In this document: positions 1-64,000 of the stretch, one piece after another | Layout of the letters: the number at the start of each line of letters is the position of its first letter | Numbering within the stretch: the stretch's first letter is position 1 | NCBI GenBank assembly: GCA_947172415.1 | Contig: OX359189.1 | Coordinates: 1,820,501 to 1,884,500, forward strand | Direction: 5' to 3' | Length of the DNA: 64,000 bases | DNA from: Chondrosia reniformis | Lineage: Eukaryota > Porifera > Demospongiae > Chondrillida > Chondrillidae | The notes under the pieces: generated by a model | What the model saw: the letters and a program-made list of their open reading frames with translations, nothing else | Told to the model about the DNA's origin: nothing | The model's database searches: none | Translations under genes and position numbers: made by a program

Positions 1-125
1 CTGTCCATTTGACAGAGTTGCAGCATTAAATGTACATTAGATTCTAGATCTGGTATACAAACTTATATGGTGAGATACATACCTTTATAATATATACATA
101 TACAATATATGCTGTAGGATATATA

Positions 126-2859
126 TTGAGCAGCCAGAATCATTATCTTGATGATGAAACAGTAGTCACTAATGTTCAGGAAATAGTTGACCCAGATACT
201 GGTAGAGGAGTCATTCAGTGTGTGTCCTTTGATCCAGAAGTCCAGCCCACATGGCAACGGAGCAGAGGAGGTGGTATTCCTCAACATCCTCCGACTGACA
301 CTAACGACTATGTGTATCAGACGATGGACAATTATCTGGCTATACTTAATGTTGGACGTGATTATGATGAAAATTATGACTTTTACTGCATTATGGGAAA
401 GAAAAGGCATTACATGAACTTGTACTTATCGAAGAGCTGTGAGTATACACTTGCCACTATGTATAAGTATATGTATATACACTTCCTGTACATATGTATG
501 TACATGTAATATGAACACCCAACTGTGATTGACAAATTACATATGATATATATGCATGAAAAATCTAAGATACCATTTTCCTACATGCTATATGCCTATT
601 CTGTAAAAAGAGCCTATAGGGGAACTAAACCTAAAGAGAGCTTTAGATGAAGATACAGGAGTCTTTTCTTCCTTCTTTTCCCTTCTTTCATCTTCTTCTC
701 CACTGGGTCAGACAGCCGTTTCTGGGAATTCCACCCTTCATCAGTGATCCTGGGAGTCTTTGTCTTTTTCTTTATCTTGATCTTCTGTGAATCCTTGGCA
801 TGTACACATTAATACAATTACTATAATGATCAAAATGCCTATTTGTATATCTGTATATGTACGTACATGTGTATATATTCATGTATATACATATTATATA
901 GACAATATGAAAACTCCAGAAATATCTGAAATCTTTGTCAGTGAGAATAGCATATATATGCAAGTTGAAAACACTGACACTAGAAAAAAGAACTTGAAAC
1001 TTGTTACAAGATTTGAGAGACTTGACCTCGGAATACCATTTGTTGTCAACTACACTCTTAAAAAATCTATGCATCAGCCAGTGGTGGCAGGTGGAATATA
1101 TGCAGTTACGATATGGGCCATCAGTGAGGAGTACATCAGTTTGGCACCAAGAGTGGCTATCTATAGAGTTCCCGCTAAAAGTGAGCCATGTATATATGTA
1201 TATATAACTTTATGATAATATGCCCATTCTGTTGCTAGGTCCTTTCTTGGAGCCATATGAATTATTTATATTATTTATATATATTATATTAGTATATTGT
1301 AACTTGTATATACTGTATATATGAATGAAGGAGTAGGAGGTGTGGCAGTAGGTGTAGGGCTACCATATTAGGTCATAGACATTTTCTGCGAGATTGAGCT
1401 TATATATACATGTATACCTTTAGCTCCTACACCTCCGAGACATTTAATGGTCACCAAAGTGCTGCAAGACGGAGTGGAATTAAACTGGTTGCCTCCACGG
1501 GAGCCCAATGGCAATATCACATTTAGGATTACTTACAAGGATGTTTTGCAGGACCAACTGTTTCTACCTACTGGCACAACCACAGGCTCTGATTTGCACT
1601 TTAACCTTACGGGCTTGAGAAATGGCTCAATATATGACATAAATGTACAGGCAATAGCTGAATTTAATATAGCTTCCAGTGAGACCACCTCATATGAGTA
1701 CCACCACTTGATACCAGAACAAGGTTGGTTGCTTTGAATTGGCTCTAAATGAACGTTAAGTATACCTCATGTTAGTAGTTATATACGTACTGTACTATAT
1801 ATGTGCGTAGCACCTAATGATCGTGAAACACCTAACAATGGAATGAGGAATCTTGAGACTCCTCCAATGAACGGATCAAACCAAACAATACTCATAGAAA
1901 ATGGCAACATATCTAATAGTATGTCACATGAATTTTTAAACAGTGCTTTCACGATAATGATTATTAATTACACATTTATAATAGTCTTTATAATATATAC
2001 GTATTTCTGAACCATAGCTAATTAAGTACATATGCTATACTAAGGTATAATAGAATAAGGATTTCTTCTAACTATGGGTCATCTTCAGTGACGTCTTCAG
2101 TCACTGAAGAAGGCCCTCGGGGATGATCCTTTCAAAAGATATGCTAGGCTATGTTGTTATTTATTACATTAATCCCATTCTTATTTAGGTAATTTGATGA
2201 TAATCACTGTAGTCTCCATATGTGGGATAGCTTCCATGGTCCTTATTGTATTCCTAATCATACTGATTATACTGATTGTACTGATACTGAAGAAGCGATG
2301 TAACAAGGAGAGGGTAATAAATACCAGTAATCTGGCGATATCTGGCAACCAGTTAACTTCTGAAGTGAGAAATAAACACAAAGGAAGGGCATCAAATCCA
2401 AGTGCACTTTATGATATCAATACTGGATTCAAAGGCTCACTGGAACAAGTTGAAGATCCAGTCTACTCCCAGTTGCAGTGCAGTCCTAGTCTCTCCAACC
2501 AAACTGACATGACAGAATCCTTTTACTCAACAGCCTATGCAGAACTAAATTTTTCGAACATTCCCAAATTCCCACCCATATCTGAGTATGATACCTTAGA
2601 CACAAAAGAAGCAGGCCCTATAGCTAGTGATTATGATACTCTTAGCAAAGAATCAGGAACAGATGCAAAGCCCTTGGCAGGTGATTACCAAGAAATTGAT
2701 AGTGTTGGGTATTCTGTGATTGGCCATGATGCAGTTCAACACAAAAATAAGGACTCTGTGGCTAAAGATAAAGAAAATAAAAGGCCACATGTTCATTTCA
2801 ACCCAGATCACATTTACACTAAAGTGAATAAACCAAAGAAAAAGAACAAAGAACAATGA
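126..2859 (+). CDS. Ig/FN3 transmembrane receptor with ITIM-like tail (5' partial)
   Basis: 3' part of a type I surface receptor; the start lies upstream of the window. Exons that keep frame: about 131/134-438 (Ig-like: Cys, Trp, then a D-x-x-F-Y-C motif), 902-1180 and 1424-1723 (two FN3-like domains), 1811-1918 (Asn-rich stalk) and 2189-2859 (membrane segment and tail). Every junction after the first exon is phase 1, as expected for shuffled Ig/FN3 modules. The last exon opens with about 25 Ile/Val/Leu-rich residues, then a basic stop-transfer (LKKRCNKER) and about 180 cytoplasmic residues. The tail carries SEYDTL (2581-2598), SDYDTL (2626-2643) and VGYSVI (2704-2721), which fit the ITIM pattern S/I/V/L-x-Y-x-x-I/V/L, plus looser VYSQL, AYAEL, DYQEI and IYTKV sites. 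SH2-domain docking, possibly inhibitory, is an inference. The 5' acceptor of the first exon is uncertain. Ligand unknown. Confidence 0.8.
606..792. repeat. dispersed repeat, copy 1 (in receptor intron)
   Basis: Sits in the first visible intron of the receptor gene. It reappears in reverse orientation at 42008-42175, with shorter pieces at 13645-13735 and 45242-45285. Shared words include CCTATAGGGGAACTAAACCT, CAGACAGCCGTTTCTGG and TTATCTTGATCTTCTGTGAA. The minus strand reads as a short Lys/Arg-rich open stretch in two copies. Probably a decayed mobile element; family not recognised. Confidence 0.6.
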
Positions 2860-3167
2860 TACTAACAACAGCCTGTAAAGTGTTTAATTGCATGTAAATG
2901 GAGTTTGGAGTGCATGTAGCAGTATGTGCATAGTATCTATATTTTGTATGATCAATGTATAACATTAATATCTTATGAAGTTGTATTGATCATATTGATC
3001 ATTGTAAATATATATTAATGCACTCGCTGAGTGTAATAAGCTCCTCCCACAAAGTTGCACCAGGCCAATTAATTATATATGTATACCTTCATAGATTTAT
3101 GACTCAAAGAGGTTATACACGTACATATTAAAGAAACATGCACTCTGATTCCACTGGATGGTTGTGG

Positions 3168-3193
3168 CATAGATAAACGTTCGTTTATCTATG
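3168..3193. repeat. perfect 12-bp inverted repeat at the SDR gene start
   Basis: CATAGATAAACG, a 2-base loop TT, then CGTTTATCTATG. The final ATG of the right arm is an upstream in-frame ATG for the SDR gene that follows. It could form a hairpin in DNA or in a 5' leader; a role is inference only. Confidence 0.7.
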
Positions 3194-3232
3194 GTTGTGG
3201 TTATAACACTATTTCCTCTAGCTTCCGGTAAA

Positions 3233-4453
3233 ATGGATGCGGATTCTATTCGAGTTGCTCTTTTAAATCAGCTCTTTGATTGGGATGCATCTGACTTAAA
3301 AAAGGTCTATGAACCAATTAGTTGGCATTTTGGATATTTCTTCACATTTTGTGTTTTCTTCCTTCTCGCGGCCTGGGTATGGGGCGCCTTCAAGAAGTTT
3401 CGAGATTCGAGGGCAAAGTTTGTACAATACATTCGTGTTATGAATAATGATTTGGTAATAGATCAAGCTGTTGGCGACAGTCAGGGGGACTTCAGGACGT
3501 GTGCCGTAATCGGAGGCAATGGTTTCATCGGCAGCCATCTTGTGGAGGAACTGGTTGGTTGTCTGGAGCAATCTTATAGGGTGTTTGTGCTGGGAAGGAC
3601 CATTCCGGAAGAAGACAAGCGACACTCAAAGGTGGCAGGATACATTCAAGTGGATATGTGTGACTATGACAACCTCATTCGAGCATTTGCCAGTGTTGAT
3701 ACAGTATTTCATCTGGGTGCGACCATCCCTACTGCATATGAACATTCAGACGATAGCATCTGGAATGGAAACAGAGGGGGTGCATTGGCTGTCGTGGCAG
3801 CTTGCCGTGCAGCAGGTGTGAAGAACCTAATATATATACATGGGTACTATAATGTTGGTCAGGGAAAGAGCAAGGCATTTGTAACTTCAAAATATGCTGC
3901 AGGAGAAATTATTGCCGATGCAAACGGAGAAGATGGCTTGAGGACTTGTGTTCTCTTGGCTGGCCTGATTTTTGGACCTCGAGATGCTCTTTCAACTTCA
4001 CTTTTAAAAGGAAAATTGTCAATTTTACCATTTTCAGGAGTAAATAACTTTTATATGTATGTTAAAGAGCTGGTATACATTATTAGAGCAATTGAAGAGA
4101 AAATGGCAGATGAAAAGACTGTGAATATTTTAGGTCAACATGTCTCTATTGGAGGGGAAAAAATGACACCAGAAAAATTCTTCAGTCTACCAGGTTGGGG
4201 AAGAAAGAGTCCATCTGTAGGCCCTAAGTGGGTGGTAATGTTTATGGCCAATTTGAATGTTTTCTGTGCCAAGGTCTTCTGGTGGGCTCCATTTGGAACA
4301 GCTCTCTGTCCTCATGTAATTGAGGTGTTGAATAGTACTCCCTGGTGTCCAACTGATGATGAGGCTTTGGAGTTGAAGCATGTTTTAACAGACCATAAGA
4401 GCCAGTCTGTAGAAGAAGGAATATCAGCAACTAAGACAGCATTCTTTGCATAA
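3233..4453 (+). CDS. membrane-anchored extended SDR / 3-beta-HSD-like protein, probable pseudoenzyme
   Basis: Single exon of 406 residues from ATG 3233, which has a good context (TAAAATGG). An in-frame ATG at 3191, inside a hairpin, would add 14 residues. One hydrophobic segment lies at about residues 33-53 (FGYFFTFCVFFLLAAWVW), followed by an NAD(P)-binding Rossmann fold with GGNGFIGSHL and VDTVFHLGA, as in the 3-beta-HSD/epimerase branch of extended SDRs. The catalytic Y-x-x-x-K is F-V-T-S-K here, and the usual active-site Ser after the VKNLIYxx strand is replaced (YIHGYYNV). The fold and cofactor glycines are therefore kept while the Ser/Tyr pair is lost, suggesting a non-catalytic or altered role at a membrane. 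The open frame of full family length argues against a decaying gene. No substrate can be assigned. Confidence 0.85.
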   Translation: MDADSIRVALLNQLFDWDASDLKKVYEPISWHFGYFFTFCVFFLLAAWVWGAFKKFRDSRAKFVQYIRVMNNDLVIDQAVGDSQGDFRTCAVIGGNGFIGSHLVEELVGCLEQSYRVFVLGRTIPEEDKRHSKVAGYIQVDMCDYDNLIRAFASVDTVFHLGATIPTAYEHSDDSIWNGNRGGALAVVAACRAAGVKNLIYIHGYYNVGQGKSKAFVTSKYAAGEIIADANGEDGLRTCVLLAGLIFGPRDALSTSLLKGKLSILPFSGVNNFYMYVKELVYIIRAIEEKMADEKTVNILGQHVSIGGEKMTPEKFFSLPGWGRKSPSVGPKWVVMFMANLNVFCAKVFWWAPFGTALCPHVIEVLNSTPWCPTDDEALELKHVLTDHKSQSVEEGISATKTAFFA

Positions 4454-4707
4454 ATTCTCAACATGATGACATAATGTGAAAAGCAGTTGTTTCATGTACC
4501 ATTTTATTGAGTACTTAAAAATTATGTAATTATGAATATACTGTGAACATATGAATTAGCTTATGTTTTGTATTTTGAGGGATATTTTTGAGATTAATTT
4601 TTGACTATGAAAACTCAAGGTTGCTGGAAACAGAGTAATGTCAGTGTTAGTAATAAATCTTGCATCTTGCAATTGCAATACATTTGTCCCTCGATAGAGA
4701 AAACTGC

Positions 4708-6562
4708 ATGGATCAGAAAACCATACAGGATAATGTAAAACATTTTGCAGCATGGGCTAATTACATGTCGTCACTTTGGGACGCCATTTTGCCCAACAAT
4801 ATGGACGACGAGTCAAGGTATGTATCATCTCCCGGATGTTCAATAGCTACGAAACCTGTAGGTCCTCTATGTACTAATGTTATCTAGTTCTTTATTGCTA
4901 TGTAGGGTTGTAGATAAAAGTGTCACTGAAGGAGAAACCGAAGATATGCCTTCTTTCGCCTCAAATGACCAGCAGAGAGTTGAATGTACCTACGATGGGT
5001 GTAATAGAACGTATAGCACTATGGGTAATCTAAAGACACATATGAAGACGCATCAAGGCGACCTTCCTCACAAGTGTCCCTTTAAAAATTGTAACAAAGC
5101 ATTTTTAACAAGTTATCAATTGAAAAACCACGAGAGGTCTCACACTGGAGAGAGACCTTACCAATGTGACGAGAATGGCTGTGATAAAAAGTACAGTACT
5201 CAGTTTAGACTTCAGGCCCACAAGCGAATTCATTCCGGTGATACATTTGTCTGCAAATTTGACAACTGCGACAAAGAGTTTACCACAAAGAGTGACCTGA
5301 AGAAACATGAACGCATACATACAGGGGAAAAACCCTTTGAATGTCCCATGAATGGTTGTGGCAAGAAGTTTACTGCCTCTCATCATCTCAAGATCCATCG
5401 AGGCACTCATTCACAGGATAAGCCGTACCAGTGTGAAGACTTGGGTTGCAGCAAACAGTTTAAGACCAAACAGCAGTTGACAAGTCACCAACGGTCCCAT
5501 TCCAACTCTAAAGAAAGCGAAATGGAAACTGATGAAGCATTCCCTACTACCAGTGATCAGTTAACAGCTATATCAAATGGAGGTGATCTGCAGTACAGAT
5601 CAATGCTACCCAGCCCCTTCAGTATGTTACTTGAGAACAGTGACCTTACTGGCCACACCTCACTAGTACCCAGCAGTACATTGGGTAACACCGAGACCTC
5701 TCTTCCACAGGCAGCATACTCTGTTAATATCACTTCCTTGTCTGATGAAATTCCCTTATTACCACCTCCACCACCACACCCACTGTCCCAACCACTGCCA
5801 CGCCCACAGACTAATGCTATAGACCATCTTACTCCTCAAAGTATGGATCCAGTGCTGAGTAGTAATAATCTGTCCAGCACATTTTCCACATCTGAACTTA
5901 TTGATATAACTGGTCCACAAGCACAGCCCTACGAAGCCTCCCATGCCTTCTCTCCAGGAAGTAGTCTCACACAGCCAGACCTCAGTCATAGCAAGGACCC
6001 TATGGCCCAAGCTCGTTCATCTTTTCTCCCTCCTGTACCTAATAATATCCCAAAGCCATCATCATCAAGTACTGAAGTCAGTCCTGAAATGTTACAAGGA
6101 ACGTTCCTAGCTATGCAGCAGCTCCTGAGTAATGGCATGTTTAAGCAAGTGTTGGAAAAATTTGCAGCTGAATTGAGATGTCGCTGCGATGCCTGCCTGC
6201 CAGGAATGTCGACTACTTCTTGTTGTAAGACTGAAAATGATGAATCCAAAAAAACTAAACTGTCAGAATCCATCACAAGTACAGAACAACACAAAACATC
6301 AACAACTGAAATGTCCTCTCAGATACAATCTTCAAGTTTTACCCTTCAGACAGAGCTTCACAATGACACACAAAGTGCGACATTACCAGACCCACTCTCT
6401 AACCAAAACCAATATTCTGATCAGGAATGGCTCTACTTTATTGAAGATTTACTACGCTCATCTGAGCATCCCCCAGCTAGAAGCACTCCTTTAATGACGG
6501 ATGCCTCCACTCAAACGGATCCATCTAACTGTTGTAAATGTAAAATTGAACTTAACTTTTAA
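4708..6562 (+). CDS. MTF1: metal-response transcription factor MTF-1 orthologue
   Basis: Two exons, 4708-4817 and 4906-6562, give 588 residues from ATG 4708; ATG 4801 is an alternative start. Six consecutive C2H2 fingers occupy about residues 62-245 and match MTF-1 finger by finger: TYSTxGNLxTHxKTH in finger 1, KAFLTSYxLK in finger 2, the short HSGDTFVC linker before finger 4, TTKSDLKKH in finger 4 and ASHHLK in finger 5. MTF-1 binds metal-response elements and induces metallothionein-type genes when zinc or other metals rise. The rest is Ser/Pro/Thr-rich with a proline run (about 5760-5812), as in activation domains. A C-terminal CRCDACLPG...SCC cluster (about 6178-6228) recalls the metal-sensing Cys cluster of MTF-1. 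A second SNCCKCK group ends the protein and is unusual. Orthology is high confidence; metal sensing is inferred. Confidence 0.93.
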
Positions 6563-6730
6563 ATACCTTCCTAAAGTATAATATATTTATTTTATGTATT
6601 AAGTAGATATTCAAGTGGTATATACATTTCATTTATATTTCATCATATTTGGTCTTAATTTTATTGATCAATCAATCACTAAGACAGTTAATTAGCACCC
6701 TAATAAAGGAATTTTTTCTTATAGGGAATG

Positions 6731-6883
6731 CACAGGATCAAATGTCAGGTTTCAGAAGGCATGAAACCTATTTGAACAGCCCCCTTTCCAGTTTTATACA
6801 TATTTTCATAGCTTTTGAACCTGGTTCTTCAAAGAGTTCCAAATAGGTTTCATGCCTTCTGAAACCTGACATTTGATCCTGTG
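6731..6883. mobile_element. MITE-like hairpin element, copy 1
   Basis: Perfect 44-bp inverted repeats at 6731-6774 and 6840-6883 (outer end CACAGGATCAAATGTCAGG) enclose 65 bp. It carries no coding capacity. A diverged relative lies at 8541-8735. It sits in the 3' flank of MTF-1. The remaining gene-free DNA here (6563-6730 and 6884-7497) is AT-rich and shows nothing else recognisable. Confidence 0.75.
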
Positions 6884-7497
6884 ATGTTACCTGACTAGCA
6901 GAGAGTTGAAAGAGCCATGCCATGGATTAGTGGTTTTGAGAGGTATTTTAACCACCAAACTATGTACACCAAACATAGAAGAACAACAGTGTTATCAGTA
7001 AAAGCCAAAGTAAAAATCTGCCACATGCGCCATAATTTGAACAATCTGCCAAATTTTATTCATGCCTAAATTTCCGGGCATAAATATTTTTCAGCCTCTA
7101 TAAGAGAGGTATTTGATAAAAGAGCCTGATAATCTACACAGTATAGTACTGATTGATTCTAGTATGGTTTCCCCTATAAGGCAATTGCTATTATATGTAG
7201 CCAATATATATAGTGAGGGAGTTGTGATCACTTACACAAGTGTATACGTAGGTGTTATATATAGTTCCAATTATGTACTCTATAGTACCTGGTACTAGTT
7301 AAATATTTATAGGGTGCTATATACAAAACTATTCATGTGCAATACTAAAGCCATATCTACAATGCCTCCCACAGTTTGTTAGCGAGGTCAGAAGTGCAGA
7401 ATTTTGATTAGAGCTCGTATACACATATATACTGCAGTGAGTAAAGCAAGGTGTGGGTAAATAGTTTTCAGTTAAAGTTAAAGTTTAACTTATAATA

Positions 7498-8079
7498 ATG
7501 GCTCTTAATCTAAGGTTGGAAGAGTACTTTCCTCTGGAGGTTAATGAAACTGTTCTTTTAAGGCCTTTTACATCTGAGGACTGTCCAGAGTTCTACAGTA
7601 TGGTTGTGGAGAACAGGGAGCACTTAGGGGTTTGGCTACCATGGGCCAGTAAGGTGTACAAGTTGGATGATGCCAAGGAATATCTCATGAGAGGAATCAA
7701 TGCCACATCTTCTGGAGAGGCTGTGCAACTTGGAATTATAGAGAAAGAGAAAATAACAAGAAAGTTGATTGGCTTAATAAGTATCAGGAAGATTGGAGTT
7801 AGGGAACCAGAAGGCTTCTACTATGGAGAGATTGGCTATTTCTTATCCGCCTCTGAGCAAGGTAGGGGAATTATGACCCAATCTGTAAGGCAGCTAATGG
7901 CATATGGCACAGCCATTGGGATAAAGCAGTTTGTGATGAATATCACAGAAGGAAATAATCGAAGTATTGCCATAGCTGAAAGGCTGAATTATAAGTGCAT
8001 ACCAGAAGCTGTCACAATGTTGAAGCTAACTCCAGATACAGAGCCAATTGCAGTCACACCTTATGAATATAATGTGTGA
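7498..8079 (+). CDS. GNAT acetyltransferase, RimJ/RimL-like
   Basis: Single exon of 193 residues, the normal length for this family. The N-terminus (LRPFTSEDCPEFYSMV...HLGVWLPW) is typical of RimJ/RimL-type ribosomal-protein N-acetyltransferases. Acetyl-CoA binding is marked by the Q-G-R-G-I-M loop (consensus Q/R-x-x-G-x-G/A) at about residue 121 and by the later NNRSIAIAERLNYK helix, where Asn and the Ala-E-x-L-G/N-F/Y pattern are family hallmarks. Substrate unknown: a protein N-terminus or a small amine are both possible. The lack of introns and the stronger likeness to bacterial RimL/YdaF-type proteins raise the possibility of an old acquisition from bacteria, which is inference. The ATG follows an AT-rich leader with stops in frame. 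Base composition does not stand out from neighbours. Confidence 0.87.
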   Translation: MALNLRLEEYFPLEVNETVLLRPFTSEDCPEFYSMVVENREHLGVWLPWASKVYKLDDAKEYLMRGINATSSGEAVQLGIIEKEKITRKLIGLISIRKIGVREPEGFYYGEIGYFLSASEQGRGIMTQSVRQLMAYGTAIGIKQFVMNITEGNNRSIAIAERLNYKCIPEAVTMLKLTPDTEPIAVTPYEYNV

Positions 8080-9334
8080 GAAACTGCTTGTTGAATATGT
8101 ATTTTGTATATGCTAAATACATTGCTGTATATAAAATTTATATTTATAGAGAGTTATACTGAGTGGTATAGCGAGGTTAATTGTTTCTATCGCATAGGGG
8201 AGTCGGATCGAGGTTGCCCATGCAGATAATTGCCTAATGCTGTGGTCTCAATTTAGGTCCATATCTAAATTTTGTGTATCAAGTGTAGCTAAAATTACAG
8301 ACGAGTGCGCAACAAGGCCATCTTACCCTACATCCTAGCTAAAGGGACAACATCGAATATTCTAACTTCTTGCATGCAGGGGAAACATTGAGAATGTTTC
8401 ATGCATCTAGCTTATCTGAAAATCATCTGATATAGATCATTGTTAGAAATGTAAACGCTTATATATAGTGTAATTAAAGTGTGTTATCAACTGAGGTATA
8501 CATATACAAATATATGGCTAAAGTCTATACAAAAGGCTTAGAGGACATGAAACCTATAGCTATTTGAATTGTCAGCCTGAGATTTCAAAAGGTATAAAAG
8601 TATATATATATATAAACTTGGAAACTCATAAAATTATAGTACACACTTGAGCACCTTTGAAACCTGGCTGTTCAAGGAGTTTCAAATGGGTTTTGTGCCA
8701 TATTAAACCTGGCTGTTTGATGTTGATCCTATGTTAAAGGAATTTATATCATTCATAGTGTGCATTTGCTTCGTGCAATGTAGTACCTGGTACCTTTAGT
8801 AAACCTGTAAATTCCATGGCATATTTGTACTGTGGGGGAGGCAACCCACCTTGTAGCAGTAATTTATATTCAACACCAGTGTATACAGTGAAACTATAAT
8901 TATACCAATGGAGCCTCATTTTCTGACTTCATTAATGAGAAACAGAATATGCGTGGAATATCGTACTTTTATTGTTTGCATGGAGCTCACTAAACCCTAA
9001 AGAGGTGACATGACCATTTATTCAACTGTATCACTTACACTAAAAGTGTATGTGTATGGTGATGTATAGAAGGAAATTAAATTGTCAAACATGGATCCAG
9101 AATCAATCAGTTAGTAGCATAGACTGGATCATCTATTTACAGTATTATATGTTTTGCCTTGCACAGTCATCCCCTTTATAATGTTGAAGAATAAAATGAT
9201 CAACGCACATAAGAAAATCAAATATTTTCATGTATATAAGTAAGTTGGTGAGTTTGTGTTTCTTGAACTAAGGGATACCGTTTTTAAGATTTCTGAATCA
9301 GTTGGAAATTTGTCCTATAACAAATACAAAATAG
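8080..9334. other. gene-free spacer with one decayed MITE
   Basis: No convincing exon on either strand. The only recognisable element is the diverged hairpin element at 8541-8735. The rest is AT-rich unique sequence between the GNAT gene and the 3' end of PSMG1. Confidence 0.6.
8541..8735. mobile_element. MITE-like hairpin element, diverged copy 2
   Basis: Related to 6731-6883. It shares GACATGAAACCTAT on the left and TTTGAAACCTGGCTGTTCAA, AGTTTCAAATGGGTTT and TTTGATGTTGATCCTATG on the right. The arms no longer match perfectly, so this copy is older. Confidence 0.55.
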
Positions 9335-10700
9335 TTAAATAAGTGAGCAACCAACATGGACATGAGTAGTCATTGATGTAGAAAATGTTAGGAAAATAGT
9401 GTTTTGGTTACTCATGAATATAAATAGTAAATATTCAAAATGTAATACACTAATTAGTGGTAATGTTGCAAATTTATCAGTACAAGCTGATAATCTGAGA
9501 CAATGTTTCACCTTGACCAGATCAAATGTCTCTTGCACAATGGAAATACTCGCCAGAGCTTTCACAGACTCCAGATATTCTGACTGACTGTAGTAGCAGA
9601 CTATACAGGCGGCCTTCAGTCCCCTGTACTGACACCAGCTCAGCACTGCAGAGCAGAGCAATAAAAACATACACAGGATCAGGTATATTATTATTATTAT
9701 TATTATTTTTAAGATAGGTACAGTAGGTAAATAGATCTTTTCTTATAATATAAAGTTTACAACAATCAAGCAAAAAATGTGCTGTGTGTGGGGTATTCAC
9801 AACTGCTGCCCGCATGCACACCATCAGTATGTCTAAGTACTGTATGTATATGTACACAAATCTGTTTCTTCAAAGCAAATTATATGAAGGTTTGACCATG
9901 CAATGTTAACACCGAGTTGAGTTGTGTTGACTTATGTATACTCTACATACGTACTGTGGTGCTGGGGGATTTACTTACATGCAGCTGTTTCTCCAGTTAT
10001 GAAATTGGATGTTTCAAGAGGTGGGCACCCAGAAGGGGATTTACCCTCCCAGGATGATGTCATCAAGCACCGTAAAAATGGAGGACTAGGCCGAGCAGTG
10101 CTACTAAATGTCAAGTGTGGGGTTGCAGTCAGTACCATAATCCTTTTAGGCTTCACAGCATCCAATACCTACAATTTCAAATGGACTCTACAGTTCATAT
10201 ATCTGCATGTACTACTAAATATGTTCTGTGTGTACCACTATCAATGTGACTTGCATGAACAATTTTAGTACCAGACTTACAAATCTTGCCCATTCCATTT
10301 CACAACCCAACTTCAAATTTTCATTCTGGATAACCAGTGCTGCCTTGGGTAGCATGTAAATGTCAGAAATATTGACTCTTTTGGTACCTATTTCGCAATC
10401 ATCATTTTCTCTTTGAATGCGACCAGCAACTACATCCAGTGGCCTTTCGGTAGAAATGTGGTCCAATGGTGAAACATTGGCCTGCAAAACCACGTGACTA
10501 GTTGCAAAATCGCATGCAGCGCTACCAATACAGATCACTAGCGTATCGCACTTTAGGGAATCCATTTTATCTCTGTCTATGGAGAAGAGATTAGTAACAT
10601 CTAATGTCTGATCTTCTTCGTTGTCCGAGTCCTCAAATGTATGCCTCCAGGGCACTCGCGAGTTGTCTAACGTCAATCCAAACTCATCTTCCATCGCCAT
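9335..10700 (-). CDS. PSMG1: proteasome assembly chaperone 1
   Basis: Three exons: 10700-10281, 10168-9979 and 9645-9335, with phases that fit, giving 306 residues (human PSMG1 is 288). Exon 1 has an acidic N-terminus (EDSDNEEDQ) and a strand TLVICIGSAA resembling the PSMG1 core. Exon 2 reads PPFLRCLMTSSWEG...CPPLETSNFITGETAA and exon 3 continues LSWCQYRGLKAAC, closely following the human PSPFLRALKTQNF...CPLLEQPNIVHDLPAAVLSYCQ region. PSMG1 pairs with PSMG2 to guide alpha-ring assembly of the 20S proteasome. ATG 10700 was chosen because the upstream in-frame ATG (10802) overlaps the divergent ARMC2 start. The extreme C-terminus is less certain: a donor-like CAAG/GTGAAA in exon 3 could give a different end. 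Confidence 0.85.
9737..9800 (-). mobile_element. small LINE-like 3' fragment
   Basis: The minus strand reads HFLLDCCKLYII, matching a fragment at 18520-18560. The shared DNA is about 45 bp (TTTACAACAATCAAGCAAAA). It sits in the last PSMG1 intron. Confidence 0.45.
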
Positions 10701-10791
10701 TTTTACGGGTGAATACAAATAATTTTTTGATACTTCCAAAAATTGTATCGGTTGCTTGTGGAGACTGCATAAATTTAGGCCAAGTAACAAA
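10701..10791. promoter_or_regulatory. bidirectional PSMG1/ARMC2 promoter
   Basis: Only 91 bp separate the PSMG1 ATG (minus strand, 10700) from the ARMC2 ATG (10792), so the two genes must share a promoter region that may extend into both 5' ends. No TATA box is evident. The start sites themselves cannot be read from sequence. Confidence 0.6.
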
Positions 10792-13700
10792 ATGGCAACC
10801 ATTCGTCCTCCTTCACAAGGGAAGAGGAAGAAGGAGAAACAACCCTTTTATAAGCCATCTAGCGATAAAGTAAGCTCACAAGTAATTTCCGAAGCAAGAA
10901 AAGAACTAAAGCAAGTGTCTACGAAGAGACCAGATACTCCGGGGGATGCTGCTAGACGTCTCTTTGGGCCGCAGGACACGAGCGCCACTCCTCGCCGGCC
11001 ACCCTCTGTATACAGGTAGTAACTCTGCAGAGATTAATGTATTCTTAATTAAAGCTTGCTGACACGTGAGCAATAGCTTCATTGCGATGTTACTTTTACA
11101 TACTTTTACAGCCTTGGTAGAAGGCATTTTACCGAGGGCGACCTTAGCCGTCCCCCCACGGGTCAGAGACTAGCCCCGTTGGATCGAAATGTGCAACACC
11201 ACATTTTACAGGTTTGTGTATATTGCATAAGTACATGTTATTGAAGAATCGCGGGTTACTTGGAGTTAAACTTCTTTGTTGTGCACTTGAAATTGTAAAA
11301 TTGTGCAAAGTTTTAAAATGATGTCCTTATATTTGTAAAGTCTCGGTACTGGTTCTTTTGTACGTATATGCAGTAGCTATACTTATTATAGAGCTGGAAA
11401 CATTGTCCAGAAATTTTGACAGTTTACAGAGTTAACTACTTATGAACTACCGAATTATTTTGAAAATATACATATTCAACCCTGTCATTATTATTAACAG
11501 TCAGAACAATATCCATTATGTACTACAGGTCAGCTAATATGGCCCCCTTTAGTGGCTGTAATATACTACATAATGTTGATGTGTCATTGCCTTCTCCAGT
11601 CCAACTTTCAAGAATTTGACACAACTCCAAACACTCCCAGTCAATCAGTCTCTAACTTTTATCCAACCTCACCTCCCTCATCCGACCCCGTCAGCTCAGT
11701 CCCAGAGGATGAAACCCTTGAGGAGGAGGAACAGAAAGGGAACAAGGATGGGGTTCAAGGAGAAGATGTTGAGACAGGTGGTACAAATGTAGCCAATCCT
11801 TTTAAAACCAAAGACTTTAAATCATTAGAAGTACATGACAACAAAAAAGGTACCCGCACCTACCTACATATGTATCTGTATCTAATGTACATTGTCAAAA
11901 CGATGTCTTCCAAGATAAGACTTTGGTCACTTGGCTGGTCAGGTGTACGTAATATCTCCCAGTGATTATATTTCAATTATATCTAATGTACGTATCTACA
12001 TACGTATGTATATTTAATGTAACTATGTATATATTTATAAGCACATGTAGTGCCTTGGTGTCTTAATGGTGCTGTTTGCACACTTTGTTTGAGATAAATA
12101 ATCACTGGAAATATCACTATTTTACATTATAAAGTGTGGTAATGTCCTCTTCATATAGCGATAAGCTTTGGTTGTGGATAAGCTATTGATGTATATATAG
12201 GCCCTTTACTCTAAAGTAGATGTAGCATGTTGAAAATGGTGTGTTAGTGTTAGCTTATTAATATTCTTGTACTCAGTTCCACCTAAAGATCACGAGCAGA
12301 GAATACTCTCTGCTGACAATCAGACAAGTAGAAAGCCTCCTTCAGGCTCCTCTCCAAAGCGTCACCATTCAGCAACCGTCCCTGGCAGCAGTGCTAGAAT
12401 GAAGGACACCTCTGAGACGGGTGCGTCTCCCAGGCGAACAGCTTCAAGTCCAAAGGACAAGGCAGCGATTGCCTACTGGAACAGTCATATCTCTCCTATC
12501 CTACCTGAACTAGACCTGCTCTCCCACTCCCCGGAGCAGTTGTGTCCCCTGGTTGACCAGTTGTGGAGTGCTCTCTCTGAGGGCGGGTTCCTGGGCAGGA
12601 GTGGAGGAGTGGGCGGGTCAAAGAGAAGGAGCACGGCTTTAAGGACCGTCTTTAGGTTGCTTGATAGCAAGGACCCAAAACTACTCCTCAAAGTAGCAAA
12701 GATATTGTTTGGAGTAAGCAACTTTGTTTATTAGTTTAAGATGAACTTGCTTAAAATGAAATGTCAGTCATAATGAACGTTCCTTAATGTACGTAGGTAC
12801 AAGTGTATGTACATATATACGTACATGTACATATCAAATATTATGTTCTTTAGCTGAAAGTCACTGGTAACAACCTCCAGAATGCTTGTAAGCTAGTGTT
12901 CACTATCAGCAAGAACGAAGAAAATGATACTCTCTTTTTCAATGAAGGACTGACTGGTCAGCATTTAGTGTATTCATTTAGCTACTGTACATAACCCATA
13001 TGGATGTATTTGAATCATAGACTACATATGTATGTCCCATTATCATATGTACGTACATATACGTATGTGTATATGTTCCTTATTGAGTGATTGATGACAA
13101 ATGGAGATTACTTGTGACACTGTTATTATATAAATCACCGCCCTTCATCCTTCCTTATAACTGATGAGGACCTATGGGTCAAAACGTCCTTGATTATGAA
13201 CATACCGTATAGCAGGAAATTTTCAAGGGGAATAAATTTCGCTATTTTGAGTGGGTATGTATGGGTAGTCCTTGAAAATTAAACTGCAAAAACTATGGAA
13301 GAGCTTTTCTGCTAAAATATATACCCTCAAGCATTTTCTACTATAAGGTATGTGTATCTGTACTTGTGTATGTAGGGCTCCTTTTGGAGGTGTTGCAGTC
13401 ACTGGACCCCAGTGTACAGCCTGAGGCAGTGGTGTACAGCATGGGAGCTGTCAAGCTACTTTGCAGCAATGGAGAACTGAGGAGCATTATGGTGTCACAG
13501 GGGATCGTGAAGATAACTGCAGGGCTGCTGAGAAAGTTAAAAGAAGTGTGTCTCTGTGTGTTGTGTGTGTTGTATGGAGGATGCAATATATGTAATCTAA
13601 CATTATTTCCTATATACATACATATACGTATTATGTCTGTTCTACAGTAAAAGGCCTATAGGGAACTAAACCTATTGAGAGCTTTGGAGAAGATACAAGA

Positions 13701-16700
13701 GTCTTCTCCTTCTCTTCAGCTCCACTGTATTCCATATGCTCTTCTCGTTTGACCATAGTCCCAGCAAGCTAATAAGCTATGCTATAATGTGTGTGTGCTA
13801 TAGTTATATGACACATATCTGCCTATCTCATGTGTAGTGTCCCAGTCCAGCGGACCACACAACCAGTATCCTCATTCAGTTGGTTGGTACTCTACGCAAC
13901 CTCTCCGACACCATTTCCCTGAGGGAGGAGTACATCACCGAGGGGGTCATCACCAATCTCTGCCACCTGATTGAGCCCTTCAAACACGATGGAGATCTCA
14001 TGTTTGTAATGTCAAGACTCTTCAGGTGTGCAACATGCACACAACGTACATGTTGTCAACTACTACAGCTCAACATGTCTTGTAGAGTCACCATCAATAC
14101 CACCTTTTATTTCCATTTCCATTTCCATTTCCATTTCCATTTCCGTTTGTCCAGCAAGCTGACACTGCACACTGACTGCTGTGCTGACCTAGTGTCATGC
14201 AGGGATGCGCTCCCTTCACTCTGTGAGCTGATACATCTGCACATTACCAACCCAGTAAGCTGCTTAATTCAGAACCGTATTAGTGGGAAATATATTGAAA
14301 AATAGAAATTTGTATTCTAGAATATATAGTACATGCTTCAATTGGGCACATGGCACTGATGATCTTTATCTGTGGTATTAATCATTGTCGTCTGCATCTG
14401 GACTTACTAATAGATATTCAAGGACCACTTTTACATACATATTTATACATAGGTAGCTAGGCATGTATGTACACTGTATTTATACACTTAGATATATTCT
14501 TTGGTTCTTTTATAGGATTTGGTTGTCCGGATATGCTTTGTACTTGGTAATGTCACTACCAACGAGGATGACTTGAGGAGTTTACTCATGCAAAAATGTA
14601 AAATAATTGACTATTCCTTGACTGTTCTGAAAAAATATTTAAAACTCGCAAAAGCTAACATGAACAGTGAAAAACCGTTAAATGAGAAAAACGAAGATGT
14701 ATTGATCAAGGTAAGATGGCCGCCGCTAGATGAATAGCTTAACTCCTTTATTGTATCTCCCATTTCCCATTACCCATTGAGGCCTGTGTGGGAACGTACA
14801 TACAAGTGTGCCATTAGTCCTTTTCATGTGTATACACATCTGTACATGCATACGTACATGTATGGAGTCATAAATGGAGCATTGCTGTTGAAATTGTAGC
14901 TCAGTAGCAGTGCACTGGGTGATCATAACCAGCTGTTCTAGATTTGATACCCAGCAGTTGCTACTTTTGTGTTATTCCCTCTTCATGATGTTCGAGATTG
15001 ATTGTAATTACTTGTGGTGTGATTATCAATTTGATTATTCATGTACGTATGTACAGTACGTGCACATCCAAATGAAATGTGTTATTGTCTTATGTATTTG
15101 CAGCTTCAGAGATTGATTGCCAACTTAGCTATCAATGCTGAAGCTGGACAGAGTCTAGCTCACAACAGTGACTATGTTGAGTTGTTACTCAATGTAATTG
15201 GTATGTATAGATATGTGCAATACACATTATGTACTACTCTAACTGGTATTATGTATGTCTCTGAAATGACCAGCCATTTCATCTTGTTTGCCATTGGGGA
15301 GGTGCCATTGGGAACACTTTTGTATAGTATTAGTATACGTAAGCTTGCTTGGTAAACCACCTCATTATTATTGCTGATGAAGACCTAAGGGTCGAAACAT
15401 TTGGTCGGTTAGTGTTGCAGATTCTCAGAATAATTATCAATCATAATGATCACAACAAGTACCCCTTATCATTTCATGCAAATGTACGTATGAATCTGGT
15501 ATCATTTCTTAATCACCTACATACATGTGTATGAATAGACAGTTTAGCATATGTATCTACATACATAATAAACACTTAGAAGCTCTGTATGAAGTCCATT
15601 CCACACACACGTACAGCTCATCCATATATGGTAAAGTTATGGTCTGCTAATGTAACAAAAATGTCGGACTGCTTTGCTATGACCATGCCATCATTACATC
15701 CAATGATAGAAATGAGGTCATCCTGGCAGTCAGATGAAGTGTGCAGCAATGCCTTATCCACAATTGGAAACTTGACATACTACATTACAGATCAAGCAGG
15801 GGGAAGTACCTGGGCAATCCTAATGAAACAGTCCATTTCAGGTTTGTGTGTGTGATTCACCTTTGTGCTAGAATAGGTTAGAACATCACTGAAAACCCTC
15901 ACTTACCATACGTACGTATGTACATGTGCCTCCACTACTGGCTGTGTCTTCAACGTTTTATACTGTTTTGAGTTATCAGTATGCATAGCTCTCCCTAATG
16001 CTTAATGCTTATAAGAAGGATATCCAATTATTGGTAGTTTAGGGTAATATATCAGTTTATGGATTTATGTGTGTGTACGTAATATGTACGTATGTATGTA
16101 TGTATGCATATTGCTACCTGTTCCTATAGTGATCTTTGATATCCTGCTATCTGATAATAAGGAGCTGAGGTTGGATTGCTTACGAATGTTTGGAAACCTG
16201 TCCAGAAGTGAACCGATCTGTGAACTTGTACGGCAGTATAGAGGTTAGTGAGTATTGTGTTATTAACATGATCACATATTTCATAAATTATACAATTATT
16301 GTTTATAATTAGTTGATTGTACAAGTGATTAGGTACACCACCTTAGAACTGTAACATTTGACAGCTTTTATGCTTATTTGATTAATTCGTGATCCTATCC
16401 CTGACCCATTGACTCATATTTTAGACAGTGTATTTCAATTATTTACTTATCATATGCATGTGTATGGACGTACGTATGTAGTTGATGAAGTTCTGATAAC
16501 ATTATTGGATTCTGAGGACCGTGAGTTGGTGTATGCTTCTTGTGGTGTTTTACTTAATCTAATGAAGATCCCAAAGTTGCGTCCAAGCCTTCTAAAAAAT
16601 GGAGGAGTTAAAAAGTACGTATGACATACGTAAGCATGTCTAAATATGTACATATACATATACATGAGGGAGGCATTGCTGTAAAGTGGCAGAGCACTGG

Positions 16701-17484
16701 TGGTCATAACCAGCTGTCCTCGGTTCAATACCTATCAAATGCTTCTTTCCTGTTTTTATTATATTTACTTGTGGTTTGATTATCACTGCAATTAGTCTTA
16801 TAGTACAGTAAGAGCTGTGAACGTGACCTACATAATAAGTACATTTGCATTTATTAACTTCAACATAGGTTAGTGGATGTTCTTAGAGATTTTGGCGACA
16901 ATGATTGGCAGCTTTCTGCTTTGGTCTGCAAGACGTTGTGGAACTATAGCCACCAAATGACATCTGCTGTATCCTGCTTTGGACAGGAAGAGACTGATAT
17001 GCTGATTGAACAACTTGAGCTATTTTTAGGTAATTTTTATAGATTTATCAATCTGTACACAGCAAATAATTTATAACTACGATTTAGGGTATGGTAGAAA
17101 TGTATCGATAATATACATAGATCACCTACAGTACATTGAATCTGCTTGAAGTTTTTTTGATATATGCAATTGTTCAAAATATATCACTCTTTAAGATTAT
17201 AGCTTCAATTGTCTAACAAGAATTTCCTTTTAATTATTTGATTGATTTTGGCATAATATTTATTGTTATACACTGTTGCATATGCAACAAACTGCATCTT
17301 GTACAATGTGTATTTACATCAATGTCTATTAGATGAAGAATATGTAAAGGAATCGGTGATAAGAGAATTACCCAAAGAGTCAAAAGCTTTTCTCTACCAA
17401 ATATGGAAGAGTGAATTTAATCCAACTGGGAAGGCATTATTAGAACATATTCTTGTACACCAAAGTCACTTTGAACCACTTTGA
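10792..17484 (+). CDS. ARMC2: armadillo repeat-containing protein 2 (radial-spoke assembly factor)
   Basis: Fifteen exons with consistent phases: 10792-11015, 11112-11211, 11600-11849, 12277-12713, 12854-12956, 13376-13545, 13838-14025, 14155-14254, 14516-14710, 15104-15200, 15710-15841, 16130-16243, 16482-16614, 16869-17029 and 17333-17484. They sum to 851 residues (human ARMC2 is 867). Landmarks: VSSQVISEARKELK and DAARRLFGPQD in exon 1 (human EIVSEARNALR, QRKLFGP), DLVVRICFVLGNVT in exon 9, ASCGVLLNL in exon 13, DWQLSALVCKTLWNYS in exon 14 and an HxxFEPL end. Exons 5-14 form helical armadillo repeats; exons 1-4 are low-complexity Ser/Pro and acidic. In animals and Chlamydomonas, ARMC2 delivers radial-spoke parts to axonemes, so choanocyte, larval or sperm flagella are the expected site. 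Introns carry SINEs. Exons 11 and 13 reappear scrambled near 48 kb. Confidence 0.93.
13161..13185 (+). other. hammerhead-core-like repeat motif, degraded
   Basis: CTGATGAGGACCTATGGGTC followed by AAAAC. It resembles the conserved CUGAUGA - stem II - GAAAC core of hammerhead ribozymes, with GACC/GGTC as stem II, but has A instead of the first G of GAAA. Related to 15374-15398 and 41756-41780. Confidence 0.35.
14106..14147 (+). repeat. (TTTCCA)n tract before ARMC2 exon 8 acceptor
   Basis: About six tandem TTTCCA units end 7 bp before the CAG acceptor at 14152-14154 and form its whole polypyrimidine tract. Unit number is probably variable between individuals. Confidence 0.7.
14875..15030 (+). 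mobile_element. tRNA-derived SINE, copy 1 (ARMC2 intron 9)
   Basis: Contains a tRNA-like box A (TAGCTCAGTAGCAGTGC) and a decayed box B (GATTTGATACCC), then a body TTATTCCCTCTTCATGATG and tail ACTTGTGGTGTGATTATCA shared with copies at 16667-16795 and 46766-46882. This is the RNA polymerase III promoter layout of tRNA-type SINEs. Confidence 0.6.
15374..15398 (+). other. hammerhead-core-like motif in a dispersed repeat
   Basis: CTGATGA-A-GACC-TAAG-GGTC-GAAAC shows the invariant CUGAUGA and GAAAC boxes of hammerhead ribozymes around a 4-bp stem II. Stems I and III and a GUH cleavage triplet are not obvious, so activity is not supported. Such cores are known in Penelope-like and other retroelements. 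Confidence 0.4.
16667..16795 (+). mobile_element. tRNA-derived SINE, copy 2 (ARMC2 intron 13)
   Basis: Box A-like GTGGCAGAGCACTGG and a well-kept box B GGTTCAATACC are separated by GTCATAACCAGCTG, also found in copy 1. The tail ACTTGTGGTTTGATTATCA matches copies 1 and 3. Confidence 0.65.
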
Positions 17485-18519
17485 TTCAGGAAATATGTGT
17501 ATTCCATGCAGTTTGCAAATATAAGATATTTCATTTTTATTATAATTTATTCTGTGGCTAAATTTCTATGTATTTAATAAAGCCAGTTATTATTAAAGAA
17601 ATATTTATATTTTGTTAATATTGCTGTCAACTGATATATAGGGCACAGTTTTATACCTGTTTTGTACGTACCTATATAGGCATTTACTACATATGTATAT
17701 AATAATATAACTCGCTAATCTCTATACTGACCCATGGTTCTTGCATCTCTGGACATGTAGTTTAGGTTTCCAAAATCTGTACTCTTAAAAATGATCCAAT
17801 TAATTATTCAGCTCTTGTAACATCATAAAGGTCACTATATATAAAATATTATATGGGAAACAAGAAGTGCATGTTCCATATATGTTGTTAATGCATGCAT
17901 ATGAATCAGGGGAATGTATACAAGGACCATGCAAACTGAGAACTATCTAGGTACTACTACACAAGCATACATGCCAGTTCTCTGTTCAGATAATTTAGAG
18001 TGTTAATTGAACCTAGTCTTATATACTGCATCTTATTTGTAATTTTAGAGCTAGTCCTACAGGTTATATTACTGACCATATGCATGCATTATATTAAGTC
18101 AAATAGCTTAGCTAGGGATGGTAAGTTATTGGGTAGTTTTACCTACGTAGCTATAGGTATATAGGCTGGAGGATTGAAGCCTAGCTAGGGTGGCTAGTGC
18201 TGGTGATAGTATTCATGCCTGGTAGGGTAGGACCCACCCAATTATATAAATTTGGTATTTCAATATTCAATTACAATAACTTAGTGGTTTGCCATGGCAT
18301 TACCATTATAATTATATATGACATATCTAGGGTTATTTCTTCGCTTGACGTGGTGTGTAATATCTGCTACTGTTGTACTGTTCGAAAATATTCTTTCTTT
18401 CCACGGGTTTCCAATCTTTGCTTTACTTTAGTCACTGGCAATTGAGTAAGTTATTTTTAGTGTATAGTTTCTAACAGGTGCATGTGGTACCAAACACATG
18501 TATATTATGCAAATTTTTC
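17485..18519. other. ARMC2 3' flank, source of duplicated segments
   Basis: No exon seen. The stretch 17705-18065 is present in two further diverged copies at 47745-47983 and 48920-49340, as part of the ARMC2-derived duplication. Shared words include CTCTATACTGA, TCTGGACATG, GTTTCC and ACTACTACACA. Confidence 0.65.
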
Positions 18520-18722
18520 TTATAATATATTAAGTTTACAACAATCAAGCAAAAAATGTGCTTGGTCCTCTACCTCACCCCCCAGCACAGACTTGACATG
18601 TCCTCTGGTCAAATGGGATGGAGGTGTAATGACCAACTTCGACTGCAAGGGGAAGGCAACCAGTACATAGACCAGCAATGACTCGTCTCCTGCCTTTGTC
18701 ACATCTCATGTACTGTACCTTG
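18520..18722 (-). mobile_element. LINE reverse-transcriptase C-terminal remnant
   Basis: Minus-strand translation gives RRRVIAGLCTGCLPLAVEVG...IPFDQRTCQVC, the pattern LxxLRTGxxxLPVExGR...IPxxxRxCxxC found at the C-terminus of many LINE polyproteins. In a shifted frame it is followed by GEVEDQAHFLLDC, the matching ExExHFLxxC end. One frame change separates the halves, so the copy is dead. It is richer in GC than its surroundings. Confidence 0.55.
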
Positions 18723-18924
18723 GGAGCAAATTTTATCTTACAGTAAAGATTTAATCTACCACCAGAACTAGAGTTATAAGGGATTCTATTAATATTTTGA
18801 TACCAGAGTAGATCATAATCAGATACTTTGGGTGGTAAGATGTATATACAATAGAGTTAAGATCAAGTGTTGCAGAGGGGGGAGTATTGGGGCCAGTAGC
18901 TAGAAAACAAATTATTTACAGAGC

Positions 18925-18955
18925 TAACCCAATTATGGGTGCCATAATTGGGTTA
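18925..18955. repeat. short perfect inverted repeat
   Basis: TAACCCAATTATGG, 3 bases, then CCATAATTGGGTTA. The GGGTTA unit recurs nearby to 19020. The flanking DNA (18723-19468) shows no gene. Confidence 0.5.
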
Positions 18956-19524
18956 CGTGTCAATATGTTGGGTTATTAAGCATTGTGTAACCATTATGTG
19001 GTGTAACCATTATGTTGGGTTATGGCATATATATCAATCTCTAGCCATTGTAGACATGCTCACATATACCCGATCTGGATTACTTTCCGTTATGTAATCA
19101 TTTATGGTTTATTTAAGTAAAATTAATTATATATATATATTCATACACCAACTCAATTGCATTATATAATTACATAACTGCATGTCCTCAATTCTATAAA
19201 ACTAATAACACTATTATATTCACAAAGATTTATTCCAGACCTATGCACATACAAAAGCTAAGATTGTCTGTTTTTCTTTCTATATACTCATTAAGCTGCA
19301 TGAGGATTCCATTTATATAGGCTATATCACGATGAGGGATAGTACTATGATAAAAAGAATCTTGGAAATGAATGGAAATGAGGCATCATTTGGCTTAGAA
19401 TCTATAGAAATAGAGGAAAATATGTAACAAATCTAATATACAAATTTACTAGGTATATATTATATACATCATTTGGACCATATATATTTCTTACAAACTG
19501 TACAGTAATTGAAGTGATAAACAA

Positions 19525-21339
19525 CTAACTTTGAAGAGAAAAAACCTGAAAGAAGAATGTATGTATGCTTAATTTCTTACCATCTATAGATATAACAGGA
19601 TATGGCATTGGTTGCAACGTTTCTGTTCCAGGGTTCACCGCACAAGCAAGAGTAATTCCATTCAAAGATTTTGTAAAGTTAGATAAAGTCAGCATGCCAT
19701 GATCACTGTTGAGTGTAGCTACTGTCCCATCTGGGAAGGCAGTACTCATACTGATTTGCAATCGGATATCATTTATAGTTATAAAATACCAATATGGAAC
19801 CAATGTTTCGTTATTACTCACTCTAAAAGCCTTACATGTAAAGTGATGAGTACCTCCTTCGATAATAGTTACATTCTTGCTTGGATACGCAGTGAAATTT
19901 ACTTCACCAACTACCCGACCTGTATACAATTAATTTAAACATTTATACATTAACATATCTAAATATAAAAACTTTTATAAAAAGTATTCAGGTCTGAAGA
20001 AAGCTAACTAACAAGACACAAAAACTATAAAAAGGAGGATGCTATAAGAGTCTTACTAATTCAGAGATTGGGGATATGCTGTCAAGTATTAGCTGGAGGA
20101 AGGTGAGGAGCATGTTGAAGAAGGAGATGGAGGAGATGTAGTGTGTGATTTATGCTGCTGTTTGTTTTAAACTATTATGCATATGGTTTATAATAATTAA
20201 GGGTTTCTTTATTATTGTTTTCTGACATGTGCTAGTGTACTACATTGGACCCGGCAAAATCGGGCTCTACCAAAAACAGACCCCCAGGGTTGCGTTTTTG
20301 GCATTCCAGGGGAGTCCGTTTTTCGCCACGAAGGTGTAAGCCTAAAAAGGGACCCCTGCCAAAAGTGGGTCGAAGGGGTCCGTTTTTTGCCCTATAGGCG
20401 CAGCGTGGGGGTTCGTTTTTTGGAGGGGGGCGAATTTTGCGTTACACACCCTCTTTTCTGTGTGTCCTAGCGCCAATATAATATGCGATGCACTTGTGAT
20501 TGATTGATTGAGATATCTTCCGTTAGTAATTATTGTTTACTTGTAAAGTTAGTCCATAATATCAACTCTCTTCGATATATAAGTTACTGCCAGCTTCATA
20601 GCTTCATATACAGCGAATTGGGTATATATAAGATTTAACCGCTATAAACAATAATTAATGCCTTTGTATTGAAACCAGTTTAAATTACAAAGGTGGAAGT
20701 TACCAATTCAGAATTAATAAATGATCTTTCGACACTCAAAAAGTCGCGTAAGCGATTCAGAAATGTTCGAAAAAAGAATGCTATAGAATGAAATTTTAAC
20801 CTGAGAATAGTTGTTTAAACACAACGGATACTGCTTGCTGAATCCACTGGATCAAGTTCAACAAGCAAATTAAAGTATTAGGATGGTTTACCTTGTAACC
20901 ATTATGAACCTCGGTTATCCGGCCTCAATGGGACCAAGCTATGGCCGGATAAGTGAAACGGCCGGATATGTGAATCATTATAATGAATATGTAATTTTGA
21001 TATCGCCAACGGTCGAACTTCCGATCCCGTACTCCTCCGCAAGCTGCGCTTGGGTTGCTCCAGCCTTCAGTCGCTCCAGTATAGCTATCTTGCTCTCTAG
21101 GGGAAGAACTAAGCGCTTCCTTTTCCTCGCAGAGCCACTCAAACTAGCCATCACTTCGCAAACAAACGATGGGCGTTAATAAGAGTATGCGACCTTCGAG
21201 TCCGGATAATCCGAGCAGCCGGTTAATTGAGGTTCGGATAACCGAGGTTCTACTGTATTGGCACTTTACCTACTAACATACCATTGCAGGCAGAGACAAG
21301 AATCAGGAGGAGTACTGCAGATTGGATTCCCTTATTCAT
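19525..21339 (-). CDS. small secreted single-Ig-domain protein
   Basis: Exon 1 (21339-21282) encodes a signal peptide, MNKGIQSAVLLLILVSACN. Exon 2 begins at 19919 after an AG acceptor and keeps phase 1. It encodes one Ig domain with both cysteines (HFTCKAF ... ITLACAV), a PYWYF tryptophan region and several N-glycosylation sites. The frame stays open to a stop at 19525 (150 residues). Alternatively a GTAAGA donor at 19580 joins a short last exon at 19545-19469. No membrane segment is visible either way, so a secreted or decoy form is likely. It lies on the strand opposite to the receptor cluster that follows. The 1.36-kb intron holds a GC-rich repeat and a pogo-like MITE. Ligand unknown. Confidence 0.7.
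20240..20465. repeat. GC-rich patch with CCGTTTTT motifs
   Basis: Much richer in GC than the surrounding DNA. Near-repeats GCGTTTTTGGC, CCGTTTTTCGCC, CCGTTTTTTGCC and TCGTTTTTTGG occur about 45-60 bp apart. No ORF of note. It looks like a fragment of a separate repeat family. Confidence 0.45.
20906..21257 (-). mobile_element. pogo/Tigger-like DNA transposon, internally deleted
   Basis: Terminal inverted repeats GAACCTCGGTTATCCG (20906 on) and CGGATAACCGAGGTTC (to 21250), the pogo/Tigger type. The minus strand encodes only the start of a transposase: MASLSGSARKRKR, then a CENP-B/psq-type helix-turn-helix (LPLESKIAILERLKAGATQ, LAEEYGIGSSTVGDIK), then a stop. The catalytic domain is missing, so it is non-autonomous. 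Confidence 0.75.
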
Positions 21340-21483
21340 TTTTTGGTTGAGCGTATGATTCGTATACGTATAGTCTCCAGGAGTGGGATAAAAATCAATG
21401 AATAATATTATGAGCGCATAATTCATTGCTTTTCCAAATACTTAGCAATCAATGAATAACATTATGGAATGTCGGACCTCACG

Positions 21484-22214
21484 CATACAGAGGTAGCTAT
21501 GGGGTGCCGTTTGTGAAAATATTCAGAAAAAAGTGTTCTAGCAAAAAAACTGATATAACTAAATTTATTCCTGTAAAAAGGGGATATATCTCTAAAGATG
21601 CCCATCATTTAAGTGATAATTATATAATTTGCACATCCAAAAATGTGATATATCCAAAAATATATATACGTATATGTATAATCAAGTACTACACAGTGCA
21701 AGTTACAAATTTATACACGGATGCAAGTGACTCCCAAGATAATCACACTGAGGTATATAATATAATACGGATGCAAATGACTACTACTCTGTATGCAGAA
21801 GTTGAGAATTTCAGTGTGGCTAAAGTCCTGTAGCATTTAATATACCTGATTGTGATTATTTTGGGAGTCATTTGCATCCGTATTATATTATATACCTCAG
21901 TGTGATTATCTTGGGAGTCACTTGCATCCGTGTATAAATTTGTAACTTGCACTGTGTAGTACTTGATTATATACGTATATATATTTTTGGATATATCACA
22001 TTTTTGGATATATCACATTTTTGGATATATCACATTTTTGGATAATATCACATTTTTGGATGTGCAAATTATATATCACTTAAATGATGGGCATCTTTAG
22101 AGATATATCCCCTTTTTACAGGAATAAATTTAGTTATATCAGTTTTTTGCTAGAACACTTTTTTCTGAATATTTTTACAAACGGCACCCCATAGGTATAT
22201 CCCCTATCTCTGCA
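21484..22214. mobile_element. large foldback (inverted-repeat) element 1
   Basis: Arms 21484-21781 and 21867-22214 are near-identical inverted copies (outer words GGGGTGCCGTTTGTGAA and TTTACAAACGGCACCCC) around an 85-bp centre. The right arm is longer because TTTTTGGATATATCACA is amplified to about five units (about 21985-22060), while the left arm has two. No coding capacity. It would form a long hairpin if transcribed. Confidence 0.8.
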
Positions 22215-22250
22215 TAATGAAATGCAACTGCAACCAATTGTGATTATAAA

Positions 22251-22620
22251 GTTAAATAAAAACATTCAAAAATGAAGTTAAAAGTAGGGATGGCACTATA
22301 ACAGTGATTGACACATCTAGAAAAAGTAACGAAACAAAAAAGTGATCATATGGTAAGGCTAACATTGCAGAAGTGGCATACTGAAACTTAACTATACACA
22401 TCACTTCTATGTTTGGGCGCATCGATCCCTACTTCTAGTATATCCATGATGCGCCCAAACATAGAAGTGATGTGTATAGTTAAGTTTCAGTATGCCACTT
22501 CTGCAATGTTAGCCTTACCATATGATCACTTTCTTGTTTCGTTACTTTTTCTAGATGTGCCAATCACTGTTATAGTGCCATCCCTACTTTTAACTTCATT
22601 TTTGAATGTTTTTATTTAAC
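22251..22620. mobile_element. large foldback element 2
   Basis: Arms of about 173 bp, 22251-22423 and 22448-22620, pair almost perfectly around a 24-bp loop (outer words GTTAAATAAAAACATTC and GAATGTTTTTATTTAAC). No ORF. It lies 36 bp from element 1, so two foldbacks sit side by side. Confidence 0.8.
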
Positions 22621-24296
22621 TTGTATTGCCCCTTTTTCTTGTTAATATTTGTTTTGAAAGTTTTCTTGGCGAAAACTCGAAATAAAGTAGCAGAATAGAC
22701 GATATATAATAGAGCTCTAAATTAAAAAAAATGGCGTCCGAAAAGATCCCAAATTTGTTAAATATGTTTTCTACCGTTCTTTAACATTCAGTTTAGGATA
22801 TTAAAGGGTCCATAATCGTTAAGAATACGACTGTATATAGGCCCTGCAAAGCGACTAAGAAATTCGATCGCGGGTGGCGGCAGTACCACAAACATTACTA
22901 ACTCGAGTTACTTATTTTATATACAGAGAATTTGAAACTTAATTAAAAAATGGCGTTCAAAGAGGCCCAAAATTTGGAACTTTCAAAAGTAACACGCTTC
23001 GGATGGAGCGCGTTGAAATCTAGGGTAGCCTATTCCCTAGTTCGGAAACATTCATGACGATTTAGTATTTGTATGTACCTGCGTAAGTTTGCATGTTTGC
23101 GCTAGCTCATTTGAAAAAAGAAGAAGAAAAAATGAGGAATTTCAGAAGTTGGCCTATTTCGGGTTTACCACTTTGCGAAGGTTGTAGAGCATCGAAACAT
23201 GTTTGGTGTTTTAGAAAAGCATGCAAAAACGACTGCAAACACTCGAATGCAACCGAAGATCCCATCGTTGTTGATTTATGAGGTGTTAATTGATAATACA
23301 TTGAATAGGGCGGCCATGTTTTTTTTCGGCCATCCCCACTACCGTACTCTCTGATATAATCAATGCCTCAAGTGTAGGAATAATTATTATGTATATGTAT
23401 TATTATTATTATTAAATGCATCATGTACATACTCCACACTTAGACTAGGACTATATATACATACTTGCCCCATATTGCACTGTACAAGGAACCTGCATGT
23501 TTTATTTTCATAGCTGCAGTCTCTTGTCCCGTATCATGAAGAAAGTTAGCGGTAATTTTGGATGGGGCAGTAAGACAGTCACGGGTGAGAAAAGTAATGG
23601 AGAAGATGTAGTTCCCCATGCACCTTTTTCATTTCTTCCAACAAGTCGTTCCTCTCTTTTTCTGCTATCTTGCTTCTCATTATATCAGATGTCTCAGCCT
23701 TCTTGACACTTCAAAGGGTTCACTTAGTTCTTCTCCTATCCTTAATATATTTCTTAGCTAATGCTGATTCTAGAGTTCTACAGTGTAGTGCTCTAGAGTA
23801 TATACATACATTCTATAGTGACTCTTAACCCTTCTCCTGCTACTACTACTACGTACATTACTACTATTCTCAGGTTCGTGTTACCTGGATCATGCACTGC
23901 CAGCCTCTGCACTACTAGTAATCAAAACTAGAATAAAATATCCAAATCGACTTCGTCTTCATTATACTAGTATCAGAAGATGGCATAAAATAAATGTAGA
24001 AAGGTTACTAACTGAATAATCTAATAGTCAGCCACAGGGAATCGTTTTCTTCTAAACTCTAGTGAAACCATTTTAGGGATTAATAATGAGAAGGAATACA
24101 GCGATTTTAAAATGAAAAGTAGAGAAAATTAAAGTTTGTCACTTCTATAAAACGGCCCTCGACCTTACGGTAATAATTCAGGAATCGATGCCATTTTGTT
24201 ATTGCGTAAACAAAGTGGTCGTATGTATTGTTAAAATACCTATATATAAAAATGAACAGATATTTCTTGAGAACTGAAGCATCGTTGCAGTCCGCC
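22621..24296. other. spacer upstream of receptor gene
   Basis: Mostly unassigned. Two degenerate copies of a stretch AATTAAAAAAxATGGCGT...CCxAAATTTG occur at about 22715 and 22940. A Cys-containing open stretch at 23093-23281 (63 codons) is not recognised. 23280-23356 belongs to a dispersed repeat also at 61946-62036. A small ATT microsatellite lies near 23400. No other exon is convincing. Confidence 0.5.
23280..23356. repeat. dispersed repeat (GGTGTTAATTGATAATAC)
   Basis: GGTGTTAATTGATAATACAT, then TTGAATAGGxxGGCC and a CTCTCTGATATA end, occurs here and at 61946-62036, inside an intron of the EGF gene. Probably a MITE end. Confidence 0.55.
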
Positions 24297-27200
24297 ATGA
24301 AAATTAATTACTTTTTATTTTTTCTAACGCAAGGTATTGCGTTTAATCTTCATCTACAAATACAGTTATCTTTAATTTAATTAACCAAACTAGGTACGTT
24401 ATGTCAAGATATAACTCCAAAGGGACAGGTTGACGCATTTGAAGAAGAAAGGATATCGTTTAATTGTACCAAAGAAGGATCAGTACAGCAAGATATTCTG
24501 CCTCAGTTAAATGGTACTAATATTCAATCAAGTTGGAACATACTTGAAACCATTTCTATACCTAACGGAGCTGCTTACACATTTGGGCCAGTAACTAGGA
24601 ATCATGATGGAGGGAGTTTGAGATGTCATTTTTTTCGTCCATTATCAGCTTATACCGCAGAGATCACTTTGTATATATTGTGTAAGTGTAGATCTATAAC
24701 TGACAATTTAATAGAGTAAGGATTTCTTCTAACTGCGTCAAACTTTTATTTATCGGTTCATCTTTTGACTCCTTGAGCGTCTAAAGACGTAATTTGCAAC
24801 ATATCTTCGACCCTTAGGATCTTCTTTAGCGACTGAAACGATATACCGCAAACTGCGTCTTTATAATTTGACACTCAAATAGTCTGAAGATGAACCATAA
24901 ATGATCTTTTTCTTTATTGTATTTATATGACATTTAATCATAACAATTCTTTATTTGTATATACTATGAATATATAGTTCCTCCATCAATCACTCCACTC
25001 AGCACAAATGAGACTGTTATAGAAGGAACATCTTTCACTACTCCTCTAACTATAACTGGTACTCCATTCCCAGTAAGTAGTAATATTGTTATAAACAAAG
25101 ATGGAGTCACTATACGAGATGGCAGGATTACTGTTAATATTGGATCTGGTAATGGAGCATCTAGCTTTACAATACAAAATGTTAATCGTACTGACAGTGG
25201 ATCTTACACAATAAATATGGCTACTACAGCAGGAAGTGGCACAACTGTTGTCAACTTGGATGTGTACTGTGAGTTCCAGATCAATATATTTAAATGCATC
25301 AATTTTAACACATTAGATGCATATACTTTGAAATATTTTTATTAGATCTTCCAGAGTTCACAGCTTTGCCTCTTCAAGTGCAGAGTATTGTACAAGGAAA
25401 CACATTCACATTCAACTGTACTCCTTCAGCTGCTAACCCTCCACCTAGTAGTTATGTGTTTGAGAGAGATGGAGTGGATATTATAAAAGGAGTGAGTGGA
25501 TCCATCTTAACTATCTCTTCTCTGAAGAGAAGTAAAGATAGTGGAAACTACACTTGTGTGGTAACTAATGAAGCAGGAAGTGTTACCATAGCAACAAACG
25601 TGAATGTACTGGGTGAGTGTTTTTAACATATTATATAACATATTGGGGTGAGCCTAAGTGGAGCCCTACACTTGCTTAAAGTACATGTATATACAGTGGG
25701 TTTGTCTGTTTATATGTACATCTTGCTGGTTAATTTTAGCAACCTTTATATTCTGTACATAATTAGAGAGTAAATAGCATCACCAACTGACATTTCACTT
25801 AGTTTTTATCTCGGACACTCAGTATGAAAATATTTCATTAAATATGCACAAATAAAAATGAAACATTAAAAGTTATAATTTAATTTCCAAAAAAGCATAC
25901 TTTATACTCACCACTGGTATATATATATCTAAAATTTCTTGCAGCTTAAAAGAATCTCATCATGCAGTGGTCCATAAAATCGATAAATGCATAGAACTTC
26001 AAGGCCACCGTATACAGCTCCACAATTAATTCTGTCCTATATACAATCTCTGAAGTTTGCTTGTTAAATCTTCTTGTCAGGAAGAATACTGGTATACCAA
26101 AAGCTTTGGCAAGTGAGCAATTACCTGTAGCTGGCTGTTGGTCTTCAATATTCTTAGATTCTCTCTCCAGCTAAAGTTAACCTATTTCACAAGATCCTAC
26201 GCAGCCTGTAAACGTGTAATCATGGTATAGTCTCTAATGAAGGATTATAGTCTCTATTGACATGAATTGTATTTCCAAAGTGTTTCATTTTTATAAATGT
26301 GATCATTTTTGGAGTAATTTTAACTGTTATCATTTAAGGGTGAAATAATACACCAACCGTGAAACAGGACATCTCTATAATCAAACCACTTCTTTGAGGT
26401 CCCAAGATATCTGCATTATACAGGGTCCACTGCATGTATACATCTATACATCTCAATAAGGTCTTCGAAGTGGTTTTCAAGAGCTCATCTGACAATATTG
26501 GTACCAATACATTTAGTTTCACTCAGTATATAGCTTACCTTTAAAAATGTCAAAATTATTACTTTATATTAACTTATAATTATATAAATATTCTCTATAG
26601 TTCCTCCATCCATCACTCCACTCAGCACAAATGAGACTGTTATAGAAGGAACATCTTTCATTACTCCTCTAACTACAACTGGTAATCCATTTCCTGTGAG
26701 TAGTAATGTTGTTATAAAAAAAGATGGAGTCACTATACGAGATGGCAGGATTACTGTTAATCTTGGGTCTGGTAGTGGAGCATCTAGCTTTACAATACAA
26801 AATGTTAATCGTACTGACAGTGGATCTTACACAATAAATATGGCTACTACAGCAGGAAGTGGCACAACTGTTGTCAACTTGGATGTGTACTGTGAGTTTC
26901 AGATCTATAATAAATTTTAAATGCATTGTCAGATACATTTTAACACATTAGTTGCATGTACTTTGAAATAATTTTAGATTTTCCAGAGTTCACAGCTCTG
27001 CCTCTTCAAGTGCAGAGTATTGTACAAAGAAACACATTCACATTCAACTGTACTCCTTCAGCTGCCAACCCCCCACCTAGTAGTTATGTGTTTGAGAGAG
27101 ATGGAGTGGACATCACAGAAGGAGCAAGTGGATCCATCTTAACTATCTCTTCTCTGAAGAGAAGTAAAGATAGTGGAAACTACACTTGTGTGGTAACTAA

Positions 27201-28905
27201 TGAAGCAGGAAGTGTTACCATAGCAACAAACGTGAATGTATTGGGTGAGCAATGTATATACCGTATATCCGGATATGAATGCGAGAGTAAAAGATTGCGA
27301 ATTATGGGTTTAAGTAAACATTGTGGTTAAAAGAATGCGAGATAAAGCTTAGGTGTATGGGACATGTATACGAAATTATGAGGTGTCAAATCAATACGTG
27401 TCAAAAGATTGTGCATACAGTCAAAACTCGCAATTCGCATTCTTTTGACACACGCATTCAATTCCCGATATACGGTATATATAATATTCATTAACTATGA
27501 TATATCTCATTATCTCAATAAGGTCCTTCAAGTGTTCCACAAAGCATCACATTTGATGATGTTGGTCCATTCAGTGTCACTCTAAGTTGGGAGGTACCAT
27601 CTGATGATGGAGGAACTAGTCAACCTTGTTCCTACACTGTCAGAGTGATAAATGACACTGTCAACTTGTCCTTCAGTACAACGTCTACTCAATTGAACTT
27701 AACAATGGATGATGGAATATGGCACAGTTCAATGTATAATGTAATGGTAGTAGCTGAGAATGAATATGGAGTGAGTCCTCCAGCAGCCAGTACCTTTACT
27801 ACACCTGACTCAGGTATGTGAGATGTAGTTCCATGTAGTGTATAGCGAGGTATATGAGTATTTGTCTGTTATGTAGTTCCTATTATTGAGAGCGTATCAG
27901 TTGAAGCATTGTCACTGACTATTCTATCAGTGGATGTTGTACTACTGACTGATGGAGGACAGAATGTAGATAATTATATGGTAAAGATGTTAAGTGAAAT
28001 AATTTTTATGTATACTTTATGACCTGTGGAGCTCCATCTCTGCAATGCCTTGAATTTATGTATACATATATATATAGTATATTGTAACTTGTACTGTATA
28101 TAGTGCATGATGTTTGTTTCAATTCTATTTATTTTTTATGTTCAATTTACCTGTGTACGTATTATTCCAAATTCATGAGCTTTTAATTTCACCATTATAG
28201 ATCAAAATAAATGGAAATCGATACAGTTTCTTGTTGACCAATGCTGTTGCTCACATGACATCGTTCACAATTGATGTGAAAGAATTAATGAAGGGAAATA
28301 TTTATACATTAATGATTATTGCTAGAAATAATCTTGGAAATAGTTATCCAGCTTTTACAGATGTAATACTTCCATGTGAGCAGATGTATATATATGTACA
28401 TATTATACAGATCGTTAAAACTAAAGAGTAATTAAGGTATGGCAATTTAATTGTAAAGTTTTTATATAGGTTGTATACCACTGTAATAATATATGATAAG
28501 AATCCATGCATATATGTAAATGTTGAATCTCTCAATGTAGTATCAACAACTCTAAATCCTGAAGTGTCATCTTCATCCACAATAATATTAGTATGTATAG
28601 CAGTGGGAATAGTTGCATTGATACTTGGAATCTTAATTGTTGTGATAATATTGATAGCTTTTAATTACTACAGATTCAGAGGAAAATGTGAGTCGTACAT
28701 GATAGTAGTTAACTATGGTAACTGAAGATTTCCTATAAATATCATGTATATATATATGTTAGGCCCTTTCATGGATCTCTGTTCTAAAACAGCTTCTCAA
28801 TCTCCTTCGATAAATGTTGACTATCAGTTGAAAGATGTAGAAATGCATCCAAATCCATCTTATGTTTCAACTACTCATATTACAAGAAACAATGAGGACA
28901 TGTGA
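24297..28905 (+). CDS. five-Ig, two-FN3 transmembrane receptor
   Basis: Eleven exons: 24297-24333 (signal peptide, MKINYFLFFLTQ), 24394-24681, 24978-25268, 25346-25612, 26601-26891 and 26978-27244 (five Ig domains), 27523-27813 and 27877-27980 plus 28201-28375 (two FN3), 28541-28687 (membrane segment ILVCIAVGIVALILGILIVV, then NYYRFRGK) and 28793-28905. Total 756 residues. Almost all junctions are phase 1. Ig2/Ig3 and Ig4/Ig5 are near-identical pairs of exons (291+267 bp each), so the gene grew by duplicating a two-domain unit. The later Ig domains have the DSGxYTC or DSGSYT motif. Ig2 and Ig4 lack the second Cys (SYTINMA). The tail is short, with VDYQLKD and NPSYVST tyrosines, the latter resembling the NPAYIPI site of copies A and C. 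Cell-surface recognition is inferred. Confidence 0.87.
24713..24905. repeat. intronic repeat related to 2056-2150
   Basis: Begins AAGGATTTCTTCTAACT like the element at 2056-2150. It contains an imperfect inverted pair GGTTCATCTT ... AAGATGAACC. It lies in the intron after Ig1 of the receptor. Confidence 0.4.
25613..26600. other. longest intron of the five-Ig receptor
   Basis: 988 bp between the Ig3 and Ig4 exons, the boundary between the two duplicated Ig pairs. No coding sequence or clear mobile element is seen. Confidence 0.55.
27257..27480. mobile_element. intronic MITE with ATACCGTATAT ends
   Basis: Imperfect terminal inverted repeats TATACCGTATATCCGG and CCCGATATACGGTATA. The interior has subrepeats AAAAGATTG/AAAAGAATGCG. 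It lies in the intron before the first FN3 exon. Confidence 0.6.
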
Positions 28906-29250
28906 GGTTAATATTACATATTAATTATATATTGCATATTATGGAGAACCCAAACTCACTAAAAGTTAGAATTCACTGGGTTAACCTATTATATTTCAGT
29001 GAGTCATGCAATCAAGTCATATAATCAAACAAATCAATTTATAAGGATTAGTATTATATAGTTCTTGAAAGTACATATCAACACTGCACATGGGACATGT
29101 ATATTCCTTCTCATATAGGGTGTCTGTATACGTACATTGATTATAGTGTTACATGGTTATCACTTTGACTACTCAAAGAGTTGTCTTTGTCTCTTGTGGT
29201 TGGTAGGCCAGCATTTCATTATATATAAGGTGACTCCTTCCATAGGAAAC

Positions 29251-29631
29251 TACCGTAGTTCGGGAAATTTTCGTGTTCGGAAATTTTCGTGGAAAAAATT
29301 TTCGTGTTAAAATATTTTCGTGGTCTGGGGGCTACCATGAAAATTTATACACGTTACGTAATTACGTTGAGAAATAGAGGATTACGAAAGGGATCTCTGT
29401 GTTCGCGGCTTTCACGAAAGTGAGCCCTTTGGGTCCGGTAAACCGTCCTTGCACTGCAGGTATCGCAGTAGAGCCATTTTGGCCGCGCTCAGCTGTGTTG
29501 CGTTTACATATATACGTAGATTGTACAACGTGTTATTATTCGTTGTTAAAAATATTTCGTGTTAAAATATTTTCGTGGTTTGAGCCAACCACGAAAATAT
29601 TTTAACAACGAAAATTTCCCGAACTACGGTA
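29251..29631. mobile_element. 380-bp MITE, copy 1
   Basis: Terminal inverted repeats TACCGTAGTTCGGGAAATTT and AAATTTCCCGAACTACGGTA. Several TTTTCGTG/CACGAAAA subterminal motifs. It is almost base-for-base identical to 46330-46709; one A-run difference was noticed. The pair implies recent movement. Confidence 0.85.
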
Positions 29632-29790
29632 GTATAAGTATGCACTGTATGCTTGCATTTTAATCTTGTCCAATCTTGTCATGTGAACACTAATAATGCA
29701 TCCATGTGATAATCAAACCACAACAGTTTAATCAGACAACTTTTGAGGAGGAAACACTAAAGAAGAAATCAAGCAATTCTTGAATTCTTG
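29632..29790. repeat. left edge of duplicated receptor block, copy 1
   Basis: AGTATAAGTATGCACTGTAT through GGAGGAAACACTAAAGAAG is repeated at 39546-39690 with very few differences. It marks the 5' edge of the A+B block that was duplicated to give C+D. Confidence 0.7.
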
Positions 29791-30153
29791 AAACATATAT
29801 AGAAGTACTACCAAGTATACTACCGAGAGTTATTTCACAACAACCAAAATCAAAAGAGGTTTATTTTAAGGTTGAATATAATCAGATCATAAGTGCTATA
29901 TAAATTAATTGTTTTAGGTGATGGCATTAAAATAAACTAATTATGTCATTTCTATTCAGTGTATAGTTTCTATTGTTTCTGAATTTTTTCACTTTAAAGA
30001 AATTGAAACAAGTTATGTATTATATATTTTCTTATATTACATGTATATAAGAATGAAATGATTAATTAATGTTATTATAAATGGATAAAGAGCCTGAGGT
30101 CACTTGTATATATTGTGACAGTTTATTAGAAAATTCCCAAACCTTCGATCACC

Positions 30154-32722
30154 ATGTTAATAATGTGGATCCTATTCTTTTTACTTCAAGGTGGTGAGTA
30201 GGGTCATATATATAGGATTGTGTGATAATATATTCTGCGTATATGTTCTCTTAGCAATTCGATTGATATAATTGAACATGTGTTTGTCTCTATACATTTA
30301 CGTTTACCACGTTAATCTAATAGCATTATTTTGGTATATTATAAATCAACAATTATTGTGAATGTTTAGCTGAAGCTACTGTTATACTCACTGCTCCATC
30401 AAGTCCTCCTTGTTTTGGTCAACTCTACAAGTTAATATGTACACATCCTGTACTTGAAGGACTTACTAGTGCTGGATGGAAGAGAAATGGAAATGGATTC
30501 AATCCTCGCTCTACTCCTAATCATGATGGAGACATTAGTACAACTACTACTACTCTGACTATCACTGTGACCAGAAAAGAGTTTGAGAATAAAGTATACA
30601 CTTACAGATGTTTCACATTTAATATCACTCGTGGTACATCTGATCCGAATAAAGTCATCAGTAATGAAGTCACTGTAGATCCACCTGGTGAGTATTGTTA
30701 TATAACACAGTTCTTTTCAGTTATATACGTATACTGTGAGGGTATATAACTATGTCAATATTTAATATACTGTTCATTCCTCATTAACTAGTACAATGTA
30801 AAGTACAAGCGTATAGAATAGAATCAGTTATAACACTTAAATTAGATGTCTGTTTAAAGTACGTACGTACGTACGTACTGTACGTAATTGAGAACACATA
30901 AATTTGAATGAATGTACGTACCTAAATTAGTACTAGGTATTAGATGTTTGTATAATACGTATAATATGTAAGTGAAGCAAATTTGATTCATAGATTATGA
31001 AGAACCCTTTAATTTGGTACCAGAAAATGACAGTGGATCAAAATGACTACCCTTGCACATGTAATAAGTTGCAATTGGTTGCTTAGATAATGTACATTCA
31101 AATGTTTGATACGTACGTATGTACTATACTTAGTAAGGTTACACAGGTTAAGAGAAATCTGTTTGTTTGTACAGAAACTGTTACTATTACCAATGTGAGC
31201 TATCAGAGCAGGAGCCAATCAAATTGTGTCTTTTGGAAAGTTAAAGATCCAGAATGTTTTCCTAACATCTCTGAAGTCTAATGGAGTACCAAACATGTCT
31301 TCATGTGTATATAATGTGATATACGTATAACAGAGAGAACTTCACCATCCAACATCTAATACCAAATAGTCTGTATCATGTAACTATACAAGCTGCAAGT
31401 GTTCAATATCCTGAAAATGTCAGTGTAGTACATGAATTGGATATCTTAAATATGCATTAGTGCTAAAATGATTCTCGTTAAAATTAGGAACATTGAATAT
31501 ATAATGTTAATGTTAATCTTACTGCATGCAGTGGCTCAGAATATAAGTCTGTTATGACAGACAAGTCCAACTCACCTGTCACCATCATAATATAACTGAT
31601 ACTACATCAAGTAGACCCATCTTCAATCAGACCAGTCCTGTAGTGTGGATGAGGGATGGAGAGAGGATTGATCTACCGGATGCATATCATATGGTTGTAT
31701 CCCAGAGTAAGACTGAGACAGTTGTGAGTGTGACAACGAGAAAGAGTGTCTTCCTCAATGGATAGGCTAATTACTCTTGTGCTGTTGCGTATGCTGATGG
31801 TAGTATGGAGGAGAGTGAACCTGTGACTGTGAGAGTTAGAGGTGAGTGTGTTGAGGTAAAAAAGCCATTGATTACTTCTGTCATAGTTAGTGTTAATATG
31901 GTTGTAGCTGGTATTCTTCAGAGTCTCCCCTTCCTCCAACCTCACTCACATCCGTCCCTTCTGATACAAGTATCTCCCTGATGTGGTCCCACAGTGATGA
32001 GTGTTTTGAGAAGTGTACCTTCATGTATGAGGTAACATGGCAACAGAGTGGAGATGGATCTAGTTTGAGGAATACAACCACTAATGAAACATCCTACACT
32101 ATTGAAGGTCTTGCTCCTGGTACATCTTATGAGATTGGAGTTGGAGCTTATTGTAAGGAGGATCCAAATATAAGAAGTGAAGTGATCATGGTTTCAACAA
32201 CTCTACCAGGTAAGATTTAAACTATAATTATACACTTACATTAGGAGTGACTTTATTCATATAGTTAAATTTTATTAAGTTATACGTAGTAAATTCTGTA
32301 AATATAAGTGTCTTTCTTTTAGTTAAGCATCTACAGTTAGATTTCATACTTTTATATGTATGTACATATATACATCTACGTATACAGGTAACTCTGTTTG
32401 CAGTTCATGGATCATTATATCTGGTGTAGCCATTTCACTTCTGTTGATCAGTTGGAGTATATTCCTAGCCACAACGGCTTACCAGTACAGAAGAAATCAC
32501 AAGATTCCCCCACAAAAGTCAAAAGGTTAGTACTGTATCTAATCACATTACTTCATGTGCAATATAAATTGATATTTTAGTTTTTTGTTTCACTATTATG
32601 ATATAGATTCATTGCATCCTCATATTGAAAGTACAAATGATCAAGAAATGGAGAGGAATCCTGCTTATATACCTATTGAGATGAATCAAATTGAAGATAA
32701 ACCAACTTATGTTAACTTGTGA
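30154..32722 (+). pseudogene. receptor copy A (Ig-FN3-Ig-FN3-TM), broken
   Basis: Exons by comparison with B: 30154-30193 (signal peptide MLIMWILFFLLQG), 30370-30687 (Ig), 31175 on (FN3), 31532-31841 (Ig), 31922-32209 (FN3), 32388-32525 (membrane segment SSWIIISGVAISLLLISWSI) and 32607-32722 (tail). The first FN3 exon has lost about 20 bp around 31270, shifting the frame into a stop. The second Ig exon carries TAG where B and D have GAG (about 31764), so a full product is unlikely. The first Ig exon and the last three exons remain open. The tail has NPAYIPIEM and PTYVNL: YxxI and YxxL ten residues apart, ITAM-like in layout, and YVNL also fits a Grb2-type YxN site. Confidence 0.72.
30857..30890. 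repeat. (GTAC)n simple repeat
   Basis: Five tandem GTAC units, plus a near-copy, in the first large intron of copy A. Similar TACGTA words are common in all spacers of the window. Confidence 0.7.
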
Positions 32723-34818
32723 TTGCAATAATTAGTTAACGTAAAATGGCAGCTCTAGATCTATTTGATCTTAATATGGTCTTGTCACGAGAATATGGTT
32801 CTATAAACCTTATATAAAGTTTTACTTTGTCTTTTACATTTAACCATAAATCTGTAGAGTTATGCAGCTATATAGGCCACTGTAACATATACACTTGTCT
32901 AAATAGTCAGTTTTAGTAATTTACTAACATGATGCTAATAAAATTTTAAGTTTTACATCTTCAACTGACTGATCTACTGATGGAGTATGTTTGGACACTG
33001 TTCCTCCTCTGGGAGGGACTAGTGGAGATGTAATTATCTGAAATGTTGTAGAGGAGAATGGGATCATATTATAACACCTGATGATGATGGTACTATTGAA
33101 CAGAGTTTTTCTATCAACTGTCACTTGACTGATCAATATCACACTAAAGGAGTACATGAACCGGTTTCATGAAGCCATATATATCCACCAACCTCACTTA
33201 TATAATTACTTACATCCATCTCTTCTGATACAAGTATTGGAGTTTTATTTATTAAGGGTGAATTCAGATTATCAGCTATATACAATGATAAACAGTCAGT
33301 TCAGTGTGTATAAACTGTATATGTGCGTATGTACCAGTACTAGTGTTACTGTAAGGAAATATGGAAAGTGGATAGTCTATCATCCATTTTACTTTTTTTC
33401 TCAAAACTCTTGTGTTTGTAAGTTTTCAGGAACCGTGATTGTATCTAATGACTTCTCTGTGTTCAGGTATTTTGCCTAGTAAACGGAAGTATACTCTCCT
33501 TCGCCAAGAAGTGTTAGAAAGACGATCCCGAGGTATGTAATAGTTTATATAACTACAAAATACACAAAATAGTAACACCTGCTAATGTTGTAACCCTACT
33601 CTCACTAAATAGATACCTATATCTAGGCAGCTAAACCTATATATGTTGTATGAGTACTGTAGGTTTTGGATATAGTCCATAATTTAGTTCTTTAAATCCT
33701 TGGAGTATGTATGTATATAGGACTATAAGTTTCATGGCAGACCAATTAGTGGACAAGAGCATTTTATGGTTTATGCTGTGAAGGCTCAAACTTTCATGCC
33801 CTAAAATTGTAATAACAATTTATATATAACATTGTACAGCATTCCATTTATTTGTGTAGGCAAGTCACATACGCATGCCAACGATATCGATATATTCTTT
33901 TCATACATCACGTGATTGTTATTCTGAAACAGAATCGGGCCTTCCCACTCTCTAAATGTGAGTTTACACATACGTACAGTTATGTATAGAACGAACGTTT
34001 ACTTAGTTAGAATTAGTGTTTTGACATGTGATTGATTAAGGTATGATATATGATATCTTGTGTAGAGTATAAGTATAAATCTATACGGTGACTAATGAGT
34101 ACACTTATGTTTATACAGTACATGCTTAGTCAGAAATCCATGAGTCTTCTAGTCATACGTAGAAAAGTCAAACACTTTTTTCTTAATTACAGTGTACTTA
34201 ACTGTGCAAAATACTTAGAAATACTACGTTGACAGATGCCATTTTGTTTTTCATTATACTAGCTCACAAAATTATTAACAGTAAGGCTGTTTAAATGTGT
34301 ATTTTTACCCTCCCCCACCCCCCAACATGCATGTGCCAGAGGTATTACAGTACTCTGTCTGTGTGTGTCTGTTACTACGCTTGAGTGTCCAGGTTTAAAA
34401 ATCAATGTTACATTAATATTCCATTAAGTCCAAGTATACATTGAGGATCTATGACAAAGGCTTAGCCCTAGTATAATATATATACAATTAATTACTTAAT
34501 AAACTGATTTTCCACATATTCAAAATTTTAATTTAGCCAAGAAGGTACATATATACGTACCTACCTGAGAACATACATATTGCTAGCATATGAACGTATA
34601 TACATATATTTTGGTCTATAAAACATGGCTTTATGGGTAAGCATTGGAAGCAATTAATTTTCAATGTAGACTTAATACCATACTAATAATATAGCTAGTG
34701 ATAAATATGGGAGGGTATACGTATACCTTACATAATAATGATAGTATGTAATACTATACTCATATGTATTGTTATGCTAGCCCACACAGGTCAACGTTAT
34801 ACAGCTAACAGGAGAAAA
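32723..34818. other. spacer between copies A and B; duplicated upstream of D
   Basis: Most of 33150-34680 recurs, shortened, at 41850-43215: GTACCAGTACTAGTG, CTCCTTCGCCAAGAAGTG, TTTTGACAG-like blocks and ATGGCTTTATGGGTAAGC. Around 33425-33530 an acceptor and short open stretch (FCLVSGNTLLRQEVLERRS in the 42.6-kb copy) may be an old membrane/tail exon. A minus-strand open stretch at 32924-33157 is not recognised. Confidence 0.55.
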
Positions 34819-37314
34819 ATGATGTATATCTTTTCACTATTTCCAGTCATTTTTATTAACTCTTTTAGCATTTGTAAGTTGTAAATAATTGCATGTAAAT
34901 TTAATATGTCCACGTGCAATATATATACCTACGTATATACTTTAAACAACATGATCTTGTATATATATATATAGTGCATGCAATTGGTTTCAGGTAGTTA
35001 TATACTACTATTCTCAATTAAAGTTGAAACCTTTGTAGAGATGAATGTCACTAAATTGACTTAATTGCTCTACATGATTTGCTTACAATAGCCATTGGCG
35101 AAGCTACTGTTACACTCACTGCTCCATCAAGTAGTCCTTGTTTTGGTCAAACCTACAAGTTAACATGTACACATCCTGTACTTGAAGGACTTACTAGTGC
35201 TGGATGGGAGAGAAATGGAAATGAATTCAATCCTCACTCTACTCCTAATCATGATGATGATGGTAATGCAACTACTACTATTCTGACTATCACTGTGACC
35301 AGAGAGAATAAAGTATACACTTATAGGTGTTTTACTTATAATGGTAATGTTGGTACATCTGATCCAAATAGAGTCATCAGTAATGAAGTTACTGTAGATC
35401 CACCTGGTGAGTCAATAAATATGTTGTTTTGATGAAGCTGTTAGGAATGTGAGCTCTCGGCCAAAAAATCCAATCAAATAGCCTCTATTGGATAAATGTT
35501 TTCAAAAGTTTGAAAGCTTTTATATATAACATCAATTACTGTATCAAGATTAATAAAGTCCTCCAACCTCTAATACCAAATAGTCAATAATATGTAACTA
35601 TATGTACATACGTGCATGCACAGTAGTCTTCAGAGACTTTTAGTGTAGTACGTACATAAAATGGATATCTTTACAGTAAAGATATCAATTTTATGTACGG
35701 ACTAATATCTTTGAGTGAGTTTAATAATGTTAGATCTGTGCTAAAATGAGACATACTGAATGTATTATTTTATTGCATGCAGTGGCTCGTAATGTAACCT
35801 TTCAGCCCAGTCCAATCACATGTAAAAAGTTGCAATTGGTTACTTTTATACATTCAAATGTTTGATATGTACTATATGTATACTTAGTATGTAATGTTAA
35901 ACAGGTTCAGAGAAATCTGTTTGTTTGTACAGAAAATGTTACTATTATCAATGTGAGCTATCTGAGCAGGAGCCAATCAAATCGTCTCTTTTGGAAAGTT
36001 AAAAATCCAGTATGTTTTCCAAACATCTCTTACAACATCATTCACTGTATGAAGTCTAATGGAGTACCAGGCATGTCATCATGTGTAAATAATGAGGTAT
36101 ATAACAGAGAGAACTTCACCATCCAACCTCTAATACCAAATAGTCAGTATCATGTGACTATACAAGCTGCGAGTGTACAGTATCCTTTAGAGACTCTCAG
36201 TGTAGTACATGAAATGGATATATTTACATTGAGTGAGTTAATAAACTGCATTAGTGCTAAAATGATTGTCATTAAGTTGAGAAACATTGACATAATGATA
36301 ATGTCTTACTGCATGCAGTGGCTCATAATGTAACCTTCCAGCCCAGTCCAGTCTGTTATGACAGACAAGTCCAACTCACCTGTCACCATCATGATATAAC
36401 TGATACTACATTAAGTGGACCCATCTTCAATCAGACCAGTCCTGTAGTGTGGATTAAGGATGGAGAGAGGATTGATCTACCTGATACATACCATATGGTT
36501 GTATCCCAGAGTAATACTGAAACAGTTGTGAGTGTGACAACAAGAAAGAGTGTCTTCCTCAATGGAGAGGCTAACTACTCTTGTGCTGTTGTGTATGCTG
36601 ATGGTAGTATGGAGGAGAGTGAACCTGTGACTGTGAGAGTTAGAGGTGAGTACATATTAATACCATTTATCAGTATCATCTGTAGCCTATTAGGTTTGTA
36701 TAATACCTTTTGTCCTAATATGTGTAATATTCCTTCAGAGTCTCCCCTTCCTCCAACCTCACTCACATCCATCCCTTCCGATACAAGTATCTCCCTGATG
36801 TGGTCCCACAGTGATGAGTGTTTTGAGAACTGTACCTTCATGTATGAGGTAACATGGCAACAGAGTGGAGATGGATCTAGTTTGAGGAATACAACCACTA
36901 CTGAAACATCCTACACTATTGAAGGTCTTACTCCTGGTACATCTTATGAGATTGGAGTTGGAGCTTATTGTCTAGAGATTGCAAGTATAAAGTTTAAAAG
37001 AAATGTAACAACAACATCTCTATCAGGCAAGATTTAAATTACTACCTATATATGAATCAGTTACGTACATATACGTACCTATATACACACTAGGGGTGGT
37101 CATAACTTTAGGCATAACCATATAATATTGTTAAAATTATAGTTTATTTATGTGTCTTTTTTGTATATAGCATTTTCAGTTAGTTTTTATAAATACTTTT
37201 ATATATATGTACGTATGTATACATTATGTAGGTACAGGTAACTCTGTTTGCAGTTCATGGATCATTATTTCTGGTGTAGGCATTTCACTTTTGTTGATCA
37301 GTTGGAGTGTATAA
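34819..37314 (+). CDS. receptor copy B (Ig-FN3-Ig-FN3, no cytoplasmic tail)
   Basis: Exons 34819-34873 (signal peptide MMYIFSLFPVIFINSFSI), 35092-35406 (Ig), 35933-36232 (FN3), 36319-36645 (Ig, ANYSCAVVYAD), 36739-37026 (FN3, VTWQQSGDGSS and GTSYEIGVGAYC) and 37238-37314. All junctions are phase 1 and the frame is open for 453 residues. The last exon encodes SSWIIISGVGISLLLISWSV and then a stop, so the protein ends inside or just after its hydrophobic segment. It is either tailless, GPI-anchored or secreted. Donor 5 is GC (TCAG/GCAAGA) rather than GT; reading past it gives KI and a stop, which would yield a soluble form. The A/C tail exon is absent downstream. A remnant FN3-Ig pair lies in the intron at 35565-35840. 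Confidence 0.75.
35565..35840 (+). pseudogene. remnant FN3 and Ig exons inside copy B intron
   Basis: Shortened copies of the FN3 exon end (CCAACCTCTAATACCAAATA ... TTGAGTGAGT) and the Ig exon start (GCATGCAGTGGCTCGTAATG) lie between the first Ig and FN3 exons. A similar remnant at 43755-43915 in D shows that an ancestor of B and D had an extra FN3-Ig pair. An inverted repeat, ACATAAAATGGATATCTTTA / TAAAGATATCAATTTTATGT, lies at 35650-35698. Confidence 0.6.
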
Positions 37315-37416
37315 GAACTTTATTCAGTAATAGGATGAATACATATATAACTAAGTTAACAGTAATTTTTAACACAACTTTATATACGTAGTACGCACTT
37401 TAACAAACATTTATTA

Positions 37417-37634
37417 TGGTGGACCCTTGCTTATCTCAAGTATCCAACCCCTTTGATTCCTTTTTTAATTTACCGTCCATCGTTTAGTATTGTGTACATG
37501 TTTGTGACAATAGTTAGCTGTGGCAATGTCTGGAAATGTATTAGTGACACTTTAGAGACGGAAGTACTCTTTTGCACTCATCTCAATGACATAGTCCAGT
37601 CCCATTGGGTCTGGATAAGCGAGGATCCATTGTA
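37417..37634. mobile_element. pogo/Tigger-like MITE
   Basis: Ends TGGACCCTTGCTTATCTCA and TCTGGATAAGCGAGGATCCA are the inverted GGACCCTCGCTTATC repeat typical of Tigger-type elements. No transposase. The right flank is TTGTA. Confidence 0.6.
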
Positions 37635-39545
37635 AATAATATTATGTGTATATACGTATTCATACCTTAGATGATTTATTGTATATATATAAACAACTAT
37701 CTAGATTGTGTTATTAGAATTTACTTTGGCGGTTGAGCAAACCTTAGCCATAATGGTATTTATAGCAAAATCGAACGCGCTGGAAATTTAACCGGGCCGT
37801 GAGCTAGTTTCAGCTCAGTTAGGACGAAATTGATGATGAAATGCGACTGAAAAGTATACCAATTGTTGTATTATTCAAACTTTACAGCGACCGCGATGCA
37901 TAGTTCAACTTTGTGGAAATTGTGAGCAAGAAGATTCTATGTCAACGTGTCATGCATGACACTGTCTTAAGCTTGTTATTTGGTCAAATACATCTGATTC
38001 TCTATCTCTACTTTCCTCGAGAAAGTGATCATGACACATACATGTGTCTCCATTTTAGAGAATATTCCTGTCATCAGGAGAGGAGGTGGAGTCAGATGCA
38101 TTTAATTTCCTAGCTGCATACGCACTGTACGTACTATACCCCAAGCGACCCCAAGAAAGTGATCATGACAGATTTGTTACAGAAATTTTAGATCTCATTT
38201 ATGTGTACTCACTTTAAGGTGTAAGTATATATAAGGTAATTACATGTTATATAACAGTTTATCCTGTATATATACAACTGGATGAGAAATTAATGAAGGA
38301 CTGGAGTTATTTCTATAGCTAATATGTATGAACGTATATTCCAGCAACTGGGTTAGGAATTACACAAGTATATACAACCCCTTAACATATGCATGGACTT
38401 AAAAGAAATTAGCTTCTATACTGTATATCAATATATATTCAGCATCAATCTGTACAATTAATGGAAGTAATATTTAAGTATTGTAGGAAATCGTTTTTAA
38501 CTTGAACAATATGTTGCTTCTATAATGTTACATTTTATAGCATTTGATTTTTGAGTTCAACTATTGATAGGTTCTATTCTTTATTTGTACAGACAACTTG
38601 TGCTGGAATGAAGTAAGTGTCCTTGAGGTTGATCAGAAGAACTAAAGACTAAAAACTTCTTCTATGAGTGTGTGTCACCTTTCATGAGGAAATAATTAGT
38701 ATTAGATGTATGTGATGCACTTTTTCTTATGTACATATGCAAAATATATGTCTACTTGAGCATGATTAATTAGTGCTCATGAAGTTACACTTCTAACGTT
38801 ATAAATGAGTATAATAATATTTAATTATGTAACTGTACATGTGTCGTGGATTAGTTTATTTTCTTCTCTTCTGAAATGCTTGGATATTATTGAGTCTGTG
38901 TTTTTGCCACAGGCATGCACTGGCATTTGCATATCTGGCACTTGTGCAATTATACATGTTGCAATGGTCTAAAGCTAGTGTCTGGGATTCTATATAGATG
39001 TATGTAATTTAGGAGGGTGCTTAAGTATTAGGCTGAATGGGATTTCAACCAGGACTATGGAAATGTGTACTCAGTAAGGAGGCATTTTGGAGATGGTTGT
39101 TTATGGGAGGTGGCCACTAAGGTTCCATTAGTACAACTAAGGCAAGATGCATACTTATGTCAATGGTATTCATATGTTTCCTGTAGACATATTCATTACG
39201 TACGCCCACATTTAGGCAGGGCTAAACTGGCAGCGCCAATATTATAACAACAAATCTGCACTAATTGATGTACATAACGACTTCTATATAAGAATCATAA
39301 TAGAAGATCATTAACAATATATAGAGTGAATGCACAATTGTGTGTGTGACTTATTATATACGTATACATGACAAGAATACAAGCAGGGGCCTCAAGATAA
39401 CCCATGTAAGAGTACTGTTATGGAGCATTTACTGTGGATTATCTCAAGAATCTGGAGTATTTCAGAATACATTAGATAAATTCCTTTCCTCAACTAGTAG
39501 GTTAACTATATTTTTTGTCTTAGACAAAGAATTTATTAAGGTCAT

Positions 39546-39690
39546 TTGTATAGTATAAGTATGCACTGTATGCTTGCATTTTAATCTTGTCTGATCTTGT
39601 CATGTGAACACTAATAATGCATCCATGTGATAATCAAACCACAACAGTTTAATCAGACAACTTTTGAGGAGGAAACACTAAAGAAGGAAT
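39546..39690. repeat. left edge of duplicated receptor block, copy 2
   Basis: Near-identical to 29632-29790. It joins directly to sequence matching about 31042 on, so the signal peptide and first Ig exons of copy C were lost by a deletion here. Confidence 0.7.
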
Positions 39691-39825
39691 CAAGCAATGA
39701 CAACCCTTGCACATGTAATAAGTTGCAATTGGTTGCTTAGATAATTTGCATTCAAATGTTTGATACGTATGTATGCACTATACTTAGTGTTAAACATGTT
39801 AAGAGAAATCTGTTTGTTTGTACAG

Positions 39826-41382
39826 AAACTGTTGTTATTACTATTGTGAGCTATCTGAACAGGAGCCAATCAAATTGTCTCTTTTGGAAAGTTAAAGATT
39901 CAGAATGTTTTCCAAACATCTCTTACAACATCACTCACTGTATGAAATCTTATGGAGTAGCAGACATGTCACCATGTGTAAATAATATAGTATATAACAG
40001 AGAGAATTCACCATCCAACCTCTTATACCAAATAGTCTGTATCATGTGAACATACAAGCTATGAGTGTACAGTATCCTTTAGAGACTTTCAGTGTAATGG
40101 ATATCTTTACTTTGAAAGAGTTCATAAAATATGCATGTAATGTTAATGTTTTATTGTATGCAGTGGCTCATAATGTAACCTCACAGCCCAGTCAAGTCTT
40201 TTATGACAGACAAGTCCAACTCACCTGTCACCATCATGATATAACTGATACTATATCCAGAGGACCTATACTTCAATCAGACCAGTCCTGTAGTGTGGAT
40301 GAAGGATGGAGAGAGGATTGATCTACCTGATACATACCATAATTTTCCAGAATAATACTGAGACAGTTGTGAGTGTGACAACAAGAAAGACAATGGAGAG
40401 GGTAACTACTCTTGTGCTGTTGTGTATGCTGATGGTAGTATGGAGGAGAGTGAACCTGTGACTGTGAGAGTTAGAGGTGAATAAATCCTTGAATACTTCT
40501 GTTATATATATGTAGTTTGTGTTAATATAACTATAGCTGGTACTCCTTCAGAGTCTCCCCTTCCTCCGATCTCACTCACATCCATCCCTTCTGACACAAG
40601 TATCTCCCTGATGTGGTCCCACAGTGATGAGTGTTTTGAGATCTATATCTTCATGTATGAAGTAACATGGCAACAGAGTGGAGATGGATCTAGTTTGAGG
40701 AATACAACCACTACTGAAACATCCTACACTATTGAAGGTCTTACTCCTGATATATCTTATGAGATTGGAGTTGGAGCTTATTGTAAGGAGAATCCAAATA
40801 TAGGAAGTGAAGTGATCATGGTTTCAACAACTCTGTCAGGTAAGATTTAAACTACACTGTATATATATACACTTACAGTAGGAGTGACTTTAGTCATATA
40901 GTTAAATGTATTAAGTTATACGTAGGAAATTCTGTAAATATAAGTGTCTTTCTTTTAGTTAAGCATCTACAGTTAGATTTTTATTTGTATCTTTATATGT
41001 ACATACGTATATAAGTACATCTATACAGGTAACTCTGTTTGCAGTTCATGGATCATTATATCTGGTGTATCCATTTCACTTTTGTTGATCATTTTGAGTA
41101 TATTAATAGGTACTGTACATGTATAGCAGCTGCTTATGTGTATAGAAGAAATTACAAGATTCCTTCACAAAGGTCAAAAGGTTAGCAGTACTGTATTTAA
41201 TCACATTACTCCATGTGCAATATAAATTGATGTTTTTAGATTTTGGTTTCACTATTTATGATATAGATTCATTGCATCCTCATATTGAAGGTATAAGTGA
41301 TGAAGAAATGGAAAAGAATCCTGCTTATATACCTATTGAGATGAATCAGATTGAAGATAAACCAACTTATGTTAACTTGTGA
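39826..41382 (+). pseudogene. receptor copy C (FN3-Ig-FN3-TM-tail), broken
   Basis: No signal peptide or first Ig exon. FN3 from 39826 has a one-base loss (GAGAATTCACC where B has GAGAACTTCACC). The Ig exon (40164-40475) has further indels and a missing stretch near 40390. The second FN3 (40552-40839) is intact, as is the last tail exon (41267-41382: NPAYIPIEM ... PTYVNL). The membrane exon from 41029 runs into a stop, GTVHV. It shares AYCKENPNIGSEVIMVSTT with copy A, so C is the duplicate of A. Confidence 0.75.
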
Positions 41383-41755
41383 ATGCATTAATTAATTACG
41401 AATATATGTAAGTATACACCTTGTATAATTACAGTAGATAAGTCAGTAACTTTCGTATCAGTATATACGTGTTAAATGGTGACTCTACGTATTTTATATT
41501 ATATACTAATGAGAATATAGTTCTATAAACCTTTCTATAAACCTTTGTATAAAGTATGAAGGACAGAAGCTATAATTGCTGACACTATAGCTGTAACTTG
41601 TTTTGGCTTGATTTTGTTATTGCCTATTATATATATACTTTTACAAGGAAGTAGTGATTTTGATATTCTGCAAGTGAAGTTGTTGTAGTTATAACACTAT
41701 AGCTAGTCATTGCTAATTGAGTAGTTATAGTCGTCGACAAGGTTTAGAATAGAAC

Positions 41756-41780
41756 GTTTCAACACATAGGTCTTCATCAG
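41756..41780 (-). other. hammerhead-core-like motif, reverse copy
   Basis: The minus strand reads CTGATGAAGACCTATGTGTT then GAAAC. Both conserved boxes are kept but stem II pairing is damaged compared with 15374-15398. Confidence 0.3.
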
Positions 41781-42007
41781 CAATGTATGCTGTTGCTCAA
41801 TAAACTTCGTATCTTGCAACTAATAGGCCCTATCACTTCATCACTAATAGAGTACATGAACCACAATCTCAGGAAGCCATCTCCACCGACCCCAATTACA
41901 ATACATCCATCTCTTCTGTTACAATATATATTGGAGTTTGGAGTACGTATATTGTAAAGAGGATTTTTAGAGGATGAAGTTGTCAGGTACTATGATGTAT
42001 ATGCCAA

Positions 42008-42175
42008 TGATTCACAGAAGATCAAGATAAAGAAAAGGACAAAGACTCCCAGGATCACTGATGAAGAGTCGGATTTCCAGAAACGGCTGTCTGGCCCAGT
42101 GGAGCAAAAGAAGAAAAGGAGACTCCTGTATCTTCATCCAAAGCTCTCTTAAGGTTTAGTTCCTTATAGGCTTTT
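42008..42175. repeat. dispersed repeat, copy 2 (reverse)
   Basis: Reverse complement of 606-792 with moderate divergence: TTCACAGAAGATCAAGATAA, CAGAAACGGCTGTCTGGCCC and CTCTTAAGGTTTAGTTCC. Confidence 0.6.
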
Positions 42176-43275
42176 TAATTAGGCATAGTAGAAACTTTGT
42201 ACATTCATTTGTATTACAGTATTCATTTATATATAATGGTATGCATAGGTACGTGTGGATTGTAATATGGATATGTGATAGGAGTTTCCCAATGGCTGAA
42301 TGTTATGTCCACTCACTGTTTGTGTACACTAATATTAAATTTGGGACTCTTGCTTGGCTTGGACAGTCTATATATTGTCAAATGAGAAAAATTATTAGAT
42401 TAATAATTGAGAATGGTTATTATTACCTCAGGAAGACATTCTCCCATTTGTCATGACTATAATGACCAGTACCAGTACTAGTGCTACTGTGAGGTAATAT
42501 GGAAAGTGGATAGTGTCTGTCATTTTACTTTTTCTCAAAACACTTGTGTTTGTAAATTTACAGGAACTGTGATTGCATTGTGTGTTCAGTTATTTTGCCT
42601 TGTAAGCGGAAATACTCTCCTTCGCCAAGAAGTGTTAGAAAGACGATCCTGAGGTATGTAATAGTTTATATAACTACAAATACACAAAATAGTAACACCT
42701 ATTTTTTCTTTATATATATATATATAGCTACTATGTTACAGACCAATTTGTAACTTGTGTACAAGGGAACGGTTTGTGCTGAATTAAGGCATGCCCAAAA
42801 TTGTAATAACAAATTGATATAGTTTATTGCTTAGTCAGAAATCCATAAGTCTTGTAGTGTACTAACGTAGTCATACATAGAAAATTTAAACACTTTTTCT
42901 TAACTACAGTGTACTTAACTGTGCATACGTAGAAATGCTATTTTGACAGACGCCATTTTGTTTTTCATTATATTAGCTCACGAAATTATTAATAGTATTA
43001 CTATTACTATCTATTACTATACTTGAGTGTCCAGGTTTAAAAATTAATGTTACATTAAATTTCTATTAAGTTCAAGTACATAGAGGATCTCTGACAAAGG
43101 CTTAGCCTAAGTATTATATATACAGTTAAATACTTAATATACATACGTATGTATGTACTTATATTTTGGTCTACAAAACATGGCTTTATGGGTAAGCATT
43201 GGAAGCAATTAATTTTACATTATTGTATGTATCAAAAGGACTTTCTACATTGTCTCCAAATTTTGCAGGTAAAAT

Positions 43276-45935
43276 ATGTTGACTTTCATTACAGTTGTTA
43301 TCACCCTACTTAGCATGGAGGCCATTTTGAAGATAAAGAGTATGTGATTTAGTGTATAATTGTACGTTCTATTTTAATATACAGGACAATATTATTAATT
43401 TTGAATGTTTAGCTGATGCTGCTGTTACACTCACTGCTCCATCAGGTCATCCTTGTTTTGGTCAAACCTACAAGTTAACATGTACACATGTACTTGAACA
43501 ACAGACACATGTTGGATGGGAGAGAAATAAAACTGGATTTATTCCTCAGTCTACTCCTAATCATGATGATGATGGTAATGCAACTACTACTACTCTGACT
43601 ATCACTGTGACCAGAGAAGAATTTGAGAATAAAGTCTACACTTACAGATGTTTTATTTATGATGGTAATCTTGGTTTCAATGATCCAAATAGAGTCATCA
43701 GTAATGAAGTAACTGTAGATCCACCTGGTGAGTCAATAAATATGTTGCTTTGATGTATTCAGTATCATGTGACTATACGTGCACAGAGACTTTCAGTGTA
43801 GCACGTACTTACATTGAGTGAGTATACAGTATATATATATGTTAGATTAGTGCTAATATGAGACTGAATGTATTACTTTATTGCATGCTCATAATGTAAC
43901 CTTCCAGCCTTTAGTGTATACATTTCCATTACTTTACAGTTATATGAATATGCATACAGTATTAATGGTGGTTGAATACTAAAGCAATGTCTGTTGTATT
44001 GCAACCCTCTAAGGGAGTACCATGTTTATTATACTGTAGGAATACCTATCACTTCCCTTTCACCTGCTGGTCCAGTCTGTTATGACAGACAAGTCCAACT
44101 CACCTGTCACCATCACGATATAACTGACACTACATCAAGTGGACCCACCTTCAATCAGACCAGTCCTGTAGTGTGGATGAAGGATGGCAAGAGGATTGAT
44201 CTACCTGATACATACCATATGGTTGTATCCCAGAGTAATACTGAGACAGTTGTGAATGTGACAACAAGAAAGAGTGTCTTCCTCAATGGAGAGGCTAACT
44301 ACTCTTGTGCTGTTGTGTATGCTGATGGTTGTATGGAGAAGAGTGAACCTGTGACTGTGAGAGTTCAAGGTTAGTGTGTCACTATACATGTATATCATCT
44401 GACATAACATGCATTAATACATTAACATGTACTAATACTCTGTTATAGCTGGTATTCCTTCAGAGTCTCCCCTTCCTCCAACCTCACTCACATCCAACAC
44501 TTCCGATACAAGTATCTCCCTGATGTGGTCCCACAGTGATGAGTGTTTTGAGAGCTGTACCTTCATGTATGAGGTAACATGGCAACAGAGTGGAGATGGA
44601 TCTAGTTTGAGGAATACAACCGCTACTGAAACATCCTACACTATTGAAGGTCTTACTCCTGGTACATCTTATGAGATTGGAGTTGGAGCTTATTGTACAG
44701 AGACTGCAAGTATTAAGTTTAACAGAAATGTAACAACAGCAAGAACAAGAACTACATTCAGTAATGCGATTAATGTAGTGTTCAAAATTTAAGTTAATAC
44801 ATGTATACGTACATAATCAAATTAACAGTATGCACATGCACATTATATGACCTTTTATAGTACGTATTCCATCAGATTTTATGACACTATAGCAACAGTG
44901 ATCATTTGTTATAAAATTATAGCGAAAGTTTCAGTCTCTTTGTATATACATATATAATGTACATACTAAAATGGATACATCACAGTGCCTCATGCTCAAC
45001 TTATTCATAATTCCTTTTAATAGCTTCACTGAATGTGCTAAAAATGTTTTTTTTCTGATAATTAATGGTTGTTTCTCATTTATTATTTAGTTTCAACTGG
45101 TCCACCCTGTCCTGTTTGGTGGTGTGTCTGGCTACCAATACTAATATTAATAGTAATGGTTCTGATTATCGTAATGGTTGTGGTTGTGTTATACTACAAG
45201 TGTAAGGTGAACAAGATGAAAGACAATCTAGCACTGGAAAGTATTAATGTCTTTTTCTTTATCTTGATCTTCTGTGAATCCTATAATATTTTTTAGATCC
45301 CATTTTGCCAACATTAGGTCAGTTTGTCCGTACGTATGTTAAGCATTTTCTTTATTTTGTTAGTCTCAGATTAGATCTCCAGTGAACTGTGAGGAAGTCA
45401 TCGAAACTCATAACACAGACTCACAAGATAATCAGGGTTCTTCAACTCAGAATACCAATGTACGTACATACACATGATATATTTACAAGCTATTTACTTG
45501 GTATACCATAAATAAGAAAATGAATACTGGTTTAAAATAACATTTTTGCTATTTTAGAAGCAAACGTTTGTTCAAAAATAGTTGATGACATCATGTGGTG
45601 CAGTTTTATGGATATTTATTTCAGTTTAATCACACAATTCACAATTATCAGACTTTGAAATTTTCCTGTTTTGCGGTATAACATCAAGATATGTAATTCT
45701 CCATAGGGACGTACATGTAAAGTGATTTGTTGTGATCATTTAATTAGTAATATCCTTAGCTGAACATCACCCAAGTCAATACATATAATAATTTTAAATT
45801 AAGGTCAAAATTATCTACAGCCTTGTGTTCAATCATTAGCCACAACAGCCCCCTTCCTATTTTACTGAAAGTACTAAGGAGATACATGCACATTTATCTG
45901 TTCCAGATGTTATAGAGGTATATATATGTATATAA
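43276..45935 (+). CDS. receptor copy D (Ig-Ig-FN3, distinct TM and tail)
   Basis: Exons 43276-43339 (hydrophobic start MLTFITVVITLLSMEA), 43413-43727 (Ig), 44040-44369 (Ig), 44464-44760 (FN3), 45091-45240 (membrane), 45383-45459 and 45840-45935, all in phase, 442 residues. The first FN3 of A-C is reduced to a remnant (43755-43915). FN3 shares ASIKFNRNVTT with B, so D is B's duplicate. The membrane exon is unlike A-C: PPCPVWWCVWLPILILIVMV ... VVVLYYKCKVNKMK. The tail is Gln/Pro/Thr-rich with one PPSYFTES tyrosine and no YxxL pair. The last two exons are inferred from splice sites and open frame only, so the tail is less certain than the ectodomain. A fragment of the dispersed repeat lies at 45242-45285. 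Confidence 0.75.
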
Positions 45936-45974
45936 ATACATTGTATGCAAAAACGATTATTGACGTATAAATTA

Positions 45975-45984
45975 AGTGTTACAA

Positions 45985-46020
<36 letters not shown>

Positions 46021-46309
46021 CACTTCGTAACAATGCATATAAGAAAAAAAAAATTAGTTTTTATGTATAGTCAATAAAAGCCATGCAAGCATAGTTACAA
46101 TAGTTAGATTGAAGGCAGGACACATGACCTGCAGTCATTATTGGCAAGTGTAAATGAGTCAAATCTGATGGGTCTCCCTTGACGAGATCTGTATCCTCTG
46201 ATTGCATTGATCGAGGATTTGAGGAGGGCAAAGTTGATCTTGATGCGAATCCATGAAATCACCTGACCATATGGTTCGCCTCGCTTCGCTGAGATCAGTG
46301 TTACAATAG
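45975..46309 (-). mobile_element. 5'-truncated LINE insertion with target-site duplication
   Basis: A 25-base T run (45988-46012, the poly-A tail on the minus strand) begins the insert, and both ends carry the same 13 bp, AGTGTTACAATAG (45975-45987 and 46297-46309). That is the mark of target-primed reverse transcription. The minus strand holds the last 54 codons of an ORF (ISAKRGEPYGQVISWIRIKI ... SCVLPSI, stop). The exact LINE family is not recognised. Confidence 0.75.
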
Positions 46310-46329
46310 TTGCGTATGAACTCGTATTA

Positions 46330-46709
46330 TACCGTAGTTCGGGAAATTTTCGTGTTCGGAAATTTTCGTGGAAAAAATTTTCGTGTTAAAATATTTTCGT
46401 GGTCTGGGGGCTACCATGAAAATTTATACACGTTACGTAATTACGTTGAGAAATAGAGGATTACGAAAGGGATCTCTGTGTTCGCGGCTTTCACGAAAGT
46501 GAGCCCTTTGGGTCCGGTAAACCGTCCTTGCACTGCAGGTATCGCAGTAGAGCCATTTTGGCCGCGCTCAGCTGTGTTGCGTTTACATATATACGTAGAT
46601 TGTACAACGTGTTATTATTCGTTGTTAAAATATTTCGTGTTAAAATATTTTCGTGGTTTGAGCCAACCACGAAAATATTTTAACAACGAAAATTTCCCGA
46701 ACTACGGTA
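46330..46709. mobile_element. 380-bp MITE, copy 2
   Basis: Same element as 29251-29631, nearly identical throughout, including both terminal inverted repeats. It lies 20 bp from the LINE insertion. Confidence 0.85.
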
Positions 46710-46765
46710 TCACTGATTATTGTGAATCTAAGGGAGGCTAATACATATTTAACATGAAAGGATTA

Positions 46766-46882
46766 AATTGAGCATCATTGTAACAGCTGCAGCTCAGCAA
46801 TATGGCATTCAATTCCCATGGCCAGTGATTGTTAATAATTGTTTTCCCTCTTCACTAAATTGCATGTGGCTTGATTGTCACA
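46766..46882 (+). mobile_element. tRNA-derived SINE, copy 3
   Basis: GCAGCTCAGCAATATGG (box A-like), CATTCAATTCCC (box B-like), TTTTCCCTCTTCA and GTGGCTTGATTGTCA line up with copies 1 and 2 in order. It is the most diverged of the three. The following stretch to 47450 is gene-free and includes an AAT/ATT microsatellite near 47400-47436. Confidence 0.5.
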
Positions 46883-47451
46883 TGCAATATATGTTGACTG
46901 TCTTCATTGGCTTTAATCTACTAAGTCTTCATTCATATACATATATAGGTGCAGGGATACTATAAGGACATGCTGCATATACTATAGGAGACTTCCTACA
47001 TAAGTACGAATATCAGATCAAGATATCACATAAATTTATAGAAACACAATTGTTATGTATATTTATTAATGTCATGATGTGAAATATATGAAAAGTGTAT
47101 ATAATCTGCATAATATACAGAAAATCACAACATGCGTGTAGTTATGACTTTATACTACATACGTATATAACTCCGAAATGTGTAATGGTCAATGCGTATA
47201 TACACTTCATATAGCATGCATGCAGAAGAAATGTGTAAGATCGATATTATATTATCTAAAACCTAAAGAGAATATATAGCCTCAGTACATTTGCAATTGG
47301 TTATTAAACACATCATTAATTTAAAATGTTATGCATGTTATATACACATTTATATATTTGGGATACACTCAATTTATTGCAATCGATTATAAACAATAAA
47401 ATATTAATAATAATAATAATTATTATTATTATTAGAGTATATATAGTACCT

Positions 47452-47684
47452 ATACCTGGCACATTTTTTGTGAATATAATTGACAATTATACTAGTTATA
47501 TAGCAACCAAAAATAGAATACAGCTGTTAATGTTTCTGCATGTTGCTGCATATATAAACAGTTACATGCGTAATGAGTTTATAATCTTCAAAACTGAATA
47601 GCAATTTCATCTTCAAGATCTTAAAAAGTTGCAAATAATTAACTCATGATCATCCATGAAAGAATCAAGCTGTTTCTCTATAAA
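47452..47684 (-). pseudogene. duplicated 3' end of the nidogen-domain gene
   Basis: Matches 50541-50775, the last codons and 3' flank of the nidogen-domain gene (ATCTTCAAAACTGAATAGCA, CATGAAAGAATCAAGC), with indels. Only the terminal coding segment is present, so it is non-functional. It lies in the same orientation as its source. Confidence 0.75.
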
Positions 47685-47744
47685 AATGGATATTATAATA
47701 TGGCCTAAATATCAATCAATTAGCTACATATTAACAATTATTAT

Positions 47745-47983
47745 AACTCACTAACCTCTATACTGATCCACATATAGTTCACAGATTGGTCATGCACTTC
47801 TGGACATGCACCTCATGCAGGTTTCCAATATTCTTAATTAACCTCAACTCTGATAATCAGATCATAAGCTTAAGATCACTATAGAAAACAGGATTTTTGT
47901 GTTCCATGCAACATAATATCCATTAGGCACTACTACACATGCTTACATGTTCTCTGCATATATATTGTTATTACAGATAATAC
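47745..47983. repeat. ARMC2 3'-flank duplicate, copy 1
   Basis: Corresponds to 17705-18000 and, more closely, to 48920-49160 (CACTAACCTCTATACTGATC, ACAGATTGGTCATGCACTTC). The two nearby copies are closer to each other than to the source. Confidence 0.65.
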
Positions 47984-48585
47984 AGACTGCTTTGCTGTGA
48001 CCATGCCATCATTACATCCAATGATAGAAATGAGGTCATCCTGGCAGTCAGATGAAGTGTGCAGCAATGCCTTATCCACAATTGGAAACTTGACCTACTA
48101 TGTTACAGATCACGCAAGGGAAGTACCTGGGCAGTCCTAATGAAACAGTCCATTTCAGGTTTGTGTGTGTGTGATTCACCTTTGTGCTAGAATAGGTTAG
48201 AACATCACTGAAAACCCTCACTTACCATACGTACGTAATTAGTTGATTGTACAAGTGATTAGGTACACCACCTTAGAATTGTAACATTTGACAGCTTTCA
48301 TGTTATTTGATTAATTCGAAATCCTATCCCTAACCCTTTGACTCATATTTTAGACAGTGTATTTCAATTGTTTACTTATATATCATATGCATGTGTATGC
48401 ACATACATACATATAGTTGATGAAGTTCTGATAACATTAATTATTGGACTCTGATGACCGCGAGCTGGTGTATGCTTCTTGTGGTGTTTTACTTAATCTA
48501 ATGAAGATCCCAAAGTTGCGTCCAAGCCTTCTAAAAAATGGAGGAGTTAAAAAGTATGACATAAGCATGCCCAAATATGTATGGT
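47984..48585 (+). pseudogene. ARMC2 exon 11 and exon 13 duplicate, rearranged
   Basis: 47984-48235 matches 15667-15918 (exon 11 and flanks). It then jumps at GTACGTA to match 16307-16640 (exon 13 and flanks), leaving out exon 12. Exon 11 has a small frame-changing difference (CACGCAAGGGAAG against CAAGCAGGGGGAAG). Exon 13 has an insertion near 48438 and a GATGACC for GAGGACC change. It cannot encode ARMC2. Confidence 0.85.
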
Positions 48586-48919
48586 CTTCCCAAGCTCAGC
48601 AGTTATTACTGGCAGCTCCACTCATAATGAGAGAATTGAGTATTTGTGGAATGATAAGTAATAAATACATTTCACTGAGCATGCTCAGTGGAGATGCTAA
48701 GTATGACGTCGACATCATACAATTATCAATTATGCATATAATAAATCATGATATATATACGTAGATATCATGGTCATTATATGAATATCATGATGATATT
48801 ACCATTATATCATGATGTATGATATGCATATAATATTCATGGTATACATATAAAGGCTACAGTCGCTCTTTTGACACAAATGGCACCCCATAATACATAC
48901 ATGCATAAATTGTAGATAT

Positions 48920-49340
48920 TTTCCCTATATCAATTAATTAGCTATACATTAACAATTATTTAACTCACTAACCTCTATACTGATCCACATATAGTTCACA
49001 GATTGGTCATGCACTTCTGGACATACACCTCATGCAGGTTTCCAATATTCTCAACTCTTATAATCAGATCATAAAGATCACTATATATATATAGAAAACA
49101 GGATTTTTGTGTTCCATGCAAGAATTGTTTATGTATATAAGTGGTTTTAATATTCTTCAGGGGAAACAGAGAAACTACAGGCACTACTACACATGCTTGC
49201 ATGTCAGTTCTCTGCATATACAGATATATTGTGTAATAGATCTAGAGTGTTAATTGAATCTGCAGTCTATATAGACTGCACCTTATTTGTACATTTATAG
49301 CTAGTCATGCAAGCACCTATTGGTCAGGTTAAGTCATTCA
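48920..49340. repeat. ARMC2 3'-flank duplicate, copy 2
   Basis: Second copy of the 17705-18065 flank, extending further (GTGTTAATTGAATCTGCAG ... TTATAGCTAGTCATGCA). With 47745-47983 it brackets the ARMC2 exon duplicates as direct repeats. Between them, 48700-48850 is full of ATCATGATAT palindromes. The stretch 49341-49736 shows no feature beyond the promoter region of the next gene. Confidence 0.65.
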
Positions 49341-49736
49341 CCATAAACATTTTAAAATACTAAGAGTTCTGTATGCAAATCATGTGCTTATAGTTTTTTA
49401 TCACTTTCTGTACTTTCATCTGTCCTAGTAATTTCCATTTCACCTGTCTGTATGACACATTTACCTCATCTTCAGGTTAAGTGTATTGATCAGGTCATCT
49501 ATAGATCTCACTTTGACCTCTACTTGTATTAGTATAATTACACTCCAATTTTCCTATAAATAAGTGCCTTGATTTGTTGTAACCATTAATTCTTCTCCTT
49601 CTAAAAGATTCATTGTTGCCATTGGAGAAGAGTTTCCTATAAACTGTGTGATATTGCAAACTAGTCAGCTTACTGTCACAATTGTTGAATACAACACCAT
49701 CTTTTGGCGAGTTCAGTATCTACAAGCCTCATAATC

Positions 49737-50288
49737 ATGTTCAAAGTATTGTTATTGTTCAGTTTGGCTACTTTCATAGCCCAAGTTGGCAATGGAGCTC
49801 CTGTTGAACCAGATGATCGTGATCAATCATTTGTCATCAATTCTGAAGAAACAGATACAGCCATGGCCAATGATCTGATAGTCTTTGCAGACCCACGGAA
49901 TGAGGCTATTGCAGTGGAGTATTTTTCAGAGGATCTAATGCAACTAATAGATGAACTATTAGATGGCAATTATGGTGACCGTAACAAGCGCGGCAAAATT
50001 CTCAAGTACATATGTAAAAAAATTGTAAAGGAAATTGTGGAAGTCATTGTTGATGGAGTAAAAAAGATTGTGAAAATAATTTATGAAGAAATCTGTGAAT
50101 GGCTTTCTGGAAGTGGCGATGGAGAAGAGAGAACCAAAAGAAGCGAGAATCTCTTGAATGAACGTGTAATTACTTTTAGAAATCCTTTGAATGGAAAATC
50201 TTTCCAGTATTACTCTAACGAACTCTTCTTCACTCTGATAGACTTGGAACATAGGATTACCAACACCAATAACACTGTCACAGAATAA
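49737..50288 (+). CDS. secreted precursor of a two-cysteine amphipathic peptide
   Basis: Single exon, 183 residues. ATG 49737 was chosen because the frame upstream has only a non-ATG start and the signal peptide begins here (MFKVLLLFSLATFIAQVGNG). An acidic segment follows, then RNKR (residues 82-85), a 50-residue region, RTKR (132-135) and a 48-residue C-terminal segment. Both basic sites fit the furin pattern R-x-K/R-R. The central region starts GKILKYICKKIVKEIVEVIV, has a D-G turn and continues VKKIVKIIYEEICEWL. It is strongly amphipathic and holds the protein's only two Cys, placed symmetrically about the turn, which suggests a disulfide-closed helical hairpin. The two flanking segments resemble each other (VFADPRNE...YFSEDLMQLIDEL and TFRNPLNG...YYSNELFFTLIDL). 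Family not recognised. A membrane-active or signalling peptide is inference. Confidence 0.75.
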   Translation: MFKVLLLFSLATFIAQVGNGAPVEPDDRDQSFVINSEETDTAMANDLIVFADPRNEAIAVEYFSEDLMQLIDELLDGNYGDRNKRGKILKYICKKIVKEIVEVIVDGVKKIVKIIYEEICEWLSGSGDGEERTKRSENLLNERVITFRNPLNGKSFQYYSNELFFTLIDLEHRITNTNNTVTE

Positions 50289-50690
50289 AAGGCAGTGTGT
50301 ATGGACACTCTAACTGATCCCCACACCCACTATGTGTAATCATGCCATATATAATTACTGGTGCATGTATAAAGGACATGAACAAATCTATATACAGTTT
50401 TGTACGTATGTATTTGTCTTTATTTTACCACCAGTATATATTATGTAACTCATCTAACAACTATACAAATTTGAACTATATACAGATAAGATCATGATAT
50501 CCTGAGGTAACTGTGGTAACTATAATGGCCATGAATATCATTTATACCTGACACATTTTTGTGCGAATAATTGATAAGTATATAATATACGTACATGTTT
50601 AGCAACCAAAAATACAAAAGAGCTGTTAATATTTCTGCTACTGCATATATAAACAGTTACATGGGTAATGAGTCTGTATAGTTGTAATCT
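50289..50690. other. convergent 3' intergenic region
   Basis: Short gap between the stops of the peptide precursor and the nidogen-domain gene. 50541-50690 is the source of the duplicate at 47452-47600. No gene seen. Confidence 0.6.
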
Positions 50691-53468
50691 TCAAAACTGA
50701 ATAGCAATTTCATCTTCAAGATCTTTGAAAGTTGCAAATAACTCATCCATGAAAGAATCAAGCTGTTTCTCTTCCTCATTTGAGGCTTTTTCCATGGTAA
50801 CACCTTCCATCTTGGTCACATCATCTTCATCACCATTGCCTGGACATTCTTCATTGTGTTCCTCATCTTTAGATTCATTCTCTTTATCACCTTCGTCATT
50901 GTTTTCTTCACCAGAGCTTTCTTCATTTTCCATATTTTCGTCTTCTGAACTGTCTCTGATTTCTTCTGCATGTTCTTCTTCATTGGTAAGTAAGGCAGCT
51001 GTTTCTTGGGTACTAATATCATCTCCCTCAGGTGCGTCTTCTTTGAGATTATCAGAATTTTCCTTCATAGTTGCATCTTCATTGCCTTCATCCTTTAATT
51101 CCTCCTGCGGAATATCTTCTTCAACATGGCTTTCCTTCTCCTCTTCGTATGTTTCACTTCTATCACTTTCTTCTCCAGAATTTCCTTCAAATTCCACATT
51201 CTCATTGTCTGACTTATTAGCTCTGTAGCCATCTTCCTCCTCTTCTTCTTGGCAGGCAAGTAAGGCAGCTGCCTCATTGGTAATAATGATATCTCCTTCA
51301 GCTGTATCGTCTTTGGGGCTGTCAAAATTAGTCTCTGTCACTTCCTCTTCATCAATTTGTTTCATGTCGATTGGGTCTTCAACCACATCCAAAGTGTACT
51401 GATGCTGAACTACCAGATCATCAAGTGCTATTGATTGTCGCACTTCGTCCCACTGCTGTTGCACACTTTTAGCATCTTCTTCAATGTCTGCATTACTGTA
51501 AGTATCCAGCGGAGCTTGCCAAGCTTCTGGGTCCACCAAACTGCTCACATCTTTATTGTAGTTTAGTTTTTGTTGCCTTCTTCTTAAAACAATATAACAG
51601 CCAGCAAAACCAACAACTGCGTATAGAAACATAAATATTCATACCTTGAATAAAAATAATTTTCGATTCCATTACTATTTAATAAGACATATGTATACGT
51701 ATAACTACTTGTATAAGATGTATACATTTTACAGATTAATGTGCAATTAATTAGTAAATTATATATCACCATACATATTATTGCTTACCTGCAACTGTGA
51801 AAAGGATAATTCCTGCTGATAATCCAACGCCTAAGGACTAGAGTGGAAGTGTGGATAAATGATATTCAGGAGAGCAGGAAAATTACAAAATTAATAGTGA
51901 ATTTGCAATTTATGCAACGATACCCTACTTGGTACATATATTAGTCTAATCCAATGAATGTCAGTAATCTTTGATAAGAATACTTTCAGGGTATTACATA
52001 ATCACATCCACATATTACATCACCTAACATACCAGTCCCAAACTGGACGTTGGCGTGACTACATTAGAGTTTGGTTCGATTGCTGCATACAGAAACATTG
52101 TTGACGTGAAACAGATACAGCAGTCATTGTGTTTAATTCAGTAGGTCCATTTGCAAACTCTTTATTACCTTGCTTTTCTTGTATCATGAAAAACCATTGT
52201 CCCTCGACTCCAGTATTCCCCATAACTTTATCAATGCCTTCCATGGAATCAGTGAGTGAGCCATCTATTGTGTAAGAGTATTCTCCATCACCAGCATTGA
52301 TTCCAGCTAGGACGTTACCAGTTTCTGTTTTTGACCACTGGATTCTGTCCTTTGCATAGTTAAAGACCGCAACTGAGGTATTATAATTGGTGGCTATCAG
52401 GATTTGGAATGTGTTTTTCTATAATATGAAAAGAAGTTACTTGACATGTTTTATTATAATGAAAGATATCTCCCTAGTGCATATCAAGATTAAAATTCAA
52501 ATGATCATTTACCCATTAGGCTCCATAAGTTAATAGCTATATACAAACTGATTATGAAAAAATTTTTTTACATATACATACATACATAATAAAATGCAAT
52601 ATCATAATACATATACACTATTACCAGGTCAGTTCCATTGGGATAGTAGCCGACATCCACCCATGTAACAATCAGGGCCCAAGTGGCAGTGAGGTTTAGT
52701 AACTCATGGGCCAGTGGGTTGTCCTCATTGTACAGTTCAATTACAAAGTCCTCCAGAGAACTTGAATTATCCAGTATTCTGTAGTATACATTGCCACCTT
52801 TAAGCGTGTCTACATCAATGTCCCCCCAGAATGGTGCCACCATTGTCAGCCATCTATCAGAGCCATCTAAAGGTAGCTCATCAGGAGAGAACAAAGAATA
52901 GGTAAGGTTATCATTGTGAAAGGACACCAATCCGTTTATGTCAATCTAAATAGAAAGAAGAAGGTATAATAAGAGTAGTGGAGGGTGATTACATTAAGAT
53001 TAACTGGAGAATAAGAGGGATTGTCTAAGTTCATTTAGCTTAAATAAAAAGTGGGTAATTCTCTGTATTTAAAGGAAAATGAATTATACTGTACACACGT
53101 AGTTAACGACAAACTTAATTATATAAGCCATAATTCTAATTCTATGCAATTATGTGTAGAATTCCTAAGGTGCGGTTCTCACATAGGTATTGAAGCCTAA
53201 AGCATACGTAATCAACGCATAAAGTAAGTGACGTTACGAAAACGTTCTACGTGAAGGTTCAAGTACTTACACTGACGTATTCATAGGCGATACCGAATGC
53301 CGGAAACGGATTCGTAACTCTTAAATTTACTACTGTGTCGTCTTTCTGCGGCATTAAAGTATCACCATTTTCTGGTCCAAACGGATAGCCGAGAAACTCT
53401 TCGAAATGTACCGAAATGGCAAATCTTTGCAGGAGAAGCCATACAAGAATAGCAAAGTGGTACTTCAT
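50691..53468 (-). CDS. nidogen-domain (NIDO) type I membrane protein with acidic tail
   Basis: Six exons: 53468-53271, 52945-52625, 52418-52169, 52082-52033, 51837-51789 and 51616-50691, in phase, 597 residues. Signal peptide MKYHFAILVWLLLQRFAIS. A NIDO domain spans exons 1-3: INGLVSF, VAPFWGDIDVDT, GNVYYRIL, TWALIVTWVDVGYY, NTFQILIATNY and AGINAGDGEYSY follow the nidogen/alpha-tectorin/SNED1 pattern. A short stalk leads to a membrane segment across exons 5-6 (LSAGIILFTVAVVGFAGCYI, then LRRRQQK). The roughly 300-residue tail is dominated by Glu and Asp, with a repeated motif (AEGDIIITNEAAALLACQEE and PEGDDISTQETAALLTNEEE). It ends SFMDELFATFKDLEDEI. Most NIDO proteins are secreted matrix proteins, so a membrane form with a long acidic tail is unusual. 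Adhesion to matrix is inferred. The small intron 52168-52083 is needed to avoid a stop. Confidence 0.85.
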
Positions 53469-53601
53469 GACTTCCAGATACTTCAAGGAGTTACTTCAAC
53501 TATTGCTGCATGAGGTGAGTGTGGTGGGATGGACCTGTGGTCGCCACACCCAGTTATAGTCAAGGCGATGTTCACGTGGTAGACCTACGTATATACGGCC
53601 A

Positions 53602-55452
53602 ATTAACTTAGTAGGGCAGATTTTAATGTACATTAAGGGTCGTAACTCCATCAAACAGCAAGATGTGAAGCCAATACTTGATGTCAGCATTCACAGACAT
53701 GTATGAAACATTTCCAAGGAGTTTTAGAAGTTTCAATTTTTGTTCATATTTGCCCTATCTCTCACCATACATTAACTTAGTAGGGCAGATTTTAATGTAC
53801 ATTAAGGGTCGTAACTCCATCAAACAGCAAGATGTGAAGCCAATACTTGATGTTAGCATTCACAGACATGTATGAAACATTTCCAAGGAGTTTTAGAAGT
53901 TTCAATTTTTGTTCATAATTGCCCTATCTCTCACCATACATTAACTTAGTAGGGCAGATTTTAATGTACATTAAGGGTCGTAACTCCATCAAACAGCAAG
54001 ATGTGAAGCCAATACTTGATGTCAGCATTCACAGACATGTATGAAACATTTCCAAGGAGTTTTAGAAGTTTCAATTTTTGTTCATATTTGCCCTATCTCT
54101 CACCATACAACTTATTATGGCAGATTTTAATGTACATTAAGGGTCGTAACTCCATCAAACAGCAAGATGTGAAGGTAATACTTGATGTCAGCATTCACAG
54201 ACATGTATGAAACATTTCCAAGGAGTTTTAGAAGTTTCGATTTTTGTTCATATATTTGCCCTATCTCTCACCATACATTAACTTAGTAGGGCAGATTTTA
54301 ATGTACATTAAGGGTCGTAACTCCATCAAACAGCAAGATGTGAAGCCAATACTTGATGTCAGCATTCACAGACATGTATGAAACATTTCCAAGGAGTTTT
54401 AGAAGTTTCAATTTTTGTTCATATTTGCCCTATCTCTCACCATACATTAACTTAGTAGGGCAGATTTTAATGTACATTAAGGGTCGTAACTCCATCAAAC
54501 AGCAAGATGTGAAGCCAATACTTGATGTCAGCATTCACAGACATGTATGAAACATTTCCAAGGAGTTTTAGAAGTTTCAATTTTTGTTCATATTTGCCCT
54601 ATCTCTCACCATACAACTTATTATGGCAGATTTTAATGTACATTAAGGGTCGTAACTCCATCAAACAGCAAGATGTGAAGGTAATACTTGATGTCAGCAT
54701 TCACAGACATGTATGAAACATTTCCAAGGAGTTTTAGAAGTTTCGATTTTTGTTCATATATTTGCCCTATCTCTCACCATACATTAACTTAGTAGGGCAG
54801 ATTTTAATGTACATTAAGGGTCGTAACTCCATCAAACAGCAAGATGTGAAGCCAATACTTGATGTCAGCATTCACAGACATGTATGAAACATTTCCAAGG
54901 AGTTTTAGAAGTTTCAATTTTTGTTCATATTTGCCCTATCTCTCACCATACATTAACTTAGTAGGGCAGATTTTAATGTACATTAAGGGTCGTAACTCCA
55001 TCAAACAGCAAGATGTGAAGGTAATACTTGATGTCAGCATTCACAGACATGTATGAAACATTTCCAAGGAGTTTTAGAAGTTTCGATTTTTGTTCATAAT
55101 TGCCCTATCTCTCACCATACATTAACTTAGTAGGGCAGATTTTATTGTACATTAAGGGTCGTAACTCCATCAAACAGCAAGATGTGAAGCCAATACTTGA
55201 TGTCAGCATTCACAGACATGTATGAAACATTTCCAAGGAGTTTTAGAAGTTTCAATTTTTGTTCATATTTGCCCTATCTCTCACCATACATTAACTTAGT
55301 AGGGCAGATTTTAATGTACATTAAGGGTCGTAACTCCATCAAACAACAAGATGTGAAGTTAATACTTAATATCAGCATTCACAGACATGTATGAAACATT
55401 TCCAAAGAGATTTAGAGGTTTCAAGTTTTGTTCACATTTGTCTCACCATACA
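53602..55452. repeat. 169-bp satellite array, block 1 (11 units)
   Basis: Eleven tandem units of about 168-169 bp, each with AAGGGTCGTAACTCCATC, CACAGACATGTATGAAAC and CCCTATCTCTCACCATAC. Unit variants (AACTTATTATGG against TTAACTTAGTAGGG; TTTCGATT against TTTCAATT; CATATATTTG) recur every three units. This gives a higher-order period of about 506 bp, for example 54016 to 54522 and 54353 to 54859. The 64-65-codon open frames in each unit are by-products of the array. It begins about 130 bp upstream of the nidogen-domain gene. Confidence 0.9.
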
Positions 55453-56610
55453 TATGAGTACATCCTACAATATATTATTGAAGCTACAGTTGCTTTCAAA
55501 ACATTATTTAGCCTAGAAATTGGAATCTATTTTAATCGGTACATCACTCTCTCAAATATTTAGTTAGGAATTGAGTAATTCATACAGCCGGCCTAGTTGC
55601 AATATCGATCATAGACATTAATATCGTAGAGGCGATAAATATCAGTCCTCGCAAATATCTCTAATTTTCGGCATCAAGAAAAGTCTCTTTCCTCCCTCCA
55701 TCAAGATACATACTGGATTTTATCTATTTGCCACAGTTTTGAGATGTATTAGAAATATTGCGTATGTGTGTAAAATTGCTTGTAACGATTCACTGGTCTG
55801 GAATTAAAGTGGAATAATTTGACGATTTCTCGAAAATAATTGGGATCAGAAAAGTCGTTCTCCTCGGCCCATCAAGACACTTACAGGATTTTATCCGCTT
55901 TCCCCAGTTTTCAGATGAACCACTAATACTGCCTATGTCTTTAAACTTGCTTGGAACAATTCACTGATCTGGAAATAACGAGAAATATATAAAAAAAGCC
56001 CCAACCACAACCGTTTCCTTTGGACAAAACTTCATATAAATAGAAGCGAAAAACCTTATATAGTAGGCCTACCTGGACACATCTCTATGGTGGTTGCGGT
56101 TCCCATAGAGGTTGGTAGCGCTTAGACTCTGAAGCTGTCTCCTAATCGGTTGGTGCCATAGAGACGTGCTCACCAATAATCCGGATTTCGGGGGGGTTCC
56201 ACGTAATGTGGGATTGGCATCTGATATCTTTAAGGATTCATATGAGTCGGCCATATCGAGAAGAACTGGTTCTTCTCACGCAAGTGACACCCAAAGCTCA
56301 ACTCGGCAGAGCGTTACCACCGATCCCGGCCTCTGAGCGTCGTGGATGGTAGCGTTCGGTATGGTCCAACTTTTTTTCTTTGGAGTTTCGTTGGCCGTCG
56401 ATCGGCAAAATTTCACTTTAACGACATCCATATAATATATGTGGATAAATACTGCTTCAACAACAATCAAGTACTACACAGTGCATATCCATGTGTATAA
56501 GAAATTAAATCTTTGGAAGCGCTCTAGTTATTCGGATATACATATATTATAGTATCGCATTTGGTACCTACTCACGGTCGGCCATTTATAATATTGTACA
56601 ATTATCGTAT
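55453..56610. other. non-satellite insert between satellite blocks
   Basis: The first part holds two diverged tandem copies of a unit of about 175 bp (about 55655-55806 and 55833-55977; CCATCAAGAxAC, GGATTTTATCxxxTTxCC, AACxATTCACTGxTCTGGAA). The second part (about 56060-56450) is richer in GC and CpG. It contains a minus-strand open frame from ATG 56254 (MADSYESLKISDANPTLRG, then PPKSGLL and a GTGAGC donor-like site) and inverted words CGTCTCTATGG / CCATAGAGATG. It resembles a promoter with a first exon, but no continuation can be found. Not recognised. Confidence 0.5.
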
Positions 56611-57240
56611 AAGGGTCGTAACTCCATCAAACAGCAAGATGCAAAGCTAATACTTGATGTCAGCATTCACAGACATGTATGAAACATTTCCAAGGAGTTT
56701 TAGAAGTTTCACTTTTTGTTCATATTTGCCCTATCTCTCACCATACATTAACTTATTAGGGCAGATTTTAATGTACATTAAGGGTCGTAACTCCATCAAA
56801 CAGCAAGATGTGAAGCCAATACTTGATGTTAGCATTCACAGACATGTATGAAACATTTCCAAGGAGTTTTAGAAGTTTCAATTTTTGTTCATAATTGCCC
56901 TATCTCTCACCATACATTAACTTAGTAGGGCAGATTTTAATGTACATTAAGGGTCGTAACTCCATCAAACAGCAAGATGTGAAGCCAATACTTGATGTCA
57001 GCATTCACAGACATGTATGAAACATTTCCAAGGAGTTTTAGAAGTTTCAATTTTTGTTCATATTTGCCCTATCTCTCACCATACAACTTATTATGGCAGA
57101 TTTTAATGTACATTAAGGGTCGTAACTCCATCAAACAGCAAGATGTGAAGGTAGCATTCACAGACATGTATGAAACATTTCCAAGGAGTTTTAGAAGTTT
57201 CAATTTTTGTTCATATTTGCCCTATCTCTCACCATACATA
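56611..57240. repeat. 169-bp satellite array, block 2 (4 units)
   Basis: Four units of the same satellite. The unit order (a variant with GATGTTAGC and CATAATTGCCC, then a standard unit, then the CTTATTATGG variant) repeats the order at the start of block 1. The last unit lacks about 17 bp of the repeat (GAAGGTAGCATTC). The following 57241-57434 shows no gene. Confidence 0.9.
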
Positions 57241-57434
57241 CCGGATGTCTATATGGCATTAAGAAGACTTATGTATTATATAGATTGCATGACTTCATGA
57301 TTATATACAACAATTAAAGTTTATACACAAGCATTCAACATTATTATTAGGTAAATAAGTAAACAGTAGTTAACAACATTCTATTAATAATATCAGCACT
57401 GATCGTGAGCAAAAGTTATAAATCTGTTGTCTAA

Positions 57435-60400
57435 TTATAAAATGGCAGGCTGAATTATTGGAAATGCTGTTCCATGTTTCAAAAAGTACCTCTGCAACCT
57501 GTGTAAAAACAAACACATGAATAAATAACTTGACCACATCAGCTTAACAAGCCCTTTCCCATCAAAAGTGAAGGATTGAATATATAACTGTATTATCAAT
57601 ACAAATTACACTATCAGAATCGTTAGTCAAATTTAAAGTAACACAAAGTTTTCAGCTTACCTCTCTGTCTTGTTAACCTTTACAACATCAATTTCCCTTC
57701 TTTTCCTTCCAAGAAATGAAAGAGCATCATCCACAAGATCTCTGACGATGCCAAGTGGATTAAATATTGGCAAACGTAGGCCAATTTGTACAGGAGACTG
57801 GCGGAAGAAACTGATTCTAGCAGACACATCAATGTAGCCACTCTCAAAAGCTCCCAGACTAGCATCAAAGGTAATCTCTTGGAGGTCCACTATGCCATCA
57901 AGACCAGCTGTCAATACTGCAGATAACACTGCTAAACTTGCTCTGATGGCCTGTTTCAGAACCTCCAGGGCTGCCTTGGCGATGTCTACAAGAATACGAG
58001 CCTTATCCACTACAATTTGAGCTGCACTTAGAGCTATTTCTACTGTTTTAAGAGCTACTTCTGCTATTCCCAGGGCTATTTGAGCTACTATTAGGGCAAC
58101 CCTAAGAGCTGCCTGGATTATGGCACACAAAATATTCTTTAGTATACAGATCGGATCAGGAATTCTGAAGCAACAGCTGTCCCATTTGATGCATGGTAAG
58201 ACACACTTCCCCCAGACTTTAACTGCACATCCACATCCACATAAAAAGGGAATACAGACTAAAAAAAACAAAGAAAATGTGGACATGTATTTATCTTCCA
58301 TGAAAGTTCCAATCTTAAACTAAACAGAACTAATATAAAACAGGAATCCCAGAAATATAATATACATGTGTCTTACTTGATCGGCACCTTCGAATTTGAC
58401 AGACACTTGATATTTTATTTGCAAGGTCTGCAATTTCCCGCCTAAGTGACTGTACTTTTTCTCGGGCTGAGCGAACATGATCTTCAACTCTTCTAAAAGC
58501 CTCAACTGCACTGTCAAATACTGCCTGTGCTCTATCAATCTTAGCCTGTGCTTCATTAATAGCATTCTCTGCTGAATCAGATATTGCTTTAACACCATCT
58601 CGGATAGCATTAGCAATTTTTCGTAGAATTGTTATCTCTAAAGCACCGGAGGCTCTGAAGCTTGCATCCTGAAGACTTCCATAAGATGCATATACCATTA
58701 GACTAGCTTTAAGAACCCCAAAAATGTCCCCAGAAAGGGATACCTTGTATCTATTATTACTGATTTGCAGCATAGCTTCTACACTAATCCCAAGAACAGA
58801 CACATAGCCGGAGGCATTAACATTAACAACCTGTGGATTACTCTGAACCAGTGCATACAAAAATGGACCCTTGTTTCTAATACTTTTGGATTCTGTCATA
58901 GTCAAGAGCCCAGCGACATTAATGGGCGGAAGCCTGCCACTGACTTCTATTAATCTGGGAGGATCTATGGTAACCTCTGCCTCAATTTCAAAACCAATGA
59001 TGTTAATTGTTCCCTTGAAATAAAATCCGGATGGAATTGTTAGGGAAAGTGCTGGAATAAACTTTTGCAGCGGAGAATAAGAGACTATTACACCATCTGG
59101 AAATCCAGTATCACCAAGGAAGGATGGAAGAGTAACACCAATACAGAATAGATTTAAAACTCTTTGAATGGTCAAGGAACTGAATTCAGCAAAGAAGAAA
59201 TTGTCGCTGGGTCTATTTGGATCCAATCCAATAACTGCTGTGGCTTCTAAGACATCACAAGTTCCAATGCGGATCATACCTCCGAAAGCTAATCCTGGCA
59301 GGGGAACACCCGGTGAGATTGCCACATTTATGAACATATTACAAAGATCAACAGGAAGTCCAAAAGCTCCTTCCCAGCAGCCACTCATTGCTAGCTCAAG
59401 TGCCAGAGAGAACATTGGTAACTTAACTCTCACTCCTCCAATTAAGGTGACAGGGCCAACATCAGCCTCAGCTGCAATGGCAAGGGAAAACTCTTCTCTA
59501 GTGAACAGCATATCTAAATAGGCACTTTTTAAGGTAAGAGGACCGATTTGAAAATCTTTGACATTAGCCATGACAGTAGTGACTCCGCTATCTAAAAATC
59601 TTACTAAAAGATCAAAGTTGGCATCAGCCCCGAGCAACTCTCTGGCCAAGCTACAAAATATGTCACTTTGGCAACCGGAAGGCCATGTAGATCTGGCAAA
59701 GAGTATAATTCCTTTCTCCAATTCTCCTGTGATTTCACTAAGAACAGCACCCTTCAAAGGTATTTGGTCATAAGACTTTGGAACTAAAACAAAAGCAATA
59801 TCAAGTTCTTGGTTAAGCAAAGCAATGCGTTTAGCCAGGCTTCCAATAATTGGTTTGAATAGGTTTGCCAACAGAAAGTTTTCAACTTCAGCTCCTACTA
59901 TCCAATCCTTCTCATTGTCAACGCATGCACTAATACCAGCTCTTAGAGTAGAGGAATGAAGGACATCACCAGAAACACAAATACCCTCAGGATCTATGCT
60001 CAATTCTGGAAAATATATCACCAAGTCTGGAATGCCAACTTTCTCCAAAGAAGATACGCTTATAAGTCCAGAAGACAATGCATCTGCCAATTCAAATAAG
60101 CTCAAGCGCATGCCATTTGCCAAAACACTGTATCCACCACTAGCAAAGTCCACTTCTATCATGAAAAGGATCCCATCTATCATCAAGCTTCCTTTCACAT
60201 AGAGTCTATGCAACTGTAATAGGTTTGAAAACTTCAGTGACACTACAACTATTTCAGCTTCAATATCAATGGCATCGGAAAACAGATTAAAATCAAGTTT
60301 TAGTGGGGCTTCTATCTCAATAATTCTATTATCCAGATCCAACATCAACTTTGTAATGGATATATCCAAGATATCACCAAGTATATCAACAGATGGCAGT

Positions 60401-63400
60401 GAAAAATCATGGCTTAAAGCATTGATCATGCTCCCTATATCAAGATTCCCAATGGCATCAAAATCCATAAAACCAGCTTCATCAAATGCCAAGAGGAAAT
60501 CGTTTGAAAGAAGCTCAATGATAAAACCCAAGCGAGCCTGGATATTGTTCAAATGAAGGGCAGAGACTGGTATTTTTAGAGCTGAGAGAGTACCCACATC
60601 TATATTAAAGGATGAAGTTGAATAGGCAAGTTGGAGTTTAGGAAGAGATAGATCACCAAAAAAGGGAATATCCCTTATGTCAATGTCTAGGATATTATCT
60701 AAAATATCTGCCAATGAAAATTCTAAATCAGTATCCAGTGTATTGCAGCCAGTAAGTATGGCTAATTCTGGTGGAGCACGGTCTGCATCATTAATAGACT
60801 GATAGAATATCACACACACCCGATCAGAAAACCAATCACCCAGCTGTAACATACCACTGATTGCCAAATGTATTACATAGGTATCCGTATCATACGTACC
60901 CAATAGTGACAAGTCAGTAAGTGATAGGACAGTGTCTAACGAGCCGCTAGGTATAGAAACACCAGTAAGAGTGGACACAAAGTTGACAAGGTCAAGACGA
61001 TAGTTCTCTGGAGATGTGGCTCTAATCGACCATATTGAATCACTAAAGTCAACTGATACAAGGAAATGAGTGCCATCCTCACCACCCAGAAATAAGGATC
61101 CAGACATGGTTAAGTTGGTTATCATAGGAGAAGAGAGTAAATCTGAAATGCTCAGGTATAGCTTAATATTGTCTATTTCGAGGAAATTGGGAAAGAACAC
61201 CATTCGACTATCTGTTTCCTCTGTTTCTATAACAAAGTCACCAGTCTGGCAATTGTAGCAAATTTCTTTTAAATTAGTACTGATGGGCAACCTGAGGCCA
61301 TTTCCTTCATCTCCAAGAATTGCAAGAGCCAAATCTGAAGAAGAAATCTTTTGAGTTTCTTCAAAAGCTGAACATGTAAGAGTGCTATTCTCAGTGCCAG
61401 TCGCACTCCTGGTATAGCCCAGACTTGTAAGCTCAGAGAAGAGTTCTAGCATACAGTCGCAAAGGTTTGCCCTACAGTCCTGCAAAGCCTCCCGTATGGT
61501 AGAAAAGAATTCCAAATTGGCTGGTTCCAGTGTAATATCTCCAATTTCAAATTCTAAAAAATGTATATAGATAAATATAAGCCAAATTTACGTGTTAGAC
61601 TAGTCTACATATGTATGCAGGGCTGCATGCAGAACTTGGGGTGGGGGGCGCAAAATAAATTTTCCATTATTTAGGGGGGGCAATGGTAAGAGGGTGATGA
61701 AGTAGTTTATGGGAGTCCCAAAAGTCTAGTCTCAAAAGTCCATGCACCCCTGCCTCCCCACTATGTGGCCCTGGTATGTATAAGATTGATATAATTCTGA
61801 TAACTCACTCATGCAACCTTCTCCATCTAATGTCACAACATATCCTTGTGGACAACTGCATCCATATCCTCCTGGTGTGTTACTGCAGATTTGAGTTTCA
61901 CTGCAGTGGTGAATACCTAGACTGCACTCATTAATATCTGTAAAAAAAGGGGTGTTAATTGATAATACATTGAATAGGATGGCCTGTTTTTCGCCCATCC
62001 CTACTTAGAGAGTATGGAAGTACTCTCTGATATACATATATATGTCACATTGTTAATGGTTACTGTATGTACTGTATGTATACCTGAACCTACCAATGCA
62101 ATTCATCATATCATTGAGCTCAAATCCACTGCGACAAGTACACACAAATGATCCTTCAGTGTTGGCACAGTCTTGACCAAAGTCACAAGGCAGGACAGCT
62201 AGGGAGCACTCATCAATATCTGCAAGGTAATGTGTATACACTGTAATGATGTCTTTTTCAGATATGTATTCCTCAAGTTTAAATTCGAATTGAATTTGAA
62301 AACATGAGTAAGACATTTGTAATTTGGGCTTGAAAAATTAGGTGTCAATTCCTCTTTAAAGCTTAGGTTGCAGACCACCCTTATAGAAGGCCACGCCCTA
62401 GTTGCACTCAGGCAATGAATATAATTTGTGGTTAGGGTGACATTCATCACATTTACCTTCACAACTGATACTGTCATGGGCAAGCAGATAGCCTGTATTG
62501 CAGACACACTGAAATGTTCCGGGTAAGTTTTCACAATCATGTTCACAAATAGCTTCACCATTGTCACATTCATCAATATCTACAAATAACAAATATATAC
62601 AAGAAACAATAAATGAATGCATTGACTACAATAAACATTACAATAAACATCTAAAATTCACCAATACAATTTCTTCCATTATTAATATCCTCAAATCCAT
62701 CAAGACAACTGCAGTTATATGAGCCCTGAGTGTTGGTACATATAGCATTAGTGTGGCAGTCATCCGTTTCCAGTGCACATTCATCAATGTCTACAGTAGT
62801 AAAGCAAATCTGCATGCATAACAAATCAACACATTCACATTCGTGTAGCTTATTTTGTACAATATTGCTCATTAACAAACATGCGTACATACCAAGGGTT
62901 CTTTCAGGGGGGGAGGGGCATTTGCCTACCCCCTTGAAAAATTTGTGACAAATGTTATGGAGTATGTATGTACAATGTACATGAAACACTTTCTGTTCCA
63001 TAAAAAGCTACTCATAAACCTTTTGCAATACCTCTGAAAATCAATCTTGGAAGGACTACAAAACCCATATTATCTAGATGACTATATATGTGCCAGAATG
63101 AACATTGGTGCAATAAATATGTCCCCCCCTTCATTTCTATTATCATCATTTCCCCTCCTCCCCCTCCCCCTTCGTAAATACTCTGAAAGAAACACACATA
63201 CCTACACATGACCTTCTGTCCCTGTCCAACTCAAGTCCGTTTGGACAAAGGCATATGTAATCACCAACAGTATTGAAGCATGTATGACTGCATTCATTAG
63301 TACCCACTTCACATTCATCAATGTCTGCATGAAGGAGATAAATGGTATTAATGAAAGCTGTCGATATAACTGATAAAAAAATTATTATTTTATGGGATCA

Positions 63401-64000
63401 ACATAACAGTCATAATGATAACAGTTTAGTTTTTCAAATATATCCAGCAGAGGAGAAGGAGCTAATTATTATCAGAAGTAAGTACTCTCTCATCCCAAAA
63501 GACACGCATGTATATAGATGCAAAATGAGTATAAACTTACCATTACATATGACCATGTCGTTGCCAAGGGCATATCCATTAAAACAATCACAATGAAAAC
63601 TTCCAATTTCATTAATGCACCGTTGTTGACAGCCACCTCTGTTATCCTCGCATTCAACAACATCTACACACATTATGGAAATCGTATTTGTCAAACTGGT
63701 TAATTTATAAACAGTTTCATCTTCACGTACCGATACAGGAGAGTCCATTAGAGCTAAGGTAATATCCAATGTTACAGGTACAGTAGAAGGACCCATAATT
63801 ATTGAAACAGTTCTGATCACATCCTCCATTGTTAGTTAGACACTCATTAATATCTAAATTAATAGAAGGCATTAGAATAGTATAACTAGTGTGCTCAATG
63901 GTGTACTTTTGCAGAGATGCATGCGTAACTCTGTGTCTAACAGAATTACAATTAGACTAAATTTATATAGCAATGTAATACATACCATCACAATTGTGTC
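57435..64000 (-). CDS. large multi-EGF secreted protein with unassigned C-terminal region (5' partial)
   Basis: The start lies beyond the window. Exons from the right: part of one at 64000-63986, then one EGF-like domain per exon at 63853-63731, 63663-63541, 63324-63202, 62790-62662, 62579-62457, 62219-62094 and 61937-61809, each phase 1-1. Most begin D-I-D/N-E-C, the calcium-binding EGF signature. A single 3,177-bp exon (61553-58377) encodes about 1,059 residues of alternating hydrophobic strands and Leu-rich segments with few Cys, ending in a heptad-like helix ([20 protein letters not shown]). Exon 58258-57661 has a Cys-rich start ([17 protein letters not shown]), then a long Ala/Ile/Val/Leu helix, and ends near GRKRREID, a basic cleavage-like site. 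The last exon is 57498-57435. The central region matches no family I know. An extracellular matrix or surface role is inferred from the EGF domains. Confidence 0.82.
61946..62036. repeat. dispersed repeat copy in EGF-gene intron
   Basis: GGTGTTAATTGATAATACAT ... CTCTCTGATATA, the same family as 23280-23356. It begins 9 bp upstream of the EGF exon at 61937, on the intron side. Confidence 0.55.

What the first reader, a model, noticed from the sequence alone, without database searches (positions are those of the whole stretch)
49737..50288. Unrecognised peptide precursor: symmetric two-Cys helical hairpin between furin-type sites
The region between RNKR and RTKR is Lys/Ile/Val-rich and amphipathic, with a central D-G turn. 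Its two cysteines lie at positions 8 and 35, each 13.5 residues from the turn centre, so one disulfide could close a helix-turn-helix. KKIVK occurs in both halves, hinting at an internal duplication. The protein has a signal peptide and no other Cys. It does not match a family I know.
Basis: partly seen in the sequence, partly recalled or inferred. Interest (0 to 1): 0.75.

Follow-up and report, generated by a model that had tools for sequence, protein, structure and literature searches.

The report
Sponge precursor of two-cysteine helical peptide
A sponge gene with no detected relatives encodes a secreted precursor from which a 46-residue, two-cysteine helical peptide could be cut, and that peptide weakly resembles one half of a saposin, a lipid-handling protein fold.

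Summary
An uninterrupted 183-codon frame (49737-50288, +) encodes a signal peptide, an acidic pro-region, RNKR, a Lys/Ile/Val-rich peptide with the protein's only two Cys (peptide 8 and 35), RTKR and a C-terminal pro-region. It scores as coding. No relative was found in its own genome, which fits the sponge Chondrosia reniformis. New lead: the peptide's best PDB sequence match is the first half of saposin A, weak (best E 0.033-0.04) but absent in four controls. In saposins those two Cys bond to the other half, so I propose that two copies pair antiparallel (8-35', 35-8') into a saposin-like, lipid-active unit hinged at D-G. A closed hairpin is the main rival. Curated saposin models do not match, no orthologue could be examined, and function is inference.

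The parts
49737..50288 (+). uninterrupted reading frame, 183 aa plus stop
   Evidence: coding score; one copy found in the genome
49737..49796 (+). signal peptide, residues 1-20 (cleavage G20/A21 by the -3,-1 rule, recalled; no predictor run)
   Evidence: sequence
49797..49979 (+). acidic N-terminal pro-region, residues 21-81, net charge -15
49980..49991 (+). RNKR, furin-type site (residues 82-85)
49992..50129 (+). predicted mature peptide, residues 86-131 (46 aa, net -1; helical core of 39 aa, net +2)
50013..50015 (+). Cys93 = peptide Cys8; aligned with a saposin-A Cys (ICK)
50016..50030 (+). KKIVK, first copy of the 15-residue repeat
50052..50057 (+). Asp-Gly, residues 106-107: proposed hinge (reader: turn)
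50061..50075 (+). KKIVK, second copy of the 15-residue repeat
50094..50096 (+). Cys120 = peptide Cys35; aligned with a saposin-A Cys (CEW)
50130..50141 (+). RTKR, furin-type site (residues 132-135); preceded by Glu, so no amidation signal
50142..50285 (+). C-terminal pro-region, residues 136-183, one N-glycosylation sequon at 178
49555..49562 (+). TATAAATA, possible promoter element (weak)

Best explanation
This is a real sponge gene, single exon as far as the DNA shows, for a secreted precursor. Signal peptidase removes residues 1-20; a furin-like convertase cuts after RNKR and RTKR; basic residues are trimmed; a 46-residue peptide with two Cys is released (inferred from motifs). The peptide is a long amphipathic helix with a weak point at D-G. 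It works like half of a saposin: two copies pair antiparallel and are locked by two bonds between chains, Cys8-Cys35' and Cys35-Cys8'. Those correspond to the bonds that in a saposin join the halves (C2-C5, C3-C4). The pair can lie open, with two straight helices, or jackknife at the two D-G points into a four-helix bundle, and so bind or disturb lipid membranes, as a defence or lipid-handling peptide. The acidic pro-region may keep it inactive until cleavage. Shown: the reading frame, motifs, helix prediction and the weak saposin match. Inferred: cleavage, pairing, bonds and function.
For: Best PDB sequence matches of the peptide are saposin A / prosaposin: 5 of 7 hits, E 0.04-0.2 with the 39-aa core and 5 of 7, E 0.033-0.42, with the 46-aa peptide, aligning Cys8 and Cys35 (CEW) with saposin Cys and D-G with the loop before the second helix. 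0 of 4 control peptides hit a saposin at E up to 10 (reversed; three Cys-fixed shuffles). A local profile of 8 saposin first halves gives 11.0 bits; 0 of 1000 class-preserving and 4 of 1000 Cys-fixed shuffles reach this, nor does any of the 400 other six-frame tiles of the 264-kb region with two Cys 26-29 apart (next best 5.0). Saposin bonds: SP-B 8-77, 11-71, 35-46 (PMC6139377 passages); saposin hinges are the alpha1/alpha2 and alpha3/alpha4 joints (PMC4154668 passages). Helix predicted as continuous. In the antiparallel register set by the Cys all 5 charged contacts are opposite; 809 of 20,000 charge shuffles do as well. A straight doubly linked dimer is feasible at 96 degrees per residue, close to the peptide's own periodicity of 94. 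A helical two-Cys peptide formed antiparallel dimers exclusively (PMC11275974 passages).
Against: Pfam SapB_1 does not match, and the locus is not among the genome's 17 SapB_1 matches at E up to 10 (only 20 candidates scored). With Cys and Trp fixed, 61 of 1000 shuffles reach the profile score; true saposin halves score 36-63 bits leave-one-out. The second-half profile gives no signal: 255 of 1000 class-preserving shuffles reach it. The five PDB hits are near-identical proteins, so one match; its best single stretch has E 16. The whole precursor found no saposin. Both Cys lie off the centre of the hydrophobic face, about 50 and 100 degrees. A straight dimer at 98.2 or 100 degrees per residue gave no feasible pose. 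Charges along a lone helix are badly spaced: 19,418 of 20,000 charge shuffles are at least as good. Net charge -1 is unlike a classical antimicrobial peptide. No expression, orthologue or mass data.
Confidence: 0.3

Rival explanations
1. One reading: one chain folds at D-G into two antiparallel helices closed by an intramolecular Cys8-Cys35 bond, a small membrane-active or channel-acting peptide like Super Mini-B or the ectatomin subunits (ectatomin structure recalled).
For: Cys are equidistant from D-G; at the Cys-set register 5 of 5 charge contacts are opposite; 8-35 is one of 3 of the 15 register pairs that need the least turning of the hydrophobic faces; Super Mini-B, 41 residues, folds as a helix hairpin (PMC6139377 passages).
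Against: AlphaFold2, single sequence, gives one continuous helix, block-mean pLDDT 98 and 97 on either side of D-G; hydrophobic phase nearly continuous across D-G at 94-96 degrees per residue; the disulfide needs 45-82 degrees deviation of helix 2 in the best poses.
Confidence: 0.27
2. A single long helix that assembles non-covalently or by mixed disulfides as a right-handed coiled coil with a 15-residue repeat, in the manner of the VASP tetramerisation domain (that structure recalled).
For: 15-residue repeat, 8 of 12 identical; moment peak at 94 degrees, 0 of 5000 shuffles reach it; the 3-4-4-4 core is the most hydrophobic of five patterns tried, 18 of 5000 shuffles reach it.
Against: That core includes Gly22; the hendecad (48 of 5000) and all-4 (57 of 5000) patterns fit almost as well. 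The VASP_tetra model finds nothing in this genome at E up to 10 (a true Ena/VASP gene, if present, was missed too, so the test is weak). Does not explain the Cys placement or the secretion.
Confidence: 0.15
3. A peptide hormone or signal acting on a receptor; the helix is the receptor-binding form.
For: Neuropeptide-style precursor with flanking convertase sites; sponges have phoenixin and nesfatin precursors (PMC9004410 passages) and convertases (PMC6850559 passages).
Against: One copy of the peptide per precursor, no amidation signal, no conserved relative found (other sponges not searched); strongly hydrophobic face.
Confidence: 0.15
4. A chance or young orphan frame with no processed peptide; the sites are never cut.
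For: No relative in any collection searched.
Against: Coding score; ordered precursor layout; 4 of 20,000 shuffles give two sites with both Cys between them.
Confidence: 0.1

Closest known systems
Saposin B-type domain (saposin A, SP-B; Pfam SapB_1 + SapB_2)
   Same: Amphipathic helices; two Cys 27 apart against 28 between C2 and C3 in the 8 first halves compared and 24 in SP-B; CEW at the second Cys in both; a loop (D-G against KDN) between the helices; release from a secreted precursor (saposin precursor recalled).
   Different: Only two of six Cys, only one half, no curated-model match, no second-half signal; 11 bits against 36-63 for true first halves.
Delta-myrtoxin-Mp1a (ant venom heterodimer)
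   Same: Proposed architecture only: antiparallel chains linked by two disulfides (PMC7400207 passages).
   Different: Two different chains; shorter (recalled); no sequence relation tested; a venom peptide.
Super Mini-B (designed from SP-B)
   Same: 41-residue helix hairpin held by disulfides, surface active (PMC6139377 passages): the model for the hairpin rival.
   Different: Designed; two disulfides; four Cys.
VASP tetramerisation domain
   Same: 15-residue helical repeat, right-handed coiled coil (search listing only; detail recalled).
   Different: Intracellular (recalled); the Pfam model finds nothing in this genome.
Sponge antimicrobial peptide ASABF of Suberites domuncula
   Same: Gene-encoded sponge defence peptide (PMC12466427 passages).
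   Different: Cysteine-stabilised alpha-beta fold, 64 residues.

Membership tests
Saposin-like proteins (SapB) | Match to curated Pfam SapB_1 / SapB_2 models | tested here: not met
   No Pfam hit; the locus is not among the listed genome matches to PF05184 (17) or PF03489 (11)
Saposin-like proteins (SapB) | Six Cys in three bonds (granulysin is the exception named in PMC4154668) | tested here: not met
   Two Cys in the whole precursor
Saposin-like proteins (SapB) | First-half helix-loop-helix pattern with C2...C3 spacing | tested here: inconclusive
   11.0 bits; 0/1000 class-preserving, 4/1000 Cys-fixed, 61/1000 Cys+Trp-fixed shuffles reach it
Saposin-like proteins (SapB) | Second half, C4...C5 | tested here: not met
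   3.4 bits; 255/1000 class-preserving shuffles reach it
Saposin-like proteins (SapB) | Lipid binding or membrane perturbation | not testable with these tools
   needs the peptide
Convertase-processed secreted peptide precursors | Signal peptide plus dibasic or furin sites flanking the peptide | tested here: met
   signal peptide judged by eye
Convertase-processed secreted peptide precursors | Convertase in the same genome | tested here: met
   S8 matches and a P domain side by side on C4
Convertase-processed secreted peptide precursors | Cleaved peptide detected | not testable with these tools
   needs mass spectrometry
Helical hairpin with one disulfide (ectatomin-like, by function) | Two helices with a break between them | tested here: inconclusive
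   AlphaFold2: one helix, single sequence only
VASP tetramerisation domain | Match to PF08776 | tested here: not met
   no match in the genome at E up to 10

The most novel reading that the evidence does not exclude
A self-complementary half-saposin: one short gene product that builds a saposin-like four-helix unit by pairing two identical copies through the C2-C5 and C3-C4 type bonds. It would be either a relic or a re-invention of the single half from which the two-half saposin fold could have arisen.
Probability: 0.15. Interest if true: 0.75.

Novelty: new variant of a known kind. Interest (0 to 1): 0.45.

Why it matters
Few gene-encoded peptides of sponges are known: a 2025 review names ASABF as one of the few well-characterised sponge antimicrobial peptides (PMC12466427 passages), and phoenixin and nesfatin were reported in 2022 as the first sponge neuropeptides (PMC9004410 passages). 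This gene gives an exact, easily synthesised candidate. If two copies really close into a saposin-like unit, the question of how a two-half fold could come from one half becomes a bench experiment on one 46-residue peptide.

Tried and rejected
NCBIfam TraC (E 0.0041, 15.1 bits against a cut-off of 567; residues 58-160): rejected as composition, it spans both cleavage sites. C8:4320474 match to the C-terminal region (E 1.67): the frame there looks like an ABC transporter by eye, chance. Beta-hairpin with a D-G turn: rejected, moment at 160-180 degrees 0.00-0.19. Classical cationic antimicrobial peptide: weakened, net charge -1 for residues 86-131, +2 for the 39-aa core. Heptad coiled coil: rejected (3908 of 5000 shuffles do as well). 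Bacterial, archaeal, phage or viral origin: no relative (the last two find close relatives only). Paralogues: none found by protein or DNA search of the genome (only the best candidates are scored there). In 264 kb around the gene, tblastn gave nothing better than E 0.74 apart from the gene itself, and a crude filter (hydrophobic start plus a basic site) listed nine other frames, none similar by eye. Foldseek against PDB with the helix: 0 matches. Two EF-hand-like and two sphingomyelinase-like frames came up in the SapB_1 genome search (by eye): not relatives of this gene. Genome neighbourhood: frames scanned against Pfam gave no link to a function.

Full report
Where it is. The window lies in a genome of 117,379,552 bases in 15 contigs, at C1:1,820,501-1,884,500; C1 is 10,409,357 bases. 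This fits the published assembly of the sponge Chondrosia reniformis: 117.37 Mb, 14 chromosomes plus a mitochondrial genome, longest 10.41 Mb (PMC12181767, abstract in the listing and passages). Lengths differ slightly from one figure legend (117,390,217 and 10,413,042), so the identity is very likely, not proven.

The gene. The frame 49737-50288 is open for 183 codons from its ATG, with TAA. Chance of such a frame is small (1.8e-6 for 183 open codons; 0.005 expected frames of at least 199 codons in the window). Codon use scores 0.142 bits per codon; the other five frames are negative; 0 of 1000 unmasked stretches reach it; 4 of 27 long ORFs of the region score higher. A TATAAATA lies 182 bases upstream of the ATG, and the only AATAAA in 49401-50900 overlaps the stop codon, so transcription signals are weak evidence. 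No transcript was seen.

The precursor. Residues 1-20 look like a signal peptide (by eye). Residues 21-81 are acidic (net -15). RNKR and RTKR bracket residues 86-131; the residue before RTKR is Glu, so no amidation. The protein has two Cys only. Two such sites with both Cys between them occur in 4 of 20,000 shuffles. The genome has a convertase-like layout, subtilisin-family matches followed by a P domain, at C4:126,984-128,802 (some of these matches cross stops, as six-frame matches across introns can). A furin, a PC7 and four novel convertases are described in the demosponge Amphimedon (PMC6850559, passages).

Relatives. None found: own genome by whole protein, three parts and DNA (one weak chance match); phages; bacterial, archaeal and viral contigs (close relatives only); Pfam; NCBIfam apart from one rejected match. 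No other sponge is held, so absence of orthologues is not shown.

Shape. AlphaFold2 on residues 86-135, single sequence: helix 3-38, mean pLDDT 86, block means 92/98/97/90/55. The full-length model is poor (mean 45). The hydrophobic moment of residues 3-38 peaks at 94 degrees (0 of 5000 shuffles reach it); the two halves differ in phase by -23, -4 and 14 degrees at 94, 95 and 96, but by 88 degrees at 100. With 36 residues the peak is only known to a few degrees (my estimate). The internal repeat (KKIVKEIVEVIV / KKIVKIIYEEIC, 15 apart, 8 of 12 identical) beats shuffles (12 of 20,000; 120 of 20,000 class-preserving). Its length is four helix turns at 96 degrees, so it may reflect helix packing as much as history. 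The Cys do not map on each other in this repeat. Against a stable lone helix: its charges are badly spaced, 19,418 of 20,000 charge shuffles are at least as good.

Bonding geometry. In the register where Cys8 meets Cys35 in an antiparallel pair, 5 of 5 charged contacts are opposite; 809 of 20,000 charge shuffles do as well; the neighbouring registers 41 and 42 have net scores of 6 of 8 and 7 of 9. Both Cys lie off the centre of the hydrophobic face, about 50 and 100 degrees. In idealised helices a hairpin disulfide is feasible with helix 2 turned 45-82 degrees from face-to-face in the best poses; 8-35 ties with 12-31 and 16-27 as the best of 15 register pairs. A straight homodimer with both bonds is feasible at 96 degrees per residue (hydrophobic face 28-44 degrees off the partner), gave no pose at 98.2 or 100, and is feasible only with 78 degrees or more deviation at 102.86. 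These are crude models.

Saposin lead. phmmer of the 39-aa core against the PDB: 7 hits, the top 5 saposin A or prosaposin, E 0.04-0.2; with the 46-aa peptide 7 hits, top 5 saposin, 0.033-0.42; with the whole precursor no saposin. These five are near-identical proteins, so they count as one match; the per-stretch E-value of the first is 16. Reversed core: no saposin. Three Cys-fixed shuffles: no saposin. A profile of six sponge and two PDB first halves scores the core 11.0 bits, the reversed core 1.3. Shuffles reaching 11.0: 0, 4 and 61 of 1000 (class-preserving; Cys fixed; Cys and Trp fixed) and 1 of 1000 free; true halves left out in turn score 36-63. Of 401 six-frame tiles of the region with two Cys 26-29 apart one is the core itself and the next best scores 5.0. 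Within the precursor the best tile that does not overlap residues 86-124 scores 1.1. Second-half profile: no signal. So the match rests on Cys spacing, the Trp after Cys35 and the amphipathic pattern; it is a lead, not membership.

Why a dimer. In saposins C2 and C3 lie in the first half and bond to C5 and C4 of the second (SP-B 11-71 and 35-46; PMC6139377, passages). With Cys8 as C2 and Cys35 as C3, two copies would make the same two bonds, 8-35' and 35-8'. [quoted passage not shown] The D-G aligns with the first of these joints. A helical two-Cys peptide made antiparallel dimers exclusively in vitro (PMC11275974, passages), and Mp1a is a natural antiparallel doubly linked pair, more potent than alternative forms (PMC7400207, passages). 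Saposin-like folds are known among other secreted peptides of marine animals (Mu8.1, con-ikot-ikot; PMC10437998, passages). I found no report of a half-saposin homodimer in two searches of the held open library: one search listed 12 of 15 papers, in none of which 'half-saposin' occurred; one search found none. Subscription papers were not searched.

Verdict. Observation confirmed. The hairpin is one of two live options and not the one the prediction favours. The peptide is an orphan, as far as could be searched, with a weak saposin-half signature. Interest is moderate because no orthologue, transcript or peptide could be examined.

Noticed in passing
window 57657-61515 (-): Two long frames (214 and 1061 aa, the first helix-rich and secreted-looking) seem to have tandem copies just outside the window at window-equivalent 66219-70164, about 8.56 kb away. 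The 214-aa copies are near-identical by eye; the long ones were matched by length and place only. No Pfam family above cut-off.
   Followed up: partly
window 50691-51632 (-): Tail-to-tail neighbour: 313-aa frame with a hydrophobic start and an extremely Glu/Asp-rich tail; no family above cut-off.
   Followed up: partly
window 47451-47578 and 50543-50673: About 80% identical copies of a repeat, one upstream and one just downstream of the gene.
   Followed up: no
window 52568-52930 (-): NIDO (nidogen-like) domain, E 2.5e-13; EGF-like domains at 63434-63829 (-).
   Followed up: no
genome C6:5,997,512-6,019,417: Array of saposin half-domain matches on one strand, a prosaposin-like gene or cluster.
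   Followed up: partly
L041 (C10:7.35 Mb) and L042 (C10:5.85 Mb): Two saposin-bearing frames, each followed by a CGxPYDPW stretch in another frame, resembling acid sphingomyelinase by eye.
   Followed up: no
genome C10:2,081,500-2,114,857: Five subtilisin-family matches within 34 kb; none of the genome's four P-domain matches lies there.
   Followed up: no
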